Source: Sneathiella sp.
GTDB taxonomy: Bacteria > Pseudomonadota > Alphaproteobacteria > Sneathiellales > Sneathiellaceae
DNA: 64,000 bases
Assembly (NCBI GenBank): GCA_017643685.1
Contig: JAEPMY010000003.1
Coordinates: 1 to 64,000, forward strand
Direction: 5' to 3'
Part shown: positions 1 through 64,000 of the stretch, in pieces
Layout of the letters: each line of letters opens with the position of its first letter
Position numbering within the stretch: position 1 is the stretch's first letter
Notes under the pieces: generated by a model
Told to the model about the DNA's origin: nothing
The model's database searches: none
The model's input: the letters and a program-made list of their open reading frames with translations, nothing else
Program-made: the position numbers and the translations under genes

Positions 1-657
1 AATTTCCTCGCCTACATGCATTAGATCCCGAACCCGGATGAGGGAGCTACCAAGCTTGCCGCCCGGATGGAACACATAAAACTGATCGGCGGAGAACCCT
101 TGCCGTTCCAGCAGCGCAACCGCAAGTGCATCCCCAAGAGCAAGGGTCAACGTGGTGGATGTGGTTGGCGCAAGGCCAATAGAGCAGGCTTCTGGAGCAT
201 CTGGCAGGATCAGGGCCACATCGCTTTGCCGGGCAAGAGTGCTATCCGCTTTTCCGACTATGGCAATAAGCGGAATATTAAAGCGTCGTGTGTAGGCGAT
301 GATATCCGATAATTCTTTGGTGCCGCCAGAGTTGGATAAGCACATCACCACATCATCAGGGGTGATCATCCCCAGATCCCCATGGCTTGCTTCGCCGGGG
401 TGGACAAAATGAGAAGGTGTTCCAGTTGAGGCCAGGGTCGCCGCGATTTTTTTGCCGATATGACCACTTTTCCCCATACCGGAGACAACAACTCGTCCTT
501 TGGAAGCGGTGATGAGATCGAGGGCTTTTACAAAATCCCCGTTCAGGCCATCTTTCAATTGATTGAGGGCATCCGCTTCAATTTGCAGGACGCGCCGTGC
601 GGCGTTCAGGTCCTGCTCATTGGAAGTGCTGCTGTTCGTTGTTGGGGTCGCTGTCAT
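1..657 (-). CDS. kdsD: Arabinose-5-phosphate isomerase (SIS domain), truncated by window start
   Basis: Reverse-strand translation from ATG at 657: MTATPTTNSSTSNEQDLNAARRVLQIEADALNQL...VVVSGMGKSGHIGKKIAATLASTGTPSHFVHPGEASHGDLGMI...CLSNSGGTKEL. Typical KdsD SIS motifs; no stop before position 1. Confidence 0.93.
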   Translation of the reverse strand, partial: MTATPTTNSSTSNEQDLNAARRVLQIEADALNQLKDGLNGDFVKALDLITASKGRVVVSGMGKSGHIGKKIAATLASTGTPSHFVHPGEASHGDLGMITPDDVVMCLSNSGGTKELSDIIAYTRRFNIPLIAIVGKADSTLARQSDVALILPDAPEACSIGLAPTTSTTLTLALGDALAVALLERQGFSADQFYVFHPGGKLGSSLIRVRDLMHVGEEI

Positions 658-744
658 CAAAATAACCTGTTCTGCTATTTGCAGATTTACTAACTGATCA
701 GGATATAGGCCTCAAATGCCTGTGAAACAAGGCAGTTTAGCAGA

Positions 745-1359
745 TCATGAATGGGCAAAAATGTCTGTCTCATCCCAACCGATCAGATCAAGCTCGGCAC
801 GGGATGGCAAAAACTTGAAGCATTCAGCAGCAATTTCACTGCGGTCTTCTCGCGCCAACATCTCATCCAAAACAGTTCTGATTTTATGAAGATGCAGCAC
901 GTCAGAGGCCGCATATTCCTGCTGCGCCTGTGTCAATTCTTCTGATCCCCAGTCAGAGCTTTGCTGCTGCTTGGAGATATCAACACCGATCAGCTCCTGG
1001 CACAGGTTTTTCAGGCCATGGCGATCTGTGTAGGTTCGAACAAGCCGAGATGCGATTTTCGTGCAGTAAACGGGGGCGCAGGTCACACCGATATATTTCT
1101 TCAAAACGGCGATATCAAAACGGCCAAAATGGAAAAGTTTCTCGCTGTTTGGATCTGCAAGCATTTTGGCGAGATTTGGGGCGCTGTAATCGGTGCCATC
1201 GAATTTCACCAGATGCGCATCGCCGTCGCCTGCAGAGAGCTGCACCACACAAAGCCGGTCCCGGTGTGGGTTCAATCCCATGGTTTCGCTGTCAATTGCG
1301 ATCACAGGTCCCAGATCCAGATCCACTGGAAGGTCATTGTGGTGAAGAAAAATCGCCAT
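745..1359 (-). CDS. rnd: Ribonuclease D-type 3'-5' exonuclease
   Basis: AIDSETMGLNPHRDRLCVVQLS (DEDD exo motif I), LFHFGRFDIAVL, YAASDVLHLHKI; next to kdsD. Confidence 0.88.
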   Translation of the reverse strand: MAIFLHHNDLPVDLDLGPVIAIDSETMGLNPHRDRLCVVQLSAGDGDAHLVKFDGTDYSAPNLAKMLADPNSEKLFHFGRFDIAVLKKYIGVTCAPVYCTKIASRLVRTYTDRHGLKNLCQELIGVDISKQQQSSDWGSEELTQAQQEYAASDVLHLHKIRTVLDEMLAREDRSEIAAECFKFLPSRAELDLIGWDETDIFAHS

Positions 1360-1507
1360 TTAGCATTGCTCCGCGTCTTAAAAAATTTGCGTGAGTGTAC
1401 GGACGCAGTCTTGTAAATTCAATGGCAAAGCGCACAAATGGTTGCATCTGAGGGCTGATTGAGACTGGCATTTGCGCATTGGGTCAAGAAAGACTAAAAA
1501 TCAACTT

Positions 1508-2182
1508 ATGGAAAATCGCCGCGCCGACATCATAGCTGAAGAGCTGGAAGCTCTTATTTTTACCGGAGAGTTTGCCGATGGCATGCGTCTGGATGAAATT
1601 AAGCTTGCGGCTAGGTTTGGGGTCTCTCGCACCCCAATTCGGGAAGCATTTCAGCGCCTTATGAATTCAGGATTGGTGGAGCAGATCCCGCGCAGGGGTG
1701 TCTTTGTCCGTCATCCCGGTCCCATGGAATTGATGGAAATGTTTGAGGTGATGGCAGAGTTGGAAGCATCCTGCGCACGGCTCGCGGCCCGTCGGATCAG
1801 CGATCAGGCACTTGATCAGTTAAAAGAGGCTAATATCAAATGCCGGGCGGCGCTGGAAGGCGCTGATACCGTCCTCTATTACGCGGAAAATGAGGTTTTT
1901 CATTTTTTGATATATCAAGAATGCGGAAACCGGTATCTGGAGCGAGAAACCCTGCGTCTTCATAAAAGGCTGCAACCCTACCGGAAACGCCAGTTACAGG
2001 TTCGGGGGCGTATGGCCCAGTCAATGGAAGAGCATGAAGCTATTGTTTTCGCGCTTGAGGCGGGGGATGGAGATCGTGCAGCAGATATTATTCGCGCCCA
2101 TATCACCGTTCAGGGTGAGCGGTTCAGAGATTTAATCTCAGCCATGATTGGAAATCAGGCAGGAACCTCTGTCCCGTCATAA
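1508..2182 (+). CDS. GntR family transcriptional regulator (FCD/FadR-type)
   Basis: N-terminal wHTH GMRLDEIKLAARFGVSRTPIREAFQRL plus helical FCD domain; ORF track begins at an upstream TTG (1472). Confidence 0.88.
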   Translation: MENRRADIIAEELEALIFTGEFADGMRLDEIKLAARFGVSRTPIREAFQRLMNSGLVEQIPRRGVFVRHPGPMELMEMFEVMAELEASCARLAARRISDQALDQLKEANIKCRAALEGADTVLYYAENEVFHFLIYQECGNRYLERETLRLHKRLQPYRKRQLQVRGRMAQSMEEHEAIVFALEAGDGDRAADIIRAHITVQGERFRDLISAMIGNQAGTSVPS

Positions 2183-2883
2183 GCAAAACAGCGCCCTGAT
2201 TGATCGGGTGTTATTCCTTCAATCACATCAATTAGTCTTTCCGCGGAATATGCCGGAGTGAAAAGCTTATCTTCCGTCACATTTCCAGAGAAAGGATCAG
2301 ACAAATCGGAGGCAACGGTACCCGGGTGCAATCCAATGAGGGTGGCTTCAGGGGCGCGGCGTGCCGTTTCAATCGCGGCGCTTTTAATGATCATATTAAG
2401 GGCTGCTTTTGACGCGCGGTAGCTATACCATCCCCCTAAATAATTATCAGAAATACTGCCCACCCGGGCAGAGATTGCCGCAAGGACCGATTTTGATTTT
2501 CGAGGGAGGAGCGGTAGGAAATGCTTCATCACCAAAGCAGGCCCAAGGCAATTAACCTCCATCACTTTATGAAAGTGGGCAGGTGACAAAGATCTGAGCG
2601 CCTTCTCTGGCTGTAAATCGCCCTCATGCAGAAGGCCTGTTGCAATCAATACCAGATCCAGTGAATGATCCCGTCCGATGGATTTTGCCGCCGCTGCTAC
2701 GGTCTCTTCCACGCTGAAATCAATAGGGATAAAGGTTACATGATCCGGTAATGTTCCAGCCTCGCGCGATAGTGCAGTGATATTTGCTTTTGGATATCTT
2801 CTGCAGATTTCCTCTAACAAGGCGCCTCCGATTGCGCCATGACTGCCGAAAATTGCGATATTCTGAAATCCATTTCCATGCAT
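2155..2883 (-). CDS. SDR family NAD(P)-dependent oxidoreductase (C-factor-like)
   Basis: IAIFGSHGAIGGALLEEI (Rossmann), NCLGPALV, YSYRASKAALNM (YxxxK). Confidence 0.88.
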   Translation of the reverse strand: MHGNGFQNIAIFGSHGAIGGALLEEICRRYPKANITALSREAGTLPDHVTFIPIDFSVEETVAAAAKSIGRDHSLDLVLIATGLLHEGDLQPEKALRSLSPAHFHKVMEVNCLGPALVMKHFLPLLPRKSKSVLAAISARVGSISDNYLGGWYSYRASKAALNMIIKSAAIETARRAPEATLIGLHPGTVASDLSDPFSGNVTEDKLFTPAYSAERLIDVIEGITPDQSGRCFAYDGTEVPA

Positions 2884-3004
2884 GCTTCGCCTCCCAAGTT
2901 TTAACTTTTACCCTTACGTTTGGGATAAGTAATCAGATTACGGCTTTGCTGTTAACCCAATGTCACACTTGTTTCGTAAACTATATAAACAGCAAGCGAG
3001 AGAT

Positions 3005-4540
3005 ATGAAGTTACGTGTCGTTTTGGGGGATCAGCTTTCTCTTCATCTCTCTAGTTTGAGGGATGTGGATGCACATCAGGACCGTATCTTGATGTGTGAA
3101 ATCCGGCAGGAGACGGACTATGTCGAACATCATCAGAAAAAGATCGCTTTTATTTTCTCGGCCATGCGACATTTTGCTGAAAGTCTTCGCGTTGAAGGTT
3201 TAAAGGTTCAATATCGCAAGTTTGATGACCCTGAGAATTCAGGCAGTTTCATAGGCGAAATCAAGGCGCTGATGAAAGCGCAGTCCTTTAGTTCGGTCGT
3301 GATTACGACACCGGGCGAATATCGTCTTTGGGAAGAAATAAAGGGCTGGGAACAAGAGATCGGAATTCCTGTTGAAATACGGTCAGATGACCGCTTTTTA
3401 TGTTCAATTCGGGATTTTAGGCAGTGGGCTGACGGGCGTAAACAACTGCGGATGGAGCATTTCTACAGAGAGATGCGCCGTCATCATAACATCCTGATGG
3501 ATGGCAATAAACCAGTCGGCGGCAAATGGAACTATGACGCTGAAAACCGCAAACCTGCGGATGATAGCCTTAAAGTTCCAGCCCCTCACAAAACAGAACC
3601 AGATCAGATAACCCGCGATGTATTGGATTTGGTCGATAACGAGTTTTCTGATCATATCGGCTCCTTACATCCGTTTCATTACGCCGTGGATCGGCAGGGT
3701 GCTCTTGCGGTTCTGGATCATTTTATCTCTCACAGGCTTCCTCACTTTGGTGATCACCAAGATGTCATGCTGGAGGGGGAGCCGTGGATGTACCACAGCC
3801 ATATCAGTTTGTATCTGAATGTGGGGCTGTTAGATCCGATGGAATGCATTCGGGCGGCGGAGCGCGCCTATTATGACGGGCAGGCTCCGTTAAATGCTGC
3901 TGAAGGCTTCATTCGGCAGATTTTGGGGTGGCGAGAATATGTCCGGGGCATTTATTGGTGGCAAATGCCATCCTATGCGACAGAGAATTTCCTGAACGCG
4001 TCCCGTGAGCTGCCGCCGCTCTTTTGGGGAGAGGCAACGAAAATGAACTGCCTTTCCCAAGTGATTTCAGAAACCTTGGAGAATGCTTACGCCCATCATA
4101 TTCAGCGATTGATGATTGTCGGCAACTTCGCGTTGCTGGCAGGGCTTCATCCCGATGGGGTCAACAACTGGTATTTGCGGGTTTATGCAGATGCCTTTGA
4201 GTGGGTGGAAATGCCGAATGTAACGGGAATGATCCTGTTTGCGGATGGCGGTTTGCTGGCATCAAAGCCATATGCTGCGGGGGGCGCTTATGTTTCCCGA
4301 ATGTCTAATTATTGCGATAACTGCGCGTATAAAGTCTCCAAAAAGAACGGGGAAGGGGCATGTCCTTTTAATTATCTTTATTGGGATTTTCTGATCCGAA
4401 ATCAGGACACATTATCCGATAACCCGCGCCTTGGGATGCCGTATCGGAATTTGGCGCGAATGGATGATGACAAGATCAAAATGATCAAACAGGATTCAAA
4501 CCGGTTTTTGAAAGCCATGGATAATGCGGAAAAAATCTGA
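3005..4540 (+). CDS. Cryptochrome/photolyase-related protein (FeS-BCP / (6-4) photolyase type)
   Basis: [18 protein letters not shown]..., C-terminal [29 protein letters not shown], four Cys residues expected for the FeS cluster ([20 protein letters not shown]). Confidence 0.92.
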
Positions 4541-4679
4541 CTTGCCGCAGAAAATCTGCCCTATCTGTGATCGCCCATTTAGGTGGCGGAAAAAATGGGC
4601 GCGGGATTGGGAAACGGTACTCTATTGCTCGGAGCGTTGTCGCCGGTCTAAAAATCAACCGAAGGCGATTAAGTCTTAA
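4524..4679 (+). CDS. DUF2256-type small zinc-finger-like protein (51 aa)
   Basis: My translation from ATG 4524: [51 protein letters not shown]. CPxC...YCSxRCR pattern. Below the ORF-track size cutoff; overlaps the photolyase stop. Confidence 0.88.
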
Positions 4680-5125
4680 GGTTTTAAGGCGTCTTTCTCT
4701 CGTAAGTATCGGTAAATTTCCGCCAGTAATTTGACCCGAAATTTCTCATATTCATCTTGAATTTTGGTGCGAAGTTGACCCTGTAATTCTGTTATTTTCT
4801 GTGAGTTATCCTCGGAAGCGGCTTTCCAGGCATAATCTCGCTCGGCCTTTCGAAGATCGATTTCAAGTTCTTCTTTTAGTCGCCGAAGGGTTAGGTCATG
4901 CTCCTCGGCGAGGCGGCTAACCGCCATTTTGTCAGTCTGTGTTGGATCATCTGGTGGCGTCAGACCGACCCGATACCGTTTCACCAGATCCTGCGCCTTT
5001 TCAATGACATCATGGATCGTCAGCGTGATCGTTTTGGGGTGCGCAATTTCTGCGGCATTTGCGGTCAGCAGAGGGGCCGCGAAGAAGAACACAAACATAA
5101 ACAGGGCAAGAGAGGCGCGCAGCAT
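4676..5125 (-). CDS. Hypothetical exported coiled-coil protein
   Basis: Signal peptide [26 protein letters not shown] followed by a charged helical region; ORF extends to 5200 but the signal peptide suggests a start at 5125. Confidence 0.55.
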
Positions 5126-5240
5126 CGCGAGAGACCTTTCGTTAAGTTGCGCCCCTACATACGCCCAGATTGCGGCGAGATAAAGCCTTTTGCTTCCCAA
5201 GGGACTAGGCAGCTTTCTTAATTCCGGCTATGTCTGGGGC

Positions 5241-5591
5241 ATGAAAGTTTTTAAAAATATCATCAATGATCGTGGATCAAAATATGCAGTGGCCGGTGCG
5301 ACTGTTACCAGCCGACAAGAGGCTGTAGATGCGGTCAAGGCCCTCAAAAAAGACAAGAAATTTGCCAAAGCCACCCATAATACCTGGGCCGTTATTCTAT
5401 CTGGCGACGGGCCGGTTAAAAATGATGATGGGGAAGGTGGTGCCGGTCAGGTGATCCTGCAAATGCTGGAGGGGGCTGATCTTAAAGATCATATGATCAT
5501 CGTCACCCGCTGGTTTGGCGGCACCAAACTCGGCGGAGATCGCTTCCGCCGGGTTCAGGATTGCGTCAGATACTATCTGGAAAATCGATAA
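5241..5591 (+). CDS. IMPACT/YigZ (UPF0029) family protein
   Basis: AKATHNTWAV, DDGEGGAGQVILQML, IIVTRWFGGTKLGGDRFRRVQDCVRYYL are characteristic of the UPF0029 N-terminal domain. Confidence 0.8.
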   Translation: MKVFKNIINDRGSKYAVAGATVTSRQEAVDAVKALKKDKKFAKATHNTWAVILSGDGPVKNDDGEGGAGQVILQMLEGADLKDHMIIVTRWFGGTKLGGDRFRRVQDCVRYYLENR

Positions 5592-5609
5592 ACTGTTAGG
5601 CTATCGGGC

Positions 5610-6023
5610 TTATTCAGCTTCTTGGATGATAATTTCGCGGGTAATGTTTGCAGCTTTCTGAACCATTACGGATGCGGAACAGTATTTTTCGGCAGAGAGG
5701 GAGACTGCGCGTTCAACTTTATCTTCGGAGAGATTTTTACCAACGACGGTGTAGATCATGTGAATGTCGGTAAATACTTTTGGTTCTGTGTCGGCGCGGG
5801 TTCCTTCAACGGAAACAATGCAATCCACCACATCTTCGCGGGATTTTTTCAGGATATGCACCACATCAATACCGGAGCAGCCGCCAAGCGCCAGAAGAAG
5901 CAGTTCCATAGGGCTATTGCCTAGACGGGCTTCGCCGCCGGCGCCATCCATAACGATGCCATGACCTGCTTCGTTATTGCCGATAAAACGATAGCCTTCG
6001 ACCCACTTTGCCTGAACCTTCAT
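5610..6023 (-). CDS. OsmC family protein
   Basis: GNSPMELLLLALGGCSGIDVVHILKKSR...CSASVMVQKAANI. Confidence 0.9.
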   Translation of the reverse strand: MKVQAKWVEGYRFIGNNEAGHGIVMDGAGGEARLGNSPMELLLLALGGCSGIDVVHILKKSREDVVDCIVSVEGTRADTEPKVFTDIHMIYTVVGKNLSEDKVERAVSLSAEKYCSASVMVQKAANITREIIIQEAE

Positions 6024-6117
6024 ATCACTTACCCTATTTCAAAAGTTATGGTGTGGCGGGCAGTATAACCACATTTTAAAGGGAACCAATTCCTTTTCAT
6101 TCGCATCCGGTTGAGCC

Positions 6118-6579
6118 TTAAATGCCAAGTTTGATCTGCTTGGGCAGAACGGATATATCAAACCAGTATTCTTTCAAAAATTGCAGGGATGCAGTGAATT
6201 TTTCAATATCCACGGGCTTTACGATAAAGGAATTCGCACCTTTCTCGTAGCAGATATCAATATCGCGGTTATCACTGGATGTGCTCAAAATAACGACGGG
6301 AATGATTTTAAACTTAGGATCTTTTTTCAGCTCGTCCAAAATCTTGTGACCGGGTTTTCCAGGCAGGTTTAGATCCAATAAGATCAGCGCCGGTAATTGG
6401 TTGGATTTCAGCTCTGCGCCCGGATATTCGGTATTGAGATATTCAACGAGATTATCCCCATTCTCAAAACGGATGAGGGGGTTTGTAAGCTCGCTTTTAC
6501 GTCTGAGAGCCCGATATATGGCCTCATAGTCATCATCACTGTCTTCAATGATAATGAGAGGTTGCTGCTGATCTTTCAT
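6118..6579 (-). CDS. Single-domain response regulator (Rcp1-like)
   Basis: MKDQQQPLIIIEDSDDDYEAIYRALRR...LILLDLNLPGKPGHKILDELK...VVILSTSSDNRDI...KGANSFIVKPVD. Receiver only; the upstream part of the ORF overlaps the kinase. Confidence 0.9.
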   Translation of the reverse strand: MKDQQQPLIIIEDSDDDYEAIYRALRRKSELTNPLIRFENGDNLVEYLNTEYPGAELKSNQLPALILLDLNLPGKPGHKILDELKKDPKFKIIPVVILSTSSDNRDIDICYEKGANSFIVKPVDIEKFTASLQFLKEYWFDISVLPKQIKLGI

Positions 6580-8842
6580 AATCAGTATTTCTCCTTCGTT
6601 TTGGACCAATGGTGAACAACACCGTTGTTCCCTTGTTTTCTTCCGACTCGATCCAGATACGGCCTCCATGATTTTCAATGATCCGTTTTGCGAAACTAAG
6701 CCCTGCGCCGGTCCCTTCAATGGGGTTCTTGCTGTTAACAAGCCTTTTAAACATTCGAAACACATCTTCATGATGTTCGCTTGGTATGCCAATTCCGTTA
6801 TCTTTCACGAAGAAAACCGGGGTCGCTTCTTTGCGACAGCCAATTGTGATTTGTGGGGGGCTACTTCCGCTATATTTCAATGCGTTTGAAACAAGGTTTC
6901 GAATAACTTCGGTAATGCGGACTTGCTCGCAATAGATTGTGGGTAAGTTCTTCTCGATGTTTATTTCTGCACCTTTTTCTTCGGCGACTTCGGCAAGCAG
7001 GCTGACAGCATCTTCAACAATTTCAGCCATGTCAAAGTCACCCATAGCTTCCTGAACTTTTGTGATCCGGGAGTAATGGAGGAGATCACTGATAAGCCCG
7101 TTCATTTTGGTGATCAGGACTCGAATGCGGGCAAGGCGTTTGCGGCCGCCTTCATCAAGCTGATCAGAATAATCTTCTTCAAGGAACACAGTGTGGTTTG
7201 AAATTGCCCTCAACGGTTCTTTCAAATCGTGAGAGGCGACGTGAGCGAAATTCTCCAACTCCTGATTAGAGCGCTGCAAGCCGTCAATTAGTTGCCGGAT
7301 TTCGCGTTTAGCCTCTTCCTGCAGGCTGATATCCCGAATGATACAAATGAAATATGCATCGTCACTGGTCCGCACTTCAGAAACGGCAACTTCAAGTGGT
7401 TTTCTTTTTCCATCCTTCTGCATGGCCACCATTTCCTGCCGAAGGCCGGAGATAAAATGTGCAGGCACATCAAGGGTAACAGATCGACTGCCTCCATCGA
7501 GATCCTGCTCTATTTTGATCAACAGGGAAGAGAGGTTTAATCCGAGCGCTTCCTTAAGGGGATAGCCAAAGATTTTGGCGCAAGCGGCATTGTAACGGAG
7601 GATATTTCCGGCTTTGTCACAGGCTATAATCCCATCTAACGTCCCTTCAATCAGCGCGTTGGCATTCTGCTCGCTTTCGGATAAATCGTCATATAACTCT
7701 GCAAAAGCATTGGCGAGGGTGCCAATTTCATCTTTGTCACCAATCGGCAGATACAGGTTACTTCTATCCCCGGTTTCTTTTGCATTGCTTAATGACTCGG
7801 TCATCAATTGCAATCTGAGCGTAAATTGCCGCGACAGTAGGAAGGCAAGGACCATAGCCGTGGTGATCAAGGCCAAGACTAACCATATCAGTTCTTTCTG
7901 GGCTTTTTTGACTGACGCAAATGCAACCTCATTCTCGATCTCTTCATATACATTCAAAAAGACATTCGGGCCGCTAAAGTCGATTGACTGCTGGATCCAG
8001 AAGCCAACTTTATCCTCAAGGTAGACGACATTCTGGTCAGACGTCTGGTTTTGAAAAATTTTGAAAATCTCTGGAATTTCAGGGACAGTTTCTGATGTCT
8101 CAAAATGCTTTGTAATAGATCCGGCTTTATCGAGTTTCAGATAGTTTCCATAACGCGTATCGATAAAGATGTTGCCAAAGGTAGAGACATTTTTAAAGCT
8201 CTGTTCGGCTAATTTTTCGAAATCTGCGTTAATTACAATAAAGGCGGTTAGACGCCCTTCGGAAAAAAGCGGATACACCATGCGGATTGTCGGCGTGAGA
8301 GACGGGTCAATATGTCCTTCTTCCCGGTTTAGCGTCACATCGGAGATATAAACAGTGCCGGGTAACAGGCGCTGGGAATTTCTGTAATAGGGCTCCCTTG
8401 ATTTAATTTGCAGGGCATCTTCTGTCACCAATTCTATACCGTCGAGACTTCTGTTCAAACGTACCCATTCCTGACCGGAATGGCGAACACTGATCACCCG
8501 GAGCTGAGTATAGAAAGGGCGCGAGAGGAGGACAGATTCAAGCAATTCTTTCACCGCAAGTGTTGACGCAGGCGTGGGGAGCTCCTGCTCCGCTTGAGAG
8601 GCAATTGATTGGGTGAGGCGTTTCATCTCTGGGGTGTTGGAGAGCAGAAGGCTATCCCCGTACATCACCTGATAATTGTCCAGCAGTTTTTCAGTGGTTA
8701 TTTTCAGCGTCGATAAAACAAGGTCTTCCATACTGCGTCGGGCAACATCGGTTGTGTGCTGAAAACTGAAATAGCTGACAGCGATAGTAGCCGTGCTGAC
8801 CAAACACAGAACCAGTATGATTATCTTGTTTCTAACGAGCAT
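6545..8842 (-). CDS. Membrane sensor histidine kinase (Cache-like sensor, HAMP, PAS, HisKA, HATPase_c)
   Basis: Two TM segments, PAS region (ALIEGTLDGIIACDKAGNILRYNAACAKIFGY), H-box FAHVASHDLKEPLRAIS, N-box NLVSNALKYS, G-boxes DNGIGIP / GTGAGLSFAKRI. Confidence 0.92.
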   Translation of the reverse strand: MLVRNKIIILVLCLVSTATIAVSYFSFQHTTDVARRSMEDLVLSTLKITTEKLLDNYQVMYGDSLLLSNTPEMKRLTQSIASQAEQELPTPASTLAVKELLESVLLSRPFYTQLRVISVRHSGQEWVRLNRSLDGIELVTEDALQIKSREPYYRNSQRLLPGTVYISDVTLNREEGHIDPSLTPTIRMVYPLFSEGRLTAFIVINADFEKLAEQSFKNVSTFGNIFIDTRYGNYLKLDKAGSITKHFETSETVPEIPEIFKIFQNQTSDQNVVYLEDKVGFWIQQSIDFSGPNVFLNVYEEIENEVAFASVKKAQKELIWLVLALITTAMVLAFLLSRQFTLRLQLMTESLSNAKETGDRSNLYLPIGDKDEIGTLANAFAELYDDLSESEQNANALIEGTLDGIIACDKAGNILRYNAACAKIFGYPLKEALGLNLSSLLIKIEQDLDGGSRSVTLDVPAHFISGLRQEMVAMQKDGKRKPLEVAVSEVRTSDDAYFICIIRDISLQEEAKREIRQLIDGLQRSNQELENFAHVASHDLKEPLRAISNHTVFLEEDYSDQLDEGGRKRLARIRVLITKMNGLISDLLHYSRITKVQEAMGDFDMAEIVEDAVSLLAEVAEEKGAEINIEKNLPTIYCEQVRITEVIRNLVSNALKYSGSSPPQITIGCRKEATPVFFVKDNGIGIPSEHHEDVFRMFKRLVNSKNPIEGTGAGLSFAKRIIENHGGRIWIESEENKGTTVLFTIGPKRRRNTDYERSAATSHYH

Positions 8843-8912
8843 TTATCTTCTAATCGCAATCAATAATCTGGTGATTTTGCATAGAATAATTTCCATAAAT
8901 ATTGTCTGATCT

Positions 8913-9368
8913 TTAGTATCTCGAGCTGGGCAGGGTGACGATTTCCATCCAATATTTTAAAACGGCTTGGATTTTATCGGATTTACCACCCTCAAGATCG
9001 GATTTGGGAATGACCGTATTCGCACCTAGTGAGTAACAAGACTGCAATCGGTCGAAATCTTCCATTCCAGTGACGACAATAGTTGGAATGGTGATCATTT
9101 TATGATGGGCCTTTACAAGATCCAGTATCCGCTCCCCACTGCCCCCCGGTAGTCCCAGATCCAGTATGATGATACTGGGAAGGGGGGTGTATAGAAGGCT
9201 GGAATATTGTCCGCGGCGCCACAGATAGTTGAAACCCTCGGTCGCATCCTGACACCAATCGATTTTATATTGATCAGCGATCAACTCCTGAACCGATCGT
9301 GTGATAACTTCAAAGTCATCAGGGGAGTCTTCAATGATCAATAGTGTTTGCTTAGTCTGCTTTAGCAT
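8913..9368 (-). CDS. Single-domain response regulator (Rcp1-like)
   Basis: LLIIEDSPDDFEVITRSV...SIIILDLGLPGGSGERILDLVK...IVVTG...SLGANTVIPKSDL. Confidence 0.88.
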   Translation of the reverse strand: MLKQTKQTLLIIEDSPDDFEVITRSVQELIADQYKIDWCQDATEGFNYLWRRGQYSSLLYTPLPSIIILDLGLPGGSGERILDLVKAHHKMITIPTIVVTGMEDFDRLQSCYSLGANTVIPKSDLEGGKSDKIQAVLKYWMEIVTLPSSRY

Positions 9369-9581
9369 CTTTCAACCCTAGAAATCACATCCTGAAGAAG
9401 TCAGTATCGTATACTTAGTATTATAAAACAATAATATTAGATATAGGGTCGGTTAAATATTAGCAAAGATTGTGAGTAAATTTTTGGAAGGGGTTGATCT
9501 GTCCGCCAAACTCTATATGCAGAGATCAGGATTATGAGATCTGCGACGTTTATAAGCGCAGGTGAGTGATAGAGGTTTGGT

Positions 9582-10058
9582 ATGGCTGATTTAGTAATTC
9601 GCAAAGCAGAAGAAAAGGATACGTCTCGCCTGAATGCGGCTTTGCGGGAATTGTCAGAATATATGGGGGACGATCACCCAATTACGGATGAAACACTTGG
9701 CCGATTGATGTTCGAAGGTCATGCTCATTCTGAAGCTTTATTAGCCGAAAATGACGGTGAATTGGTGGGCGTCTGTCTATACGCCCCGTTTATTTCCACA
9801 AATCTGGGGGGATTGGCCGTCTATGTGTCAGACCTTTGGGTTCATGACAGTATGCGGGGGCAGGGGCTTGGCCCAAAATTGATGAGTGCCGTTGTGGACC
9901 AATGGGGGGATCAGGTGAAATTCATCCGCCTTTCTGTCTATAACGATAACCCTAAAGCCCGAGAGGTTTATATCCGCCTCGGCTTTAAGGGAGAGCCAAA
10001 AGCAGAGTTTTTGCAGCTTTATGCTGAGGATTTTAAAAATATCCGAAAATCTGCTTAG
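9582..10058 (+). CDS. GNAT family N-acetyltransferase
   Basis: LWVHDSMRGQGLGPKLMSAV...RLSVYNDNPKAREVYIRLGFK. Confidence 0.9.
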   Translation: MADLVIRKAEEKDTSRLNAALRELSEYMGDDHPITDETLGRLMFEGHAHSEALLAENDGELVGVCLYAPFISTNLGGLAVYVSDLWVHDSMRGQGLGPKLMSAVVDQWGDQVKFIRLSVYNDNPKAREVYIRLGFKGEPKAEFLQLYAEDFKNIRKSA

Positions 10059-10066
10059 AAATGTGA

Positions 10067-10091
10067 GGGGGCTTGGACTGTAGCCCCCTTT
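10067..10091 (+). terminator. Probable Rho-independent terminator
   Basis: GGGGGCT-TGGACTGT-AGCCCCC stem-loop followed by TTT, between convergent genes. Confidence 0.65.
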
Positions 10092-10989
10092 AATTCTTCT
10101 GGTGCCTGCGTGCAGCTAAGACCACGAAAGTTCCCCCAAGAACCAACGCAGCCAAGATTACCGTTTCCAGCCTTGTTCCTGATGGTTCTAGAAATCCGAG
10201 TTGGATAATCGCCTGTTCAATTGCGAACCCTATAAAGGGGAGGGCGGAAACTGCGACAGTATACTTTAGCGCCCCGATCAGCTTGATAGACCAAAAGGCA
10301 AACAGCATTGACGGTGCCCGAAAGATAATCCCCACAATCACGCCGGATATTAGAATATCAAGGTCCCAATCCTGACCTGTAAGCTCCCCCTGTAGAAGCT
10401 TAAGGCCTAGAAATATCCCGGCGGTCACCAGCAAAACCGAGCCGGTAAACCGCAGCCGCACGCCCATGTGACTGGAATTGTTGTCGGGATGTTTTTCGGC
10501 CAGTAAATTCATGGCAACGACGCTGGCCGCATTTAGCAGCATCAGAAACGTGGTCGGTTGACGAATATCATCATCCAATTGCCAGATAATGACGGCGATA
10601 CCACCCATAATCAGGATATGCCCCACCCATTCAAGCGTGCTGAAGCGATTGCCACCTAAAACCCAGGCAAAGATCGCGATAAGCGGGACGCTTAAACTAC
10701 CAATTGTGCCTGTCTCAAGGACGCTCACATAAGCCAGGATTGAGGTGTAAAGCGCCGCTGATATCACCCGAAGGACCCCCAAAATCCATGTATAGGGGCT
10801 TTTAAAGCTCTCAATTGAGGCTGTGCGACGTCCGCCAATAGATAAGAGGACCGCTCCGCCGGCGCAGAGCTGAATAAACGTGAACATCCAAGGGTCAAGC
10901 GAGAATTCAAGCAGAAGGGCTCGACTCGTAACGCTGAGGGCTGCCCACCAGAAAGTTGCGGCGGCGGTGACTAAGACGGCAAGTTTCAT
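10090..10989 (-). CDS. DMT superfamily (EamA) transporter
   Basis: About ten hydrophobic segments; LLLEFSLDPWMFTFIQLCAGG, LETGTIGSLSVPLIAIFAWVLGGNRFSTLEWVGHILIMGG. Confidence 0.82.
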   Translation of the reverse strand: MKLAVLVTAAATFWWAALSVTSRALLLEFSLDPWMFTFIQLCAGGAVLLSIGGRRTASIESFKSPYTWILGVLRVISAALYTSILAYVSVLETGTIGSLSVPLIAIFAWVLGGNRFSTLEWVGHILIMGGIAVIIWQLDDDIRQPTTFLMLLNAASVVAMNLLAEKHPDNNSSHMGVRLRFTGSVLLVTAGIFLGLKLLQGELTGQDWDLDILISGVIVGIIFRAPSMLFAFWSIKLIGALKYTVAVSALPFIGFAIEQAIIQLGFLEPSGTRLETVILAALVLGGTFVVLAARRHQKN

Positions 10990-11084
10990 GAAAAACTCAT
11001 AAGGGTTGGTAGAGGCAGATTATCTCATGAGTGCTGAAAAGAATAAATTCCACATATCTTTTACATGTGTTAAAAAAATTTAAC

Positions 11085-11960
11085 ATGGAATGGTCCGATT
11101 TAAAGATATTTCTAGCCGTTGCCCAGACCGGAAGCCTCCGGCAGGCAGCCCGTATGCTGCAGGTAACTCAGCCGACTGTCTCGCGTCGGCTCAGGTCGTT
11201 AGAGGCCGATTTGGGAATCCCCTTATTTGACCGTGCCCGAGAGGGGCACTTTCTAACTCGTCAGGGACAGGATTTATTGCCTCATATCCGGGCGGTGGAA
11301 AGCGCCGCCCAACGGGTAGAGCAGTTTTCTCTAAAACTGGTGGGTGATTTTCAGGAAACCGTCCGGATTGAAGCGGGGGAGACGGCGGCTTCTATATTGG
11401 CTGAGCGCATATCGGTGAACCCGAAGGATCCCAAAATTGAGCTGGTGGTAACGGGACTTCCGCAAACTGAAACGGGCCGTAAAGCCGATATCAAAATGTT
11501 TCACGGGATGCCGGCTGATGGACGGGGTCTAACCCGCCGGGTGGGTTCCGTGACAGTGGCACTCTATGGTAACCGGCAGTTTGCGAAAGGCCGGGCGTTA
11601 CCACTTAGCGATGAAGATATCTCCACATTGCCCTGGATTGGATTTGTCGAAGAACAAGAGCATTACATCACCATGGAGTGGCTGTGGGAGCGAATGCGTG
11701 GCCGAGCTCCTGTCGCCAGATTAATGAATTTGGACTTGATGATGACGGCAGCCTCTCGCGGGATCGGCGTGACGGTACTTCCTTGTTATAAGGGGGGCCG
11801 GGCAGAAGGTTTGGTGCGATTGACGGCCCCGATCGAAGAGCTGCTTGCGGACTATTGGATTCTGGTTGATCCGGATCTGGCGAAGAACCCTGCTATTCGT
11901 AGTACTATTAACTGGATCATTGAATGCTTTCAGGCGGCAGAGCTTAAAGAGAGCTTGTAG
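11085..11960 (+). CDS. LysR family transcriptional regulator
   Basis: MEWSDLKIFLAVAQTGSLRQAARMLQVTQPTVSRRLRSLEADLGIPLFDR. ORF track begins at 11031 (GTG). Confidence 0.9.
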   Translation: MEWSDLKIFLAVAQTGSLRQAARMLQVTQPTVSRRLRSLEADLGIPLFDRAREGHFLTRQGQDLLPHIRAVESAAQRVEQFSLKLVGDFQETVRIEAGETAASILAERISVNPKDPKIELVVTGLPQTETGRKADIKMFHGMPADGRGLTRRVGSVTVALYGNRQFAKGRALPLSDEDISTLPWIGFVEEQEHYITMEWLWERMRGRAPVARLMNLDLMMTAASRGIGVTVLPCYKGGRAEGLVRLTAPIEELLADYWILVDPDLAKNPAIRSTINWIIECFQAAELKESL

Positions 11961-13284
11961 CTTCTGATCTTTCATCTTCCGGTGCATCTTCAAGCCATGT
12001 ATTCATGACACAACAGGCCGTCAGGTCACCTGTGACGTTAATGGTGGTTCGGCACATGTCCAAAATACGGTCTACCCCGATAATAAGCGCGATCCCACTT
12101 GGCGGAATGCCCATCCCTTGTAAAATGGTGGCGAGAATAACAATTCCCACACCGGGTGTAGACGGTGACCCAATAGAGGCGCCAACGGTGGTAATCACCA
12201 GGATCGCGATTTCCATCCCTGTTAGATCAACCCCATAAACCTGAGTGATGAAAAGCGCCGCAACAACTTGATAAAGGGCCGTTCCATCCATATTCACGGT
12301 TGCCCCAAGGGGAATAATGAATTTGGAGATTGCTGGTTTAATCGTTAGCTTTTCGATGGCGGTTTTCATGGAGAGCGGCATTACCGCAGCGGAGCTTGAG
12401 GTGGAGAAGGCCAACAGCTGCACCTCTCTCACGCTGGATAGGAAATGCCCGATATGCTGGCCCGCTACAAGGCGGACGATCATCAGATAAATCCCAAGCA
12501 GCAGCGTAAGGCCCAAAAGAACCGTTCCGACGTAAACGGATACGCCAACAATGGCTTCAAACCCTACGCGGATGGTAATGTCGGCAAGCAAACCAAAAAC
12601 AGCGTAGGGGGCCAATAACATGGCCCAGCTTACGATTTTAAGGGTGACTTCTTGCGCCATATCCGCGATGGAGAGGAAAAGGTTCTTTTTCTCAGTTGGG
12701 AGCAGCATGACCGCAATCCCGATGAAAATGGCGAAGATTACAATCTGCAACATATTTTGGCTGAGCTGCGCCTCTGCCAGATTTGTGGGGATTAATTCGG
12801 CAATAAATTCTGGAACCGGTTTCGGGGTGAGAGTTTTCACCTCTGTCTGCAGTTGCGCGGCGCCGCTTGCTGCCAATAAATCAGAATTGATATAATCGCC
12901 CGGCGTGATACCGAGGGCAAGTATGACCCCAATGCCAACCGCGATCGTGGTCGTTCCCACAAAATAGGGAAAAATCCGAAATCCGACCCGTTTTAGATGA
13001 TCCACATCGCCACTTGCACAGATCCCCAGAATGATCGAAGAGATGACGAGCGGTATAACAACCATCTGGATCAGATTAAGAAAGATGGAGCCCGGTAGTT
13101 TTATCCACGCGGCAATCTCCAGGCTGAGTTTTTCAGGCAGAAGAGCGGCGCCTTCTGGGGAGAGCAATAACCCTGTCGTCAGGCCAAGCGCCATGGCAAT
13201 GAGGATTTGCACCCATAATCGGGTTCGGATCAGAACGGAAATAGTCTCTAGTTCTGTTCCAAAACTGAAAAAGGATTTCGTCAT
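11944..13284 (-). CDS. Dicarboxylate/amino acid:cation symporter (DAACS, GltP/DctA-like)
   Basis: AFSTSSSAAVMPLSMKTAIEKL, PLGATVNMDGTALYQVVAALFITQVYG, GVDRILDMCRTTINVTGDLTACCVMN. Confidence 0.93.
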   Translation of the reverse strand: MTKSFFSFGTELETISVLIRTRLWVQILIAMALGLTTGLLLSPEGAALLPEKLSLEIAAWIKLPGSIFLNLIQMVVIPLVISSIILGICASGDVDHLKRVGFRIFPYFVGTTTIAVGIGVILALGITPGDYINSDLLAASGAAQLQTEVKTLTPKPVPEFIAELIPTNLAEAQLSQNMLQIVIFAIFIGIAVMLLPTEKKNLFLSIADMAQEVTLKIVSWAMLLAPYAVFGLLADITIRVGFEAIVGVSVYVGTVLLGLTLLLGIYLMIVRLVAGQHIGHFLSSVREVQLLAFSTSSSAAVMPLSMKTAIEKLTIKPAISKFIIPLGATVNMDGTALYQVVAALFITQVYGVDLTGMEIAILVITTVGASIGSPSTPGVGIVILATILQGMGIPPSGIALIIGVDRILDMCRTTINVTGDLTACCVMNTWLEDAPEDERSEATSSL

Positions 13285-13418
13285 CTGGCCGCCCCCTGCC
13301 ATTTTACGCCAATGCTTCCCCTCAAGGATACATGATTGTATGTAGGAGTGACCAGTATCAATGAAACCTGATGACGTATTTAGGATCACAAATACTCTTA
13401 AATTAGTGGTGAAACAGC

Positions 13419-14087
13419 ATGGCCAAGGAAACGGATCTGTATCTTCCTGTGAAGCGCTTTTTGGAAGAGAAGGGTTATGAAGTAAAAGCCGAGGTCAATG
13501 GCGCTGATGTGGTCGCAATGAAGGAGGGGGCGCCAACGGTTATTGTGGAGTTGAAGCTTAGCTTTAGTCTTGATCTGGTATTGCAGGGCGTTGACCGCCA
13601 AAATCTGACAGATGACGTTTATTTAGCTGTTTTAGCCCCAAATACGCCGCAAAAACGCAAAAATTGGCGACAGAAACAACGAGATTATCAAAAACTCTGC
13701 CGGAAGTTGGGGTTGGGTCTAATGCTGGTTCCCGCGGCGGAAGAAGAAGCGGGATCTGTGACTGTTCTGCTCGACCCCGCACCCTATACCCCCAGAAAAA
13801 ACAAGAAAAAAGAAACCAGATTGGTTCAGGAGTTTATCTCTCGCTCCGGGGATCCAAATACAGGGGGTAGTACCAGAACAACAATTGTGACGGCTTACCG
13901 GCAGGACGCTATCCGCTGCGCCGAATTATTGAGAGAAAATGGCGAGATGAAGGTTGCGGATATCCGCGCAGAAACCAGCATCGCCAAAACCGCGTCCATC
14001 CTGCAGAAAAACTATTACGGCTGGTTCGAACGCACTGGTCGCGGCGTTTATACCCTTACGGAGAAGGGAAAAGCCGAAATCGGCTAA
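13419..14087 (+). CDS. DUF2161-type putative PD-(D/E)XK nuclease-like protein
   Basis: KETDLYLPVKRFLEEKGYEVKAEVNGADVVAMKEGAPTVIVELKLSFS (D...ExK core) with C-terminal wHTH-like segment. Confidence 0.75.
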   Translation: MAKETDLYLPVKRFLEEKGYEVKAEVNGADVVAMKEGAPTVIVELKLSFSLDLVLQGVDRQNLTDDVYLAVLAPNTPQKRKNWRQKQRDYQKLCRKLGLGLMLVPAAEEEAGSVTVLLDPAPYTPRKNKKKETRLVQEFISRSGDPNTGGSTRTTIVTAYRQDAIRCAELLRENGEMKVADIRAETSIAKTASILQKNYYGWFERTGRGVYTLTEKGKAEIG

Positions 14088-15052
14088 ATATAAATCCGCT
14101 CTTCAATCGGGGTTTCATCGATGAGTTGGTGGACGATATTGCAAAAGGCGATTTCGGCGCGGTTAAGCTGCGCTTTTGGGTTTTCGACCACATATACATC
14201 GATGGCGGGTGGGGTATCATAGGGAGGGAGCCTCCAGAGGATCCCATTTTTGACGTCTCGTTCCGCCACGTGAATGGGCAGAGGGCCAATGCCAAGGCCC
14301 GCGATAATCATGCGGCGTACTTCTTCCAGATTGGCGGAGGTACCAACGACACGGTCGTCCAGATTTGCCTGCGCCCGCATCAGAGCAACCTGTCGAAGGG
14401 CATCGCCCATCTGGTCGGTTACAAAGCTGACGCTGGAATGACCTGCCAGATCGGCCGGAACGAGGTTTTCTCTGCCAAAAAGGGGATGCTCCGGTCCGCA
14501 AAACAGACCGAAATGTTCCCGAAAAAGGCGTTTATAATTCAATTTTGGGCTTCTATCCTTCACCAGGCAGACCCCCAAGCTGGCCTTTCTCGCCATCAGA
14601 TTTTCAATGGCTTGGCGACTTGCGGAAATTTCAATGGAGAGGGTGGCATAAGGGTGGTTCTGATGGAAAGTGGAGAGGGCTTTGTCAAAAAGCGGACATT
14701 CCACATGACTTGCCATCGCGATCCGAACGTGACCTCGGATTTCATCTTCTGTATCCCGCAGGAGTGTTTCAAAACGCAGGATTGTGCCATGAATATCGAT
14801 AATCTCCCGCTCCAGCATCTCGCCTGCTTTTGTTAAGCGAAAAGTGCCGGGAGATCGGTCTATCAGTTTTTTACCTAAGCGGTCTTCAAGCCGTTTGAGA
14901 GAGGCTGAAACCGATGGTTGACGAAGGCGTAATGTATTTGCCGCATCGGTAATGCTTTTGGATTTTGCAATCACCAGAAAAGTCTTCAGCAGGTTCCAAT
15001 CCAGGTCACGAGCCAGCTTTTCCGGGGTGTAGACGTTGGTGAGAGTATCCAT
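14084..15052 (-). CDS. LysR family transcriptional regulator, divergent from the polyamine-type operon
   Basis: DWNLLKTFLVIAKSKSITDAANTLRLRQPSVSASLKRLEDRLGKKLIDR. Confidence 0.9.
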   Translation of the reverse strand: MDTLTNVYTPEKLARDLDWNLLKTFLVIAKSKSITDAANTLRLRQPSVSASLKRLEDRLGKKLIDRSPGTFRLTKAGEMLEREIIDIHGTILRFETLLRDTEDEIRGHVRIAMASHVECPLFDKALSTFHQNHPYATLSIEISASRQAIENLMARKASLGVCLVKDRSPKLNYKRLFREHFGLFCGPEHPLFGRENLVPADLAGHSSVSFVTDQMGDALRQVALMRAQANLDDRVVGTSANLEEVRRMIIAGLGIGPLPIHVAERDVKNGILWRLPPYDTPPAIDVYVVENPKAQLNRAEIAFCNIVHQLIDETPIEERIYI

Positions 15053-15141
15053 AGTTTCAATCTATATTGAATATTTTAATTATCTATTTGATCTATATAT
15101 GGTCATCTGCGAGCCTTCAACACAATTGTTGGGGGACCTTA

Positions 15142-16008
15142 ATGTCAATCGAAACTCGTGAAGCCAGACAACCTTGGATTTTGTTGTCGCCGGCATTGAC
15201 ATCTATTTTATTGCTTTTGATCGTGCCACTGATGTTCATCGTGGTCTATTCCTTCTGGTTGCGGACGGCAACCGGGGCGGATCAGGTCGGTTTTTACCTG
15301 GATAACTGGGCAGAGGTTCTGACCGACGAGTTTTACCGGGATATTTTGTTGCAGACCTTGTGGATTGCTCTCGTGACCACGGGTGTTTGTGCGCTGATGG
15401 GATATCCGGCAGCTTATTTTATCGCCAGATCCAAAGGGAATAAGGCGATTATGCTGCTGCTGCTAATGTTGCCCTTCTGGATCAGCTATATCATCCGCAC
15501 CATGTCCTGGATCAATATTCTGGGGGTATCGGGCGCTTTTAACAGCGTTCTGATTTCCATTGGGATTATCGATGAGCCCCTGCAACTTCTATACAATCAG
15601 GTCACTGTGATTTTGGGGCTCGTACATTTTCTGCTGCCCTTCATGATCCTGAATATTTATGTGAGCCTTGAAGATATCGACATCAATCTTGAAGACGCAG
15701 CCTGTTCCCTGGGGGCGTCCCGCTGGCAGACCTTTCTGGAGGTGACATTACCTCTCTCACTTCCCGGATTGGCTGCGGGCGGGTTGCTGTGTTTTGTCCT
15801 TGGGGCGGGAACCTACATCACACCGGTTATTCTGGGCGGTCCGCGGGATGCCATGTTTGCCAATCTGGTTTTCGAGGCCATCATCACCCAACTTGATTGG
15901 CCGCTAGGATCTGTGCTCTCGCTTGTTCTGATTGCGGTGCTGGGCTCCATTGTTCTTGTTTACAACCGTTTCCTTGGTATGCGGCAACTGATGAAGGGGC
16001 TGGCATAA
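15142..16008 (+). CDS. ABC transporter permease (PotB-like, spermidine/putrescine type)
   Basis: Six TM segments; EAA-like motif NLEDAACSLGASRWQTFLEVTLPLSLPGLAAG. Confidence 0.88.
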   Translation: MSIETREARQPWILLSPALTSILLLLIVPLMFIVVYSFWLRTATGADQVGFYLDNWAEVLTDEFYRDILLQTLWIALVTTGVCALMGYPAAYFIARSKGNKAIMLLLLMLPFWISYIIRTMSWINILGVSGAFNSVLISIGIIDEPLQLLYNQVTVILGLVHFLLPFMILNIYVSLEDIDINLEDAACSLGASRWQTFLEVTLPLSLPGLAAGGLLCFVLGAGTYITPVILGGPRDAMFANLVFEAIITQLDWPLGSVLSLVLIAVLGSIVLVYNRFLGMRQLMKGLA

Positions 16009-16793
16009 TGGGTTGGCATTTAATTCGTTTTTCAACGATTCTTGTATATCTGTTCATGTTTCTGCCGGTTGCGGTGGTGGTATTGCTCAGCTTCAATGCA
16101 AACCAGTTTGGCAGTTTTCCAATCACCGGCTTTTCCTTCCGCTGGTTTATCGAACTGGCAGAGAATGAAGCGATCATTCGGGCTTTTAAAACGTCGCTTC
16201 TACTAGGGTTTCTGACGGCGATTATCTCAACAACTCTTGGTGTGCTCGCCAGTCTTGCGCTGGTTCGCTACAAGGTGCCGGGCAGCAACTTTATCAGCAC
16301 GTTGCTGATTGCGCCGATTTTGGTGCCAGAAGTGGTTTTGGCGGTGGCGCTTCTGTTGTTCCTGAATTTTCTGTCCGTTCATAAAAGCTTCTTCATGTTG
16401 CTGATGGGGCATGTGATTTTCACCTTGCCGTTTGTGGTTCTCGTGGTTCAGGCACGTTTAATGGGGATCCGCCGTGACGTGGAAGAGGCAGCCATGAGCC
16501 TTGGGGCGACGCCTATTCAGACCTTTTTCCAAATCACATTGCCGCTACTGGCACCTGCTGTATTTGCCGGCATGCTGTTTGCCTTCACCATCAGTTTTGA
16601 TGACATCACCGGGACATTATTCTGGAAGCCGGGGGGCGTGGAAACGGTTCCAACTCAGATTTTTGCCATGCTGCGAAATTCCATCTCACCTGAGATCAAC
16701 GCGCTTGGTTCGGTCATGATTTTCTTCACCGTCGGGGTGCCCCTGCTTGGGGCGGCCATCGCCCGACGGATCGCAAATAAACAAAGCCAATAG
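16008..16793 (+). CDS. ABC transporter permease (PotC-like)
   Basis: DVEEAAMSLGATPIQTFFQITLPLLAPAVFAGMLFAFTISFDDITGTLF; TAATG junction with the preceding gene. Confidence 0.88.
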   Translation: MGWHLIRFSTILVYLFMFLPVAVVVLLSFNANQFGSFPITGFSFRWFIELAENEAIIRAFKTSLLLGFLTAIISTTLGVLASLALVRYKVPGSNFISTLLIAPILVPEVVLAVALLLFLNFLSVHKSFFMLLMGHVIFTLPFVVLVVQARLMGIRRDVEEAAMSLGATPIQTFFQITLPLLAPAVFAGMLFAFTISFDDITGTLFWKPGGVETVPTQIFAMLRNSISPEINALGSVMIFFTVGVPLLGAAIARRIANKQSQ

Positions 16794-16831
16794 ACGGCAT
16801 CGATGGCGGATTTCTAACAGAGGAGAGACTA

Positions 16832-17971
16832 ATGGATAATTCAAAACGCTACGAGCGTCTGCTTGAACGATATAAAAACGGTGATCTGGATCGCCGGAAA
16901 TTTCTGGGCCTGATCGGCGCGGCGGGTCTGGCCTACGGACTGCACACCCCATTTGCCAAAAACGCAATGGCGGCGGCTAAGGAAGTTCGTTTTGACGGTT
17001 GGGGCGGTGTTGTCTCCGAAGCATTCCGCAAGCATGCTTTTGATCCTTACACCAAGAAAACAGGCATTAAAGTTGTCGATGGCACATTCGGCAGTGGTGA
17101 TGAGTATCTTTCCCGTGTCAAAGCAAGTCAGAATGGCGAATACAACATTGCTCACCTGTCTGGTGTTTTCGATTATGCCCGCTATCACGGTCTTGGTCTG
17201 ACTTCTGAACTGAATGAAGCGAATATCCCGAACCTGAAATATGTCATTCCAAAACTGGCTGATGTGTTCCGCGGGATTACTGATGGCAAACTGTCCTGCG
17301 TTCCTTATGACTATGGCACAACAGGTCTTGCTTATAACCGCAAATACATCACCGACGAGGAGATGAAAGAAAAAGGCGCAAATATCCTGCTGGAGAAACG
17401 CCTGAAAGGTAAAATCGGTGGTTGGGGCGATTGGCGGACCCGTATCTGGTATGCGTCTCTGCAAACAGGTCAGAATCCGAACGGCGCAACCGATATGGAT
17501 GCGGTTTGGGAAGCGCTTCGCACACACCGTGATCTGCTTTTGAAATACTGGAGCTCTGGCGCAGAACTGATGAGCCTCCTCGCAGAGGAAGAAATTTATG
17601 TAACCGAAGCTTGGTCTGGCCGTGTGTTTGCACTGCAAGAGCAGGGTCATGATATTGGTTACATGGATCCGCCAAACGGCTTTGGCTGGCAGGAATGTCT
17701 CTTTGTGATCAAAGGGTCTCCAATGGAAGCTTGTGAAGAGCTTCTGAACTTTATGTTGGCTCCTGAGACCTCCATCGCAGTGGCTGAAGGTCAGAACTAT
17801 CCACCTGCGCTGGATCCAACGAAGGTTGATCTTGGCAAGAAGATCCCGACGCTTCCTGCCTTTGACCCAACAGGTAAACTCTCTGGTCTGACATTTGCCG
17901 ATCCAAATTACTGGAATGGCAATGAGCAGGATTGGTCCAAGAAATTTGGCCGTATCCAGAAGGGCTATTAA
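16832..17971 (+). CDS. ABC transporter substrate-binding protein (PotD-like), probable Tat signal
   Basis: LDRRKFLGLIGAAGLAYGLHTPFAKNAMAA (RRKFLG Tat motif) then a type 2 periplasmic binding protein. Confidence 0.87.
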   Translation: MDNSKRYERLLERYKNGDLDRRKFLGLIGAAGLAYGLHTPFAKNAMAAAKEVRFDGWGGVVSEAFRKHAFDPYTKKTGIKVVDGTFGSGDEYLSRVKASQNGEYNIAHLSGVFDYARYHGLGLTSELNEANIPNLKYVIPKLADVFRGITDGKLSCVPYDYGTTGLAYNRKYITDEEMKEKGANILLEKRLKGKIGGWGDWRTRIWYASLQTGQNPNGATDMDAVWEALRTHRDLLLKYWSSGAELMSLLAEEEIYVTEAWSGRVFALQEQGHDIGYMDPPNGFGWQECLFVIKGSPMEACEELLNFMLAPETSIAVAEGQNYPPALDPTKVDLGKKIPTLPAFDPTGKLSGLTFADPNYWNGNEQDWSKKFGRIQKGY

Positions 17972-18035
17972 TACCTCCTCCCCCTCGTCGCTTCGGCGGC
18001 GGGGGGATCCTGACCCACGCTGAAAGGGATCTTTC

Positions 18036-19118
18036 GTGAGCGCTGTAAAACTAGAAAATATTGTCAAGAAATTCGGCGACTTTACCGCTGTTCACCCCAT
18101 GTCTCTGGATCTGCCCGAAGGCAGCTTTGTGACCTTCTTGGGGCCATCCGGTTGCGGCAAGACAACAACCCTTCGGATGATCGCGGGGCTACTGGATCCG
18201 ACAGATGGCGGTATCTATGTGGGGGATCGCCAGATTAATGATGTGCCGATCCACAAGCGTAATCTGGGCATCGTGTTTCAAAATTATGCGTTGTTTCCGC
18301 ATAAAACCGTTGCAGATAATGTGGCGTTTGGCTTGAAACACCGAAATGTCCCAAAGGAAGAGCGGGAACGCCGGGTACGCGAGGCGCTGGAGCTGGTTCA
18401 GCTGCCCCATTTGGCGAATAGCTATCCAAAACAACTCTCTGGCGGGCAACAGCAGCGGATCGCGCTGGCCCGTGCCATCGTCGTAGAGCCGGATGTTCTG
18501 CTGCTTGATGAGCCGCTCTCCGCTTTGGATGCGAATTTGCGTGAGGATATGCGGGTTGAGCTGAAACGCATTCAGGAGCAGATCGGAATTACCACTATTT
18601 TTGTGACCCATGATCAGTCAGAAGCGCTCGCCATGTCAGATATTCTGGTGGTGATGTCCAATGGCCGGGTTGAGCAGGTGGGGGATCCAAAGGATATTTA
18701 TACCAATCCGCAAAGTCGTTTTGTGGCTGATTTCCTCGGCACCTCTAACATTCTGGAGGCAACGGTAGCCGAAGAGAATGGGGTGGCCGGCGTGAAAACC
18801 GATGCCGTTGGGTTTGTGCCGTTAAGTTCTGCTCAAATGGATAAACTTGTCGGTGCGGCGAACTCCTATCTGGTGATGCGGGCGGAGAAGATCGAACTGC
18901 TGGCTGCGGATGCTCCCGCTGATGATCGTCTGACATTCACGGGTAAAGTGGAGGCTGTGGATTATCAGGGACAACTCGTCCGTTACTTCGTCGAGGTGAA
19001 TGGCGAAAAGTTTCAGGTTCTGAACATGCTGGGTACTGATGGGGCCATGAAAGAAGGGCAAACCGTGTCCGTTCGCTTTAAAAGCGAAGATTGCGTCGCT
19101 GTTGGAGAAGACGCCTGA
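18036..19118 (+). CDS. ABC transporter ATP-binding protein (PotA-like)
   Basis: Walker A GPSGCGKTT, LSGGQQQRIALARAI, Walker B VLLLDEPLSALD, C-terminal TOBE region. Confidence 0.93.
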   Translation: MSAVKLENIVKKFGDFTAVHPMSLDLPEGSFVTFLGPSGCGKTTTLRMIAGLLDPTDGGIYVGDRQINDVPIHKRNLGIVFQNYALFPHKTVADNVAFGLKHRNVPKEERERRVREALELVQLPHLANSYPKQLSGGQQQRIALARAIVVEPDVLLLDEPLSALDANLREDMRVELKRIQEQIGITTIFVTHDQSEALAMSDILVVMSNGRVEQVGDPKDIYTNPQSRFVADFLGTSNILEATVAEENGVAGVKTDAVGFVPLSSAQMDKLVGAANSYLVMRAEKIELLAADAPADDRLTFTGKVEAVDYQGQLVRYFVEVNGEKFQVLNMLGTDGAMKEGQTVSVRFKSEDCVAVGEDA

Positions 19119-20461
19119 TGAAAAGCCATCTCTTTTATCAGACAGGGACAAAGCGGCCCACTCTTGCGGAAGCGCGGGGTATCTACATGTGGGATGTGGA
19201 CGGTCGCCGGTATCTGGATGGGTCTTCCGGGGCGATGGTCTGTAATATTGGGCATTCCAATCCCAATGTCCTGGCCGCCATGCGTCGCCAGATGGAGAAA
19301 TCCACATTTGGGTATCGTTTGCATTTTGAAACGGAACCATCTGAGCAACTGGCAGCCAAAGTAGCCGCTTACGCACCTGATGGACTTGAGAAGGTTTTCT
19401 TTGTCTCTGGCGGATCGGAGGCTGTTGAAAGTGCCATTAAAATTGCTCGTCAATATGCCTATGTGACGGGACAGGAAAGCCGCTGGAAAGTCATTAGCCG
19501 CCTGCCGAGCTATCACGGTTGTACGCTTGGCGCGCTTGCGCTCACAGGTTATGCGCCGCTATCGGCGCCCTTTGCGCCGATGTTTCAGGATATGCCGAAA
19601 ATTCCAGCGCCAACGGCCTATCTGGATGGGCTGGATATGAACGATCCGGCAACGGGTCTTCATTATGCGAACATGCTGGAACAGAAAATTATTGAAGAGG
19701 GACCGGAGAGTGTTCTGGCCTTTATCGTTGAGCCGGTCGGCGGTGCGTCTACCGGTGCGCTGGTTCCGCCAAAAGGGTATATGGAACGGATCCGCGAAAT
19801 CTGTGACCAGTATGGCATATTGCTGATTTATGATGAGGTCATGACCGGAGGCGGTAGAACCGGGAAGTTTTTCGCCGTTGATCACTGGCCCGCCCGCCCG
19901 GATATTATCACCTTCTCGAAAGGGTTTGCAGCTGGATATTCCCCTCTTGGGGCCATGATTGTGGATAACCCAATTGTGGATGCTGTGATCGAAAGTGGTG
20001 GTTTTCTGCATGGGTTCACTTATGCGGGCAATCCGCTTGCCTGTTCTGCGGGTGTTGCTGTTCTGGAAGAGATTGAAAGCCAGGGTATGGTGGCAAATGC
20101 GGCCACTATGGGGACACATTTAAAGGCGGAACTAACCGGCTTGATGGCGCGATATCCGTTTATTGGCGATGTGCGCGGTGAAGGGCTCTTGATCGCTTTT
20201 GAATTGGTGCAGGACCGGGAGAGTATGACGCCGCTGCCCAAAGAGATGAATGCCTATCTGAAGTTAGTGGATATGGCTTATGCCAACGGCTTGATCATTT
20301 ATTCCCGCCGTACCCGAAATGGGTTGGAGGGGGATCATTTCCTCGTCTGCCCGCCCATGATCATCACCCGCGATCAAATCGGTGAGATTATGGACATGCT
20401 GGTTAAATCCCTGGATCAGTTTGCGGCAGAGAACAACCTGCCGGTTGATAAAAACAAATAA
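19118..20461 (+). CDS. Class III PLP-dependent aminotransferase
   Basis: GGSEAVESAIKIARQY, PVGGASTGALVPPKGYM, LIYDEVMTGGGRTGKFF, TFSKGFAAGYSPLGAMI (PLP lysine), GEGLLIAFEL. Confidence 0.92.
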   Translation: MKSHLFYQTGTKRPTLAEARGIYMWDVDGRRYLDGSSGAMVCNIGHSNPNVLAAMRRQMEKSTFGYRLHFETEPSEQLAAKVAAYAPDGLEKVFFVSGGSEAVESAIKIARQYAYVTGQESRWKVISRLPSYHGCTLGALALTGYAPLSAPFAPMFQDMPKIPAPTAYLDGLDMNDPATGLHYANMLEQKIIEEGPESVLAFIVEPVGGASTGALVPPKGYMERIREICDQYGILLIYDEVMTGGGRTGKFFAVDHWPARPDIITFSKGFAAGYSPLGAMIVDNPIVDAVIESGGFLHGFTYAGNPLACSAGVAVLEEIESQGMVANAATMGTHLKAELTGLMARYPFIGDVRGEGLLIAFELVQDRESMTPLPKEMNAYLKLVDMAYANGLIIYSRRTRNGLEGDHFLVCPPMIITRDQIGEIMDMLVKSLDQFAAENNLPVDKNK

Positions 20462-20472
20462 CGAGACGCCCC

Positions 20473-21399
20473 ATGAGTAAAATTATCATCACCTGTGCTG
20501 TCACAGGCTCTATTCACACGCCTTCTATGTCTGATCATCTGCCGGTAACGGGAGAGGAAATCGCCACCCACTCCATTGAAGCGGCGGAGGCTGGGGCGGC
20601 CATTATTCACCTTCATGCGCGAGATCCGAAAAGCGGTAGGCCTTCCTCATTAGCCGAAGATTTCATGGCATTTCTGCCAACCATTAACGCCAAATCTGAG
20701 GCTGTTATCAATATTTCAACAGGTGGCAGCGCCTTGATGCCGCTGGAGGAGCGTCTTGCGGCCCCCTTTATTGTGGAGCCCGAAATGTGTTCCCTCAATA
20801 TGGGAACCATGAATTTCGCGCTATATCCGCTGGCCGAACGGATTACCGACTGGAAACATAATTGGGAAAAGCCGTTTCTTGATAATTCCGATGATCTGGT
20901 GTTCAAAAATACACCTCGGGATATCGCCTATGTTCTGGATCAAATGGGACAGCAGCGCGGCGCGCGGTTTGAATTTGAATGCTATGATGTTGGGCATCTT
21001 TACATGCTGCGTCATTTCGTTGATCGCAGATTGGTTCAGAAACCGTTGTTTATTCAGTTTGTTTTCGGTGTTCTGGGGGGCATTGGTGCGGACCCTGAGA
21101 ATTTGATCCATATGAAGCGGATCGCGGACAAGCTGTTTGGGGATGATTTTGAATTTTCCGTTCTGGCAGCAGGCCGCCATCAAATTCCGCTGGCGACAAT
21201 GGCTGCGACAATGGGCGGCCATGTGCGCGTTGGTCTTGAAGATAATCTTTATATCGACCGGGGGCAGCTGGCCAAGTCCAATGCCGAGCAGGTCGCCAAA
21301 ATCCGAAAAATTGTTGAAGAGCTTGGCCGCACCGTTGCAACCCCGGCCGAAGCCCGTGAAATGTTGTCCCTAAAAGGGGCTGAAAACACAAAATTCTGA
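20473..21399 (+). CDS. BKACE (DUF849) family beta-keto acid cleavage enzyme
   Basis: IIITCAVTGSIHTPSMSDHLPVTGEEIATHSIEAAEAGAAIIHLHARDPKSGRPS; GGHVRVGLEDNLYIDRGQLAKSNAEQV. Confidence 0.93.
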   Translation: MSKIIITCAVTGSIHTPSMSDHLPVTGEEIATHSIEAAEAGAAIIHLHARDPKSGRPSSLAEDFMAFLPTINAKSEAVINISTGGSALMPLEERLAAPFIVEPEMCSLNMGTMNFALYPLAERITDWKHNWEKPFLDNSDDLVFKNTPRDIAYVLDQMGQQRGARFEFECYDVGHLYMLRHFVDRRLVQKPLFIQFVFGVLGGIGADPENLIHMKRIADKLFGDDFEFSVLAAGRHQIPLATMAATMGGHVRVGLEDNLYIDRGQLAKSNAEQVAKIRKIVEELGRTVATPAEAREMLSLKGAENTKF

Positions 21400-21457
21400 G
21401 CAGTTGAGCCTAATTTAAACGCTGGCTTTGTCCGGCGTGAAACGCTTGAGGACTATC

Positions 21458-22480
21458 ATGAAAGCAGTATTTGACGCGCGGCAATGGAAACATGATCCGC
21501 AAAATTTTATGGCCAATGGCCGCTCCCTTCGAAATCCGGAGCAACCAGAGCGGATCCGTATCCTAACCGAAGGAGCGACCCGTGCTGGCGCTGAGTTTAT
21601 CGAACCTGAGGATCACGGTGCCGGTCCAATCGGCGCTGTTCATAGTCCTGAATATCTCACATTTCTTGAGACTATTCATACCCGCTGGAAACGGATTGAA
21701 GGCTCCTCCGATGAGGTAATCCCAAACATTCATCCCGATAATCGGGGCGCAAATTACCCAAAATCGGCTGTGGGTCAGGCCGGGTATCATCAGGCGGATA
21801 CAGCCTGTCCAATTGCTGAAGGAACTTGGGAGGCGGCTTATTGGTCTGCGCAAACAGCCCTGACTGCGGCGGATCTGGTTCTGGGCGGTGAAAAGTCGGC
21901 TTATGCCCTTTGTCGTCCGCCAGGACATCACGCCTTCGCGGATCTGGCAGGGGGGTTTTGTTTTTTGAATAATTCTGCGATTGCGGCGGAATATTTCCGG
22001 AAACAGGGGCTGCGTCCTGCCATTTTGGATGTCGATGTGCATCATGGTAATGGCACGCAGGGGATTTTTTATAATCGAAATGATGTTTTGACTGTTTCGC
22101 TTCATGCAGATCCAGATCGGTTCTACCCATTTTTCTGGGGGGGGCGTCAGGAGCGCGGTAAAGGATTGGGGGAGGGGTATAACCTCAATATTCCTTTGCC
22201 GCGCGGAACAGGTGACGATGACTATTTGAAAGCATTGGAGCCAGCACTTGCCCGGATTGACGCCTTTGGGGCAGATGTGGTGGTTATTGCGCTGGGTCTC
22301 GATAGCCATGAGAATGATCCATTGCAAGGTCTATCAATCACAACGCCCGGTTTTGCCCGCCTTGGAGCTGCAATCGCAACATTGAACCGTCCAACATTGC
22401 TGGTTCAGGAGGGGGGATATCTCTCCGAAGATTTAGGCCACAACATTGAAAACTTCCTGAAAGGTTTTGAAGGCGGATGA
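21458..22480 (+). CDS. Histone deacetylase / acetylpolyamine amidohydrolase family
   Basis: CRPPGHHAFADLAGGFCFLNNSAIAAEYFRKQGLRPAILDVDVHHGNGTQGIFY, LGLDSHENDPL, LVQEGGYL. Confidence 0.92.
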   Translation: MKAVFDARQWKHDPQNFMANGRSLRNPEQPERIRILTEGATRAGAEFIEPEDHGAGPIGAVHSPEYLTFLETIHTRWKRIEGSSDEVIPNIHPDNRGANYPKSAVGQAGYHQADTACPIAEGTWEAAYWSAQTALTAADLVLGGEKSAYALCRPPGHHAFADLAGGFCFLNNSAIAAEYFRKQGLRPAILDVDVHHGNGTQGIFYNRNDVLTVSLHADPDRFYPFFWGGRQERGKGLGEGYNLNIPLPRGTGDDDYLKALEPALARIDAFGADVVVIALGLDSHENDPLQGLSITTPGFARLGAAIATLNRPTLLVQEGGYLSEDLGHNIENFLKGFEGG

Positions 22481-23580
22481 CAAAAGTTGCGGATGTGATC
22501 GTTATTGGTGGGGGTATGGCAGGGATCAGCGCCGCCGCCCAAATTTCCAAAGACGCAAGCGTTATCGTTCTGGAAGCGGAACAATCTATTGGATATCACG
22601 CCTCGGGACGGACCGCGGCGATTTTCATCCGCAATTATGGCAACGAAACTCTAAGGGCACTGAATGCCTTATCAGAGCCGTTTTTTAAAGAACCAGAAGG
22701 TGTCTCTGAAAGCTCACTTCTAACCCCACGGGGGCAGTTGATGTTCGCCCATGAAGACCATCTGGATGACCTGAACAACTACCTTGAGGGCGCTGCAGGG
22801 ATGGAGGTTCTATCCCCAAGTGAAGCTGGTGAATTGGTTCCCGTTCTCAAAACTGATTTAATTGTGAAGGCGGCGTATGAAAAACGGGCGCAAGACATCG
22901 ATGTCGATCGGATGTTGCAGGGATATCAGCGGTTGTTGAAATCCCGTGGCGGTCAAGTTGTGTTAAGCGGGCAGGTGAGCGGGATGTCCTATGACACGGG
23001 TGCTTGGACGCTTAAAACTGCAACAGACACCTATCAGGCGCCAATTGCGGTGAACGCAGCCGGGGCGTGGGTGGATGACATCGCTCGCCTTGCCGATGTT
23101 CAGCCCGTGGGGGCTCGTCCGCTGCGCCGCTCTGCCGCAATATTGCCGCGCCCGGACATAGATGGGTTTGATAAGTGGCCTCTTTTTGTGAGTGCCTCAG
23201 AGAGTTTTTACGCCAAACCAGAAGCCGGCACCTTGATGGTCTCCCCGGCTGATGAAGATCCGGTGGAACCTCATGACGCATGGGCTGATGATATGATTCT
23301 GGCCGAAGGTTTACATCGCTTTGAAGAGGCGACAACCATTGAGGTGACCCGTCTTGAGCATAGCTGGGCAGGCCTTCGGACATTTGTCGCGGATAGAACC
23401 CCTGTTGTCGGCTTCGCCCCGGATGCAGAAGGATTTTTCTGGCTTGCGGGTCAAGGTGGTTATGGCATCCAAACCGCACCGGCTCTCTCAAGCCTCACAG
23501 CGGATCTGATCACACATCAGAATATGGATAAATATAAAACTATTATGCCGGCACTGTCTCCGAAGCGGCTCATATCCTGA
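22477..23580 (+). CDS. FAD-dependent oxidoreductase, DauA (D-arginine dehydrogenase)-like
   Basis: VIVIGGGMAGISAAAQIS, GYHASGRTAAIFIRNYGNETLRALNALS, ESFYAKPEAGTLMVSPADEDPVEPHD, HSWAGLRTFVADRTPVVGF, FFWLAGQGGYGIQT; collinear with DauA as I remember it. Confidence 0.8.
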   Translation: MTKVADVIVIGGGMAGISAAAQISKDASVIVLEAEQSIGYHASGRTAAIFIRNYGNETLRALNALSEPFFKEPEGVSESSLLTPRGQLMFAHEDHLDDLNNYLEGAAGMEVLSPSEAGELVPVLKTDLIVKAAYEKRAQDIDVDRMLQGYQRLLKSRGGQVVLSGQVSGMSYDTGAWTLKTATDTYQAPIAVNAAGAWVDDIARLADVQPVGARPLRRSAAILPRPDIDGFDKWPLFVSASESFYAKPEAGTLMVSPADEDPVEPHDAWADDMILAEGLHRFEEATTIEVTRLEHSWAGLRTFVADRTPVVGFAPDAEGFFWLAGQGGYGIQTAPALSSLTADLITHQNMDKYKTIMPALSPKRLIS

Positions 23581-23638
23581 GCAATTCTCTTACCTCCCCC
23601 ATTAGGCATATAAAATTTCAAAATAATGATTTTTTGTT

Positions 23639-23671
23639 TTGTCATAAAAGTGTAATCTAATTGTCATAAAT
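23639..23671 (+). promoter_or_regulatory. Pho-box-like array (PhoB site), three direct repeats with 11-bp period
   Basis: TTGTCAT-AAAA-GTGTAAT-CTAA-TTGTCAT-AAAT; units start at 23639, 23650 and 23661; about 50 bp upstream of the phnD-like start. Confidence 0.75.
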
Positions 23672-23720
23672 CGAAAAAAATTGTTCATTTCGAGCCAATC
23701 GGAATGTGGGAGGACAAACA

Positions 23721-24695
23721 ATGCTACGTAAAATTATGATGGGCGCTGCTGGTGCCCTGATCGCGACGACGTTTATGAGTGGTTCTGCTGCTGCAGCGGA
23801 CTGTTCGCGCGGTACACTGGATACGCGGTTCTGCGATGAAGATGGTGATTTGCTTGCAGATACCCCAAAAGATCCAGCTGAGCAAATCGATCCAGAAACT
23901 CTGGTTTTTGCCTACACACCTGTTGAAGATCCTGCCGTTTATAAAGAGGCTTGGAGTGATTTTCTGGATCACATGGAAAAAGTAACTAGTAAAAAAGTGA
24001 TCTTCTTCCCGGTCCAGAGTAATGCCGCCCAGATCGAGGCGATGCGTTCTGGCCGTTTGCATATTGCGGGCTTTAATACTGGTTCCAACCCATTGGCTGT
24101 AAACTGTGCGGGCTTTAATCCATTTACTATTATGGCCTCTAAGGACGGCAACTTTGGTTACGAAATGGAAATCATCACCTATCCGGGCAGCGGTATTGAA
24201 AAAGTTGAAGATATTAAAGGGCAACAACTTGCCTTTACGTCTCCAACATCCAACTCCGGTTTTAAGGCACCTTCTGCGATCCTGAAGGCTGACTTTAACA
24301 TGGTGGCTGAAACAGACTTTGAGCCAGCCTTCTCTGGTAAGCATGACAACTCCATCTTGGGTGTCGCCAACAAAGATTATAAAGCAGCTTCTATCGCGAA
24401 CTCCGTCATGCACCGGATGCTGAAGCGTGGTGTGATCACTGAGGATCAGGTGAAATCCATCTATAAATCCCAGACATTCCCGACAACTGGTTTTGGTGTT
24501 GTTTACAACCTCAAGCCTGAACTGAAAGCTAAGATCGAAGAAGCTTTCTTCAGCTTTGAGTGGGAAGGCACTTCCCTGCAGCGGGAGTTTGAGAAATCCA
24601 ACGAAGGTCAGTTCCTGAAAATGACTTACAAGGAATTTTGGGATGTGATCCGTAAAATCGATACTGCAAATGGTGTGAAATACACCTGTAAGTAA
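23721..24695 (+). CDS. phnD: Phosphate/phosphonate ABC transporter substrate-binding protein (PhnD-like)
   Basis: Signal peptide; ETLVFAYTPVEDPAVYKEAWSDFLDHMEKVTSKKVIFFPVQSNAAQIEAMRSGRLHIAGFNTGSNPLAVN; SPTSNSGFKAPSAIL. Confidence 0.88.
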   Translation: MLRKIMMGAAGALIATTFMSGSAAAADCSRGTLDTRFCDEDGDLLADTPKDPAEQIDPETLVFAYTPVEDPAVYKEAWSDFLDHMEKVTSKKVIFFPVQSNAAQIEAMRSGRLHIAGFNTGSNPLAVNCAGFNPFTIMASKDGNFGYEMEIITYPGSGIEKVEDIKGQQLAFTSPTSNSGFKAPSAILKADFNMVAETDFEPAFSGKHDNSILGVANKDYKAASIANSVMHRMLKRGVITEDQVKSIYKSQTFPTTGFGVVYNLKPELKAKIEEAFFSFEWEGTSLQREFEKSNEGQFLKMTYKEFWDVIRKIDTANGVKYTCK

Positions 24696-24710
24696 GAGTG
24701 TCACACATGG

Positions 24711-24740
24711 CCGCAGGGAAACCTACCCTGCGGCTTTTTT
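24711..24740 (+). terminator. Intrinsic terminator-like hairpin between phnD and phnC
   Basis: CCGCAGGG-AAACCTA-CCCTGCGG followed by CTTTTTTG. Confidence 0.8.
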
Positions 24741-24770
24741 GTATTTTTTTGCCCGCTGCGTAGGTTCCAT

Positions 24771-25568
24771 ATGCTCAAAATTGATAAACTGACGAAGAGA
24801 TACCCAACAGGGGATCTTGCTTTGAACGCTGTCGAACTCGAAATTCCGAAAGGCCAGGTTGTGGCCCTTATTGGCCCATCTGGTGCGGGTAAAAGTACCT
24901 TGATCCGGTGCATTAATCGGCTGGTTCAACCGACCAGTGGTCAGGCGATCCTGAACGGAGTGAATATAACCGCTCTGGGATCGGGGGCGCTGCGTTCTGC
25001 CCGTCGGAAAATGGGTATGATTTTTCAGGAATATGCGCTGGTTGAGCGGTTGACCGTCATGGAAAATGTACTGTCGGGCCGCCTGGGCTATGTCGGTTTC
25101 TGGCGCAGTTTTCTTCGCAAATATTCACAAGAAGATATCGATGAAGCCTTTCGTCTCTTGGATCGCGTTGGCCTTTTGGCAATGGCGGACAAACGGGCGG
25201 ATGAGCTCTCTGGTGGTCAGCGGCAACGGGTAGGTATTGCCCGCGCCTTGATCCAGAACCCCGACCTTCTTCTGGTAGATGAACCCACAGCATCTCTTGA
25301 TCCAAAAACATCCCGCCAGATCATGCGCTTGATCTGTGAGCTCTGTGCGGAGCGGGAGCTGGCTGCGATTATCAACATTCATGATGTGGCACTTGCCAAA
25401 ATGTTCGTGCAGCGGGTGATTGGCCTGAAGCTTGGGGAATTGCAATTTGATGGTTCTCCTGACCAGCTGACACCAGAGGTTCTGACCCGTATTTATGGAG
25501 AGGAAGACTGGGAAGCCACCATTGAAAAGGTGGATGATGAGGAAGCCGAGGACGAGGCCGTTCTATGA
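24771..25568 (+). CDS. phnC: Phosphonate-type ABC transporter ATP-binding protein (PhnC-like)
   Basis: [58 protein letters not shown]. Confidence 0.92.
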
Positions 25569-26380
25569 GTGATGTGACCCTCGATATGCGGCTGGGGAAA
25601 CCCTGGAAAAAGCCGCATTTTATCAAAAACCCAGTAACACGCTGGGGGCTGATAATTGGTGCCTTGGTTTATATCTCATTTGCGACGGGCTCGCTTGAGG
25701 TGAACTGGTCGCGCGTAAGCGAAGGCTTGGTGAGGGGTTGGAATTTCATTGCAGCCTTCGCCACCCCTGATTTTGTCTCAAGAGGGACTGACATTAGGGA
25801 TGGGTTGATCGAAAGCGTGATCATGACCATTACGTCCACGATTGTTGGTATCGCCATTTCTATTCCAATCGGTCTCGGGGCTGCGCGAAATATTGCCCCG
25901 TTGCCGGTATATCTGGTTTGCCGCGGAATTATCGCTCTTTCTCGTGCGCTGAATGAAATTATTGTGGCCATTTTGATGGTGGCGATTTTTGGATTTGGTC
26001 CGCTGGCTGGCTTTATTACCTTGAGCTTTGCAACCATTGGCTTCCTTGCGAAATTGATGGCTGAAGATATCGAAGATATGTCCCGTGTGCAGGCAGAGGC
26101 CATTAAATCTACAGGCGCCACATGGACGCAGTGGATCAATTACGGTGTGCAGCCTCAGGTGATGCCGCGGCTTGTCGGGCTTTCAATGTATCGCTTGGAT
26201 ATTAACTTTCGCGAATCTGCGGTGCTCGGGCTCGTGGGTGCCGGTGGCATCGGGGCGACGCTGAATACGGCGTTTGACCGGTATGAATTTGATACAGCCG
26301 CCGCCATTCTGTTGATCATTATCGCAACAGTGATGGTTCTTGAATATCTCTCCGGCGTCATCAGAAAGAAGGTGCAGTAA
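25565..26380 (+). CDS. phnE: Phosphonate-type ABC transporter permease (PhnE-like, first copy)
   Basis: [69 protein letters not shown]. Confidence 0.9.
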
Positions 26381-27198
26381 TGCCTGTATCTGAAAATTCC
26401 AAAGGCCAGAAAGTCTGGCAATTGCATACCCGAAATGAGTCGTTGATCCGTTGGTTTGCTTATTTGCTGACGGTTGCGGCTTTTATGTGGTGCTGGGCAA
26501 AGATATCGGAATCCACTACTTGGTATTTTGTTTGGGATGCCCCGCGCATCGCGGCGGATATCGGTGGCCGTGCGTTGCCGCCAAAATGGGAATATATCAA
26601 TGAACTGTGGGTTCCCATCTGGGATACGTTGAATATTGCAACATTGGGAACCATTTTGGCACTGATGATGGCGGTTCCGGTCGCGTTTCTGGCTGCAAGT
26701 AACACAACGCCTAGTAAAGTGTTTGTAAGGCCTGTAGCGCTGATGATTATCGTCTCTACGCGTTCGATCAACTCGTTGATCTGGGCATTGCTTCTGGTGT
26801 CGATTATTGGACCGGGTGTGGTTGCTGGGTTGCTGGCGATCTCCATTCGCTCCATCGGGTTCTGTGCCAAGCTGCTTTATGAAGCCATCGAAGAAATCGA
26901 CCAAAAACAGATTGAGGCAATCACGGCAACGGGGGCCTCTCGGTGGCAGGTGATGCTATATGGCATTGTCCCGCAGATTTTACCTGCTTTTGCCGGTATT
27001 TCTGTTTTCAGATGGGATATCAATATTCGCGAATCCACTGTTCTGGGCCTTGTGGGCGCGGGTGGTATTGGTCTACAACTGCAGTCATCTCTTAATGTCC
27101 TTGCCTGGCCGCAGGTCGCCTTGATCCTGGTTGTGATTTTGGTCGCTGTTGTGGTGGGTGAATGGGTTTCTGCAAAGGTGCGCGGTGCCATCATCTGA
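26380..27198 (+). CDS. phnE: Phosphonate-type ABC transporter permease (PhnE-like, second copy)
   Basis: [70 protein letters not shown]. Confidence 0.9.
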   Translation: MPVSENSKGQKVWQLHTRNESLIRWFAYLLTVAAFMWCWAKISESTTWYFVWDAPRIAADIGGRALPPKWEYINELWVPIWDTLNIATLGTILALMMAVPVAFLAASNTTPSKVFVRPVALMIIVSTRSINSLIWALLLVSIIGPGVVAGLLAISIRSIGFCAKLLYEAIEEIDQKQIEAITATGASRWQVMLYGIVPQILPAFAGISVFRWDINIRESTVLGLVGAGGIGLQLQSSLNVLAWPQVALILVVILVAVVVGEWVSAKVRGAII

Positions 27199-28123
27199 TT
27201 TGTTTCTGGACCCGCTTCCGTTTTTGGACGGGGAGCGGGCCTTCCTTCTTTATGAGGCGGTTAAACATCGTCTTCCTCATGCCTCTCATCCTGCCAAGGC
27301 AGATCGCTACTCCGGGCTTCTCGACGTGGCGGACCAAGTGGACGTGTTCGTTTTTGATGCTTTTGGTGTTTTGAATGTGGGCACCGACCCGATCCCGGGG
27401 GCAAATACTTGCGTTGCAGCGCTTAGGGATTTGGGAAAGAAGCTGTTTGTTCTTACCAACGCTGCCAGTTTCAATCGGGAACAGACGTTTGATAAATTCA
27501 ATGGTCTCGGTTTTGATTTCGCGCATGAAGAGTTGATTACCAGCCGCCATGCGGCGGAGATTAATCTGGCAGAGTTTGGTGGCAATCATCATTGGGGCGT
27601 TGCGGCAACATCCGATTTTTCGCCTAATGACTTGACCGTTTCCTCAGTCTCTCTTGGGGATAAAAAGTCTGATTATGATGAGGTAACGGCATTCCTGTTT
27701 CTATCGGCGCAAAATTGGAACGCGGACCGTCAATTGATGCTGGAGCAATCTTTGAAGGAGAAGCCACGTCCTGTGGTGGTGGCAAACCCGGATATTGTCG
27801 CCCCTCGCGGTACCGAATTTTCAATCGAGCCGGGGTATTTCGGCCACCGCCTTGAGCAGATGCATGATGTTCCGGTAAATTTCCACGGGAAGCCTTTTCC
27901 GTCTGTTTATGACGTTGTGGAACAGCGCCTTGAAGGGCAGGGGATTGATCCCGCCCGGATTTGTATGGTTGGTGATACGTTGCATACTGATGTTCGCGGT
28001 GGTGCGGCCCGCGGTTGGAAAACGGCATTGGTGACGGATCACGGCCTGTTCAAGGGACTAGACCCTGATCATTATATTAATATCAGCGGTATTCGCCCTG
28101 ATTGGATGGTTCCGGCCATTTAA
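27185..28123 (+). CDS. HAD superfamily class IIA hydrolase (putative sugar/organophosphate phosphatase)
   Basis: VFVFDAFGVLNVGTDPIPGANTCVAALRDLGKKLFVLTNAAS; CMVGDTLHTDVRGGAARGWKTALVTDHGLFKG. GTG start at 27185 is a guess; ORF track begins at 27149. Confidence 0.82.
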   Translation: MPSSDLFLDPLPFLDGERAFLLYEAVKHRLPHASHPAKADRYSGLLDVADQVDVFVFDAFGVLNVGTDPIPGANTCVAALRDLGKKLFVLTNAASFNREQTFDKFNGLGFDFAHEELITSRHAAEINLAEFGGNHHWGVAATSDFSPNDLTVSSVSLGDKKSDYDEVTAFLFLSAQNWNADRQLMLEQSLKEKPRPVVVANPDIVAPRGTEFSIEPGYFGHRLEQMHDVPVNFHGKPFPSVYDVVEQRLEGQGIDPARICMVGDTLHTDVRGGAARGWKTALVTDHGLFKGLDPDHYINISGIRPDWMVPAI

Positions 28124-28209
28124 GTTCCTTATAGTTAAACTGAAACCCGGTGTTGGTATTGAAGTAAAGGGTGGTTTTCTGATGTAGTCGCGTAACTGGT
28201 AGTAGGATT

Positions 28210-29193
28210 ATGGAAGAGAAAAAAGCGTTACGAAAATACCATATGGCCGTTGAAATGGCGGATGGACAGAAGGATAAATTGCTGGTTGAGGATAGCCATC
28301 AGGTTGATCCGAAACTTGCAAAAACCCGGATTGAGCGGACCAAACTTCGAAACGGCGGCAGTATTGATTATCAGGAAATTGTCTTGGATCAGGAAATGCG
28401 CATGGATGTCGCCAGCGCTTCCAAAATCCTTCAGATATGTGTGATGCTCCCGATTGAGGGGCGCTATACAATGATTACCCCTGATGGCAAAGAGTGCCAT
28501 TTCTCTTCCAATCAAGGGTTTATGTTCCGTGACATTGGGAAAGACTACACCTTCATTTTGCCAGAAAACCAAATTGTCCGAAGCATGGGGTTCTGTTTCA
28601 CTCCAGAGGTTTTTGCACGGTATCTGGATAATCGAATTCCAGAAACGATGAAGCCAATGTTCCAACCGATAGAAGACGGAACCCTGCCGATGGCGTTCCC
28701 TTTAAGCAAATTCATGCGGGAGACGTTGGATCGGAACATTCAAATCGAGGCTCAAGGTTCTTTGCAACAAATTCAGTGGGAAGCAACCGCACTTCTTTGC
28801 ATGGCGCTTGTTGAAGAAAGCATGCGTAAATCAACGAGCGAGACAGAATTTAGCCCTAGCAAAGAAGATAAAAAGAAAGCGGAAGAGGCTTTGGGCTTGT
28901 TGATGTGCGATTTGCGGGACCCACCGTGCCTCTCCGATCTCGCCAAGAAGTTGGCTTTCACTGAAAAGCGCTTGAATTTGGTGTTTAAATCTCTTTATGG
29001 GGACACCGTATTTGAATGTTTGCGGTCTATGCGGCTTGAAAAAGCAAAAAGTCTGATCGAAACAACAGATATGGCCATTAAAGAGATTGCCTGGGCGGTC
29101 GGATATAACCACAGCACCAATTTTTCCAAGGCGTTCACCGGAAAATTTGATGTCACACCTGCAAGTTATGCGAAGAAGGTCCGCACCCTCTAA
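28210..29193 (+). CDS. AraC family transcriptional regulator (I)
   Basis: C-terminal double HTH: LSDLAKKLAFTEKRLNLVFKSLYGDTVFECLRSMRLEKAKSLIETTDMAIKEIAWAVGYNHSTNFSKAFTGKFDVTPASY. Confidence 0.9.
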   Translation: MEEKKALRKYHMAVEMADGQKDKLLVEDSHQVDPKLAKTRIERTKLRNGGSIDYQEIVLDQEMRMDVASASKILQICVMLPIEGRYTMITPDGKECHFSSNQGFMFRDIGKDYTFILPENQIVRSMGFCFTPEVFARYLDNRIPETMKPMFQPIEDGTLPMAFPLSKFMRETLDRNIQIEAQGSLQQIQWEATALLCMALVEESMRKSTSETEFSPSKEDKKKAEEALGLLMCDLRDPPCLSDLAKKLAFTEKRLNLVFKSLYGDTVFECLRSMRLEKAKSLIETTDMAIKEIAWAVGYNHSTNFSKAFTGKFDVTPASYAKKVRTL

Positions 29194-29349
29194 CCCTTCA
29201 CGCATATAAAATAACCCCTCCTTCATACGAGGCAGTGATTAAAAGCCGCTTCTGTTTTCGCTATCTTCAACCCTGTTTGTTTGCGTGCATACATAAATTA
29301 AGGGCCGGATCCCATCATAATCTGGGCCGGCTGAACAGGGGTGTGGAAG

Positions 29350-32300
29350 ATGCGTTGGTTGCTTATCGTCCTTTTTGCGTTTGTAGGTATTTTTGAGCTT
29401 TCTAATGATAGTGAAGCGAAGCCTGTCTGCGGTGGGATTGAAGCCAATGGACAATTGCAACCTGCCTGTAAAAGTCAGCCTGGAAAATTAGCGGGCGCGC
29501 CGGTCCTCTCGTGCCCAGCAGGGCAAATATATGATTTGGAGGCGTGCTGGACTTGCCCTGCCGGATTTGAACGGTCTGCAGACTCAATCGCAACAAAAAC
29601 CGCCTGTACCCGCGTCACCAATAAAGATGTGTTTGGTGATGTACGGCAGGCAAGCCGAATTCCAAACGCAAATTTTTGTCCAAGTGGCAGCTTTTTCGAT
29701 CTGTATAATGGGGGTGGTTGTTGGTCTTGCCCTGGCGGATACCGCCGGACAATTTTCCCTGTGTTCGAAGATAAAGCGTGTGAAAAAGGAGATATTTTCT
29801 CTGGAATTAAATGGGCGCCTGCGAACTTTCGGTCCGCAACTTGTGGTTCTGATAATGCGTTCTTTGACCTGACTGATGGCGGTAGTTGCTGGTCTTGCCC
29901 TGCTGAATATGTGCGAACAGTATTTCCCGTAACAGGTCCTAAGGCTTGTGGTCGTCCGATTATGGAAACAAAGCCTGCGACCCAGATAAAGAAGGCTGGC
30001 TGTAAAGCTTATGGGGAAGATGCCTTTTGGGATCCAAGGGGAACGAACGGAACCGTCATCGGAAGTTGTTGGACGTGTCCAGCTGATTACACGCGCACCA
30101 CCGAAGCCGTTGACTCCCCTTATGCATGTGCAGCGCCGGCTATTATCTGGGATGTCCCAAAACTGCCTCGGAAAGGGCTTTTCCTTCTGGATGGTGCAGC
30201 AGAAGTTGCTGTTAAGCTGATCAAGGAGCGGCATCAGCTTGAGAAGGTTGCGGTAGATCTTGGAAAACAGATCGGCCTCAACCGTCAGGATGCTATTGAT
30301 GCTCTCTGGCGTGAGATCGGGCAGTATCCTGAAGAGAATCTCGCCCTTCGCTATGTGATGCTGAAGCATATTCTAAATATTGCATTGGATAACACTAAGA
30401 CAGTTCCTGGTAATAGCCCCGAAGGCCGTCTCATTCGCGCATTTGAAGGCTTTATTTCGGGGTATAAGCTTTATTTGGCTCAGGAATCGCTGAACGCGTA
30501 TGACAATTGGTATGCGGCGCAACAGCTTGCTTTAAAGAAACGAAACGAAGAAAACGCACGTCAGATGCGAAGCAATATGCTGATGCTATTTACCGATCAG
30601 ATGCCAGTTCCACCGGATTTCCGCCAAGTGGTTGCGCGTTCTGCTTTGATTAACATGGCTGCTGCTACTCCGACAATTGGGCTTTTTGCCTCTAACTTTA
30701 TTTCGCTAAGTGATGGCACGCTTGCTGATGAAATGACCCGTCGGATTTTTGTAAATCGGACAGATAGTTTCAAAGGCAGTGTGGATGATGTTATTAATTC
30801 TGCAGATGAAATTGGGGATGTCTCTCGCCAGATATTCGGTCAAGGGGATGATGTTGCGGCGATGGCGAAGAACTTTACTGGCGCCATTGACGATATAGCG
30901 AAAACGGCTGCAACAGCATCTAAGTCGGCTGTATCCGCAGGAAAGTTAGCCACCAAAATTTTAGGAATTACAGGTCCCGGTATAGCCATCGAATTTTTTA
31001 TGTTGGCATTTGAGGCTGAGCTTACCACAAACTTGGAAAAAGCAGATGCTCGTCCAAAATTGGTTAGGTATTTAGAGCAGGCCAAGAATTATAAACCGAG
31101 CCTTCGTACCATTAGTCAGAATAAAAGTGAGTCGGCTAAGATATTCTCTTATTGGGCACTGGCAACAACTGGCGATGCTCGGCCAAGTGGGCCAAAGATG
31201 GCTCAGATCGGTCAGGCTGCGGATGCAAACCTGTCTGGGCATACGCTGAAAGTAGACCCTCTGGCTTTCGATGGCAAAGAGTGGACATGGTATAATGTGG
31301 CCGGGGAAGCTAAACACATTTCTTCTGGCCTTTCCGGTGATGTTTGGCATGTTGCCGCAGATGGCAGTGTTTACCATGCAAATGCAAATAGTGATAAAAG
31401 CTGGCAGAAAACCAATCTTAAAAATGTTGCTAAAATAGCGTCGCTCCCCACTTCAAGGACGGCCTTCGTCCTTAATGATAAAGGGGGCATGAGAGTGTTC
31501 CAAGACGGTCGGGTGAGTAATGTACCGGGCTGGGCTGCGGATATTGCTGTGAACGCCCGCGGGGTAAAATGGCATATCGGTGGAAGTAATTCCGTTTATA
31601 TGGAAGATGATAATGGTGGATGGCGCCGGATAACTGCACCAAAAGCGAAGAAGATTGCCGCTGGCCCGGGTGATATCGCGTGGATTGTCGATACCAATAA
31701 CAATCTGCATTACCACTATTCCGGCAAATGGACTAATGCCCAGAAAAAAGCAAAAGATGTTGCTGTGGGTGCTGCTGGCGATGTTTGGATCGCCGGTGAG
31801 GATGACCAGGCATATAGGCTGATTTATAACAATAGATGGGAGCCGCTAGACGCGGGTAATGTTGACCGTGTGGCGAGTGTGTCTGTTGGGATGCTTTGGG
31901 CGCTCCGTCCGAACAACCACATCATCCTGTATCAACATGATCAGCAGGGTGTGTCTCCCTTGGCGCAAAAAGGTGGGCTGAGAGATACCTCGCAAACGAC
32001 GACTAATGGTGGGGATATTGCCATAACCCCGATCATTATCGATAAAGATAAAATTGTCGTCACGACTTACACGTCTACAAATGGGCCTAAAAAACCTAAG
32101 TGGCGGGAAGTTGCCGGTTGGGCATCTCAGATCAGTACGGGTCCAAGCGGCGATGTCTGGCATATCGGCGGTAGTGGATCGGTTTATGTTCGCCTCAAAG
32201 GGAAAACCGGTTGGAAAGACACAGGCTTGAGGTCGTTTAAGAATGTGCAGGCAAGCCGATTGTCCGGAAAAGCTTTTGGGTTGGATGAAAATGGCGCAAT

Positions 32301-32742
32301 GTGGGATATCTGGGAAAGCGGGCGCAAAACACAGGTGCCAGGCTGGGCAAGTGATATCGCGATCGATTCAAATGATGTGAAATGGCATATCGGCGGAAAC
32401 TCAACCATTTACAAAATGGGGCCCAATGGGTGGGTTCAAATCCCGGGCAACCTTTCCAAGGTTGCAGCCGGTAAAGATGGTGCCCTTTGGACTGTTGGTC
32501 TGAACCGCGAAATTTATCGTTTTGATAACGGAAAATGGTTGCAGGAGCCGGGCGAAGCATTCGATGTCGCTGTCGGCGCCGACGGGTCCATATGGCATAT
32601 TGGGGGTAGCAATAGCCTCTATAAGCTCACCGATAAGGGGTGGGAAGGTGTAGACGCGCAAAAGGCGAGTAACCTCTCGGTTGGACCAAAGGGAGAGGTC
32701 TGGATTGTACGACCAAACGGTAGTATGGCTGTTTTTAAATAA
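29350..32742 (+). CDS. Exported protein: four Cys-rich 'CW[ST]CP' modules, helical/hydrophobic mid-domain, two tandem tectonin-like beta-propeller regions
   Basis: Signal peptide MRWLLIVLFAFVGIFELSNDSEA; modules such as CPSGSFFDLYNGGGCWSCPGGYRRTIFPVFEDKAC; repeats such as SSGLSGDVWHVAADGSVYHA, STGPSGDVWHIGGSGSVYVR, AVGADGSIWHIGGSNSLYKL. Confidence 0.85.
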   Translation: MRWLLIVLFAFVGIFELSNDSEAKPVCGGIEANGQLQPACKSQPGKLAGAPVLSCPAGQIYDLEACWTCPAGFERSADSIATKTACTRVTNKDVFGDVRQASRIPNANFCPSGSFFDLYNGGGCWSCPGGYRRTIFPVFEDKACEKGDIFSGIKWAPANFRSATCGSDNAFFDLTDGGSCWSCPAEYVRTVFPVTGPKACGRPIMETKPATQIKKAGCKAYGEDAFWDPRGTNGTVIGSCWTCPADYTRTTEAVDSPYACAAPAIIWDVPKLPRKGLFLLDGAAEVAVKLIKERHQLEKVAVDLGKQIGLNRQDAIDALWREIGQYPEENLALRYVMLKHILNIALDNTKTVPGNSPEGRLIRAFEGFISGYKLYLAQESLNAYDNWYAAQQLALKKRNEENARQMRSNMLMLFTDQMPVPPDFRQVVARSALINMAAATPTIGLFASNFISLSDGTLADEMTRRIFVNRTDSFKGSVDDVINSADEIGDVSRQIFGQGDDVAAMAKNFTGAIDDIAKTAATASKSAVSAGKLATKILGITGPGIAIEFFMLAFEAELTTNLEKADARPKLVRYLEQAKNYKPSLRTISQNKSESAKIFSYWALATTGDARPSGPKMAQIGQAADANLSGHTLKVDPLAFDGKEWTWYNVAGEAKHISSGLSGDVWHVAADGSVYHANANSDKSWQKTNLKNVAKIASLPTSRTAFVLNDKGGMRVFQDGRVSNVPGWAADIAVNARGVKWHIGGSNSVYMEDDNGGWRRITAPKAKKIAAGPGDIAWIVDTNNNLHYHYSGKWTNAQKKAKDVAVGAAGDVWIAGEDDQAYRLIYNNRWEPLDAGNVDRVASVSVGMLWALRPNNHIILYQHDQQGVSPLAQKGGLRDTSQTTTNGGDIAITPIIIDKDKIVVTTYTSTNGPKKPKWREVAGWASQISTGPSGDVWHIGGSGSVYVRLKGKTGWKDTGLRSFKNVQASRLSGKAFGLDENGAMWDIWESGRKTQVPGWASDIAIDSNDVKWHIGGNSTIYKMGPNGWVQIPGNLSKVAAGKDGALWTVGLNREIYRFDNGKWLQEPGEAFDVAVGADGSIWHIGGSNSLYKLTDKGWEGVDAQKASNLSVGPKGEVWIVRPNGSMAVFK

Positions 32743-32903
32743 GATATTGAAATAATTAATATATAGAAGGTATCGGGGCGATTTTTGAACAAGGTTAGTA
32801 TTATGTTTGCAATTAAAAATATTTGCTGGAACATGATAAAAGAATGTATCAAAAGTTGAAGTGAGTTTAGTTCAGTTCACGTAAATGATTAGGTAGAGAT
32901 TAA

Positions 32904-33869
32904 ATGGATCCTCTTTCAAATTATGTGGTGCTTAATTCCTCCGATGTTAGTGAAGTGGAGGAGATGATCAGCCATCTTTCCACACCGTTCAAAATGAACA
33001 TCATCGGGGACTATAGTAAATTTGATACGCGTATCGCCGTGGCGGATGTGGGTGATGTTCGTATTATGCACAGCACATTTGGCGATGTTGGCATTGAAAT
33101 CTCTTCTGAGGGGGAAACCGATGACGGCCTTCTTCTTTTTGTCCCGACCGAGGGGGGAGGGTCTATTACTCACCTCAAGAAAGAATGGGAGTATTCAGAG
33201 CAAAAAGGTATCTTTCGTGACCTCGGTCGGCACTCTGTTGCCTATCAGGAGAACTTCCATACCTATGCCATTCCTCTATCGAAGCAAAAATTGCGAGAGC
33301 ACGCCCTTCGATTAGGCGGTGAAAAGCTCTCCTTGGTGCCACTTGAATTTGACCCGGCGGCTGATTTTTCATCTGAAGGAGGATTACTTCTACGTCAGAC
33401 TCTGGAATTCACCGCGCAAGCGTTGGATGGGCCGCTTAGAAACATGGACGGGGAACTGATCAAGGCGCAGATGTCAGACCTGATTATGACACAGATCTTG
33501 ACGCAACTTGCGAGTACTGTTCAGGATCGCCTGAACGGCCGTGAGGTGTCAAATATTCTGCCCCGGAGTGTCAAGCGCGCACAGGATTACATTCATGCGC
33601 ATCCCGCCGATAAATTGGATATGACTACCTTAGCTGAGGTTGCGGGATGTAGTTATCGTACCTTGCAGCGCGGATTTTTGGATGCTTTCGATGTGACCCC
33701 GCAGCAGTACATTCGGAAAATCCGTTTGATAGAGGTTCGCAGGGAGCTTTTGTCCTCAGGCCGAAAACAGAACGTTGCAAATATTGCCCGTCGATGGGGA
33801 TTTGCGCATATGGGCCGATTTGCCCAGGAATATGCCAAGGAATTTGGCGAGTCCCCTTCGGAAACTTAA
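32904..33869 (+). CDS. AraC family transcriptional regulator (II)
   Basis: MTTLAEVAGCSYRTLQRGFLDAFDVTPQQYIRKIRLIEVRRELLSSGRKQNVANIARRWGFAHMGRFAQEYAKEFGESPS; different N-terminal sensor domain from the 28210 gene. Confidence 0.9.
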   Translation: MDPLSNYVVLNSSDVSEVEEMISHLSTPFKMNIIGDYSKFDTRIAVADVGDVRIMHSTFGDVGIEISSEGETDDGLLLFVPTEGGGSITHLKKEWEYSEQKGIFRDLGRHSVAYQENFHTYAIPLSKQKLREHALRLGGEKLSLVPLEFDPAADFSSEGGLLLRQTLEFTAQALDGPLRNMDGELIKAQMSDLIMTQILTQLASTVQDRLNGREVSNILPRSVKRAQDYIHAHPADKLDMTTLAEVAGCSYRTLQRGFLDAFDVTPQQYIRKIRLIEVRRELLSSGRKQNVANIARRWGFAHMGRFAQEYAKEFGESPSET

Positions 33870-34067
33870 TATGAATACGCCTAACCTATCCATATTTGGA
33901 CACCATTATCCACATCACGACAAAATCGGTCAGGTGGGCGTAATCCTGAATTGTTTGTTCTCCACTATTTTCTTAATCAGGACTTGCGGATGTTGTTTTA
34001 AGGGGCTGGAAAATATGCCTTTTCTCAAGCACCCGCATTTTGTGAAGACGGATGTAGGGGATTTAGG

Positions 34068-36506
34068 ATGACTTGTCTTTGGGGTCGATTGAAGGGCGGG
34101 CTTTTCGCTTGTTTAGCAATATTACTTTCATTTTTTGTTGTCATGTCAGCAGAAGATGCGTTTGCCGCTAATTACCAAACACAAGATGGTTATGAAGGAA
34201 CCGCTCTGTGCGGTGCGGTTGACCTTCGGACCGGCCGATTGTTGGACCCTTGTGGTTTCACAAGTGCCACAAAAATTGGAAATGCGAGGAAAGAGTGTCC
34301 TAGTGGGTCGTTTTTCGATATCGGAACCTGGTCTTGTTTTTCCTGTCCGTCAGGGTTTAATCGCACCGGTTTTCACATCCAATCAGATAAAGCCTGCTCT
34401 CGCGAAATTGCACCGCCTAAATTTGTACCGGCCATTGAGCAAGGAAACCAACAGTCCTGCGATGGTGGTAGCTTCCACGATCCGCGAAATGGCGGTGAAT
34501 GCTGGAAATGTCCAGATGGATACGGCCGGACTGGAGCTGCTGTCAATGAATGGAATGCATGCGGTATGGTTTTCAAGTCGGCGCGCTCTGCAGAATTTAT
34601 CAAAAGCGTCTGTCCACAAGGAACATTCCCGGATCCAAATGGGAAATGCTACTCCTGCCCGGAAGATGGTATTCGGACTTGGGAAGCTGCGTCACATTCT
34701 CGTGCATGTATGATTAATGAACAGCAGGAGCCAGCCGTACAGGAGGCGGCGTTGACCTGTAAGGCGGGTGAGCATTTCGACTTTGTAGACGGAGGAACCT
34801 GCTGGACATGTCCAGAAGGCTCTGTTCGTTCATTAAGCTCCGTAAAGAGTGGTAACGCTTGCGAATATTTGACAATGCGTTGGGAAAGCAAGCCACGGAC
34901 GTCAAATGGATTATTCGGTATTCCAGGGGCGGCAGAGATCGTTGCCGATGTTATTCTGAACCGGGATCTGATTGATGCGACTATTCAGAATTACATGAAA
35001 GAAGCGAAGATCACTGACGAGAATTTCCCAGAGGAAGCATGGCAAAAGATCTGGTCAAAGCCGGAAGAATCCACTCCGCTTAATTCAGCCGTTTACCAAC
35101 ATGTTTACAATCTCATTCTGAAAGGTCCGAAGCAGCCATATGAACGGGCATTTCTTGAGTATTTTGCGACATATATTCAGCAATCCCGCAAATTGTCTTC
35201 TCAGGAAATGAAAAACGCGTGGGAAAGTTGGAAGCGTGGCGTTGAAGCCCGGACCAGTATGAATACCACACCAAATAACTTGGTTAACATTTTTAATATT
35301 GGCTATCGTCCACCTGACATGCCTTCTCTTGTTGGCGGTGTAATGCACTTGGGACCATCTGCGACGGTTATTGCCACATATGCCGGCATCGCGTTGTTAG
35401 AAGGTAAGTCGGTCGCGTTTGCAAATGCGTCGGGCACTCTTGCAAAAGGTATTCTCCCATATCGCTTTGCTGCAGATATTGTCCGAGGGACCACAAAAAT
35501 TGCCGATGGACTGGCGCGGACTGGCGCTAATGCTGCCTCCGCTGGTGGGGTTGGTCTCTCGTCTGTGGCGGGACCATTTGTAATTCTAACGGTTGCCGCG
35601 ATTATCACGTCAATTGCAACTGATATCGCGATGGATCAGGAGAAGCAGGAAGCTATCGTTAATGACGCGTTGGAAGTCGCCAAACGCCCGATCATTCTCT
35701 CGCGTATGGCGTCCTATGATGACGGTCGGAACGAAATGTTGGGTAACTGGGCATTGATGACCCAGGAAATGATTTCCCCAAACTCCTCTTATTGGGCGGG
35801 ATTGAAAAACCGGGTCTTATTTAACGATAAACCGATTAGCGGTAGCCGCTGGGTGGATTTCAACCAGACAGCGCAAGGGATTGCAATTGGTTCAGACCAG
35901 TCAGTCTACATCCTGAAAAATATGCCAATGCCAACAGGCTTTCAGTTGGCTCGTTTTGATACCCTGACAAACAGCTTCGTAAATGTTGGTGTTGTTGGCG
36001 CCACCAAGATTGCAGTCGCCGGAGATGTGCTTTGGGGTATCGATAAGAATAAGCGGGTTTTCTATTTCGCTAATAATCGCGCCAATGTGGTGAATGCCCC
36101 ACCGGCAATGGATATCGGGGCCGCAGACCAGTTTGTCTGGATCCTTGATACTCAAGGCGCATTACACCGCTTCGAAAATGGGCGTTGGATTAAAGAGTCT
36201 GGTCAAGGAACGTCCATTGATGTGGATCGGATGGGCCGTCCATGGGTGACCAATAGTAAGCGAGAAATTTGGACCAAAAATAATAATGGCCAATGGTTCA
36301 AGCTTTACGGTGAAGGGTTTGATGTTGCGGCATTTGAGGAAAATCGCGGAAGTGTCGTTGGCTCTGATGGAATTGCGTATCGCTTTAATCCAGATGCGAA
36401 AAGGTGGGAACCGTTGGGGCGGAATACTGACACTCAATTCCTTGCCATGAACTACTCCCAGATATGGCGAATTACCAAAAACGGCAAAGTTTCCAAATGG
36501 CAATAA
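34068..36506 (+). CDS. Exported paralog: four Cys-rich modules, helical/hydrophobic mid-domain, one tectonin-like propeller region
   Basis: N-terminal hydrophobic signal; CPSGSFFDIGTWSCFSCPSGFNRTGFHIQSDKAC, CDGGSFHDPRNGGECWKCPDGYGRTGAAVNEWNAC, CPQGTFPDPNGKCYSCPEDGIRTWEAASHSRAC, CKAGEHFDFVDGGTCWTCPEGSVRSLSSVKSGNAC; C-terminal SIDVDRMGRPWVTNSKREIWTKN repeats. Confidence 0.83.
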   Translation: MTCLWGRLKGGLFACLAILLSFFVVMSAEDAFAANYQTQDGYEGTALCGAVDLRTGRLLDPCGFTSATKIGNARKECPSGSFFDIGTWSCFSCPSGFNRTGFHIQSDKACSREIAPPKFVPAIEQGNQQSCDGGSFHDPRNGGECWKCPDGYGRTGAAVNEWNACGMVFKSARSAEFIKSVCPQGTFPDPNGKCYSCPEDGIRTWEAASHSRACMINEQQEPAVQEAALTCKAGEHFDFVDGGTCWTCPEGSVRSLSSVKSGNACEYLTMRWESKPRTSNGLFGIPGAAEIVADVILNRDLIDATIQNYMKEAKITDENFPEEAWQKIWSKPEESTPLNSAVYQHVYNLILKGPKQPYERAFLEYFATYIQQSRKLSSQEMKNAWESWKRGVEARTSMNTTPNNLVNIFNIGYRPPDMPSLVGGVMHLGPSATVIATYAGIALLEGKSVAFANASGTLAKGILPYRFAADIVRGTTKIADGLARTGANAASAGGVGLSSVAGPFVILTVAAIITSIATDIAMDQEKQEAIVNDALEVAKRPIILSRMASYDDGRNEMLGNWALMTQEMISPNSSYWAGLKNRVLFNDKPISGSRWVDFNQTAQGIAIGSDQSVYILKNMPMPTGFQLARFDTLTNSFVNVGVVGATKIAVAGDVLWGIDKNKRVFYFANNRANVVNAPPAMDIGAADQFVWILDTQGALHRFENGRWIKESGQGTSIDVDRMGRPWVTNSKREIWTKNNNGQWFKLYGEGFDVAAFEENRGSVVGSDGIAYRFNPDAKRWEPLGRNTDTQFLAMNYSQIWRITKNGKVSKWQ

Positions 36507-36580
36507 GTCGAATTACCGGGTCTGCATATCTGCGGGCCCGGCTAAACCAGTTTGAAGAACAAAAATGCGGACAGATCAAT

Positions 36581-38536
36581 ATGTCTTTTAAAAAAGTGGC
36601 ACGTAACACGGCGGTATCAACAGGGGTTATTCTGTTGGCAGGATGTCAGACCTTTAATGGTGCATCCCTGCCACCTGAGCAGAGTAAAAATACAGCATCC
36701 TTTCAGGTTGCTTCTACCTATCAGACCAGTGCGGTTCAGGAGCTTGTGAAAGCAGGTGTTCAGAAGATGCAGGAAAATGAGTTGGAGGAAGCGTCTCGCC
36801 TGGTGAACCTGGCGTTGAAGTTGGATATCACCAATTCGGATCTGCAATTGCTGAACGGGTTTGCCTATCACCTGATGTCCAAAGCGGGCGATGCCACAAA
36901 GCTGGAGCTCGCGGAGCAGGGGTATCAACAGGCGTTGAGGTTTGATCCGGGTAATCTGGCGGCGCAGTATCAGCTAGGCCATCTTTATATGGATCAGCGT
37001 AAATATGCGCTGGCCCAGAAGAATTTCGCAGCTGTGGCGCAGCATTATGCGGATGATGTGCCGGTTCTTTATAGTCTGGCGTCGGCTTCTTACTACGCCC
37101 GTGATCCGCGCACCGCAGAAGCGGCATTAAACCGCCTGCTGGAGGTCGATCCAGAGCAATATAATGCGCCCCACGTATTGAAAGCCATGAGCCTGAGCTT
37201 GTCCGCGATGAATGATACGGCTAAGGCAGGACAATTTGCGGATGCTTATCGTCAATCTGCTGATGACCAAATGAGTGTTGCAACATTGGAGCGACGGATG
37301 GAGGGATGGGGTCGTTTCTACGCGACAGATGCTAAAATCCTGAAAGCTCAATATAGCAGTAATCCATACGGAAGCTCATCTGGTAGTTCTCCTTACGGGA
37401 GCTCCCCATATGGTGGCAATGCTTATGGCGGAAGTGCATATGGTAATAACTCGTCAAGCAATTCCCCATATGGCAGCTCACAATATGGCTCGCAATCATA
37501 TGGTCAGAATAATACTAATCCAAATCAGGGAAGTGATCAGTTTAACGACCCATCCATGGTTGTTGTTGATGTGGTACTGATCGGGACACAGGAAGATGTT
37601 CGTAATACCCGCGGTGTGAACCTGCTTAATGGCTTGCAGCTTCAGTTTGGTGATAGCCTTTCCGGACAGCCGGGCTTTAGTTTTGGCGCGACGCGCATTA
37701 AGGATTCGCTGAATACCGGCCTGGCTCAAAATACACAAACCATCACGCAGTTGATCTCTATTCCGGCGGTGAACTATTCTCTGAATATTGCCAACTCTGC
37801 TGATGCGAGTAACAAGGTGCTTGCAAAACCAAGCTTGGTTGCGCAAACCGGTCAGACATCTGAGTTTTTCTCCGGTACAGAAATTCTGGCGGCTGCGGTC
37901 TCTGGCGGTAACGGAGATAGTGTCTCCGTTCAGAAAGAAGTGGGCGTTAAACTTGCGATCACACCAGAAATTCTCCCGGATGATATGATCCGCCTTCATG
38001 TGGTGGCGGAGCGGACCTTCCTGACGGACCCTTCTAACTCTGTTGTGTTTGAATTCCGATTGGACACCACAAAAACTAATGTGAATTCAACTGTCACCAT
38101 GAAGTTTGATGAAACATTGATTTTGGGCGGACTTAGTGAGAGGGAAACGTCTAAATCAGCCGATGGTGTTCCTCTTCTAATGGATGTTCCGGTTCTGAAT
38201 ATGCTGTTTTCCCAACGGACTGAACGTGAATTTGAAAGGTCCGTTCTGATTTTGCTGACCCCACGTCGTCCACATTATACCCGTCAGGATAAAGTTGGCC
38301 GGGAAGAGACATTGGATAAGCTGACACCGCTTGAGAAAGAAATCGAGCGGTTGGAGCAGCGCCACAAAGATTGGTTTTCGCCGCGCCCTGCATTCAGCGA
38401 AGTTCTTGAAAGTCTGCAAGGGCAAGAGTTCTTCGAAGAATTCCGTACCGGTGATGTCGAGCTGTTGTCTTGGCAAAAAGACGAAACAGTTCAACAGAAT
38501 ATCTCTCTTTTGCAGAAACGGATCCTGTCAGAGTAA
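36581..38536 (+). CDS. Lipoprotein with TPR repeats, Tyr/Gly/Ser-rich linker and C-terminal secretin domain
   Basis: Lipobox VILLAGCQ; TPRs (AEQGYQQALRFDPGNLAAQYQLGHLYMDQRKYALAQKNF); linker NPYGSSSGSSPYGSSPYGGNAYGGSAYG; secretin motifs KVLAKPSLVAQTGQTSEFFSGTEI, KEVGVKLAITPEI, VPLLMDVPVLNMLFSQRTEREFERSVLILLTPRRP. Confidence 0.87.
   Translation: MSFKKVARNTAVSTGVILLAGCQTFNGASLPPEQSKNTASFQVASTYQTSAVQELVKAGVQKMQENELEEASRLVNLALKLDITNSDLQLLNGFAYHLMSKAGDATKLELAEQGYQQALRFDPGNLAAQYQLGHLYMDQRKYALAQKNFAAVAQHYADDVPVLYSLASASYYARDPRTAEAALNRLLEVDPEQYNAPHVLKAMSLSLSAMNDTAKAGQFADAYRQSADDQMSVATLERRMEGWGRFYATDAKILKAQYSSNPYGSSSGSSPYGSSPYGGNAYGGSAYGNNSSSNSPYGSSQYGSQSYGQNNTNPNQGSDQFNDPSMVVVDVVLIGTQEDVRNTRGVNLLNGLQLQFGDSLSGQPGFSFGATRIKDSLNTGLAQNTQTITQLISIPAVNYSLNIANSADASNKVLAKPSLVAQTGQTSEFFSGTEILAAAVSGGNGDSVSVQKEVGVKLAITPEILPDDMIRLHVVAERTFLTDPSNSVVFEFRLDTTKTNVNSTVTMKFDETLILGGLSERETSKSADGVPLLMDVPVLNMLFSQRTEREFERSVLILLTPRRPHYTRQDKVGREETLDKLTPLEKEIERLEQRHKDWFSPRPAFSEVLESLQGQEFFEEFRTGDVELLSWQKDETVQQNISLLQKRILSE
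37350..37534 (+). repeat. Low-complexity Tyr-Gly-Ser/Asn coding repeat (PYGSS/AYGGS units)
   Basis: Degenerate repeats of 'tcc(a/t)ta(t/c)gg(n)agctc' encoding YSSNPYGSSSGSSPYGSSPYGGNAYGGSAYGNNSSSNSPYGSSQYGSQSYGQNN. Confidence 0.85.
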
Positions 38537-38575
38537 CGACTGGATCTGAATGATGCCCTTATAAGGATACGGTTT

Positions 38576-41098
38576 TTGACGAGTTCCCAGATAACACGCT
38601 TCCTTCCTGTAATACTGGCCTTTCTGTTGTTTGCGGTGGTTCTGATCCAGAGCGCTTTCGCACAATCAGAGGGGGGCGCGACCGAGACTTGGTTCGCCAT
38701 TCCCGGTCGCGCCATTGATCTCTCTATTAACGAGGAGGGGCAGGCCTATGCCCTTGGGCAGAGCGGAAGGGTTTGGCGCTGGGATAAGGTGGAACAAAGA
38801 TGGCGGCCTATGGCGGGCGAGTTCGCTCGCATTACAGCAGCAGAAGGGAACCGTCCTTGGGCTGTAGATCAAGAGGGGGGTGTTCATCGGTATAATGGTC
38901 TTTGGTGGGAGCCTAAGTCAGATGACGTGCTGGATGTGGCGGCCGATGCCAAGGGAAATGTCTATATCGCCAGAAAAGATACAAGCCTTTGGAAATGGTA
39001 TGCGCTTCGCAGTGAGTGGCGCCCTATCCCCGGACAAGCGGTAAGGCTTGATATTGGGGCAGATCAGTCGCTTTGGGGTATTCTGCCGGATGGGAGCGTT
39101 GCCGTATTCGACGGGCAGATGTGGGTTCCGTTCGCTGGAAGGGCCCTTGATCTTGCGGCAGGTACAAATGGACAGGTTGCTATTGCGACACCAGAGGGCG
39201 ATATCCGCTTGCTTAACCAACAAAACCGATCTTGGGATCTCGTTGGCGGCTTGAACGGTGTAGTCACGGTTTCTGTAACGCCAGAAGGGGGACTTTGGGC
39301 GGTTACGCGAAGCGGTGAGATTTATGCCAATAGAAAACTAAAAGAGGATGTTTCCGAAGAGGAGGAAAATAAAGCCGAGGGGATTAAGGCACCCGGCATT
39401 TCCTCTCCTTCCATTGTTGCATCTGCGCCTAAAGCCCCAAGCGGTGCGGCACCTGATATCGCTGCGCCGCCAGTGAATGCGCCACCACCGCCGCCTTCAA
39501 ACTCAACTGAAAATAACACAGAAGATGATCCCGGGTCAGTTGATTTGGCAGCCATTTCCGGGACGGAAGATATTCTTTTTGTGAATACAAGACGGGCGGC
39601 ATCCCTGTTATCGATTGGCAAGGATGGGAGTGTTTTTGGACTTGATCAGGTGGGAAATGTGTTGCGCTGGTCAAATAATCGGCGGGATTTTGAAAGCTTT
39701 CCCGGAACGCTTGTTAGAATTGCCGTGGACCCTGAAGGCAACCCTTGGGGCGTTACGGCGCTTGGGCGTGTTTTTCGGCATGACGGACGAGATTGGCAAC
39801 AGGTCTTAAACGCCGCGGCGTCTGATATCGCGATCGGGGGCGATGGGACGGTGATTATCGCCAATTCATCCGGTGTCCTCTTTAGGTTTAACGCGAATAG
39901 AAATCGTTTTGATCGCATTCAGGGAAGTGGGCTATTGGTTGCTGTTGACCCTGAGGGAAACCCATGGAGTGTTCGAAGCGATCAATTGGTACAACGATGT
40001 GATGTGACTCCCTGTCAGCCACTTGGCCAAAAAGCACGGAGCATCTCAATCGGGCCTGATGGAAGGGTCTGGATCGTTTCTGATGCGGAACGTTTAATGC
40101 GATTAGATGAAAAAATGGGTCGCTTCGTCCCAGTTCCCACTCTGGGGCTTCCCGTGAGGGATGTGGCCTCGGGACCCAACGGTTTTCCTTGGGTGGCAAC
40201 AACAGACGGGGTGGCTTTGTCATCCCGTTTCTTTGAGAGGGCAGAGGATCAGGATCAGACCACAATTGCAACGACCAGTGATGATACCGTTGGAACCGGG
40301 GCGACAGACACTCCTGTTTCAAATCAGGTGGATGGTTTTGTATTTACCAAAAATATGCGATTTGAAACTCTGAACCGTGGGGACTTGGATATCTTCGATA
40401 CACCATTTCTAGACGCTGGTAATGACGGAGAAATTTACGCTTATAACTATTCTGGTGGTTTTACGAAATTTGAAGAAGCTTCGAAGTCTTTCAAATACTT
40501 TTCAAGCCAGCTTGGTAGCCTCGGGTTTCAAGTTTTGGATTTCACGGTTGAATCCGATGGGGCGCTATGGGGATATATCAATGATCCGCAAAGTGTGATG
40601 AACGGCCTTTATCGTGAGAAAAACGGTGCTTTGCAGCAATTTTCGGTCAATGGTGCCGAAAATGCAGGGGTGACAGCGGCTCCTGATGACACGATTTATG
40701 CCATTTTCTCATTTCCGGGGAGTAAAAACTATCTGTATGAGAAGGCGCCAAACTCTAATGTTTTTCGGCGGTTCAGTACTTATAGTTTAGTTCATGACGT
40801 AGGTGTCGGCCCAGGGCGAGATATATGGATCGTTAATAAAAATAATGAAGTGATGCAATGGACGGGTTCTCGATTTGAAAAAAGACCAGCGTCCGGGCAA
40901 AGCGCCGCGCGGATTAGTGTGGGGGCGGAAGGATCGGTTTACATCGTTGATCCGGCGGATGAGCTTTATAAATGGAATGGCGCAAACAATAGCTTTGATC
41001 GCGTGAATAATACAGAGCTTAAAACTGTGGCGGTGGATGATACAGGCAAACCGTGGATTGGTGAGATTGATCCCGTTACGCTGAAGCGCGGGCGATAA
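38576..41098 (+). CDS. Exported multi-propeller tectonin-like protein with Pro-rich linker
   Basis: Signal peptide MTSSQITRFLPVILAFLLFAVVLIQSAFAQS (TTG start); repeats IDLSINEEGQAYALGQSGRVWRWD, LDIGADQSLWGILPDGSVAVFDGQMW, SISIGPDGRVWIVSDAERLMRLD; linker APPVNAPPPPPSNSTENNTEDDPGS. Confidence 0.82.
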   Translation: MTSSQITRFLPVILAFLLFAVVLIQSAFAQSEGGATETWFAIPGRAIDLSINEEGQAYALGQSGRVWRWDKVEQRWRPMAGEFARITAAEGNRPWAVDQEGGVHRYNGLWWEPKSDDVLDVAADAKGNVYIARKDTSLWKWYALRSEWRPIPGQAVRLDIGADQSLWGILPDGSVAVFDGQMWVPFAGRALDLAAGTNGQVAIATPEGDIRLLNQQNRSWDLVGGLNGVVTVSVTPEGGLWAVTRSGEIYANRKLKEDVSEEEENKAEGIKAPGISSPSIVASAPKAPSGAAPDIAAPPVNAPPPPPSNSTENNTEDDPGSVDLAAISGTEDILFVNTRRAASLLSIGKDGSVFGLDQVGNVLRWSNNRRDFESFPGTLVRIAVDPEGNPWGVTALGRVFRHDGRDWQQVLNAAASDIAIGGDGTVIIANSSGVLFRFNANRNRFDRIQGSGLLVAVDPEGNPWSVRSDQLVQRCDVTPCQPLGQKARSISIGPDGRVWIVSDAERLMRLDEKMGRFVPVPTLGLPVRDVASGPNGFPWVATTDGVALSSRFFERAEDQDQTTIATTSDDTVGTGATDTPVSNQVDGFVFTKNMRFETLNRGDLDIFDTPFLDAGNDGEIYAYNYSGGFTKFEEASKSFKYFSSQLGSLGFQVLDFTVESDGALWGYINDPQSVMNGLYREKNGALQQFSVNGAENAGVTAAPDDTIYAIFSFPGSKNYLYEKAPNSNVFRRFSTYSLVHDVGVGPGRDIWIVNKNNEVMQWTGSRFEKRPASGQSAARISVGAEGSVYIVDPADELYKWNGANNSFDRVNNTELKTVAVDDTGKPWIGEIDPVTLKRGR

Positions 41099-41180
41099 GG
41101 CATTCCGTTAAAATCATAAAGTACAAAAAAATTGTGTTTTTTGTTGTTCTCCGGAGCCTTTGAGGCTATCAGTCTGAGAC

Positions 41181-41603
41181 ATGGGACGGGCGCAACATCA
41201 TAAAATCTTATCATTGGGGCTGCTAATGGCATTCCTGATGAATATTATGTTGCCTTTTTTTGCCGTATATACCGCGCCAGATGCACGTGCGGCGGCAACT
41301 GATCCTGCTCTATCTGCTCTTTTTGGCGAAAAAATTGTGATTTGTACCCCGGAGGGGTTCAAACTTGTGAGCCTTGCAGAATTGGAAGGGGGGGAAGATC
41401 AGTCCTCTCAAGCAACGCGTTATGAATGTGCGCTTTGTTACACAGCGGCGCATGGTGTTCAGCATGTGCTCACTGAAGACGGCCTTGAAGTTATATATGA
41501 CGAGGCTGCCCAACCTACTTTCTACACAGCACGAGATTTTCAATCTGGCCCTGAAACGGAATGCCAGCCCTCGCACTCTCGTGCACCTCCAAAATTAGCC
41601 TGA
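41181..41603 (+). CDS. DUF2946-like small exported/membrane protein
   Basis: N-terminal hydrophobic segment LGLLMAFLMNIMLPFFAVYTAPDARA; ICTPEGFK; CxxC motif ECALCYTAAHG; directly upstream of a TonB receptor. Confidence 0.55.
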   Translation: MGRAQHHKILSLGLLMAFLMNIMLPFFAVYTAPDARAAATDPALSALFGEKIVICTPEGFKLVSLAELEGGEDQSSQATRYECALCYTAAHGVQHVLTEDGLEVIYDEAAQPTFYTARDFQSGPETECQPSHSRAPPKLA

Positions 41604-41678
41604 CTTTATCCAAATTTGAATTCTGTTTGCAGACACGGCCTGCCTGTGCCTGCCTTGACCTTATGTCTTGAGGCTAAA

Positions 41679-43763
41679 ATGAAACATAGTAGATTATTAA
41701 TTGGTGTTTTGTGTGCGAGTACTGCTTTAACGGCTCCTGCATATGCGGTGGAAAATCTGATGCTGGATGAAATTATTGTCACAGCACCGCGAAGCACCTC
41801 TCCCGCGGCGGAGAGTTATGACACTGACTATTTTATCCCATCTTATTCCTACTCTGATGGAGGAGATTACCTACGCTCTGTTCCCGGGATAACGAGTGGA
41901 CGTTTTGGCGGGCATGGGCTGGAGCCCTTTATCCGCGGACAATCCCAAAACCAGCTTAATATCATCGCAGAGGATGCATATACGTTTGGCGGATGCCCCA
42001 ACCGAATGGATGGACCGGCTGCATATCTGTATATTGAGAGTTATGATAGAATATTAGTCACAAAAGGGTATCAAACCGTTTTAAACGGCCCTGGTGCGAC
42101 AGGTGGTTCAATTATTTTAAAAAGAGATGTTCCTGAACTTGGCGAAGAGTTTTCAGTGTCAGGAGATGTCAGTTCCGGCTTTGATGGGAACGGTAGTACA
42201 TGGAACGCAGGCGCACGGGTTCTTGCAGGTACCACAGATGCTTATGTCCGGGCTCATTCCTCTTATAAGAATGGGGGTGATTACGAGGATGGTGACGGTG
42301 ATGAAGTTCGAAGTTCTTTTGAGCAGACCACAGGAGGTGTCGCCATTGGTGTTACGCCAGAGGATACACATTTCTTTTTGAGCTATGATTTTCATCGGAT
42401 CGATGATGCGTTGTTCCCTGGTGCGGGAATGGACAGCCCCATGTCAGAGGCGCAAACATTTCGTGCAGGATTTGAGATAGATTTTGAAGACGGCTTGGTT
42501 CGAAAATTTGATACTAGTTTCTATGGCTCTCTTGTGGATCACGTGATGGACAATTACAGCTTGCGTCCTGCTGGGGCCATGTTCCGTAAAGTAGAGTCTC
42601 AGTCTAATACATATGGCGCAAAGATGAAGACTGACCTTGATTTAGGGGGGCAGATTATCAAAACCTCGCTGGAATATCGGCGGAACATCCGTGATGCGGA
42701 TCGGCTGCAGGGGATGGCGGCAAATAATGTCAATATGCTGCAAGCCGTCATGTGGCCTGATATTTCAGCCGATGAGATTGGATTAGCTGTCGAAACCACC
42801 TTCAACCTTGGTAGCGAAGATCGGCTGATCGTTGGTGGCCGTTATGATTATGTAAATGTGGGTTATGGCCGCGCAGATCAGGTGGCGGGTGTCACAGGAC
42901 TTAGCGCAAACGATGTTTATAATCTTTTCTATGGATATGGTGCTGAGCAGAAAAGTGAGCATAACTTTGGCGGTTTGTTGCGTTATGAGCATGACTTTAG
43001 TGAGGGCGTTACATTCTTCACTGGAGTAAGCCGTGCAGTTCGAACAGCTGACGCGACGGAGCGCGGTCTAGCAAATTACATGGTGATGATGGGGGATAAT
43101 AGATCATGGGTTGGAAACCCAAATATTGACCCTGAGCAGCATCACCAGCTCGATTTCGGCGTGAAGATTGAGCAGAAAAATTGGGATTTCGGCGCCAGTG
43201 CGTATGTTAATCATGTTGATGATTATATTTTACGTGATTCCGCCCGTGGTCAGGCTGGTATTCTGCTGAACGCGCCAAATGCAGATGTTTACCGCAACGT
43301 GAATGCGCTGCTGTCCGGCTTCGAATTGCAGGGGGGGTGGAATATCACACCTGCTTTGCGGGTTGAAGGGGATGCCACCTATACATATGGTCAAAATTTG
43401 GATGAGGATATGGCACTCGCTCAAATCCCTGCGTTGCAAGGCTCTGTAAATGTGTTCTGGCAGGCGCATGATTATGTGGAAATTGGCAGCACAATGCGCT
43501 GGGCAACCAAGCAAAGCCGGGTAGACACGGACCCGACCACAGGGACTGGCCGTGATGTTAGGAAAACAAGCGGGTATGCGGTTTTTGATGTCAGTGCGAC
43601 AGTGACCAAACTTGATCCGCTCTCTGTCACCGTTGGAGTGAGTAATCTGTTTGATGAGACATATGCTAGTCATTTGAACCGGTCAAATATCTCTGACCCT
43701 ACGGAAATTCAGGTGAATGAGCCGGGGCGCTCATTCTATATTAGGGCAAAAATGCCATTTTAA
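41679..43763 (+). CDS. TonB-dependent receptor, OprC/NosA-like (putative copper)
   Basis: Signal peptide; plug domain LDEIIVTAPR; GHGLEPFIRGQSQNQLNIIAEDAYTFGGCPNRMDGPAAYLYIESYDRILVTKGYQTVLNGPGATGGSIILKRD; C-terminal beta strand ending in F. Confidence 0.82.
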   Translation: MKHSRLLIGVLCASTALTAPAYAVENLMLDEIIVTAPRSTSPAAESYDTDYFIPSYSYSDGGDYLRSVPGITSGRFGGHGLEPFIRGQSQNQLNIIAEDAYTFGGCPNRMDGPAAYLYIESYDRILVTKGYQTVLNGPGATGGSIILKRDVPELGEEFSVSGDVSSGFDGNGSTWNAGARVLAGTTDAYVRAHSSYKNGGDYEDGDGDEVRSSFEQTTGGVAIGVTPEDTHFFLSYDFHRIDDALFPGAGMDSPMSEAQTFRAGFEIDFEDGLVRKFDTSFYGSLVDHVMDNYSLRPAGAMFRKVESQSNTYGAKMKTDLDLGGQIIKTSLEYRRNIRDADRLQGMAANNVNMLQAVMWPDISADEIGLAVETTFNLGSEDRLIVGGRYDYVNVGYGRADQVAGVTGLSANDVYNLFYGYGAEQKSEHNFGGLLRYEHDFSEGVTFFTGVSRAVRTADATERGLANYMVMMGDNRSWVGNPNIDPEQHHQLDFGVKIEQKNWDFGASAYVNHVDDYILRDSARGQAGILLNAPNADVYRNVNALLSGFELQGGWNITPALRVEGDATYTYGQNLDEDMALAQIPALQGSVNVFWQAHDYVEIGSTMRWATKQSRVDTDPTTGTGRDVRKTSGYAVFDVSATVTKLDPLSVTVGVSNLFDETYASHLNRSNISDPTEIQVNEPGRSFYIRAKMPF

Positions 43764-44055
43764 ACAAATGTTTAATGCGTATCTCGAGGGGAGCCTGCAC
43801 CCCTCGAGATTGGATAAGCGGTATCGGGTGCTACATGATGTCCCTCACCTAGCCGCCAAATTTTGGGTAAAATCGTTCACTTTCGTTGCCTTATGCCGCA
43901 TAATTCTGAGGAATTACCACTTCCAAAATGTGGAAAAATCTTGCAAGAAAATGTGGGATAAACTACTACTGCGCTCAGCAAGCTTTACCCGGCCTGCCAG
44001 AAATGTCTGCCGCCCGGTGCGAAGCCCAATCAATTACTAATATATCGGGACAGTC

Positions 44056-46815
44056 ATGAGCTATTATACAGACTACTTGAATGAGATTGACGATCGTAAA
44101 GGTCAAGGATTGCACCCCAAGCCAATTGAAGATGGTGCCCTTGTTCAAGAACTCATCTCCCACATTAAAGACGCCAGCAGCGAACATCGCGCGGATTGTC
44201 TGAACTTCTTCATCTATAATACACTGCCAGGCACAACAAGCGCCGCGGGTGTTAAAGCTGCTTTCCTGAAAGACATCATTCTTGGTAATGACGTTGTCGA
44301 GGAAATCACACCGACTTTCGCGTTTGAGCTGCTCTCTCACATGAAGGGTGGTCCTTCCATCGAAGTTCTTCTGGATCTGGCCCTTGGTGATGACGCTGAC
44401 ATCGCAAAGCAGGCCGCGGAAGTTTTGAAAACTCAGGTTTTCCTTTACGAAGCTGATACAGATCGTCTCAAAGCCGCTTTTGACGCGGGTAACGCGATTG
44501 CAAAAGACATTCTGGAAAGCTACGCGAAAGCAGAGTTTTTCACCAAACTTCCAGATGTTGAAGAAGAAATTAAGGTTGTTACCTACATCGCTGCTGAGGG
44601 TGATATTTCTACCGACCTTCTCTCTCCGGGTAATCAGGCTCACTCCCGTTCTGACCGTGAGCTGCATGGTAAATGCTTGATTTCTGAAGAAGCTCAGAAA
44701 GAAATTAAAGAGCTGCAGGCCGCACACCCAGATGCGCGTGTGATGCTGATCGCTGAAAAAGGCACAATGGGTGTTGGCTCTTCCCGTATGTCCGGCGTGA
44801 ACAATGTGGCGCTGTGGACGGGTAAGCAGGGCAGCCCATATATCCCATTTGTGAACATTGCCCCGATCGTTGCGGGTACTAATGGTATTTCCCCGATTTT
44901 CCAGACAACTGTTGGTGTAACCGGCGGCATTGGTCTTGATCTTAAAAACTGGGTCAAAAAACTGGATGCAGATGGCAAGCCGGTTCTGGACGAAAATGGC
45001 GATCCAGTTCTGGAGCAGGCTTACTCTGTTGAGACAGGCACGGTTCTGACCATCAACACGAAAACTCAGAAACTTTACAATGGTGACAAAGAGCTGGTGG
45101 ATATCTCCTCCGCGCTGACACCGCAGAAAGTTGAGTTTATTAAAGCGGGTGGCTCTTACGCGATCGTCTTTGGTAAGAAATTGCAGAACTTCGCGGCAGA
45201 AACTCTGGGCGTTGAAATGCCGACAGTGTTTGCACCGTCTAAAGAAGTTTCTCACCCCGGTCAGGGCATGACAGCTGTTGAGAAAATCTTCAACAAAAAC
45301 GCGGTCGGTGTTGCAGAAGACAAAACCCTGCATGCCGGCTCTGACGTTCGTGTTGAGGTCAATATTGTTGGATCTCAGGATACAACAGGTCTGATGACGT
45401 CTCAGGAACTGGAGTCCATGGCGGCGACAGTTATCTCTCCAACCGTTGACGGTGCTTATCAGTCTGGTTGTCACACGGCTTCTGTTTGGGACCTGAAGGC
45501 ACAGGCCAACATTCCAAAGCTCATGAGCTTTATGAATAAGTTTGGTTTGATTACAGCGCGCGATCCAAAAGGCGTTTATCACGCGATGACTGACGTTATT
45601 CACAAAGTGCTGAATGATATCACTGTGGATGATTGGGCGATTATTATCGGCGGCGATTCCCACACTCGTATGTCAAAAGGCGTTGCCTTTGGTGCCGACT
45701 CCGGTACCGTTGCGCTGGCATTGGCAACCGGTGAGGCAACAATGCCAATTCCTGAGTCTGTCAAAGTGACCTTTAAAGGCCATATGGCACCTTACATGGA
45801 TTTCCGTGATGTTGTGCACGCCACACAGGCGCAGATGCTGAAGCAGTTTGGTGAAAACGTTTTCCAAGGCCGCGTGATCGAAGTGCATATCGGGACGCTG
45901 CTGGCTGACCAAGCCTTTACATTCACGGACTGGACTGCGGAAATGAAGGCGAAAGCCTCTATCTGTATTTCTGAAGATGCAACATTGATTGAGTCTCTGG
46001 AAATTGCGAAAAGCCGCATTCAGATCATGATCGATAAGGGCATGGAAAATGAAGCCAAAACCCTTCACGGTTTGATCGCCAAAGCTGATAAGCGTATCGC
46101 AGAGATCAAATCTGGGGAGCAGCCAGCTCTGAAACCTGACGATAACGCGAAATATTATGCGGAAGTTGTGGTTGATCTGGACGCGATTAACGAGCCAATG
46201 ATCGCTGACCCGGATGTCAACAACCCTGATCCTTCCCGCCGTTACACACACGATACGATCCGTCCCGTGTCTTATTATGGCGGAGACAAGAAAGTGGATC
46301 TCGGCTTTGTTGGTTCCTGTATGGTTCATAAAGGCGACCTGATCATTGTGGCGCAGATGCTGAAAAACCTGGAAGAGATCCATGGTAAGGTTGAGTTTAA
46401 AGCACCTCTCGTGGTCGCACCTCCAACCTACAACATCGTTGATGAATTGAAAGCCGAAGGTAGCTGGGAAGTTCTGAAGAAATATGCAGGCTTCGAGTTT
46501 GATGATCTTCTGCCGAAAACAACAGCCCGTACAGAATATGAAAATATCCTGTATCTGGAGCGTCCAGGTTGTAACCTTTGCATGGGTAACCAGGAAAAAG
46601 CGGAGAAAGGGGACACCGTTATGGCAACCTCTACTCGTTTGTTCCAGGGTCGTGTTGTAGAAGATTCCGACGAGAAAAAAGGTGAGTCTCTGCTTGCATC
46701 CACTCCAGTTGTAGTTCTTTCAACTGTTTTGGGTCGCACCCCAAGCATTGATGAATATAAAGCCGCGGTTAAAGGCATCGACCTGACTGACTTTGCGCCG
46801 CCACTGGCAAGCTAA
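44056..46815 (+). CDS. acnB: Aconitate hydratase B / 2-methylisocitrate dehydratase
   Basis: 919 aa; KGTMGVGSSRMSGVNNVALWTG, IIGGDSHTRMSKGVAFGADSGTVALALATGEA, LYLERPGCNLCMGNQEKAEKGDTVMATSTRLFQGR. Confidence 0.97.
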   Translation: MSYYTDYLNEIDDRKGQGLHPKPIEDGALVQELISHIKDASSEHRADCLNFFIYNTLPGTTSAAGVKAAFLKDIILGNDVVEEITPTFAFELLSHMKGGPSIEVLLDLALGDDADIAKQAAEVLKTQVFLYEADTDRLKAAFDAGNAIAKDILESYAKAEFFTKLPDVEEEIKVVTYIAAEGDISTDLLSPGNQAHSRSDRELHGKCLISEEAQKEIKELQAAHPDARVMLIAEKGTMGVGSSRMSGVNNVALWTGKQGSPYIPFVNIAPIVAGTNGISPIFQTTVGVTGGIGLDLKNWVKKLDADGKPVLDENGDPVLEQAYSVETGTVLTINTKTQKLYNGDKELVDISSALTPQKVEFIKAGGSYAIVFGKKLQNFAAETLGVEMPTVFAPSKEVSHPGQGMTAVEKIFNKNAVGVAEDKTLHAGSDVRVEVNIVGSQDTTGLMTSQELESMAATVISPTVDGAYQSGCHTASVWDLKAQANIPKLMSFMNKFGLITARDPKGVYHAMTDVIHKVLNDITVDDWAIIIGGDSHTRMSKGVAFGADSGTVALALATGEATMPIPESVKVTFKGHMAPYMDFRDVVHATQAQMLKQFGENVFQGRVIEVHIGTLLADQAFTFTDWTAEMKAKASICISEDATLIESLEIAKSRIQIMIDKGMENEAKTLHGLIAKADKRIAEIKSGEQPALKPDDNAKYYAEVVVDLDAINEPMIADPDVNNPDPSRRYTHDTIRPVSYYGGDKKVDLGFVGSCMVHKGDLIIVAQMLKNLEEIHGKVEFKAPLVVAPPTYNIVDELKAEGSWEVLKKYAGFEFDDLLPKTTARTEYENILYLERPGCNLCMGNQEKAEKGDTVMATSTRLFQGRVVEDSDEKKGESLLASTPVVVLSTVLGRTPSIDEYKAAVKGIDLTDFAPPLAS

Positions 46816-46844
46816 GTCATCCTGGCCTGTTATTGAATTGATGA

Positions 46845-46878
46845 AACGGTGTCCGGAAATCCCGGGCACCGTTTTTTT
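46845..46878 (+). terminator. Rho-independent terminator of acnB
   Basis: AACGGTGTCCGG-AAATC-CCGGGCACCGTT followed by a T run. Confidence 0.9.
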
Positions 46879-46964
46879 GTGGGTAAAACAGTAGCAAAAC
46901 CCTGTTTTCTAGGTCATTCAGGGAGTTGACGGGTTTTTCAAACGCACTTATGCTGCGCCGCACA

Positions 46965-47170
46965 TTAGTGGTTCCGTGAATTTAAACGGATGAATAGGGA
47001 ATTCGGTAGGCGTGACCCAAATCCGAAGCTGCCCCCGCAACTGTATGTGGCGAATTGCTGCTCAGAAGGCCACTGACGGATAGTCAAAAGTTCCGTTGGG
47101 AAGGTGAGTAGACAGTCTAGACCCACAAGCCAGGAGACCTGCCATTAATGGTCACTCGACCTGTGATACG
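46965..47170 (+). ncRNA. Cobalamin (AdoCbl) riboswitch
   Basis: Conserved elements AAGCTGCCCCCGCAACTGT and CACAAGCCAGGAGACCTGCC, upstream of a btuB-like gene; boundaries approximate. Confidence 0.92.
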
Positions 47171-47328
47171 GGGTGTATCCGGGTGCGGCTTTCCGTTGAA
47201 GTGACACCATAAAAGCTGGTCGGCCTCTGGTGAGTGAAAGGATAGTTTCGAAAGAAACACTGCATTTCCAGATCGATCTAAAAATGATCGCCGGAATTTA
47301 TAAGTTCCGGCTGCTTGAGGTGTGTCAA

Positions 47329-49245
47329 ATGAACCATAAGTATACGTTTATCGCTTTTGCGCTGTTAGGGGCGCAAACAACTCTTCCCGCAGTAGCAGAC
47401 GAGATTAAACTGGACGAAATTATCGTCTCCGCCGGGCGAACTCCGCTTGAAGCCGAAAAGGTTGGTCGGGCTTATACCGTTATCAAAGCCACAGATATTG
47501 AACGTAGCCAGACGCGCTATGTATCTGATCTTCTCCGCCGTGTTCCCGGCATAGCCGTCTCCCGAACTGGCTCTTTGGGAGGCTTGACCCAAATTCGGAT
47601 GAGGGGTGCTGAAGCTAATCATGTGCTTGTGCTGATTGATGGGGTAGAGGTTGCCAGCTCCACTAATGGCGAGTTTGACTTTGGTGCACTGCTGACAAGC
47701 GATATTGAAAGAATTGAAATCCTACGCGGACCCCAAAGCTCGGTCTATGGGTCAAATGCTATGGCAGGTGTGATCCAGATCTTTACCAAAGGTGGGATCC
47801 GCAATGATTATAAAGTCTCAGCGCAGACAGAGCTTGGGACAGACCGCACGGTTCTTGGGAATGTTTCTTTGCAGGCGGGTGCGAATGATGTGGATATTGC
47901 ACTCTCCAGCACATTTCGTCGTTCAGGTGGTTTTGATCTTGCGCCAACCGGCAGCGAAGATGATGGCGATAACAACGCTACGCTGAACGGCCGCCTGAAT
48001 TGGGATATCACACCGGATCTCGCGTTTAATGCGAATCTTCGGTATGTCAACCGGAAGGCTGAGGCGGATATTCAGGACTTTACCGCGGCGTCTCCAACGG
48101 AAGGCGAGGCGATTGATTTTGCTGCCTATACCAAAACCACTGAAATTTATGGCGGTGCAGGTCTGAAGCTTTCCACTTTGGATGGAGATTTGATTCATAA
48201 AGTACGGACCGAAGTTACCAGCCTCACATCCAAGTCCCTCAGTAATTTCGGGTTCAGCGGAACGGAAGATTACCGTTATCACGCAAGCTATCAGGGCACA
48301 TATTTCTTTGGTGGGAACGAGGGTGATGCAGAGCATAGCATCACCGGTGCCCTTGAATGGGAGCGGGAGACCTTCCGGAACAGATACCCGTCCAACGCCT
48401 CCCAGCGGCCAACGAAAGAGAGAGATCTTTACGGGTTTGTGGCCGAATATCGGGGCGAGTTTTTTGATCAGCTCTTTATCTCGGGGGCTGTTCGATATGA
48501 TCGGAATGACGCCTTTGATGATACTGTCACATACAGCACCAGTGCGGCTTATGTTCTGCCAGAGAGCAATACACGGTTTCATGCCTCTCTCGGCACGGGG
48601 GTGACAAACCCTTCATTCTACGAGCAGTTCGGTTTCAACCCGTCTTCATTCCAGGGTAACCCTGATTTACAGCCGGAAGAGAACTTTGGCTGGGACATCG
48701 GGGTTGAGCAGAAGTTCTGGGACAACCGGGCGGTGATTGACGTGACATATTTCAATGAACGGCTGGAAGATGAAATCTCGACAGCGTTTCTGCCGGGCTT
48801 TATTTCAACGCCAGTTAATTTGGATGGGACCAGTGATCGTCAAGGGGTTGAAGTCGCAGGTTCTATTGATCTAACGGATGCGTGGAGTGTCAATGCCAGC
48901 TACACCTTCTTGGACGCGGAACAGCCTGATGGGCAGGAAGAGGTGCGCCGTCCAAACCATACGGCTGCTGTTGGTGTGAATTATGCCTTTGATCAGGGAA
49001 ATTTATTCCTTGATGCGATCTTTAACGGCAAGATGAAGGACAACGAGTTTATCTCAACGACACCGCAGACCCGTGTGACTTTGGATGAATATGTGCTGGT
49101 GAATGTTGGCGCTGATTACCGTTTCACGGACCAGATCACAGTTTACGGGCGGATTGAAAACCTGTTCAATGAGGACTATCAGGAAGTTTACGGCTTCAAC
49201 ACACAGGGAACTACGGCCTTTATCGGCCTGAAAGGGTCGTTCTAA
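47329..49245 (+). CDS. btuB: TonB-dependent vitamin B12 receptor BtuB
   Basis: Signal peptide; LDEIIVSAGRTPLEAEKVGRAYTVIKATDIERSQTRYVSDLLRRVPGIAVSRTG; barrel ending in GLKGSF; riboswitch upstream. Confidence 0.88.
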   Translation: MNHKYTFIAFALLGAQTTLPAVADEIKLDEIIVSAGRTPLEAEKVGRAYTVIKATDIERSQTRYVSDLLRRVPGIAVSRTGSLGGLTQIRMRGAEANHVLVLIDGVEVASSTNGEFDFGALLTSDIERIEILRGPQSSVYGSNAMAGVIQIFTKGGIRNDYKVSAQTELGTDRTVLGNVSLQAGANDVDIALSSTFRRSGGFDLAPTGSEDDGDNNATLNGRLNWDITPDLAFNANLRYVNRKAEADIQDFTAASPTEGEAIDFAAYTKTTEIYGGAGLKLSTLDGDLIHKVRTEVTSLTSKSLSNFGFSGTEDYRYHASYQGTYFFGGNEGDAEHSITGALEWERETFRNRYPSNASQRPTKERDLYGFVAEYRGEFFDQLFISGAVRYDRNDAFDDTVTYSTSAAYVLPESNTRFHASLGTGVTNPSFYEQFGFNPSSFQGNPDLQPEENFGWDIGVEQKFWDNRAVIDVTYFNERLEDEISTAFLPGFISTPVNLDGTSDRQGVEVAGSIDLTDAWSVNASYTFLDAEQPDGQEEVRRPNHTAAVGVNYAFDQGNLFLDAIFNGKMKDNEFISTTPQTRVTLDEYVLVNVGADYRFTDQITVYGRIENLFNEDYQEVYGFNTQGTTAFIGLKGSF

Positions 49246-49248
49246 GCG

Positions 49249-50091
49249 TTGAAAATGTTGGGCAAGGTCATTGGCATATTGGTTGTTTCACTTGTTTGGG
49301 TTTCCGTCTCAATGGCGGCGCCGAAACGGGTGGTTTCTATGAATTTTTGCACCGATCACCTTGTACAGAAAATTGCGGGGCCGGGGCAGCTTGTGTCGGT
49401 CTCCTTCCTCTCGGAAGACCGCTCAGCTTCCCTCATTGCCGATGAAATCGGGAGCTATTATCTGAACCACGGTTTGGCCGAAGAACTTCTACGTCTCGAT
49501 CCGGATCTGGTTATCGCAGGGACTTATAGCAACCGCTCCACCGTGAATATGCTTCGCCGTCTTGGCATTAGGGTGGAAGAGTTTGCCCCTGCGCTGAATT
49601 TTGAGGATATTAGAAATAACATTCAGAAGGTGGGGCACCTTTTGGGGCGGGAGCAGGCTGCGGCCGCTTTGGTTCGGGAGTTGGATGCCGGGCTTAAGAG
49701 CTTGGGAATACCCACCACAAAATCTGACAAGCCACCGCTTTTAGGTATTTATACTGTCAATAGCTACGTCACCGGGGCTGACAGCCTAGAAAGCAATATG
49801 ACTAAAGCCGCTGGTTTTCGGCATATGGGCAGTGAAATGGGTCTCAAAGGGCCAAACCGTCTCTCTATGGAGAGTTTGATATTAACGAACCCAGATTTTC
49901 TGCTGACATGGCAGCGATGGAGTGAGAGCACTATTCGCTCCAGTGAAATGTTACGTCATCCTGCGCTTAAAAGCTGGTTTGGGGAGGCGCGTCACTTTTC
50001 ATTGGATCAGCGCTATTGGATGTGCGGCACACCGGATGTTCTGCAAGGTGTCATTGCGCTGCAGTCTATCCGGCGAGAGATGGCGCAATGA
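49249..50091 (+). CDS. btuF: Cobalamin ABC transporter substrate-binding protein (BtuF-like)
   Basis: Signal peptide; KRVVSMNFCTDHLVQKI...LLRLDPDLVIAGTYSNRSTVNMLRRLGIRVEEF; possible ATG start at 49255. Confidence 0.82.
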   Translation: MKMLGKVIGILVVSLVWVSVSMAAPKRVVSMNFCTDHLVQKIAGPGQLVSVSFLSEDRSASLIADEIGSYYLNHGLAEELLRLDPDLVIAGTYSNRSTVNMLRRLGIRVEEFAPALNFEDIRNNIQKVGHLLGREQAAAALVRELDAGLKSLGIPTTKSDKPPLLGIYTVNSYVTGADSLESNMTKAAGFRHMGSEMGLKGPNRLSMESLILTNPDFLLTWQRWSESTIRSSEMLRHPALKSWFGEARHFSLDQRYWMCGTPDVLQGVIALQSIRREMAQ

Positions 50092-51098
50092 ACAATTCTG
50101 AAGGTCTAAATATCTTTGGGCTCAGTGCGGGGCTTGCGGTCCTGATGTTTGTTCTCTTTTTTGTCTCACTCGGTTGGGGGCAAGTTTGGATTAACCCGTT
50201 TCTGTTGTTGGTTGATGGGGCCGGGATCTTGTCAAAAGGTGAAAAGCTGATCCTGATGGAAATCCGTTTGCCTCGAGCACTTCTAGCGCTGTTCGTGGGG
50301 GCTATATTGGGGCTGTCTGGCGCTGTCTTGCAGGGGCTGCTTCGAAATCCATTAGCTGAGCCGGGCCTTCTTGGGATTTCAAGTTGGGCGTCACTTGGGG
50401 CCGTTGTGGCCTTGTATACTGGTTTTGCCGGGCTGTTTGATCTGGCATTACCTCTAAGTGCGCTTGCAGGGGCGGGTATCGCGGTGCTGCTGCTTCATAG
50501 CCTCGCGGGTCGCCGTGCGGATATTCTAACCACTATATTGGCAGGTGTTGCGCTGACCACTCTTGCGGCTGCGCTTACCTCCCTTATTCTTAATCTTTCC
50601 AAAAACCCTTTTGCTGCTATCGAGATTGTCTTTTGGATGATGGGGTCATTTGTGGATCGCAGTATGTCTCATGTCTGGCTGTCTTTGCCCTTCATTCTGT
50701 TTGGGGGCGGCTTATTGATATTCACGGGTCGGGCGCTGGATGCGCTTACCCTGGGTCATGATGTGGCAAGTTCACTTGGGGTGAACCTTAAGAAGGTGCA
50801 GTTGTTGGCGATATTTGGAACTGCAATTGGCGTCGGCGCGGCGACAGCGGTGGCGGGGGCTATTGGTTTTGTGGGGTTGGTTGTTCCCCATTTGCTGCGC
50901 CCGTTGGTTGGTAACCGTCCAAGTCAGCTATTGCCTGTCAGCGCTTTTGGCGGCGCCATTTTCTTGCTTGCTGCGGATATTGGGGTGCGAGTTATTCTGC
51001 CGGGGCAGGACCTGAAACTTGGGGTTGTGACCGCAATTATTGGAACGCCCTTTTTCATCTGGCTCCTTGTCAAAGTCAGGCGGAGGGCCGGTCTATGA
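50088..51098 (+). CDS. btuC: FecCD-family ABC permease (BtuC-like)
   Basis: EIRLPRALLALFVGAILGLSGAVLQGLLRNPLAEPGLLGISSWASLGAV; GAIGFVGLVVPHLLRPLVGNRPSQLLP. Confidence 0.9.
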   Translation: MNNSEGLNIFGLSAGLAVLMFVLFFVSLGWGQVWINPFLLLVDGAGILSKGEKLILMEIRLPRALLALFVGAILGLSGAVLQGLLRNPLAEPGLLGISSWASLGAVVALYTGFAGLFDLALPLSALAGAGIAVLLLHSLAGRRADILTTILAGVALTTLAAALTSLILNLSKNPFAAIEIVFWMMGSFVDRSMSHVWLSLPFILFGGGLLIFTGRALDALTLGHDVASSLGVNLKKVQLLAIFGTAIGVGAATAVAGAIGFVGLVVPHLLRPLVGNRPSQLLPVSAFGGAIFLLAADIGVRVILPGQDLKLGVVTAIIGTPFFIWLLVKVRRRAGL

Positions 51099-51868
51099 TC
51101 CTCTCTTGCAATGGTCTTTCTGTCTTAACTGGTGGAAAGGAAGTTCTCAAAAATATCTCCTTTGAAGTTGATAAACCGCAGTTAATCGGTCTGCTTGGGC
51201 CAAACGGGGCGGGCAAGTCCACATTGATGCGGGCGCTGATGTCATTGATTCCCTTTAGTGGGCAAATTAATCATCAGGGCTTATCGGATGGTGGGGCTGA
51301 CCAAAATGCGCTTGCCCAAAAAGTCGCCTATCTTCCGCAAGAGCGGAAAGTTCACTGGGATATCTGCTGCCGGGATATTGTTATGCTAGGCCGAATTCCT
51401 CATCAGCCAAAGTTTGGTCGATCCTCTGATGAGGACAGGCGTATTGTCTTGGCGGCGATGCAGCAGATGGGTGTCGCAGAATTTGCAGACCGTCCTTATG
51501 ATAGCCTCTCTGGCGGAGAGCAAGCCCGTGTTCTGATCGCCCGAACTTTGGCCCAGAAAACCGACGTGATTATCGCAGACGAGCCCACCAGTGGCTTGGA
51601 TCCAGCCTACCAAATTGAGATGATGCAGATGTTCAGGTCATTGATAGATGCCGGAAAAACAGTTCTTGTGTCCCTGCATGATTTGCCGTTGGCCAGTAAC
51701 TGGTGTGAGCGCATTTTGTTGATGAAGGATGGGGCATTAATTGCTGATGCGCCGCCGGTAGAGGCAATGAGTACGGCCTTGATGCAGCAAGTATTCGGAA
51801 TTTCGGTAGCAGTTTTACCAGATGCCAAAGGGCCTATCGTCGTTCCTGTTGATAAATACCGGAAATAA
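51095..51868 (+). CDS. btuD: ABC transporter ATP-binding protein (BtuD/FecE-like)
   Basis: GLLGPNGAGKSTLMRAL, LSGGEQARVLIARTLAQ, VIIADEPTSGLDP. Confidence 0.9.
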   Translation: MILSCNGLSVLTGGKEVLKNISFEVDKPQLIGLLGPNGAGKSTLMRALMSLIPFSGQINHQGLSDGGADQNALAQKVAYLPQERKVHWDICCRDIVMLGRIPHQPKFGRSSDEDRRIVLAAMQQMGVAEFADRPYDSLSGGEQARVLIARTLAQKTDVIIADEPTSGLDPAYQIEMMQMFRSLIDAGKTVLVSLHDLPLASNWCERILLMKDGALIADAPPVEAMSTALMQQVFGISVAVLPDAKGPIVVPVDKYRK

Positions 51869-52052
51869 TTAACTTTGCGGATGTAGAAAAGACCTCTATT
51901 TGTCTTTTCGTATTTTGTCTCGTTCTCGTGATTATATTTTCTGAATATCCTTTTATTGGATAAAATCACTCATATATCTTCAAACTTAGAATAATTAATC
52001 AGAATTTGCCGATACGGGATCGGCATAGGTAACGTTTAAAGAAAGAGAAGAA

Positions 52053-54806
52053 ATGTCCGGCTCTACCGCTGAAAAAGATCTCCCCCTTGTTGAAAATATT
52101 CGCCTTCTGGGTCGGTTGCTTGGCAATACGATCAAGGATCAGGAAGGCGTTGGGGTCTTTAATCTGGTCGAGCTTATCCGGCAGACATCTATTGAATATG
52201 TCAGAAATGAAAATCAGGAAATCCGAAAAGAACTGGAAGAATTGCTGGACTCTTTGACGCCGGAAGTTGCGGTGCAGATTTTGCGTGCCTTCAGTTATTT
52301 TTCTCATCTTGCAAATATTGCCGAGGATCAGCATCACGTTCGCCGCATCCGATATCATGAAATTGCAGGCAGCCCCGCTCGGTTCAGCAGTGCTGAGAAA
52401 GCCATTGAGAGGGTCGAAGAGGCAGGTTACAGCATTGATGACATCGTGTCATTCTACGATAAAGCCTTGGTTGTTCCGGTGATGACGGCCCACCCGACGG
52501 AAGTGCGCCGCAAAAGCACAATGACGCAGGAAATGCGCATTGCGGATCTTTTGCATGAGCTAGAGCGCGTGGATTTTACGCCAACAGAAATTGAAGAAAA
52601 AGAGAATGAGCTGGAGCGTAAAATCCTGACTCTTTGGCAGACTAACTTGCTGCGACAGTCAAAAATGAGTGTGATTGATGAGCTGAAAAACGGGCTCAGC
52701 TATTTTGATTATACTTTCCTGGATCAATTGCCAAGATTTTACCGAAAGCTCGAGACGAGTTTGAAACGGCGGATGGGGAAGGATGCAGATCTCTCCATTC
52801 CTTCCTTTTTACGGATTGGAAGCTGGATCGGCGGGGACCGGGATGGCAACTCTTTTGTCACAGCCAGCATTCTTGAAGAGACTTTTCAGCGACAAAGCAG
52901 CCTGATCCTTAATTATTATTTGGATCAGTTGAACGAGCTTGGTCGGGAGTTATCCCTCTCAACCCGTTTGGTGGATATTTCTGACGAATTGCAGGAGCTG
53001 TCTAACAATTCACCGGATACATCTCCGCACCGACTTGAAGAGCCTTACCGCAGGGCAATCGTTGGGATTTATGCTCGTATGTCTGCAACATTGCAGTTTT
53101 TAGATGGTGAAAATGCGCTTATCCAGCCACTGGCCGATGCAAAACCATATGAAAATGCGGCTGAATTTTTAGCGGATCTGCGCGTTATTAAACAGTCTTT
53201 GAAAGCAAATAACTCAGAGGAGCTGGTTGGCGGTCGATTGGAAGAATTGTGCCGTGCTGTTGATTGTTTTGGCTTTCATTTGGCATGTGTTGATCTGCGG
53301 CAAAACTCTAAAGTGCATGGTGATACGGTTGCGGAACTCTTTGCAGCCGTTGGTATCACGGATGCCTATTCTGAGCTGTCAGAGGATGAAAAAATATCTT
53401 TGCTTGCGAATGAGCTGTCCGCAGCACGTCCGTTGATCCGTAAAAACTGGAAATATTCTGAACAGACGCGGGGTGAATTCGATATTTTCGAAGTGGCCTA
53501 TAAAATTCAGAAAACACAGAATTTTGAAGCCCTCTCTACGGCAATCATCTCTAATACGCAGTCGGTCTCCGATATTCTGGAACTCGCCTTGATCCTGAAA
53601 GAGGAGGGAATTGTCTCCCCAGATGGGAGAAGCCGCATGAATATCGTGCCGTTGTTTGAGACCATCGGTGATTTGCAAAACTGTGCCGATATCATGGATC
53701 GCCTGTTCCAAATTCCGGAATATATGCAGCTGGTGAAAAGTCTTGGAAATATCCAGGAAGTGATGCTTGGCTATTCCGATAGTAACAAGGATGGCGGTTA
53801 CATCACGTCTGGATGGGAGCTATATAAGGCTGAGGTGAGCCTGATCGAAGTCTTCAAGAAGCATGGCGTTGGTATTCGCCTGTTCCATGGCCGCGGCGGT
53901 ACTGTTGGCCGGGGCGGCGGTCCAAGTTATGAGGCGATCCTCGCGCAGCCTAACGGGGCAGTTGATGGTCAGATCCGCGTGACAGAGCAAGGGGAGATTA
54001 TCTCCAGTAAATATAGCAACCCTGACCTCGGCCTTCGCAATCTGGAAATTCTGGCCTCTGCAACGCTGGAGGCATCGTTGCTCTCCAAAAATGAGCCAGC
54101 GCCCGAGGAAAACTGGCTTGAAGCGATGGATCAGCTATCTGGTAAAGCGTTCGACGCCTATCGCAGTCTTGTTTATGGCACAGAAGGATTTGTGGACTAT
54201 TTCTGGTCCTCTACCGTGATTAATGAGATTGCCACGCTCAATATTGGAAGCCGACCAGCATCGCGGAAGAAAACGCGGCGTATTGAGGATTTACGTGCGA
54301 TTCCGTGGGTCTTTAGTTGGGCACAGTGCCGTTTGATGTTGCCGGGCTGGTATGGTTTTGGATCTGCCGTTGAAGCCTTTATTCAGGATAATCCAGATAA
54401 TGGTCTGAACTTATTGCAGGAAATGTATCAAAACTGGCCTTTCTTTGAAGGCCAACTATCCAATATGGATATGGTTTTAAGTAAAACTAATCTGGCCATT
54501 GCCTCACGTTATGCGGCTCTGGTGGAAGATGAAGAACTTCGTGATCAGATTTTCGGAACCATTTTAGAAGAGCATAAGAAAACGGTGGATGCGTTGCTGG
54601 CCATTATGCAGCAGACAAACCTGCTTGCGGGTAATCCGATGCTGACCCGCTCTATTCATAACCGTTTTCCTTATATCGATCCGCTAAATCATATTCAGGT
54701 ACAGCTGTTGAAACGATATCGCGCTAATCAGAAAGATGCGAAAACCCTGACGGGTATTCAGCTTTCTATCAACGGTATTGCAGCTGGCCTTCGAAATAGC
54801 GGGTGA
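52053..54806 (+). CDS. ppc: Phosphoenolpyruvate carboxylase
   Basis: 917 aa; VPVMTAHPTEVRRKS, GSWIGGDRDGNSFVT, LGYSDSNKDGGYITSGWELYKA, FHGRGGTVGRGGGPSYEAILAQP, C-terminal GLRNSG. Confidence 0.97.
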   Translation: MSGSTAEKDLPLVENIRLLGRLLGNTIKDQEGVGVFNLVELIRQTSIEYVRNENQEIRKELEELLDSLTPEVAVQILRAFSYFSHLANIAEDQHHVRRIRYHEIAGSPARFSSAEKAIERVEEAGYSIDDIVSFYDKALVVPVMTAHPTEVRRKSTMTQEMRIADLLHELERVDFTPTEIEEKENELERKILTLWQTNLLRQSKMSVIDELKNGLSYFDYTFLDQLPRFYRKLETSLKRRMGKDADLSIPSFLRIGSWIGGDRDGNSFVTASILEETFQRQSSLILNYYLDQLNELGRELSLSTRLVDISDELQELSNNSPDTSPHRLEEPYRRAIVGIYARMSATLQFLDGENALIQPLADAKPYENAAEFLADLRVIKQSLKANNSEELVGGRLEELCRAVDCFGFHLACVDLRQNSKVHGDTVAELFAAVGITDAYSELSEDEKISLLANELSAARPLIRKNWKYSEQTRGEFDIFEVAYKIQKTQNFEALSTAIISNTQSVSDILELALILKEEGIVSPDGRSRMNIVPLFETIGDLQNCADIMDRLFQIPEYMQLVKSLGNIQEVMLGYSDSNKDGGYITSGWELYKAEVSLIEVFKKHGVGIRLFHGRGGTVGRGGGPSYEAILAQPNGAVDGQIRVTEQGEIISSKYSNPDLGLRNLEILASATLEASLLSKNEPAPEENWLEAMDQLSGKAFDAYRSLVYGTEGFVDYFWSSTVINEIATLNIGSRPASRKKTRRIEDLRAIPWVFSWAQCRLMLPGWYGFGSAVEAFIQDNPDNGLNLLQEMYQNWPFFEGQLSNMDMVLSKTNLAIASRYAALVEDEELRDQIFGTILEEHKKTVDALLAIMQQTNLLAGNPMLTRSIHNRFPYIDPLNHIQVQLLKRYRANQKDAKTLTGIQLSINGIAAGLRNSG

Positions 54807-54813
54807 TCAGCGA

Positions 54814-55863
54814 TCAGCCTTCTTTGGCCTTGGCGCGCTTTTCAAAGCGTGCCGGGTCAAGGGTCTTAATCACCTGTTTGGGAAGTGCCCGCGGGCGATC
54901 AAGGATCATTGAGGCCAGAAGGTGAGCCCCGGCGAGCGTGCTTAAAATCCCGTAAGACCCATGGGCAGCAGAAACATAAACATTATCTTTTCCGGGAGCC
55001 TTTCCAATCACCGGGAAGCGATCACGAGAAGTTGCCCGAACCGATGCGCGCTGCCCAATGACGTTGGTACATTCTTTTAGCGCCGGGATCGCCATGCCAA
55101 GGCGCTGGGTATTTTCTAAATCATCCATTTCATCAATTTCGGCATTGTCGGAATTGGGAAGAAATGTTGCGCCAAGCGTATGAATCCCCTCCACTGCGGG
55201 CAGAATATAGCCGTGATAGCAAAGGCTGCATTGCAAATTTGATGAGGTGGTGGAGGCTTCCAATTGGCTGATTTGACCGCGAACGGGGATAATGGGCAGT
55301 TCAGGTGCAAATTTTTGAACTGCGGGACCACATGCTAAAATTTTAATATCGGCATCGATATCATCTAGGTCCTCAATAGGGGTATTCAGGTGATATTCCG
55401 TACCGTCCACATATCGCGCGCAGAGTTTCTGCGGGGCGATGCTCCCCCCTGTTGGCAGGTATAGAGCGTCATGATCTAACGGAATGCCAGCGATATCTGA
55501 GGCCTCACCTTTGGTAACGAGACGCATATGATCTGAAGGCCAGCTCCAGTTTGGGACAGTTTGCCTGAGGCGTCGGTCTTTTCTTTCATCATCCAACAGA
55601 TGCAAGATACCCGTGAGGCTGAGATCAATATCGTCAAACTTTGGGAATAGACGCAAGGCCATTACGAAAGCAGAGGCATAAAGATGGCTTTCTGGCCCAC
55701 GAAGAACAGAAAGGCGCGGATTGTAAAGCCCTGCAAAGTTTCCTGAGGCGCCGCCTGCAAGCGTCGGCCCGGCCTCATATAGAACTGATTTTAAGCCCAA
55801 TTGCCGAAATATATAAGCGAGGGAGCATCCGGCAAGGCCACCTCCGATGATGGTAATTTTCAT
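54814..55863 (-). CDS. FAD-dependent oxidoreductase, MnmC C-terminal-domain homolog (MnmC1-type)
   Basis: ITIIGGGLAGCSLAYIFRQLGLKSVLYEAGPTLAGGASGNFAGLYNPRLS; PIIPVRGQIS; ASVRATSRDRFPVIG; AHGSYGILSTLAGAHLLASMI. Confidence 0.85.
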   Translation of the reverse strand: MKITIIGGGLAGCSLAYIFRQLGLKSVLYEAGPTLAGGASGNFAGLYNPRLSVLRGPESHLYASAFVMALRLFPKFDDIDLSLTGILHLLDDERKDRRLRQTVPNWSWPSDHMRLVTKGEASDIAGIPLDHDALYLPTGGSIAPQKLCARYVDGTEYHLNTPIEDLDDIDADIKILACGPAVQKFAPELPIIPVRGQISQLEASTTSSNLQCSLCYHGYILPAVEGIHTLGATFLPNSDNAEIDEMDDLENTQRLGMAIPALKECTNVIGQRASVRATSRDRFPVIGKAPGKDNVYVSAAHGSYGILSTLAGAHLLASMILDRPRALPKQVIKTLDPARFEKRAKAKEG

Positions 55864-56549
55864 GTGTTTTCGCTCGGCAACATCCCGACCGTCATGTCCC
55901 GCTTTCTGCCAAAACCACGTACTTTTTCAACGTCAAAACCAGCAGCGGAAAGCCCGCGTCTTACAAGCCCTGCGGCGGTGAATGTTGAAAAGCGGGTGCC
56001 CGGATGGCTAAGCCGTGCCATATTTTCGAATAAGATCTCACTCCACATGCCGGGGTTTGTGGCGGGTTTAAATCCATCCAGAAACCAGGCATCTACAGCG
56101 GCGTCCAAATCTGGAATAGCGTCGTTCACATCGTCAAATATCAGAGTGAGAGTGATTTTCTCGTTCAGGATGATGTTATGAAATCCGGGAATGAGGGGCG
56201 GGTAATTGCCGAGTAAAACCTGTAAGCGGTCCCCAAACTCGCCCTTCCAGTGAGCGAGATATTTCTCGATTTCAGAGACTTTAAGTGGGTATTTTTCAAA
56301 AGAGATGAAGTCTAGCCTTTGCTGCTGGGATGTGGTTTCTTCGAATAATTTCCAGGCTGATAAAAAATTCAGCCCGGTTCCAAAACCGGTTTCGCAGATG
56401 ACAAACTGATCCTTGCCCCGCCATCCATCGGGCAGATTGTTTCTCTCTAGAAAGACAAAACGGCTTTCCGCAAGTCCATCCTCAACAGAAAAATAGACAT
56501 CATCAAACTGTTTTGATTTTGGCGGTCCCATCGCCCCCACATCTGACAT
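55860..56549 (-). CDS. mnmD: tRNA mnm5U34 methyltransferase, MnmC N-terminal-domain homolog (MnmD)
   Basis: FDDVYFSVEDGLAESRFVFLERNNLPDGW...FVICETGFGTGLNFLSAWKLF...AWFLDGFKPATNPGMWSEILFENMARLSHPGTRFSTFTAAGLVRRGLSAAGFDVEKVRGFGRKRDM. Confidence 0.92.
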   Translation of the reverse strand: MSDVGAMGPPKSKQFDDVYFSVEDGLAESRFVFLERNNLPDGWRGKDQFVICETGFGTGLNFLSAWKLFEETTSQQQRLDFISFEKYPLKVSEIEKYLAHWKGEFGDRLQVLLGNYPPLIPGFHNIILNEKITLTLIFDDVNDAIPDLDAAVDAWFLDGFKPATNPGMWSEILFENMARLSHPGTRFSTFTAAGLVRRGLSAAGFDVEKVRGFGRKRDMTVGMLPSENT

Positions 56550-56648
56550 GATCCAACCGACTTTCTTGCAATCTGATCTTGTATAGTGGGGCTATTCATA
56601 AGCTGAAAATGGGCCTTTGTCATCCTGAGGCAACAGATTCCCGCCGTG

Positions 56649-57422
56649 CTATGAACCTAACAGTTCAAATATGGAACCAGCACCCTCTATTTTTGGTTTT
56701 AAGCGAAGGTGCTGCAGCGTACTCCAAATCATTGCCTGATTAGAGGTGATGACCGGCTTACCGATCTTATCTTCAATTCGGCCCACGCATTCTGCCCCGC
56801 GAAGGGCTGTGCAGGAGATAAACAGCGCGTCAGCAGTCGGATCCATCGCAGCTATGGCTGTCTCAATGATGCTGGCGTGGGAGAGCCGGGCCATATCACG
56901 GTCATCCTGCATGCCGAGGCAGGTTGATGAGATGATATCCAGTCCATTGGCGATGAAATAGCTGACCAGTTCATCCGTCACCTCGGCTGTATAGGGTGTC
57001 ATTATACTGATCCGCTTTGCATTTAAAGCGTTAAAAGCCTTAATTGCTGCGGAGCTGGGGGTGATACATGTGGCGCCGGGTTTGGCGGCTTTGATATGCC
57101 CTTCGACGACATCATTACCCAGCACTACGGAGGCGGACGTGCAGGAATACACGATTGCATCCAGCTCTTCTCCGGGCAGGATTTTTGCCGTTGCCTCTGT
57201 TAAGCGGGGGCCGGTTTTCTTCAAATTCTCCCGTGAAGTGGGGTTTTCAAATGCGATCCTTGTGCAATAAACCCCAACCTCGTCGGGGCTTAGAAGGCGT
57301 GCAAAATCCCGCTCCGTCGTATGGTCGGTCGCAAGGAGAATAAGCCCAATGCGTTTGGGGGTGGGCCGCTTATCAAGATGCAACGGATAATGCGATAAAG
57401 TTGTTTGAACATTATCCGCCAT
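56649..57422 (-). CDS. Asp/Glu/hydantoin racemase superfamily (maleate isomerase-like)
   Basis: RIGLILLATDHTTERDFARLL; IVYSCTSASVVLG; FISCTALRGAECVGRIEDKIGKPVITSNQAMIWSTLQ. Confidence 0.83.
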   Translation of the reverse strand: MADNVQTTLSHYPLHLDKRPTPKRIGLILLATDHTTERDFARLLSPDEVGVYCTRIAFENPTSRENLKKTGPRLTEATAKILPGEELDAIVYSCTSASVVLGNDVVEGHIKAAKPGATCITPSSAAIKAFNALNAKRISIMTPYTAEVTDELVSYFIANGLDIISSTCLGMQDDRDMARLSHASIIETAIAAMDPTADALFISCTALRGAECVGRIEDKIGKPVITSNQAMIWSTLQHLRLKPKIEGAGSIFELLGS

Positions 57423-57429
57423 ATTTCAC

Positions 57430-57867
57430 CTATACGACAAGCACCGGCACTTTTGCCAAGCTGGTGACTTTATGAGACACACTGCCAAGCAGGACACTCT
57501 CTATGGAGCCAAGCCCTCGGCTACCGATCACAATGAGATCATTATCCCGCTCTTTTGCAAAGCTAACAATCGTTCTTGCAGTGGGGCCCCCTTTTACAAA
57601 AGCCCTGATTTTTTTACATCCCATTTCTTTTGCGATTGAGGCGCCGCCCTCCGCAATTGCTCGGGCATGATCGCGCATGATTTGATCGATATCGTCAGGC
57701 TCGTCCGCATGGGTTGCATACATCGAGCCCTCCAATATTGAATGGTGCCTGAAGAGAGTGAGTGAGATTAATTCAGCATCACACAGGATAGCCAGTTCGG
57801 CCGCTTTTCTAAGAGCGGCCTCTGATCCTTCTGATCCGTCAAAAGCGGCGAGAATGGATTTGAACAT
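57430..57867 (-). CDS. Universal stress protein (UspA family)
   Basis: ILAAFDGSEGSEAALRKAAELA; DLIVIGSRGLGSIESVLLGSVSHKVTSLAKVPVLVV. Confidence 0.93.
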   Translation of the reverse strand: MFKSILAAFDGSEGSEAALRKAAELAILCDAELISLTLFRHHSILEGSMYATHADEPDDIDQIMRDHARAIAEGGASIAKEMGCKKIRAFVKGGPTARTIVSFAKERDNDLIVIGSRGLGSIESVLLGSVSHKVTSLAKVPVLVV

Positions 57868-57881
57868 CGGTCAACCTCCTC

Positions 57882-59168
57882 TTATTTGGCGAATGCGATG
57901 TCACGTAGGAACAGCGCAACGTCTGGGAAAAAGATCATCAAAACAGATACAGCCAGAAGCATGATGACAAACGGGGGGGTTCCCCGGATCACGTCCAGAT
58001 AGGGTCGCTTGAAGACCGCGACTGCGGTGAAAATGTCGCATCCAAAGGGCGGCGTCGCCGAGCCGATCGCAGCCTGCAATGTAACCAATGTACCCACAAG
58101 GATCGGATCGAGACCTGTTTTTTCCACAACTGGTGCAAAAATTGGCACAAAAATCAGGATCACCACAATCGGATCCACGAACATACAGCCAATAAAGAAG
58201 GCGATGGCGATCGTAAATAGAACCCCGATTTGGCCCATCTGGTCGATCCCAAGAGCCCCGAGGAGCTGCTGCGGGATTTGTGCAAAAGAGAGCACCCAAG
58301 CAAATGCCGCACCCGCACCCACCAAAATAAAGACCACAGCGGTGACCATACCGGTAGAGAGAGCAACATTGTAAAGTTCAGTGATTTTCATGGTCCGGAA
58401 GATAATCACTTCCAAGAATACAGCATAAGCAACGCTGACCGCAGCCGCTTCAGTTGGGCTGAAAATACCGAAGAAAATACCGCCAATAATCAAAAGTGGA
58501 AAGCCGAGAGGCCAAAGCGCGCGTTTAACCGCGGTTGCTCGCTCTTTCCAGGAGGCGGGCGGTTCAGTTGGAACGTTGTTAATTTTAGCGTAGATCATGC
58601 TATAGGCAGAGAATAAGAACAGGATCAAAAGCCCTGGACCAAGACCCGCGATAAATAGCTCAGGAATAGAGGCTTTTGCCACCACACCATAAATGATCAT
58701 GCCAATGCTGGGAGGGATCAGGAAGGCAATGTCACTGGAGTTGACGATCAATGCCAGAACAAAAGAATCCTTATAACCGCCTTTCAGCATGCGAGGGCGC
58801 AGTGGGGTTCCCACGGCAACCACCGTCGCCTGAGTGGAGCCAGAGACGGCGCCAAAAAGCGCACAGGCAGAGGCCGTGCTAACGGCAAGACCGCCCCGAA
58901 CATGGCCGATAAATGCCATAACCATATCAATCAGACGTCCAGCGGATTGACCGCGGGTCATAATATCAGCGGCAAGAATAAACATCGGAACAGCAATCAA
59001 TGAGGATGGGCGTATTCCCCCCAGCATTTGCTGAATCATAAATTCTGTTTTGTCGATTGTACCGAAGAGTTCGACAACGCCAATAAAGGCGCCGGTGATA
59101 AGGGGTACCATCATCGGGAAACCGAGAAGCAACAGGATTACCATTGCGGAAAACATCACCAAAGCCAT
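57882..59168 (-). CDS. dctM: TRAP transporter large permease (DctM)
   Basis: 428 aa hydrophobic; MIQQMLGGIRPSSLIAVPMFILAADIMTRGQSAGRLIDMVMAFIGHVRGGLAVSTASACALFGAVSGSTQATVVAVG. Confidence 0.93.
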   Translation of the reverse strand: MALVMFSAMVILLLLGFPMMVPLITGAFIGVVELFGTIDKTEFMIQQMLGGIRPSSLIAVPMFILAADIMTRGQSAGRLIDMVMAFIGHVRGGLAVSTASACALFGAVSGSTQATVVAVGTPLRPRMLKGGYKDSFVLALIVNSSDIAFLIPPSIGMIIYGVVAKASIPELFIAGLGPGLLILFLFSAYSMIYAKINNVPTEPPASWKERATAVKRALWPLGFPLLIIGGIFFGIFSPTEAAAVSVAYAVFLEVIIFRTMKITELYNVALSTGMVTAVVFILVGAGAAFAWVLSFAQIPQQLLGALGIDQMGQIGVLFTIAIAFFIGCMFVDPIVVILIFVPIFAPVVEKTGLDPILVGTLVTLQAAIGSATPPFGCDIFTAVAVFKRPYLDVIRGTPPFVIMLLAVSVLMIFFPDVALFLRDIAFAK

Positions 59169-59170
59169 GA

Positions 59171-59743
59171 TTAAATCTCCACTTCCAGTTCCTGAGCATC
59201 TGCTTCGCGAAGGTTAGTCGATAGGTAGATTTCGCGGCGCTGCAGATTTCGAACGAAGGTCAAGGCATATTGAATGCCGGTGACAAACAGGCCAATTGGG
59301 ACCCATAGATAACTTATGTAAACAGGGAGGCCGAGGGCAGGATAAACACGCCCCTTGGCGTAAAGGCTCATAATATACTGGACGGAGTACCAAGCCAGCA
59401 CCAACAGCAATAGTGCTGTGACAGCGGTGATGATGATCATCAGTATTTTACGGGTCTGGGTTGGCAAGGCGTCGGAGATTGCAGACATCCGAATATGCCG
59501 CGCGTGGCGAGCTGCATATCCAATTCCGGCGAAAGTTACCAGTAGAATGAAGATGCTGTTGAGCTCTTCAGCAAAGATAATGGAATGGTTGAAAATAAAT
59601 CGGCTAACAACATTGGCAATAGTGTTGATGGCCATAAGAATTACGCCCGTTGCCATGATGATCCGTTCCATGGCCGCAATACTTTTATCAATACCATCAA
59701 TGATGCGCGTCAGGCTTAGCCTGTTTTGTGACGATCCGCTCAT
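59171..59743 (-). CDS. dctQ: TRAP transporter small permease (DctQ)
   Basis: Four TM segments; EELNSIFILLVTFAGIGYAARHARHIRMSAI; adjacent to dctM. Confidence 0.88.
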   Translation of the reverse strand: MSGSSQNRLSLTRIIDGIDKSIAAMERIIMATGVILMAINTIANVVSRFIFNHSIIFAEELNSIFILLVTFAGIGYAARHARHIRMSAISDALPTQTRKILMIIITAVTALLLLVLAWYSVQYIMSLYAKGRVYPALGLPVYISYLWVPIGLFVTGIQYALTFVRNLQRREIYLSTNLREADAQELEVEI

Positions 59744-59794
59744 TAATCCCCCTCAAGCACGCCTTAACGGCATTTTGCCGGATTTTGACTCTTG

Positions 59795-59827
59795 AAAAAA
59801 TGCAGGCCCGGATGTGAAACCCGGACC
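59795..59827 (-). terminator. Intrinsic terminator-like hairpin downstream of dctP
   Basis: On minus strand GGTCCGG-GTTTCACAT-CCGGGCC-TGCA-TTTTTT. Confidence 0.65.
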
Positions 59828-59886
59828 CGCCGTTGTTACGTTCTTGCCGCCAATTATGTCTGGGCAGCAAAAATCTCTACGAAGAA

Positions 59887-60921
59887 TTACATCTTCTTCG
59901 CAGCTTCCATGTCTTTCTTCATCTGCTCAAGAATGGCTGCGCCACGCTCACCAGCACGTTCGATAAACGCTTTTTCAACGGCTTTGGCGCGTTCTTTAAA
60001 CACAGCACGCTCTTCTTCAGTCAGACGAACGATTTTATAATCTGGGTTGGTTTCTTTGATTTTTGCCAGACCCTTTTCGTCAAGCTCAACTGCAAGATCG
60101 AGAATGTAGTCGAGTGCCTGCTGAGACGCATCCTGAACGAGTTTCTTGTCTTCGTCGCTCAAACCATCGTAGAAGTCAGCATTTGCCATAACAGCTGTTG
60201 TGTACTGAGCATGACCAGTATAGGTCATCACTTTAGTCAGGTTATCGAGGCCATAAGCCTCAATCCAGATTGTTGGATTTTCCTGACCATCAACCATGTT
60301 GGTTTTCAGCGCACCGATCAGCTCGCCCCATGGCATTGCGATTGGTGACGCACCAAATGCTTTGTATGTTTCAAGCAGAAGCGGGGAAGTCATTGTCCGG
60401 ATTTTCATACCGGCCAGATCTTCAGGAGAGCGGAACTCTTCCATTGTGGTGACAACCTGTTGTCCCTCTGGGAAGACGGAAAGCAGCTCAAGGCCTTGCT
60501 CACGATAAATTTCGTGGAACATTTCATTCACTGCTACGCCTTCTTTAAAGAAGGTCCGTACTTCTTCAGGGTCTGTTGGCTGCACATATGGCACCAGAAA
60601 TGCTTCAGCTTCTGGGATCAGCGCGCCTGTAAATCCAGGGGACTGGTCAATAAACTGCAGCAAACCAGCCTGTGCTTGTTCCATGGCGTCTGCTGACTCG
60701 CCCAAAGATCCGACAGGATAGATTTGAACGGTGTGATCAGAATTGGCCTCAATTACCTCTTTGAATTTTGTTGCATACAAACCCTGAGGATCATTGAGCC
60801 CTTCTTCCATAGCGTAGCGCCAGTTGTCAGCTTGGGCGACAGAAACACCCAGCGCAATGGTACCTACCATGGCAAATGTACTAAAAGCGAATTTCGCTAG
60901 TCTTTTCATCATTTTCTCCAA
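59887..60921 (-). CDS. dctP: TRAP transporter substrate-binding protein (DctP)
   Basis: Signal peptide; WRYAMEEGLNDPQGLYATKFKEVIEANSDHTVQIYPVGSLGESADAMEQAQAGLLQF; AGMKIRTMTSPLLLETYKAFGASPIAMPWGELIGALKTNMVDGQENP. Confidence 0.93.
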   Translation of the reverse strand: MEKMMKRLAKFAFSTFAMVGTIALGVSVAQADNWRYAMEEGLNDPQGLYATKFKEVIEANSDHTVQIYPVGSLGESADAMEQAQAGLLQFIDQSPGFTGALIPEAEAFLVPYVQPTDPEEVRTFFKEGVAVNEMFHEIYREQGLELLSVFPEGQQVVTTMEEFRSPEDLAGMKIRTMTSPLLLETYKAFGASPIAMPWGELIGALKTNMVDGQENPTIWIEAYGLDNLTKVMTYTGHAQYTTAVMANADFYDGLSDEDKKLVQDASQQALDYILDLAVELDEKGLAKIKETNPDYKIVRLTEEERAVFKERAKAVEKAFIERAGERGAAILEQMKKDMEAAKKM

Positions 60922-61663
60922 AAGGTCTGATTTTATTAGTGTGCCTACTAGGCTAACCCCCCTCAGCTAAGTGGTTCAAGTCAAATAACCAGATTTTTTT
61001 TCTAAAAAACTAATAGTTTTCAGACCAAAGCGACGATATTGGAGATAAAATTAGTGAAAACATAATAAACAAATGGCATTCGTCAGTTGGAATTTGCGGA
61101 TAAGTCTTTCAAATATATCTATGATATAAATTAATATTCAAATTTTTCTTCTTCTTATTATTTGGGATATTATCATGACTATTTAATGATTAGGTATTTA
61201 TTGAAAATATGATGTCTTCAGGTGCAACTATATTTGAGAGGTTCGATCAGGGGGAGTTGAAGGTCTTCAAATTAGTGATTTTGAAAATATAATACGCTGT
61301 CTGGATATCTGATTATCTGTTGTGCGTGTTAGGTTGACCTCTACTATTCCCCAGTTTTACAGCAATTATAGAAGATTTTGGTACTGGCGGTAGAAGCTAA
61401 TAAAATAAGGCGCTGCCCATTTTCTATAGTCTCTTAAAATGCAATTTTTGTTCAAGATCAGAGAGAAGACAGGCGAGTTGGAGCGGGAAAATTTATAACC
61501 TTTAAAAGTATTCAAAACTTTCATTTTAAGACTGAGCGGTATTTACGAAATATTTACTTCTTAAACATTTCGCATCATATTTTTTTACTTAATAGATGTA
61601 TTGGGTTCAAAATTAGGGTTAGTTGGTTTGAAAACTTGCCGTGAGATCTTCTGATCTAGGAAG

Positions 61664-62641
61664 TTAAAATTTGACGTCTTGCCCCAAACCTTTTTGGATA
61701 GCTTTATCTAAAACATAGTGCGCTGTGGCCAAATCTTGTGCGGCGATCCCGAGAGAGCGGTAAAATGTAATTTGTGATTCATCAGCTCTACCAGCAAGAT
61801 CACCCGAATAAACAGCCCCAATTTCACCTTGTAGATAGTCTGTCGATATGATTCCGGCTGCAACCATATCGACAATTTCCCCAGCTTGTGCTTCCCAGGA
61901 AGGGAAATAATCTACCCAGATATCAGCTTTCAATACAGCAGCATCGTCAACTTCTCTCATCGTAGGGATGGATGAGCCAACTACATTCAAATGTGTTCCT
62001 GCCGTAATCCACTCCCCTTTTAGAATAGGGGTTGGGGAAGCAGTGACGGTGCAGATGATATCAACTTCTTTCACTGCAGCGGCAACATCGGTGCCCGAAG
62101 AGAACGCTATGTCTGGGTATTTCTGACTTGCATGCTCGCTAAATCGAGCTGCTTTTTCTGGTGATCGACCCGCAATTCGAACATTTTGAATAGGCCTTAC
62201 AGCGATCATTGCATCCAGATGATGTTCAGCTTGTTCTCCGGTGCCAATAATGGCAAGTGAAGTCGAATGTTGGTTTGAAAGAGCTCTAGTGGCGGCCCCG
62301 CTTGCGGCGGCTGTGCGAAGGGCTGTCAGCAACCCTGCATCCATCATGGCAATCGCACCGCCTGTCTTTCTCTCAAAAAGCACAATCGCCCCGCGATGAG
62401 AAGAGAGTCCTTTCTCAGGGTTTTGCGGAAAGAGGCTAACCAGTTTTACGCCAAAACAACCGGGCTCAGTAATTGCGCCGGGCATAATCCCCATCTTGTT
62501 ATGACCACCCACCGGTATCGCACTCCGAAGTGGGAGGGTTTCTGTTCCCTTTGCGACAGATATCATCGCAGTTTCGACTACATCAATGGCCTCTGCCATC
62601 GGGAGGAGCTGAGCGACGTCGTCATTACTGATAATCTTCAT
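61664..62641 (-). CDS. Ornithine cyclodeaminase / mu-crystallin family protein
   Basis: GVKLVSLFPQNPEKGLSSHRGAIVLFERKTGGAIAMMDAGLLTALRTAAASGAATRAL; LAIIGTGEQAEHHLDAM; VGSSIPTMREVDDAAV. Confidence 0.93.
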   Translation of the reverse strand: MKIISNDDVAQLLPMAEAIDVVETAMISVAKGTETLPLRSAIPVGGHNKMGIMPGAITEPGCFGVKLVSLFPQNPEKGLSSHRGAIVLFERKTGGAIAMMDAGLLTALRTAAASGAATRALSNQHSTSLAIIGTGEQAEHHLDAMIAVRPIQNVRIAGRSPEKAARFSEHASQKYPDIAFSSGTDVAAAVKEVDIICTVTASPTPILKGEWITAGTHLNVVGSSIPTMREVDDAAVLKADIWVDYFPSWEAQAGEIVDMVAAGIISTDYLQGEIGAVYSGDLAGRADESQITFYRSLGIAAQDLATAHYVLDKAIQKGLGQDVKF

Positions 62642-63507
62642 TTTTCCAGCAGGCTCCCCTCACCCCATTCCGGACCGGTAACCGGCAGGCCAAGTTCTCT
62701 CTCTAGAAGCGCGGTGTAATGATCAGGCCGCACCACATATGGGAAATGACCACCAGACAAGAAGCGATAGGCGGTATCAGGGGAGAGGCGAGATCTCACA
62801 GCATCGCGAATTTCTGCTGGAATCAGAGGATCATCACTGCTTTCAATTGTAACGACCTCTATTGTGTTGGGGGGCAAGTCCGGCGCAAATTTGAGCGCAG
62901 AGAGCCGCATTCTAAGCTCAGCTTCCAAAATGCGCCCGCCAGCTTCTTGCAATAGAAGGTCAACCAGATCGAGCTGGTCCGGGTGTGCTTCACCCCATGC
63001 TTTTAGTCCTGTCCCAAAACCATCACGGAGAGTTTCGATTGGCGTTTCTTGAAGGTCAAAGCAGTAAGGGGGGCGCTCTACAAGCCCTTGAACGCTGTGC
63101 AGTGTGTTGGCTGCGAAGAGTTTAATGATTTTCTGAGGGTTGAGGCTTGCAAAATATTGCGCGAGATACCCCCCGAGAGAGGACCCCAACAAAGACACAG
63201 ATGAAATATCTTTCAGCTTTAAAAGTGTTGAAAGATCTTCTGACCACTCCTCAATGCTTCCTGCAGATGGGTAACTGATGGCAATTATCCGCATTTTGTC
63301 TGAAAGAGCTTCGATCTGTTGCCAGAAAATATCACCGCGTCCAAGTGTGCCTGGTATCAACAGAAGTACGGGTCCTGTCCCCACATCGATGACACCCCAA
63401 TCGCGCCCATTTAAGTCAACTCGCGCTTCTGGATACGTCTTGGCAAACTGATCTCGGGCTTCAATTAATTTGTTACTCATGCGAACGGGTCCTCGACTTT
63501 TGGCCAA
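62638..63507 (-). CDS. Alpha/beta hydrolase
   Basis: VLLLIPGTLGRGDIFWQQIEAL; nucleophile elbow LLGSSLGGYLAQYFA; GGHFPYVVRPDHY. Confidence 0.88.
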   Translation of the reverse strand: MAKSRGPVRMSNKLIEARDQFAKTYPEARVDLNGRDWGVIDVGTGPVLLLIPGTLGRGDIFWQQIEALSDKMRIIAISYPSAGSIEEWSEDLSTLLKLKDISSVSLLGSSLGGYLAQYFASLNPQKIIKLFAANTLHSVQGLVERPPYCFDLQETPIETLRDGFGTGLKAWGEAHPDQLDLVDLLLQEAGGRILEAELRMRLSALKFAPDLPPNTIEVVTIESSDDPLIPAEIRDAVRSRLSPDTAYRFLSGGHFPYVVRPDHYTALLERELGLPVTGPEWGEGSLLEK

Positions 63508-64000
63508 TAGTTCGAACTTCTTTTGCTATACGGAATATTGGCGAAATCAGGTGTTATGGCCCCCGGTGTTGCAACGGGGATAACCCTTTTTGCAATCGGG
63601 TTAAAGCCAGCCTGATAATGATTAGATGATTTCACGCAGACAATTTTTCGGCTTTGAAGGTCAATCCCTAGCTTTTCGAAAGCTTCTGGGTGGAATGTTT
63701 GGGTGCGGCTGTCATTAATGACAATATCCACCCCATTTGCTTCCACCCAGACGGTTTCTCCCATTGGACAGGGAAGAGAACCAAAGAGTTGCGTTAAGCC
63801 GGTTGCGCATTTCTTAACGGTCACCGTCAAATCCAGAGGATCCCCCGACATTGGACCGCATTTTCCGCCAAGCCGAAGGGGAAGGGTCGCGCCTTCGCCT
63901 GCTTCACGGCAAATACGAACGGCAATTGGGTCCCAAAAAATGCCTGTCGCGACATTTGTAATGCCCCTCTCCAATATGGCGCGCAGCAGGAAGGTCGCAT
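63477..64000 (-). CDS. M81 family metallopeptidase (MlrC/microcystinase C-like), C-terminal part, truncated by window end
   Basis: Frame continues to the window edge (ATFLLRAILERGITNVATGIFWDPIAVRICREAGEGATLPLRLGGKCGPMSGDPLDL...KIVCVKSSNHYQAGFNPIAKRVIPVATPGAITPDFANIPYSKRSSNYWP). Confidence 0.82.
   Translation of the reverse strand, partial: ATFLLRAILERGITNVATGIFWDPIAVRICREAGEGATLPLRLGGKCGPMSGDPLDLTVTVKKCATGLTQLFGSLPCPMGETVWVEANGVDIVINDSRTQTFHPEAFEKLGIDLQSRKIVCVKSSNHYQAGFNPIAKRVIPVATPGAITPDFANIPYSKRSSNYWPKVEDPFA

What the first reader, a model, noticed from the sequence alone, without database searches (positions are those of the whole stretch)
28210..43763. Island pairing three exported tectonin-like propeller proteins with a lipoprotein TPR-secretin: candidate undescribed secretion or surface-assembly system
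Seen: collinear genes in the order AraC, Cys-module/tectonin protein (1130 aa), AraC, paralog (812 aa), TPR-linker-secretin lipoprotein, third tectonin protein (840 aa), DUF2946-like, TonB receptor. All three tectonin proteins have signal peptides, and the secretin lies between two of them with short intergenic gaps. Known: secretins form large outer-membrane pores for T2SS, T3SS, T4P, Tad and phage, normally with N-domains, an ATPase and an inner-membrane platform; none of those partners is in this window. Tectonin propellers bind carbohydrate or LPS in eukaryotic lectins. Inference: the secretin may export or display the propeller proteins as a carbohydrate-binding surface or secreted complex, possibly as cargo of a platform encoded elsewhere.
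Basis: partly seen in the sequence, partly recalled or inferred. Interest (0 to 1): 0.85.

Follow-up and report, generated by a model that had tools for sequence, protein, structure and literature searches.

The report
Platform-less secretin paired with lectin-like propellers
This is a recurring bacterial gene set in which an outer-membrane pore protein is always followed by a triple-propeller protein and usually preceded by exported sugar-binding proteins, and it occurs in genomes that lack the motor and platform such pores normally need, so it is a good candidate for an undescribed way of putting lectins on the cell surface.

Summary
The window holds AraC–TectA–AraC–TectB–(TPR-secretin)–TectC, then an unrelated DUF2946/copper-receptor pair.

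Scanning genomes with the secretin alone returned 76 loci. One well-supported secretin clade (alpha-, beta- and gammaproteobacteria) has TectC, a triple β-propeller, immediately downstream on the same strand in all 41 testable loci. The upstream gene is usually an exported lectin-fold protein: Ricin-B, tectonin, DM9 or SUEL domains.

In TectB-type passengers a Cys-rich plus helical body is constant, while the C-terminal lectin switches between tectonin and Ricin-B. The host genome carries a second copy of the module with a Ricin-B/crystallin-like passenger.

Nine Thalassospira genomes and one Ferrovibrio genome carry the module and have no GspF platform, no prepilin peptidase and no secretin outside this family. 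Five have no GspE-family ATPase at all. It is therefore not an ordinary T2SS, T4P or Tad secretin.

AlphaFold gives a PilF-like TPR domain fused through a disordered linker to a secretin domain, without N-domains.

Best reading: a self-piloting secretin, working with TectC, exports or displays swappable lectins. Composition and recurrence are shown; export, energy source and sugar specificity are inferred.

The parts
28210..29193 (+). AraC-type regulator 1 (AraC1), linked to the TectA branch
   Evidence: HTH_18 E=2.6e-19; homologue directly upstream of SEC-TectC-TectA in two Thalassospira loci, L061 and L062
29341..32742 (+). TectA passenger: signal peptide, Cys-rich modules, helical middle domain, C-terminal tectonin propeller regions
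   Evidence: PF19193 E=3e-32; PDB Tectonin 2 (5fsb) E=1.9e-21; Ncys and Mid profiles E=9e-78 and 2e-92
32904..33869 (+). AraC-type regulator 2 (AraC2), conserved upstream of TectB in most Thalassospira loci
   Evidence: HTH_18 E=7e-22 and AraC_binding_2; neighbourhoods
34068..36506 (+). TectB passenger: signal peptide, five Cys-rich modules (about residues 46-270), helical middle with a hydrophobic helix near residue 495, C-terminal lectin (tectonin here, Ricin-B in some orthologues)
   Evidence: PF19193 E=1.8e-8; alignment A5; Ricin-B in orthologues L054, L057, L064; hydropathy
36581..38536 (+). TPR-secretin lipoprotein (SEC): lipobox, TPR 41-259, disordered linker 260-325, secretin C-domain 326-562, helical tail 571-650
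   Evidence: PF00263 E=4e-30 and TPRs; PilW model TIGR02521 E=4e-11; AlphaFold; Foldseek hits to secretins and PilF
38576..41098 (+). TectC: constant partner; signal peptide plus three beta-propellers (about residues 39-251, 336-549, 596-839)
   Evidence: PF19193 E=8e-39; AlphaFold pLDDT 85.5; Tectonin 2 TMt 0.87, rmsd 2.3; immediately downstream of SEC in all 41 testable loci of the clade

Best explanation
A stand-alone, self-piloting secretin module that puts lectin-type proteins on or through the outer membrane. (1) SEC, TectC and the passengers (TectA, TectB) cross the inner membrane by Sec; SEC is lipidated and carried to the outer membrane by Lol (predicted from signals). (2) The N-terminal TPR domain of SEC is a PilF/TadD-like pilotin fused to a secretin channel domain, so the ring can assemble without a separate pilotin and without N-domain rings that would dock an inner-membrane platform (architecture predicted, assembly inferred). 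(3) TectC, a triple propeller, is an obligate partner of this secretin and probably acts as adaptor or cap at the ring (obligate linkage shown, role inferred). (4) The passengers fold in the periplasm as a Cys-rich and helical body carrying an interchangeable lectin head (tectonin, Ricin-B, DM9). They are delivered through or onto the ring so that the lectin is exposed or released, without a GspE-type motor (inferred). (5) Adjacent AraC regulators control expression (inferred). The outcome would be adhesion to, or recognition of, glycans.
For: Collection scan with SEC alone: 76 loci. In one clade (37 tree rows, SH-aLRT 100) every testable member has TectC next door on the same strand; with near-duplicates 41 of 41 loci, the one exception (L067) ending at its contig edge. 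SEC and TectC distances correlate (rho 0.88, 0 of 2000 permutations as high). Of 47 immediate upstream genes, 16 carry Ricin_B, 13 tectonin, 3 DM9 and 1 SUEL lectin; among 47 genes from the same loci but further away, no lectin family is among the 25 listed and none matches two or more. Constant Ncys/Mid body with a swapped lectin head, including DM9 plus Ricin-B in Ferrovibrio. Own-genome paralogue module with a Ricin/crystallin-like passenger. Nine Thalassospira genomes and Ferrovibrio: PF00482 0, PF01478 0; PF00437 0 in five Thalassospira, in the other five only partial hits; TPR-SEC is the only secretin found (the third T. australica secretin is also TPR-SEC). AlphaFold SEC and TectC. In the Tad system a TPR lipoprotein pilotin with a PilF-like fold binds the secretin C-terminus (PMC10499894), the natural parallel for the TPR-secretin fusion.
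Against: No experiment shows export, pore formation or sugar binding. No export signal is shared by all passengers: the own-genome Ricin/crystallin-like protein, the giant proteins and the L075 protein lack the Ncys/Mid body. No energy source is identified, and inner-membrane partners outside the tested families cannot be excluded. TectB has a hydrophobic helix near residue 495 that could instead anchor it in the inner membrane. A sister SEC clade sits in operons with TAXI-type solute-binding proteins and pentapeptide-repeat proteins, which hints at uptake or another role. The genomes searched are partly drafts.
Confidence: 0.55

Rival explanations
1. Glycan capture and import: surface lectins collect polysaccharide or glycoconjugate and the secretin is the uptake pore, loosely like SusCD, feeding periplasmic binding proteins.
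For: A sister SEC clade is co-operonic with TAXI-type solute-binding proteins (4-bp overlaps in L073, L082, L085) and pentapeptide-repeat proteins. Lectins beside an outer-membrane channel fit capture.
Against: No transporter, solute-binding protein or carbohydrate-active enzyme is a constant part of the tectonin modules. The passengers are very large and their lectin heads vary while the pore and TectC stay constant.
Confidence: 0.17
2. A non-exporting envelope scaffold: TectB is held in the inner membrane by its hydrophobic helix and, with TectC and the TPR domain, builds a trans-envelope assembly; the secretin ring is structural.
For: Hydrophobic helix with KD mean about 1.7-2.25 in most TectB orthologues; long disordered SEC linker.
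Against: TectA, the Ricin/crystallin-like passenger and L057 TectB lack that helix at the threshold used; swappable lectin heads are hard to explain without outward-facing glycans.
Confidence: 0.12
3. Lectin-targeted effector export: same export route, but the passengers are anti-competitor or anti-predator proteins aimed by lectins rather than adhesins.
For: Modular lectin plus helical/hydrophobic body; weak CDtoxinA-family matches overlapping the Ricin-B regions; extra passenger copies in some loci (L052).
Against: No recognised enzymatic or pore-forming domain; the CDtoxinA matches overlap Ricin_B and reflect the shared beta-trefoil fold.
Confidence: 0.1
4. An ordinary T2SS, T4P or Tad secretin whose platform is encoded elsewhere, with unrelated lectin neighbours.
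For: The host genome has Tad components.
Against: Those Tad loci have their own secretins. Nine Thalassospira genomes and Ferrovibrio carry the module without GspF or prepilin peptidase, five of them without any GspE relative. SEC has no N-domains. TectC linkage is invariant.
Confidence: 0.04

Closest known systems
Secretins of T2SS, T4P and Tad (GspD, PilQ, RcpA)
   Same: Secretin C-domain; best full-model Foldseek hits are secretins
   Different: No N-domains, TPR in cis, lipoprotein, no ATPase, platform or prepilin peptidase needed in the genome, lectin partners
PilF/PilW and TadD TPR pilotins
   Same: TIGR02521 E=4e-11; PilF 2ho1 is the best TPR structural match; lipidated
   Different: Fused to its secretin in one chain instead of a separate subunit
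Tectonin 2 of Laccaria bicolor (fungal lectin)
   Same: TectC propeller TMt 0.87, rmsd 2.3; sequence E=1e-36 for the TectA/B profile
   Different: Bacterial, multi-domain, exported, encoded with a secretin; sugar binding untested
[quoted passage not shown]
   Same: Multi-propeller exported protein working at an outer-membrane secretion machine (5m11 among the TectC fold matches; PMC5121618, PMC8545088)
   Different: The match is of propeller class only; TectC has three tectonin-type propellers and is tied to a secretin, not to T9SS
Filamentous phage pIV secretin
   Same: Secretin domain detectable (7ofh)
   Different: No phage genes next to the module; different N-terminal region and partners

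Membership tests
Secretin superfamily (PF00263) | Secretin C-domain over the curated cut-off | tested here: met
   105 bits against 27.5; AlphaFold and Foldseek
T2SS / T4P / Tad secretin | Dedicated GspE/PilB/TadA ATPase in the genome | tested here: not met
   PF00437: 0 hits in five Thalassospira genomes carrying the module; the search rings in all 14 control genomes
T2SS / T4P / Tad secretin | GspF/PilC/TadB platform protein | tested here: not met
   PF00482: 0 hits in nine Thalassospira genomes and Ferrovibrio
T2SS / T4P / Tad secretin | Prepilin peptidase | tested here: not met
   PF01478: 0 hits in the same ten genomes
T2SS / T4P / Tad secretin | Periplasmic N-domains before the secretin domain | tested here: not met
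   No N-domain Pfam hit; model shows TPR, disordered linker, C-domain
T3SS secretin (SctC) | Injectisome genes | tested here: inconclusive
   None seen beside the module in the window or in the loci inspected; no genome-wide T3SS search was made
PilF/TadD pilotin | TPR lipoprotein of PilF-like fold | tested here: met
   lipobox pattern in 52 of 63 SEC sequences
PilF/TadD pilotin | TPR part drives secretin assembly in the outer membrane | not testable with these tools
   Needs expression and membrane fractionation
Tectonin family (PF19193) | Match over the gathering score | tested here: met
   TectA 112, TectB 34.5, TectC 134 bits against 30
Tectonin family (PF19193) | Carbohydrate binding | not testable with these tools
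   No binding assay; ligand residues not mapped
Type IX secretion system (PorZ analogy) | T9SS C-terminal signal domain, PorU, SprA | not tested
   Analogy of propeller architecture only

The most novel reading that the evidence does not exclude
A secretion class not described in the literature searched here: a one-component, self-piloted secretin that exports folded proteins across the outer membrane without any inner-membrane platform, ATPase or pilins, paired with a dedicated propeller partner and swappable lectin passengers, and spread by horizontal transfer across several classes of Pseudomonadota, with related giant-lectin and pentapeptide/TAXI branches reaching Elusimicrobiota and Campylobacterota.
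Probability: 0.38. Interest if true: 0.92.

Novelty: new variant of a known kind. Interest (0 to 1): 0.77.

Why it matters
Secretins are understood as the outer-membrane end of large motor-driven machines. A secretin family whose members are the only secretins in genomes without those machines, and that is invariably linked to a propeller partner, would show that secretins can work as stand-alone outer-membrane devices and would raise a direct question of energy and gating. It also offers a genomic marker for many unstudied lectin-display loci in marine bacteria, testable in culturable Thalassospira strains.

Tried and rejected
Partners elsewhere in the genome: rejected. DUF2946 and the TonB receptor as module members: rejected because they do not accompany the module in other genomes and look like a copper-type pair. 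Chance adjacency: rejected by 41 of 41 linkage in loci retrieved by the secretin alone. Repeat or mobile-element boundaries: the repeat scan found only intragenic repeats of the Cys and propeller modules; G+C of the module (0.486) is like its flanks. Promoter and terminator scan: not above shuffled expectation. Literature: no paper joins tectonin and secretin in bacteria; 'orphan secretin' gives only a neuropeptide receptor paper. CDtoxinA matches: rejected as beta-trefoil overlap with Ricin_B.

Full report
Observation. Pfam assigns Tectonin to TectA, TectB and TectC, a secretin domain plus TPRs to the 36581-38536 protein (SEC), and AraC HTH domains to both regulators. The last two genes are a DUF2946-like protein and a TonB-dependent receptor at the edge of the copper-receptor model.

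Recurrence. I searched outward with the secretin only, so that lectin neighbours could not bias retrieval. The genome scan returned 76 loci. Gene calling around each showed a TectC-like propeller directly downstream, on the same strand, usually within 60 bp or overlapping, in all 41 testable loci of one clade. That clade is one side of a branch with SH-aLRT 100 in a 79-row tree and includes Thalassospira, Magnetovibrio, Ferrovibrio, a Hyphomicrobiales bin, Gallionellaceae, Burkholderiales and Rhodocyclales bins, Marinobacterium, Thalassolituus and HTCC5015. The single row without TectC ends at its contig edge. SEC and TectC distances correlate (rho 0.88). Occurrence is patchy: none of the other genomes of the window's genus carries a full-length SEC, and the genes flanking the module have other neighbours where they were found in relatives, which points to horizontal gain or to loss.

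Passengers. The immediate upstream gene is lectin-rich: of 47 such genes, 16 match Ricin_B, 13 Tectonin, 3 DM9 and 1 SUEL lectin (some proteins match more than one). Among 47 genes of the same loci at least four genes away, no lectin family matched two or more (only the 25 top families are listed, so a single hit could be hidden). In Thalassospira the usual order is AraC-TectB-SEC-TectC. TectA and TectB share a constant body: five Cys-rich modules and a helical middle domain. In L054, L057 and L064 the C-terminal tectonin is replaced by a Ricin-B domain over the Pfam cut-off, and in Ferrovibrio the body is flanked by DM9 and Ricin-B. The window's own genome has a second, diverged module (SEC 42% identical) whose upstream protein has Ricin-B domains and a crystallin-like region (the latter by eye). 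A conserved body with exchangeable lectin heads is the strongest sign that glycan binding is the output.

No platform. The window's genome has four secretins: two in Tad-like loci with PF00437 ATPases nearby and two of the TPR type. Independence is shown in other hosts. In nine Thalassospira genomes and a Ferrovibrio genome that carry the module there is no PF00482 platform and no PF01478 prepilin peptidase. In five Thalassospira genomes there is no PF00437 protein at all; the other five genomes have only partial PF00437 hits, VirB11-like by length (the VirB11 reading is inference). The TPR-secretins are the only secretins found in these genomes; the extra one in T. australica is also of this family and sits at the far end of an island with a giant protein. 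Magnetovibrio, like the window's host, has Tad as well.

Structure. The AlphaFold model of SEC (mean pLDDT 77) shows TPR helices 41-259, a disordered linker, a secretin C-domain 326-562 and a helical tail, without N-domains. Foldseek matches secretins (8jvb first) and, for the TPR part, PilF. In Tad, the TPR lipoprotein TadD, of PilF-like fold, binds the C-terminal residues of RcpA and this is essential for secretin formation (PMC10499894); a TPR-secretin fusion with a conserved C-terminal tail looks like the same partnership in one chain (inference). TectC (pLDDT 85.5) is three propellers after a signal helix; one matches Tectonin 2 at TMt 0.87. PorZ of T9SS, also a multi-propeller protein at an outer-membrane secretion machine, is among the fold matches, but only as the same fold class.

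Mechanism. Shown: gene composition, linkage, domain swapping, absence of known platforms, predicted folds. Inferred: Lol delivery, ring formation, TectC as adaptor or cap, lectin export or display, glycan recognition, AraC control. Energy for translocation is unknown; folding or diffusion through a gated ring, or assembly of a plug-like passenger in the ring, are possibilities.

Wider family. More distant TPR-secretins sit beside giant exported proteins (1100 to over 2600 aa), several with C-terminal Ricin-B domains, in Elusimicrobia, Campylobacterota and alphaproteobacteria, or in operons with TAXI-type binding proteins and pentapeptide-repeat proteins, or alone in small alphaproteobacterial genomes. 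This makes an uptake role a live rival and shows that the TPR-secretin family is broader than the tectonin modules.

Novelty. No paper in the searched library links tectonins or Ricin-B proteins to secretins; the library lacks most subscription papers, so this is not proof of novelty. Membership in T2SS, T4P or Tad fails on tested defining features, so it should not be filed there. Because function is unproven and the secretin domain is known, I rate it a new variant of a known kind, with a substantial chance of being a separate secretion class.

Noticed in passing
window 41181-43763: DUF2946-like gene followed by an OprC-like copper TonB receptor (TIGR01778 just under cut-off); separate from the module.
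   Followed up: partly
L157 (G000:C116), 3853-4719 minus: A further short tectonin protein (288 aa) in the host genome, away from any secretin.
   Followed up: no
L097-L109, L112 and L159/L160: Homologous giant exported proteins (1100 to over 2600 aa) next to TPR-secretins; several end in Ricin-B; no other clear Pfam domain. In T. australica a giant gene lies between two TPR-secretin genes.
   Followed up: partly
L143, L147, L148, L150, L082, L085: TPR-secretins in operons with TAXI-type solute-binding proteins and pentapeptide-repeat proteins.
   Followed up: partly
L083 and L144: Two TPR-secretin genes in tandem (Nitrospinaceae bin; genome G400).
   Followed up: no
L140, L141, L151, L152, L154, L156: Stand-alone TPR-secretins in small-genome alphaproteobacteria, without lectin neighbours.
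   Followed up: no
L117 and L118: Identical locus in MAGs labelled Elusimicrobia and Rokubacteria: probably the same contig binned twice.
   Followed up: no
L059: A MAG labelled Methylophaga carries a module whose secretin groups with alphaproteobacteria: transfer or misbinning.
   Followed up: no
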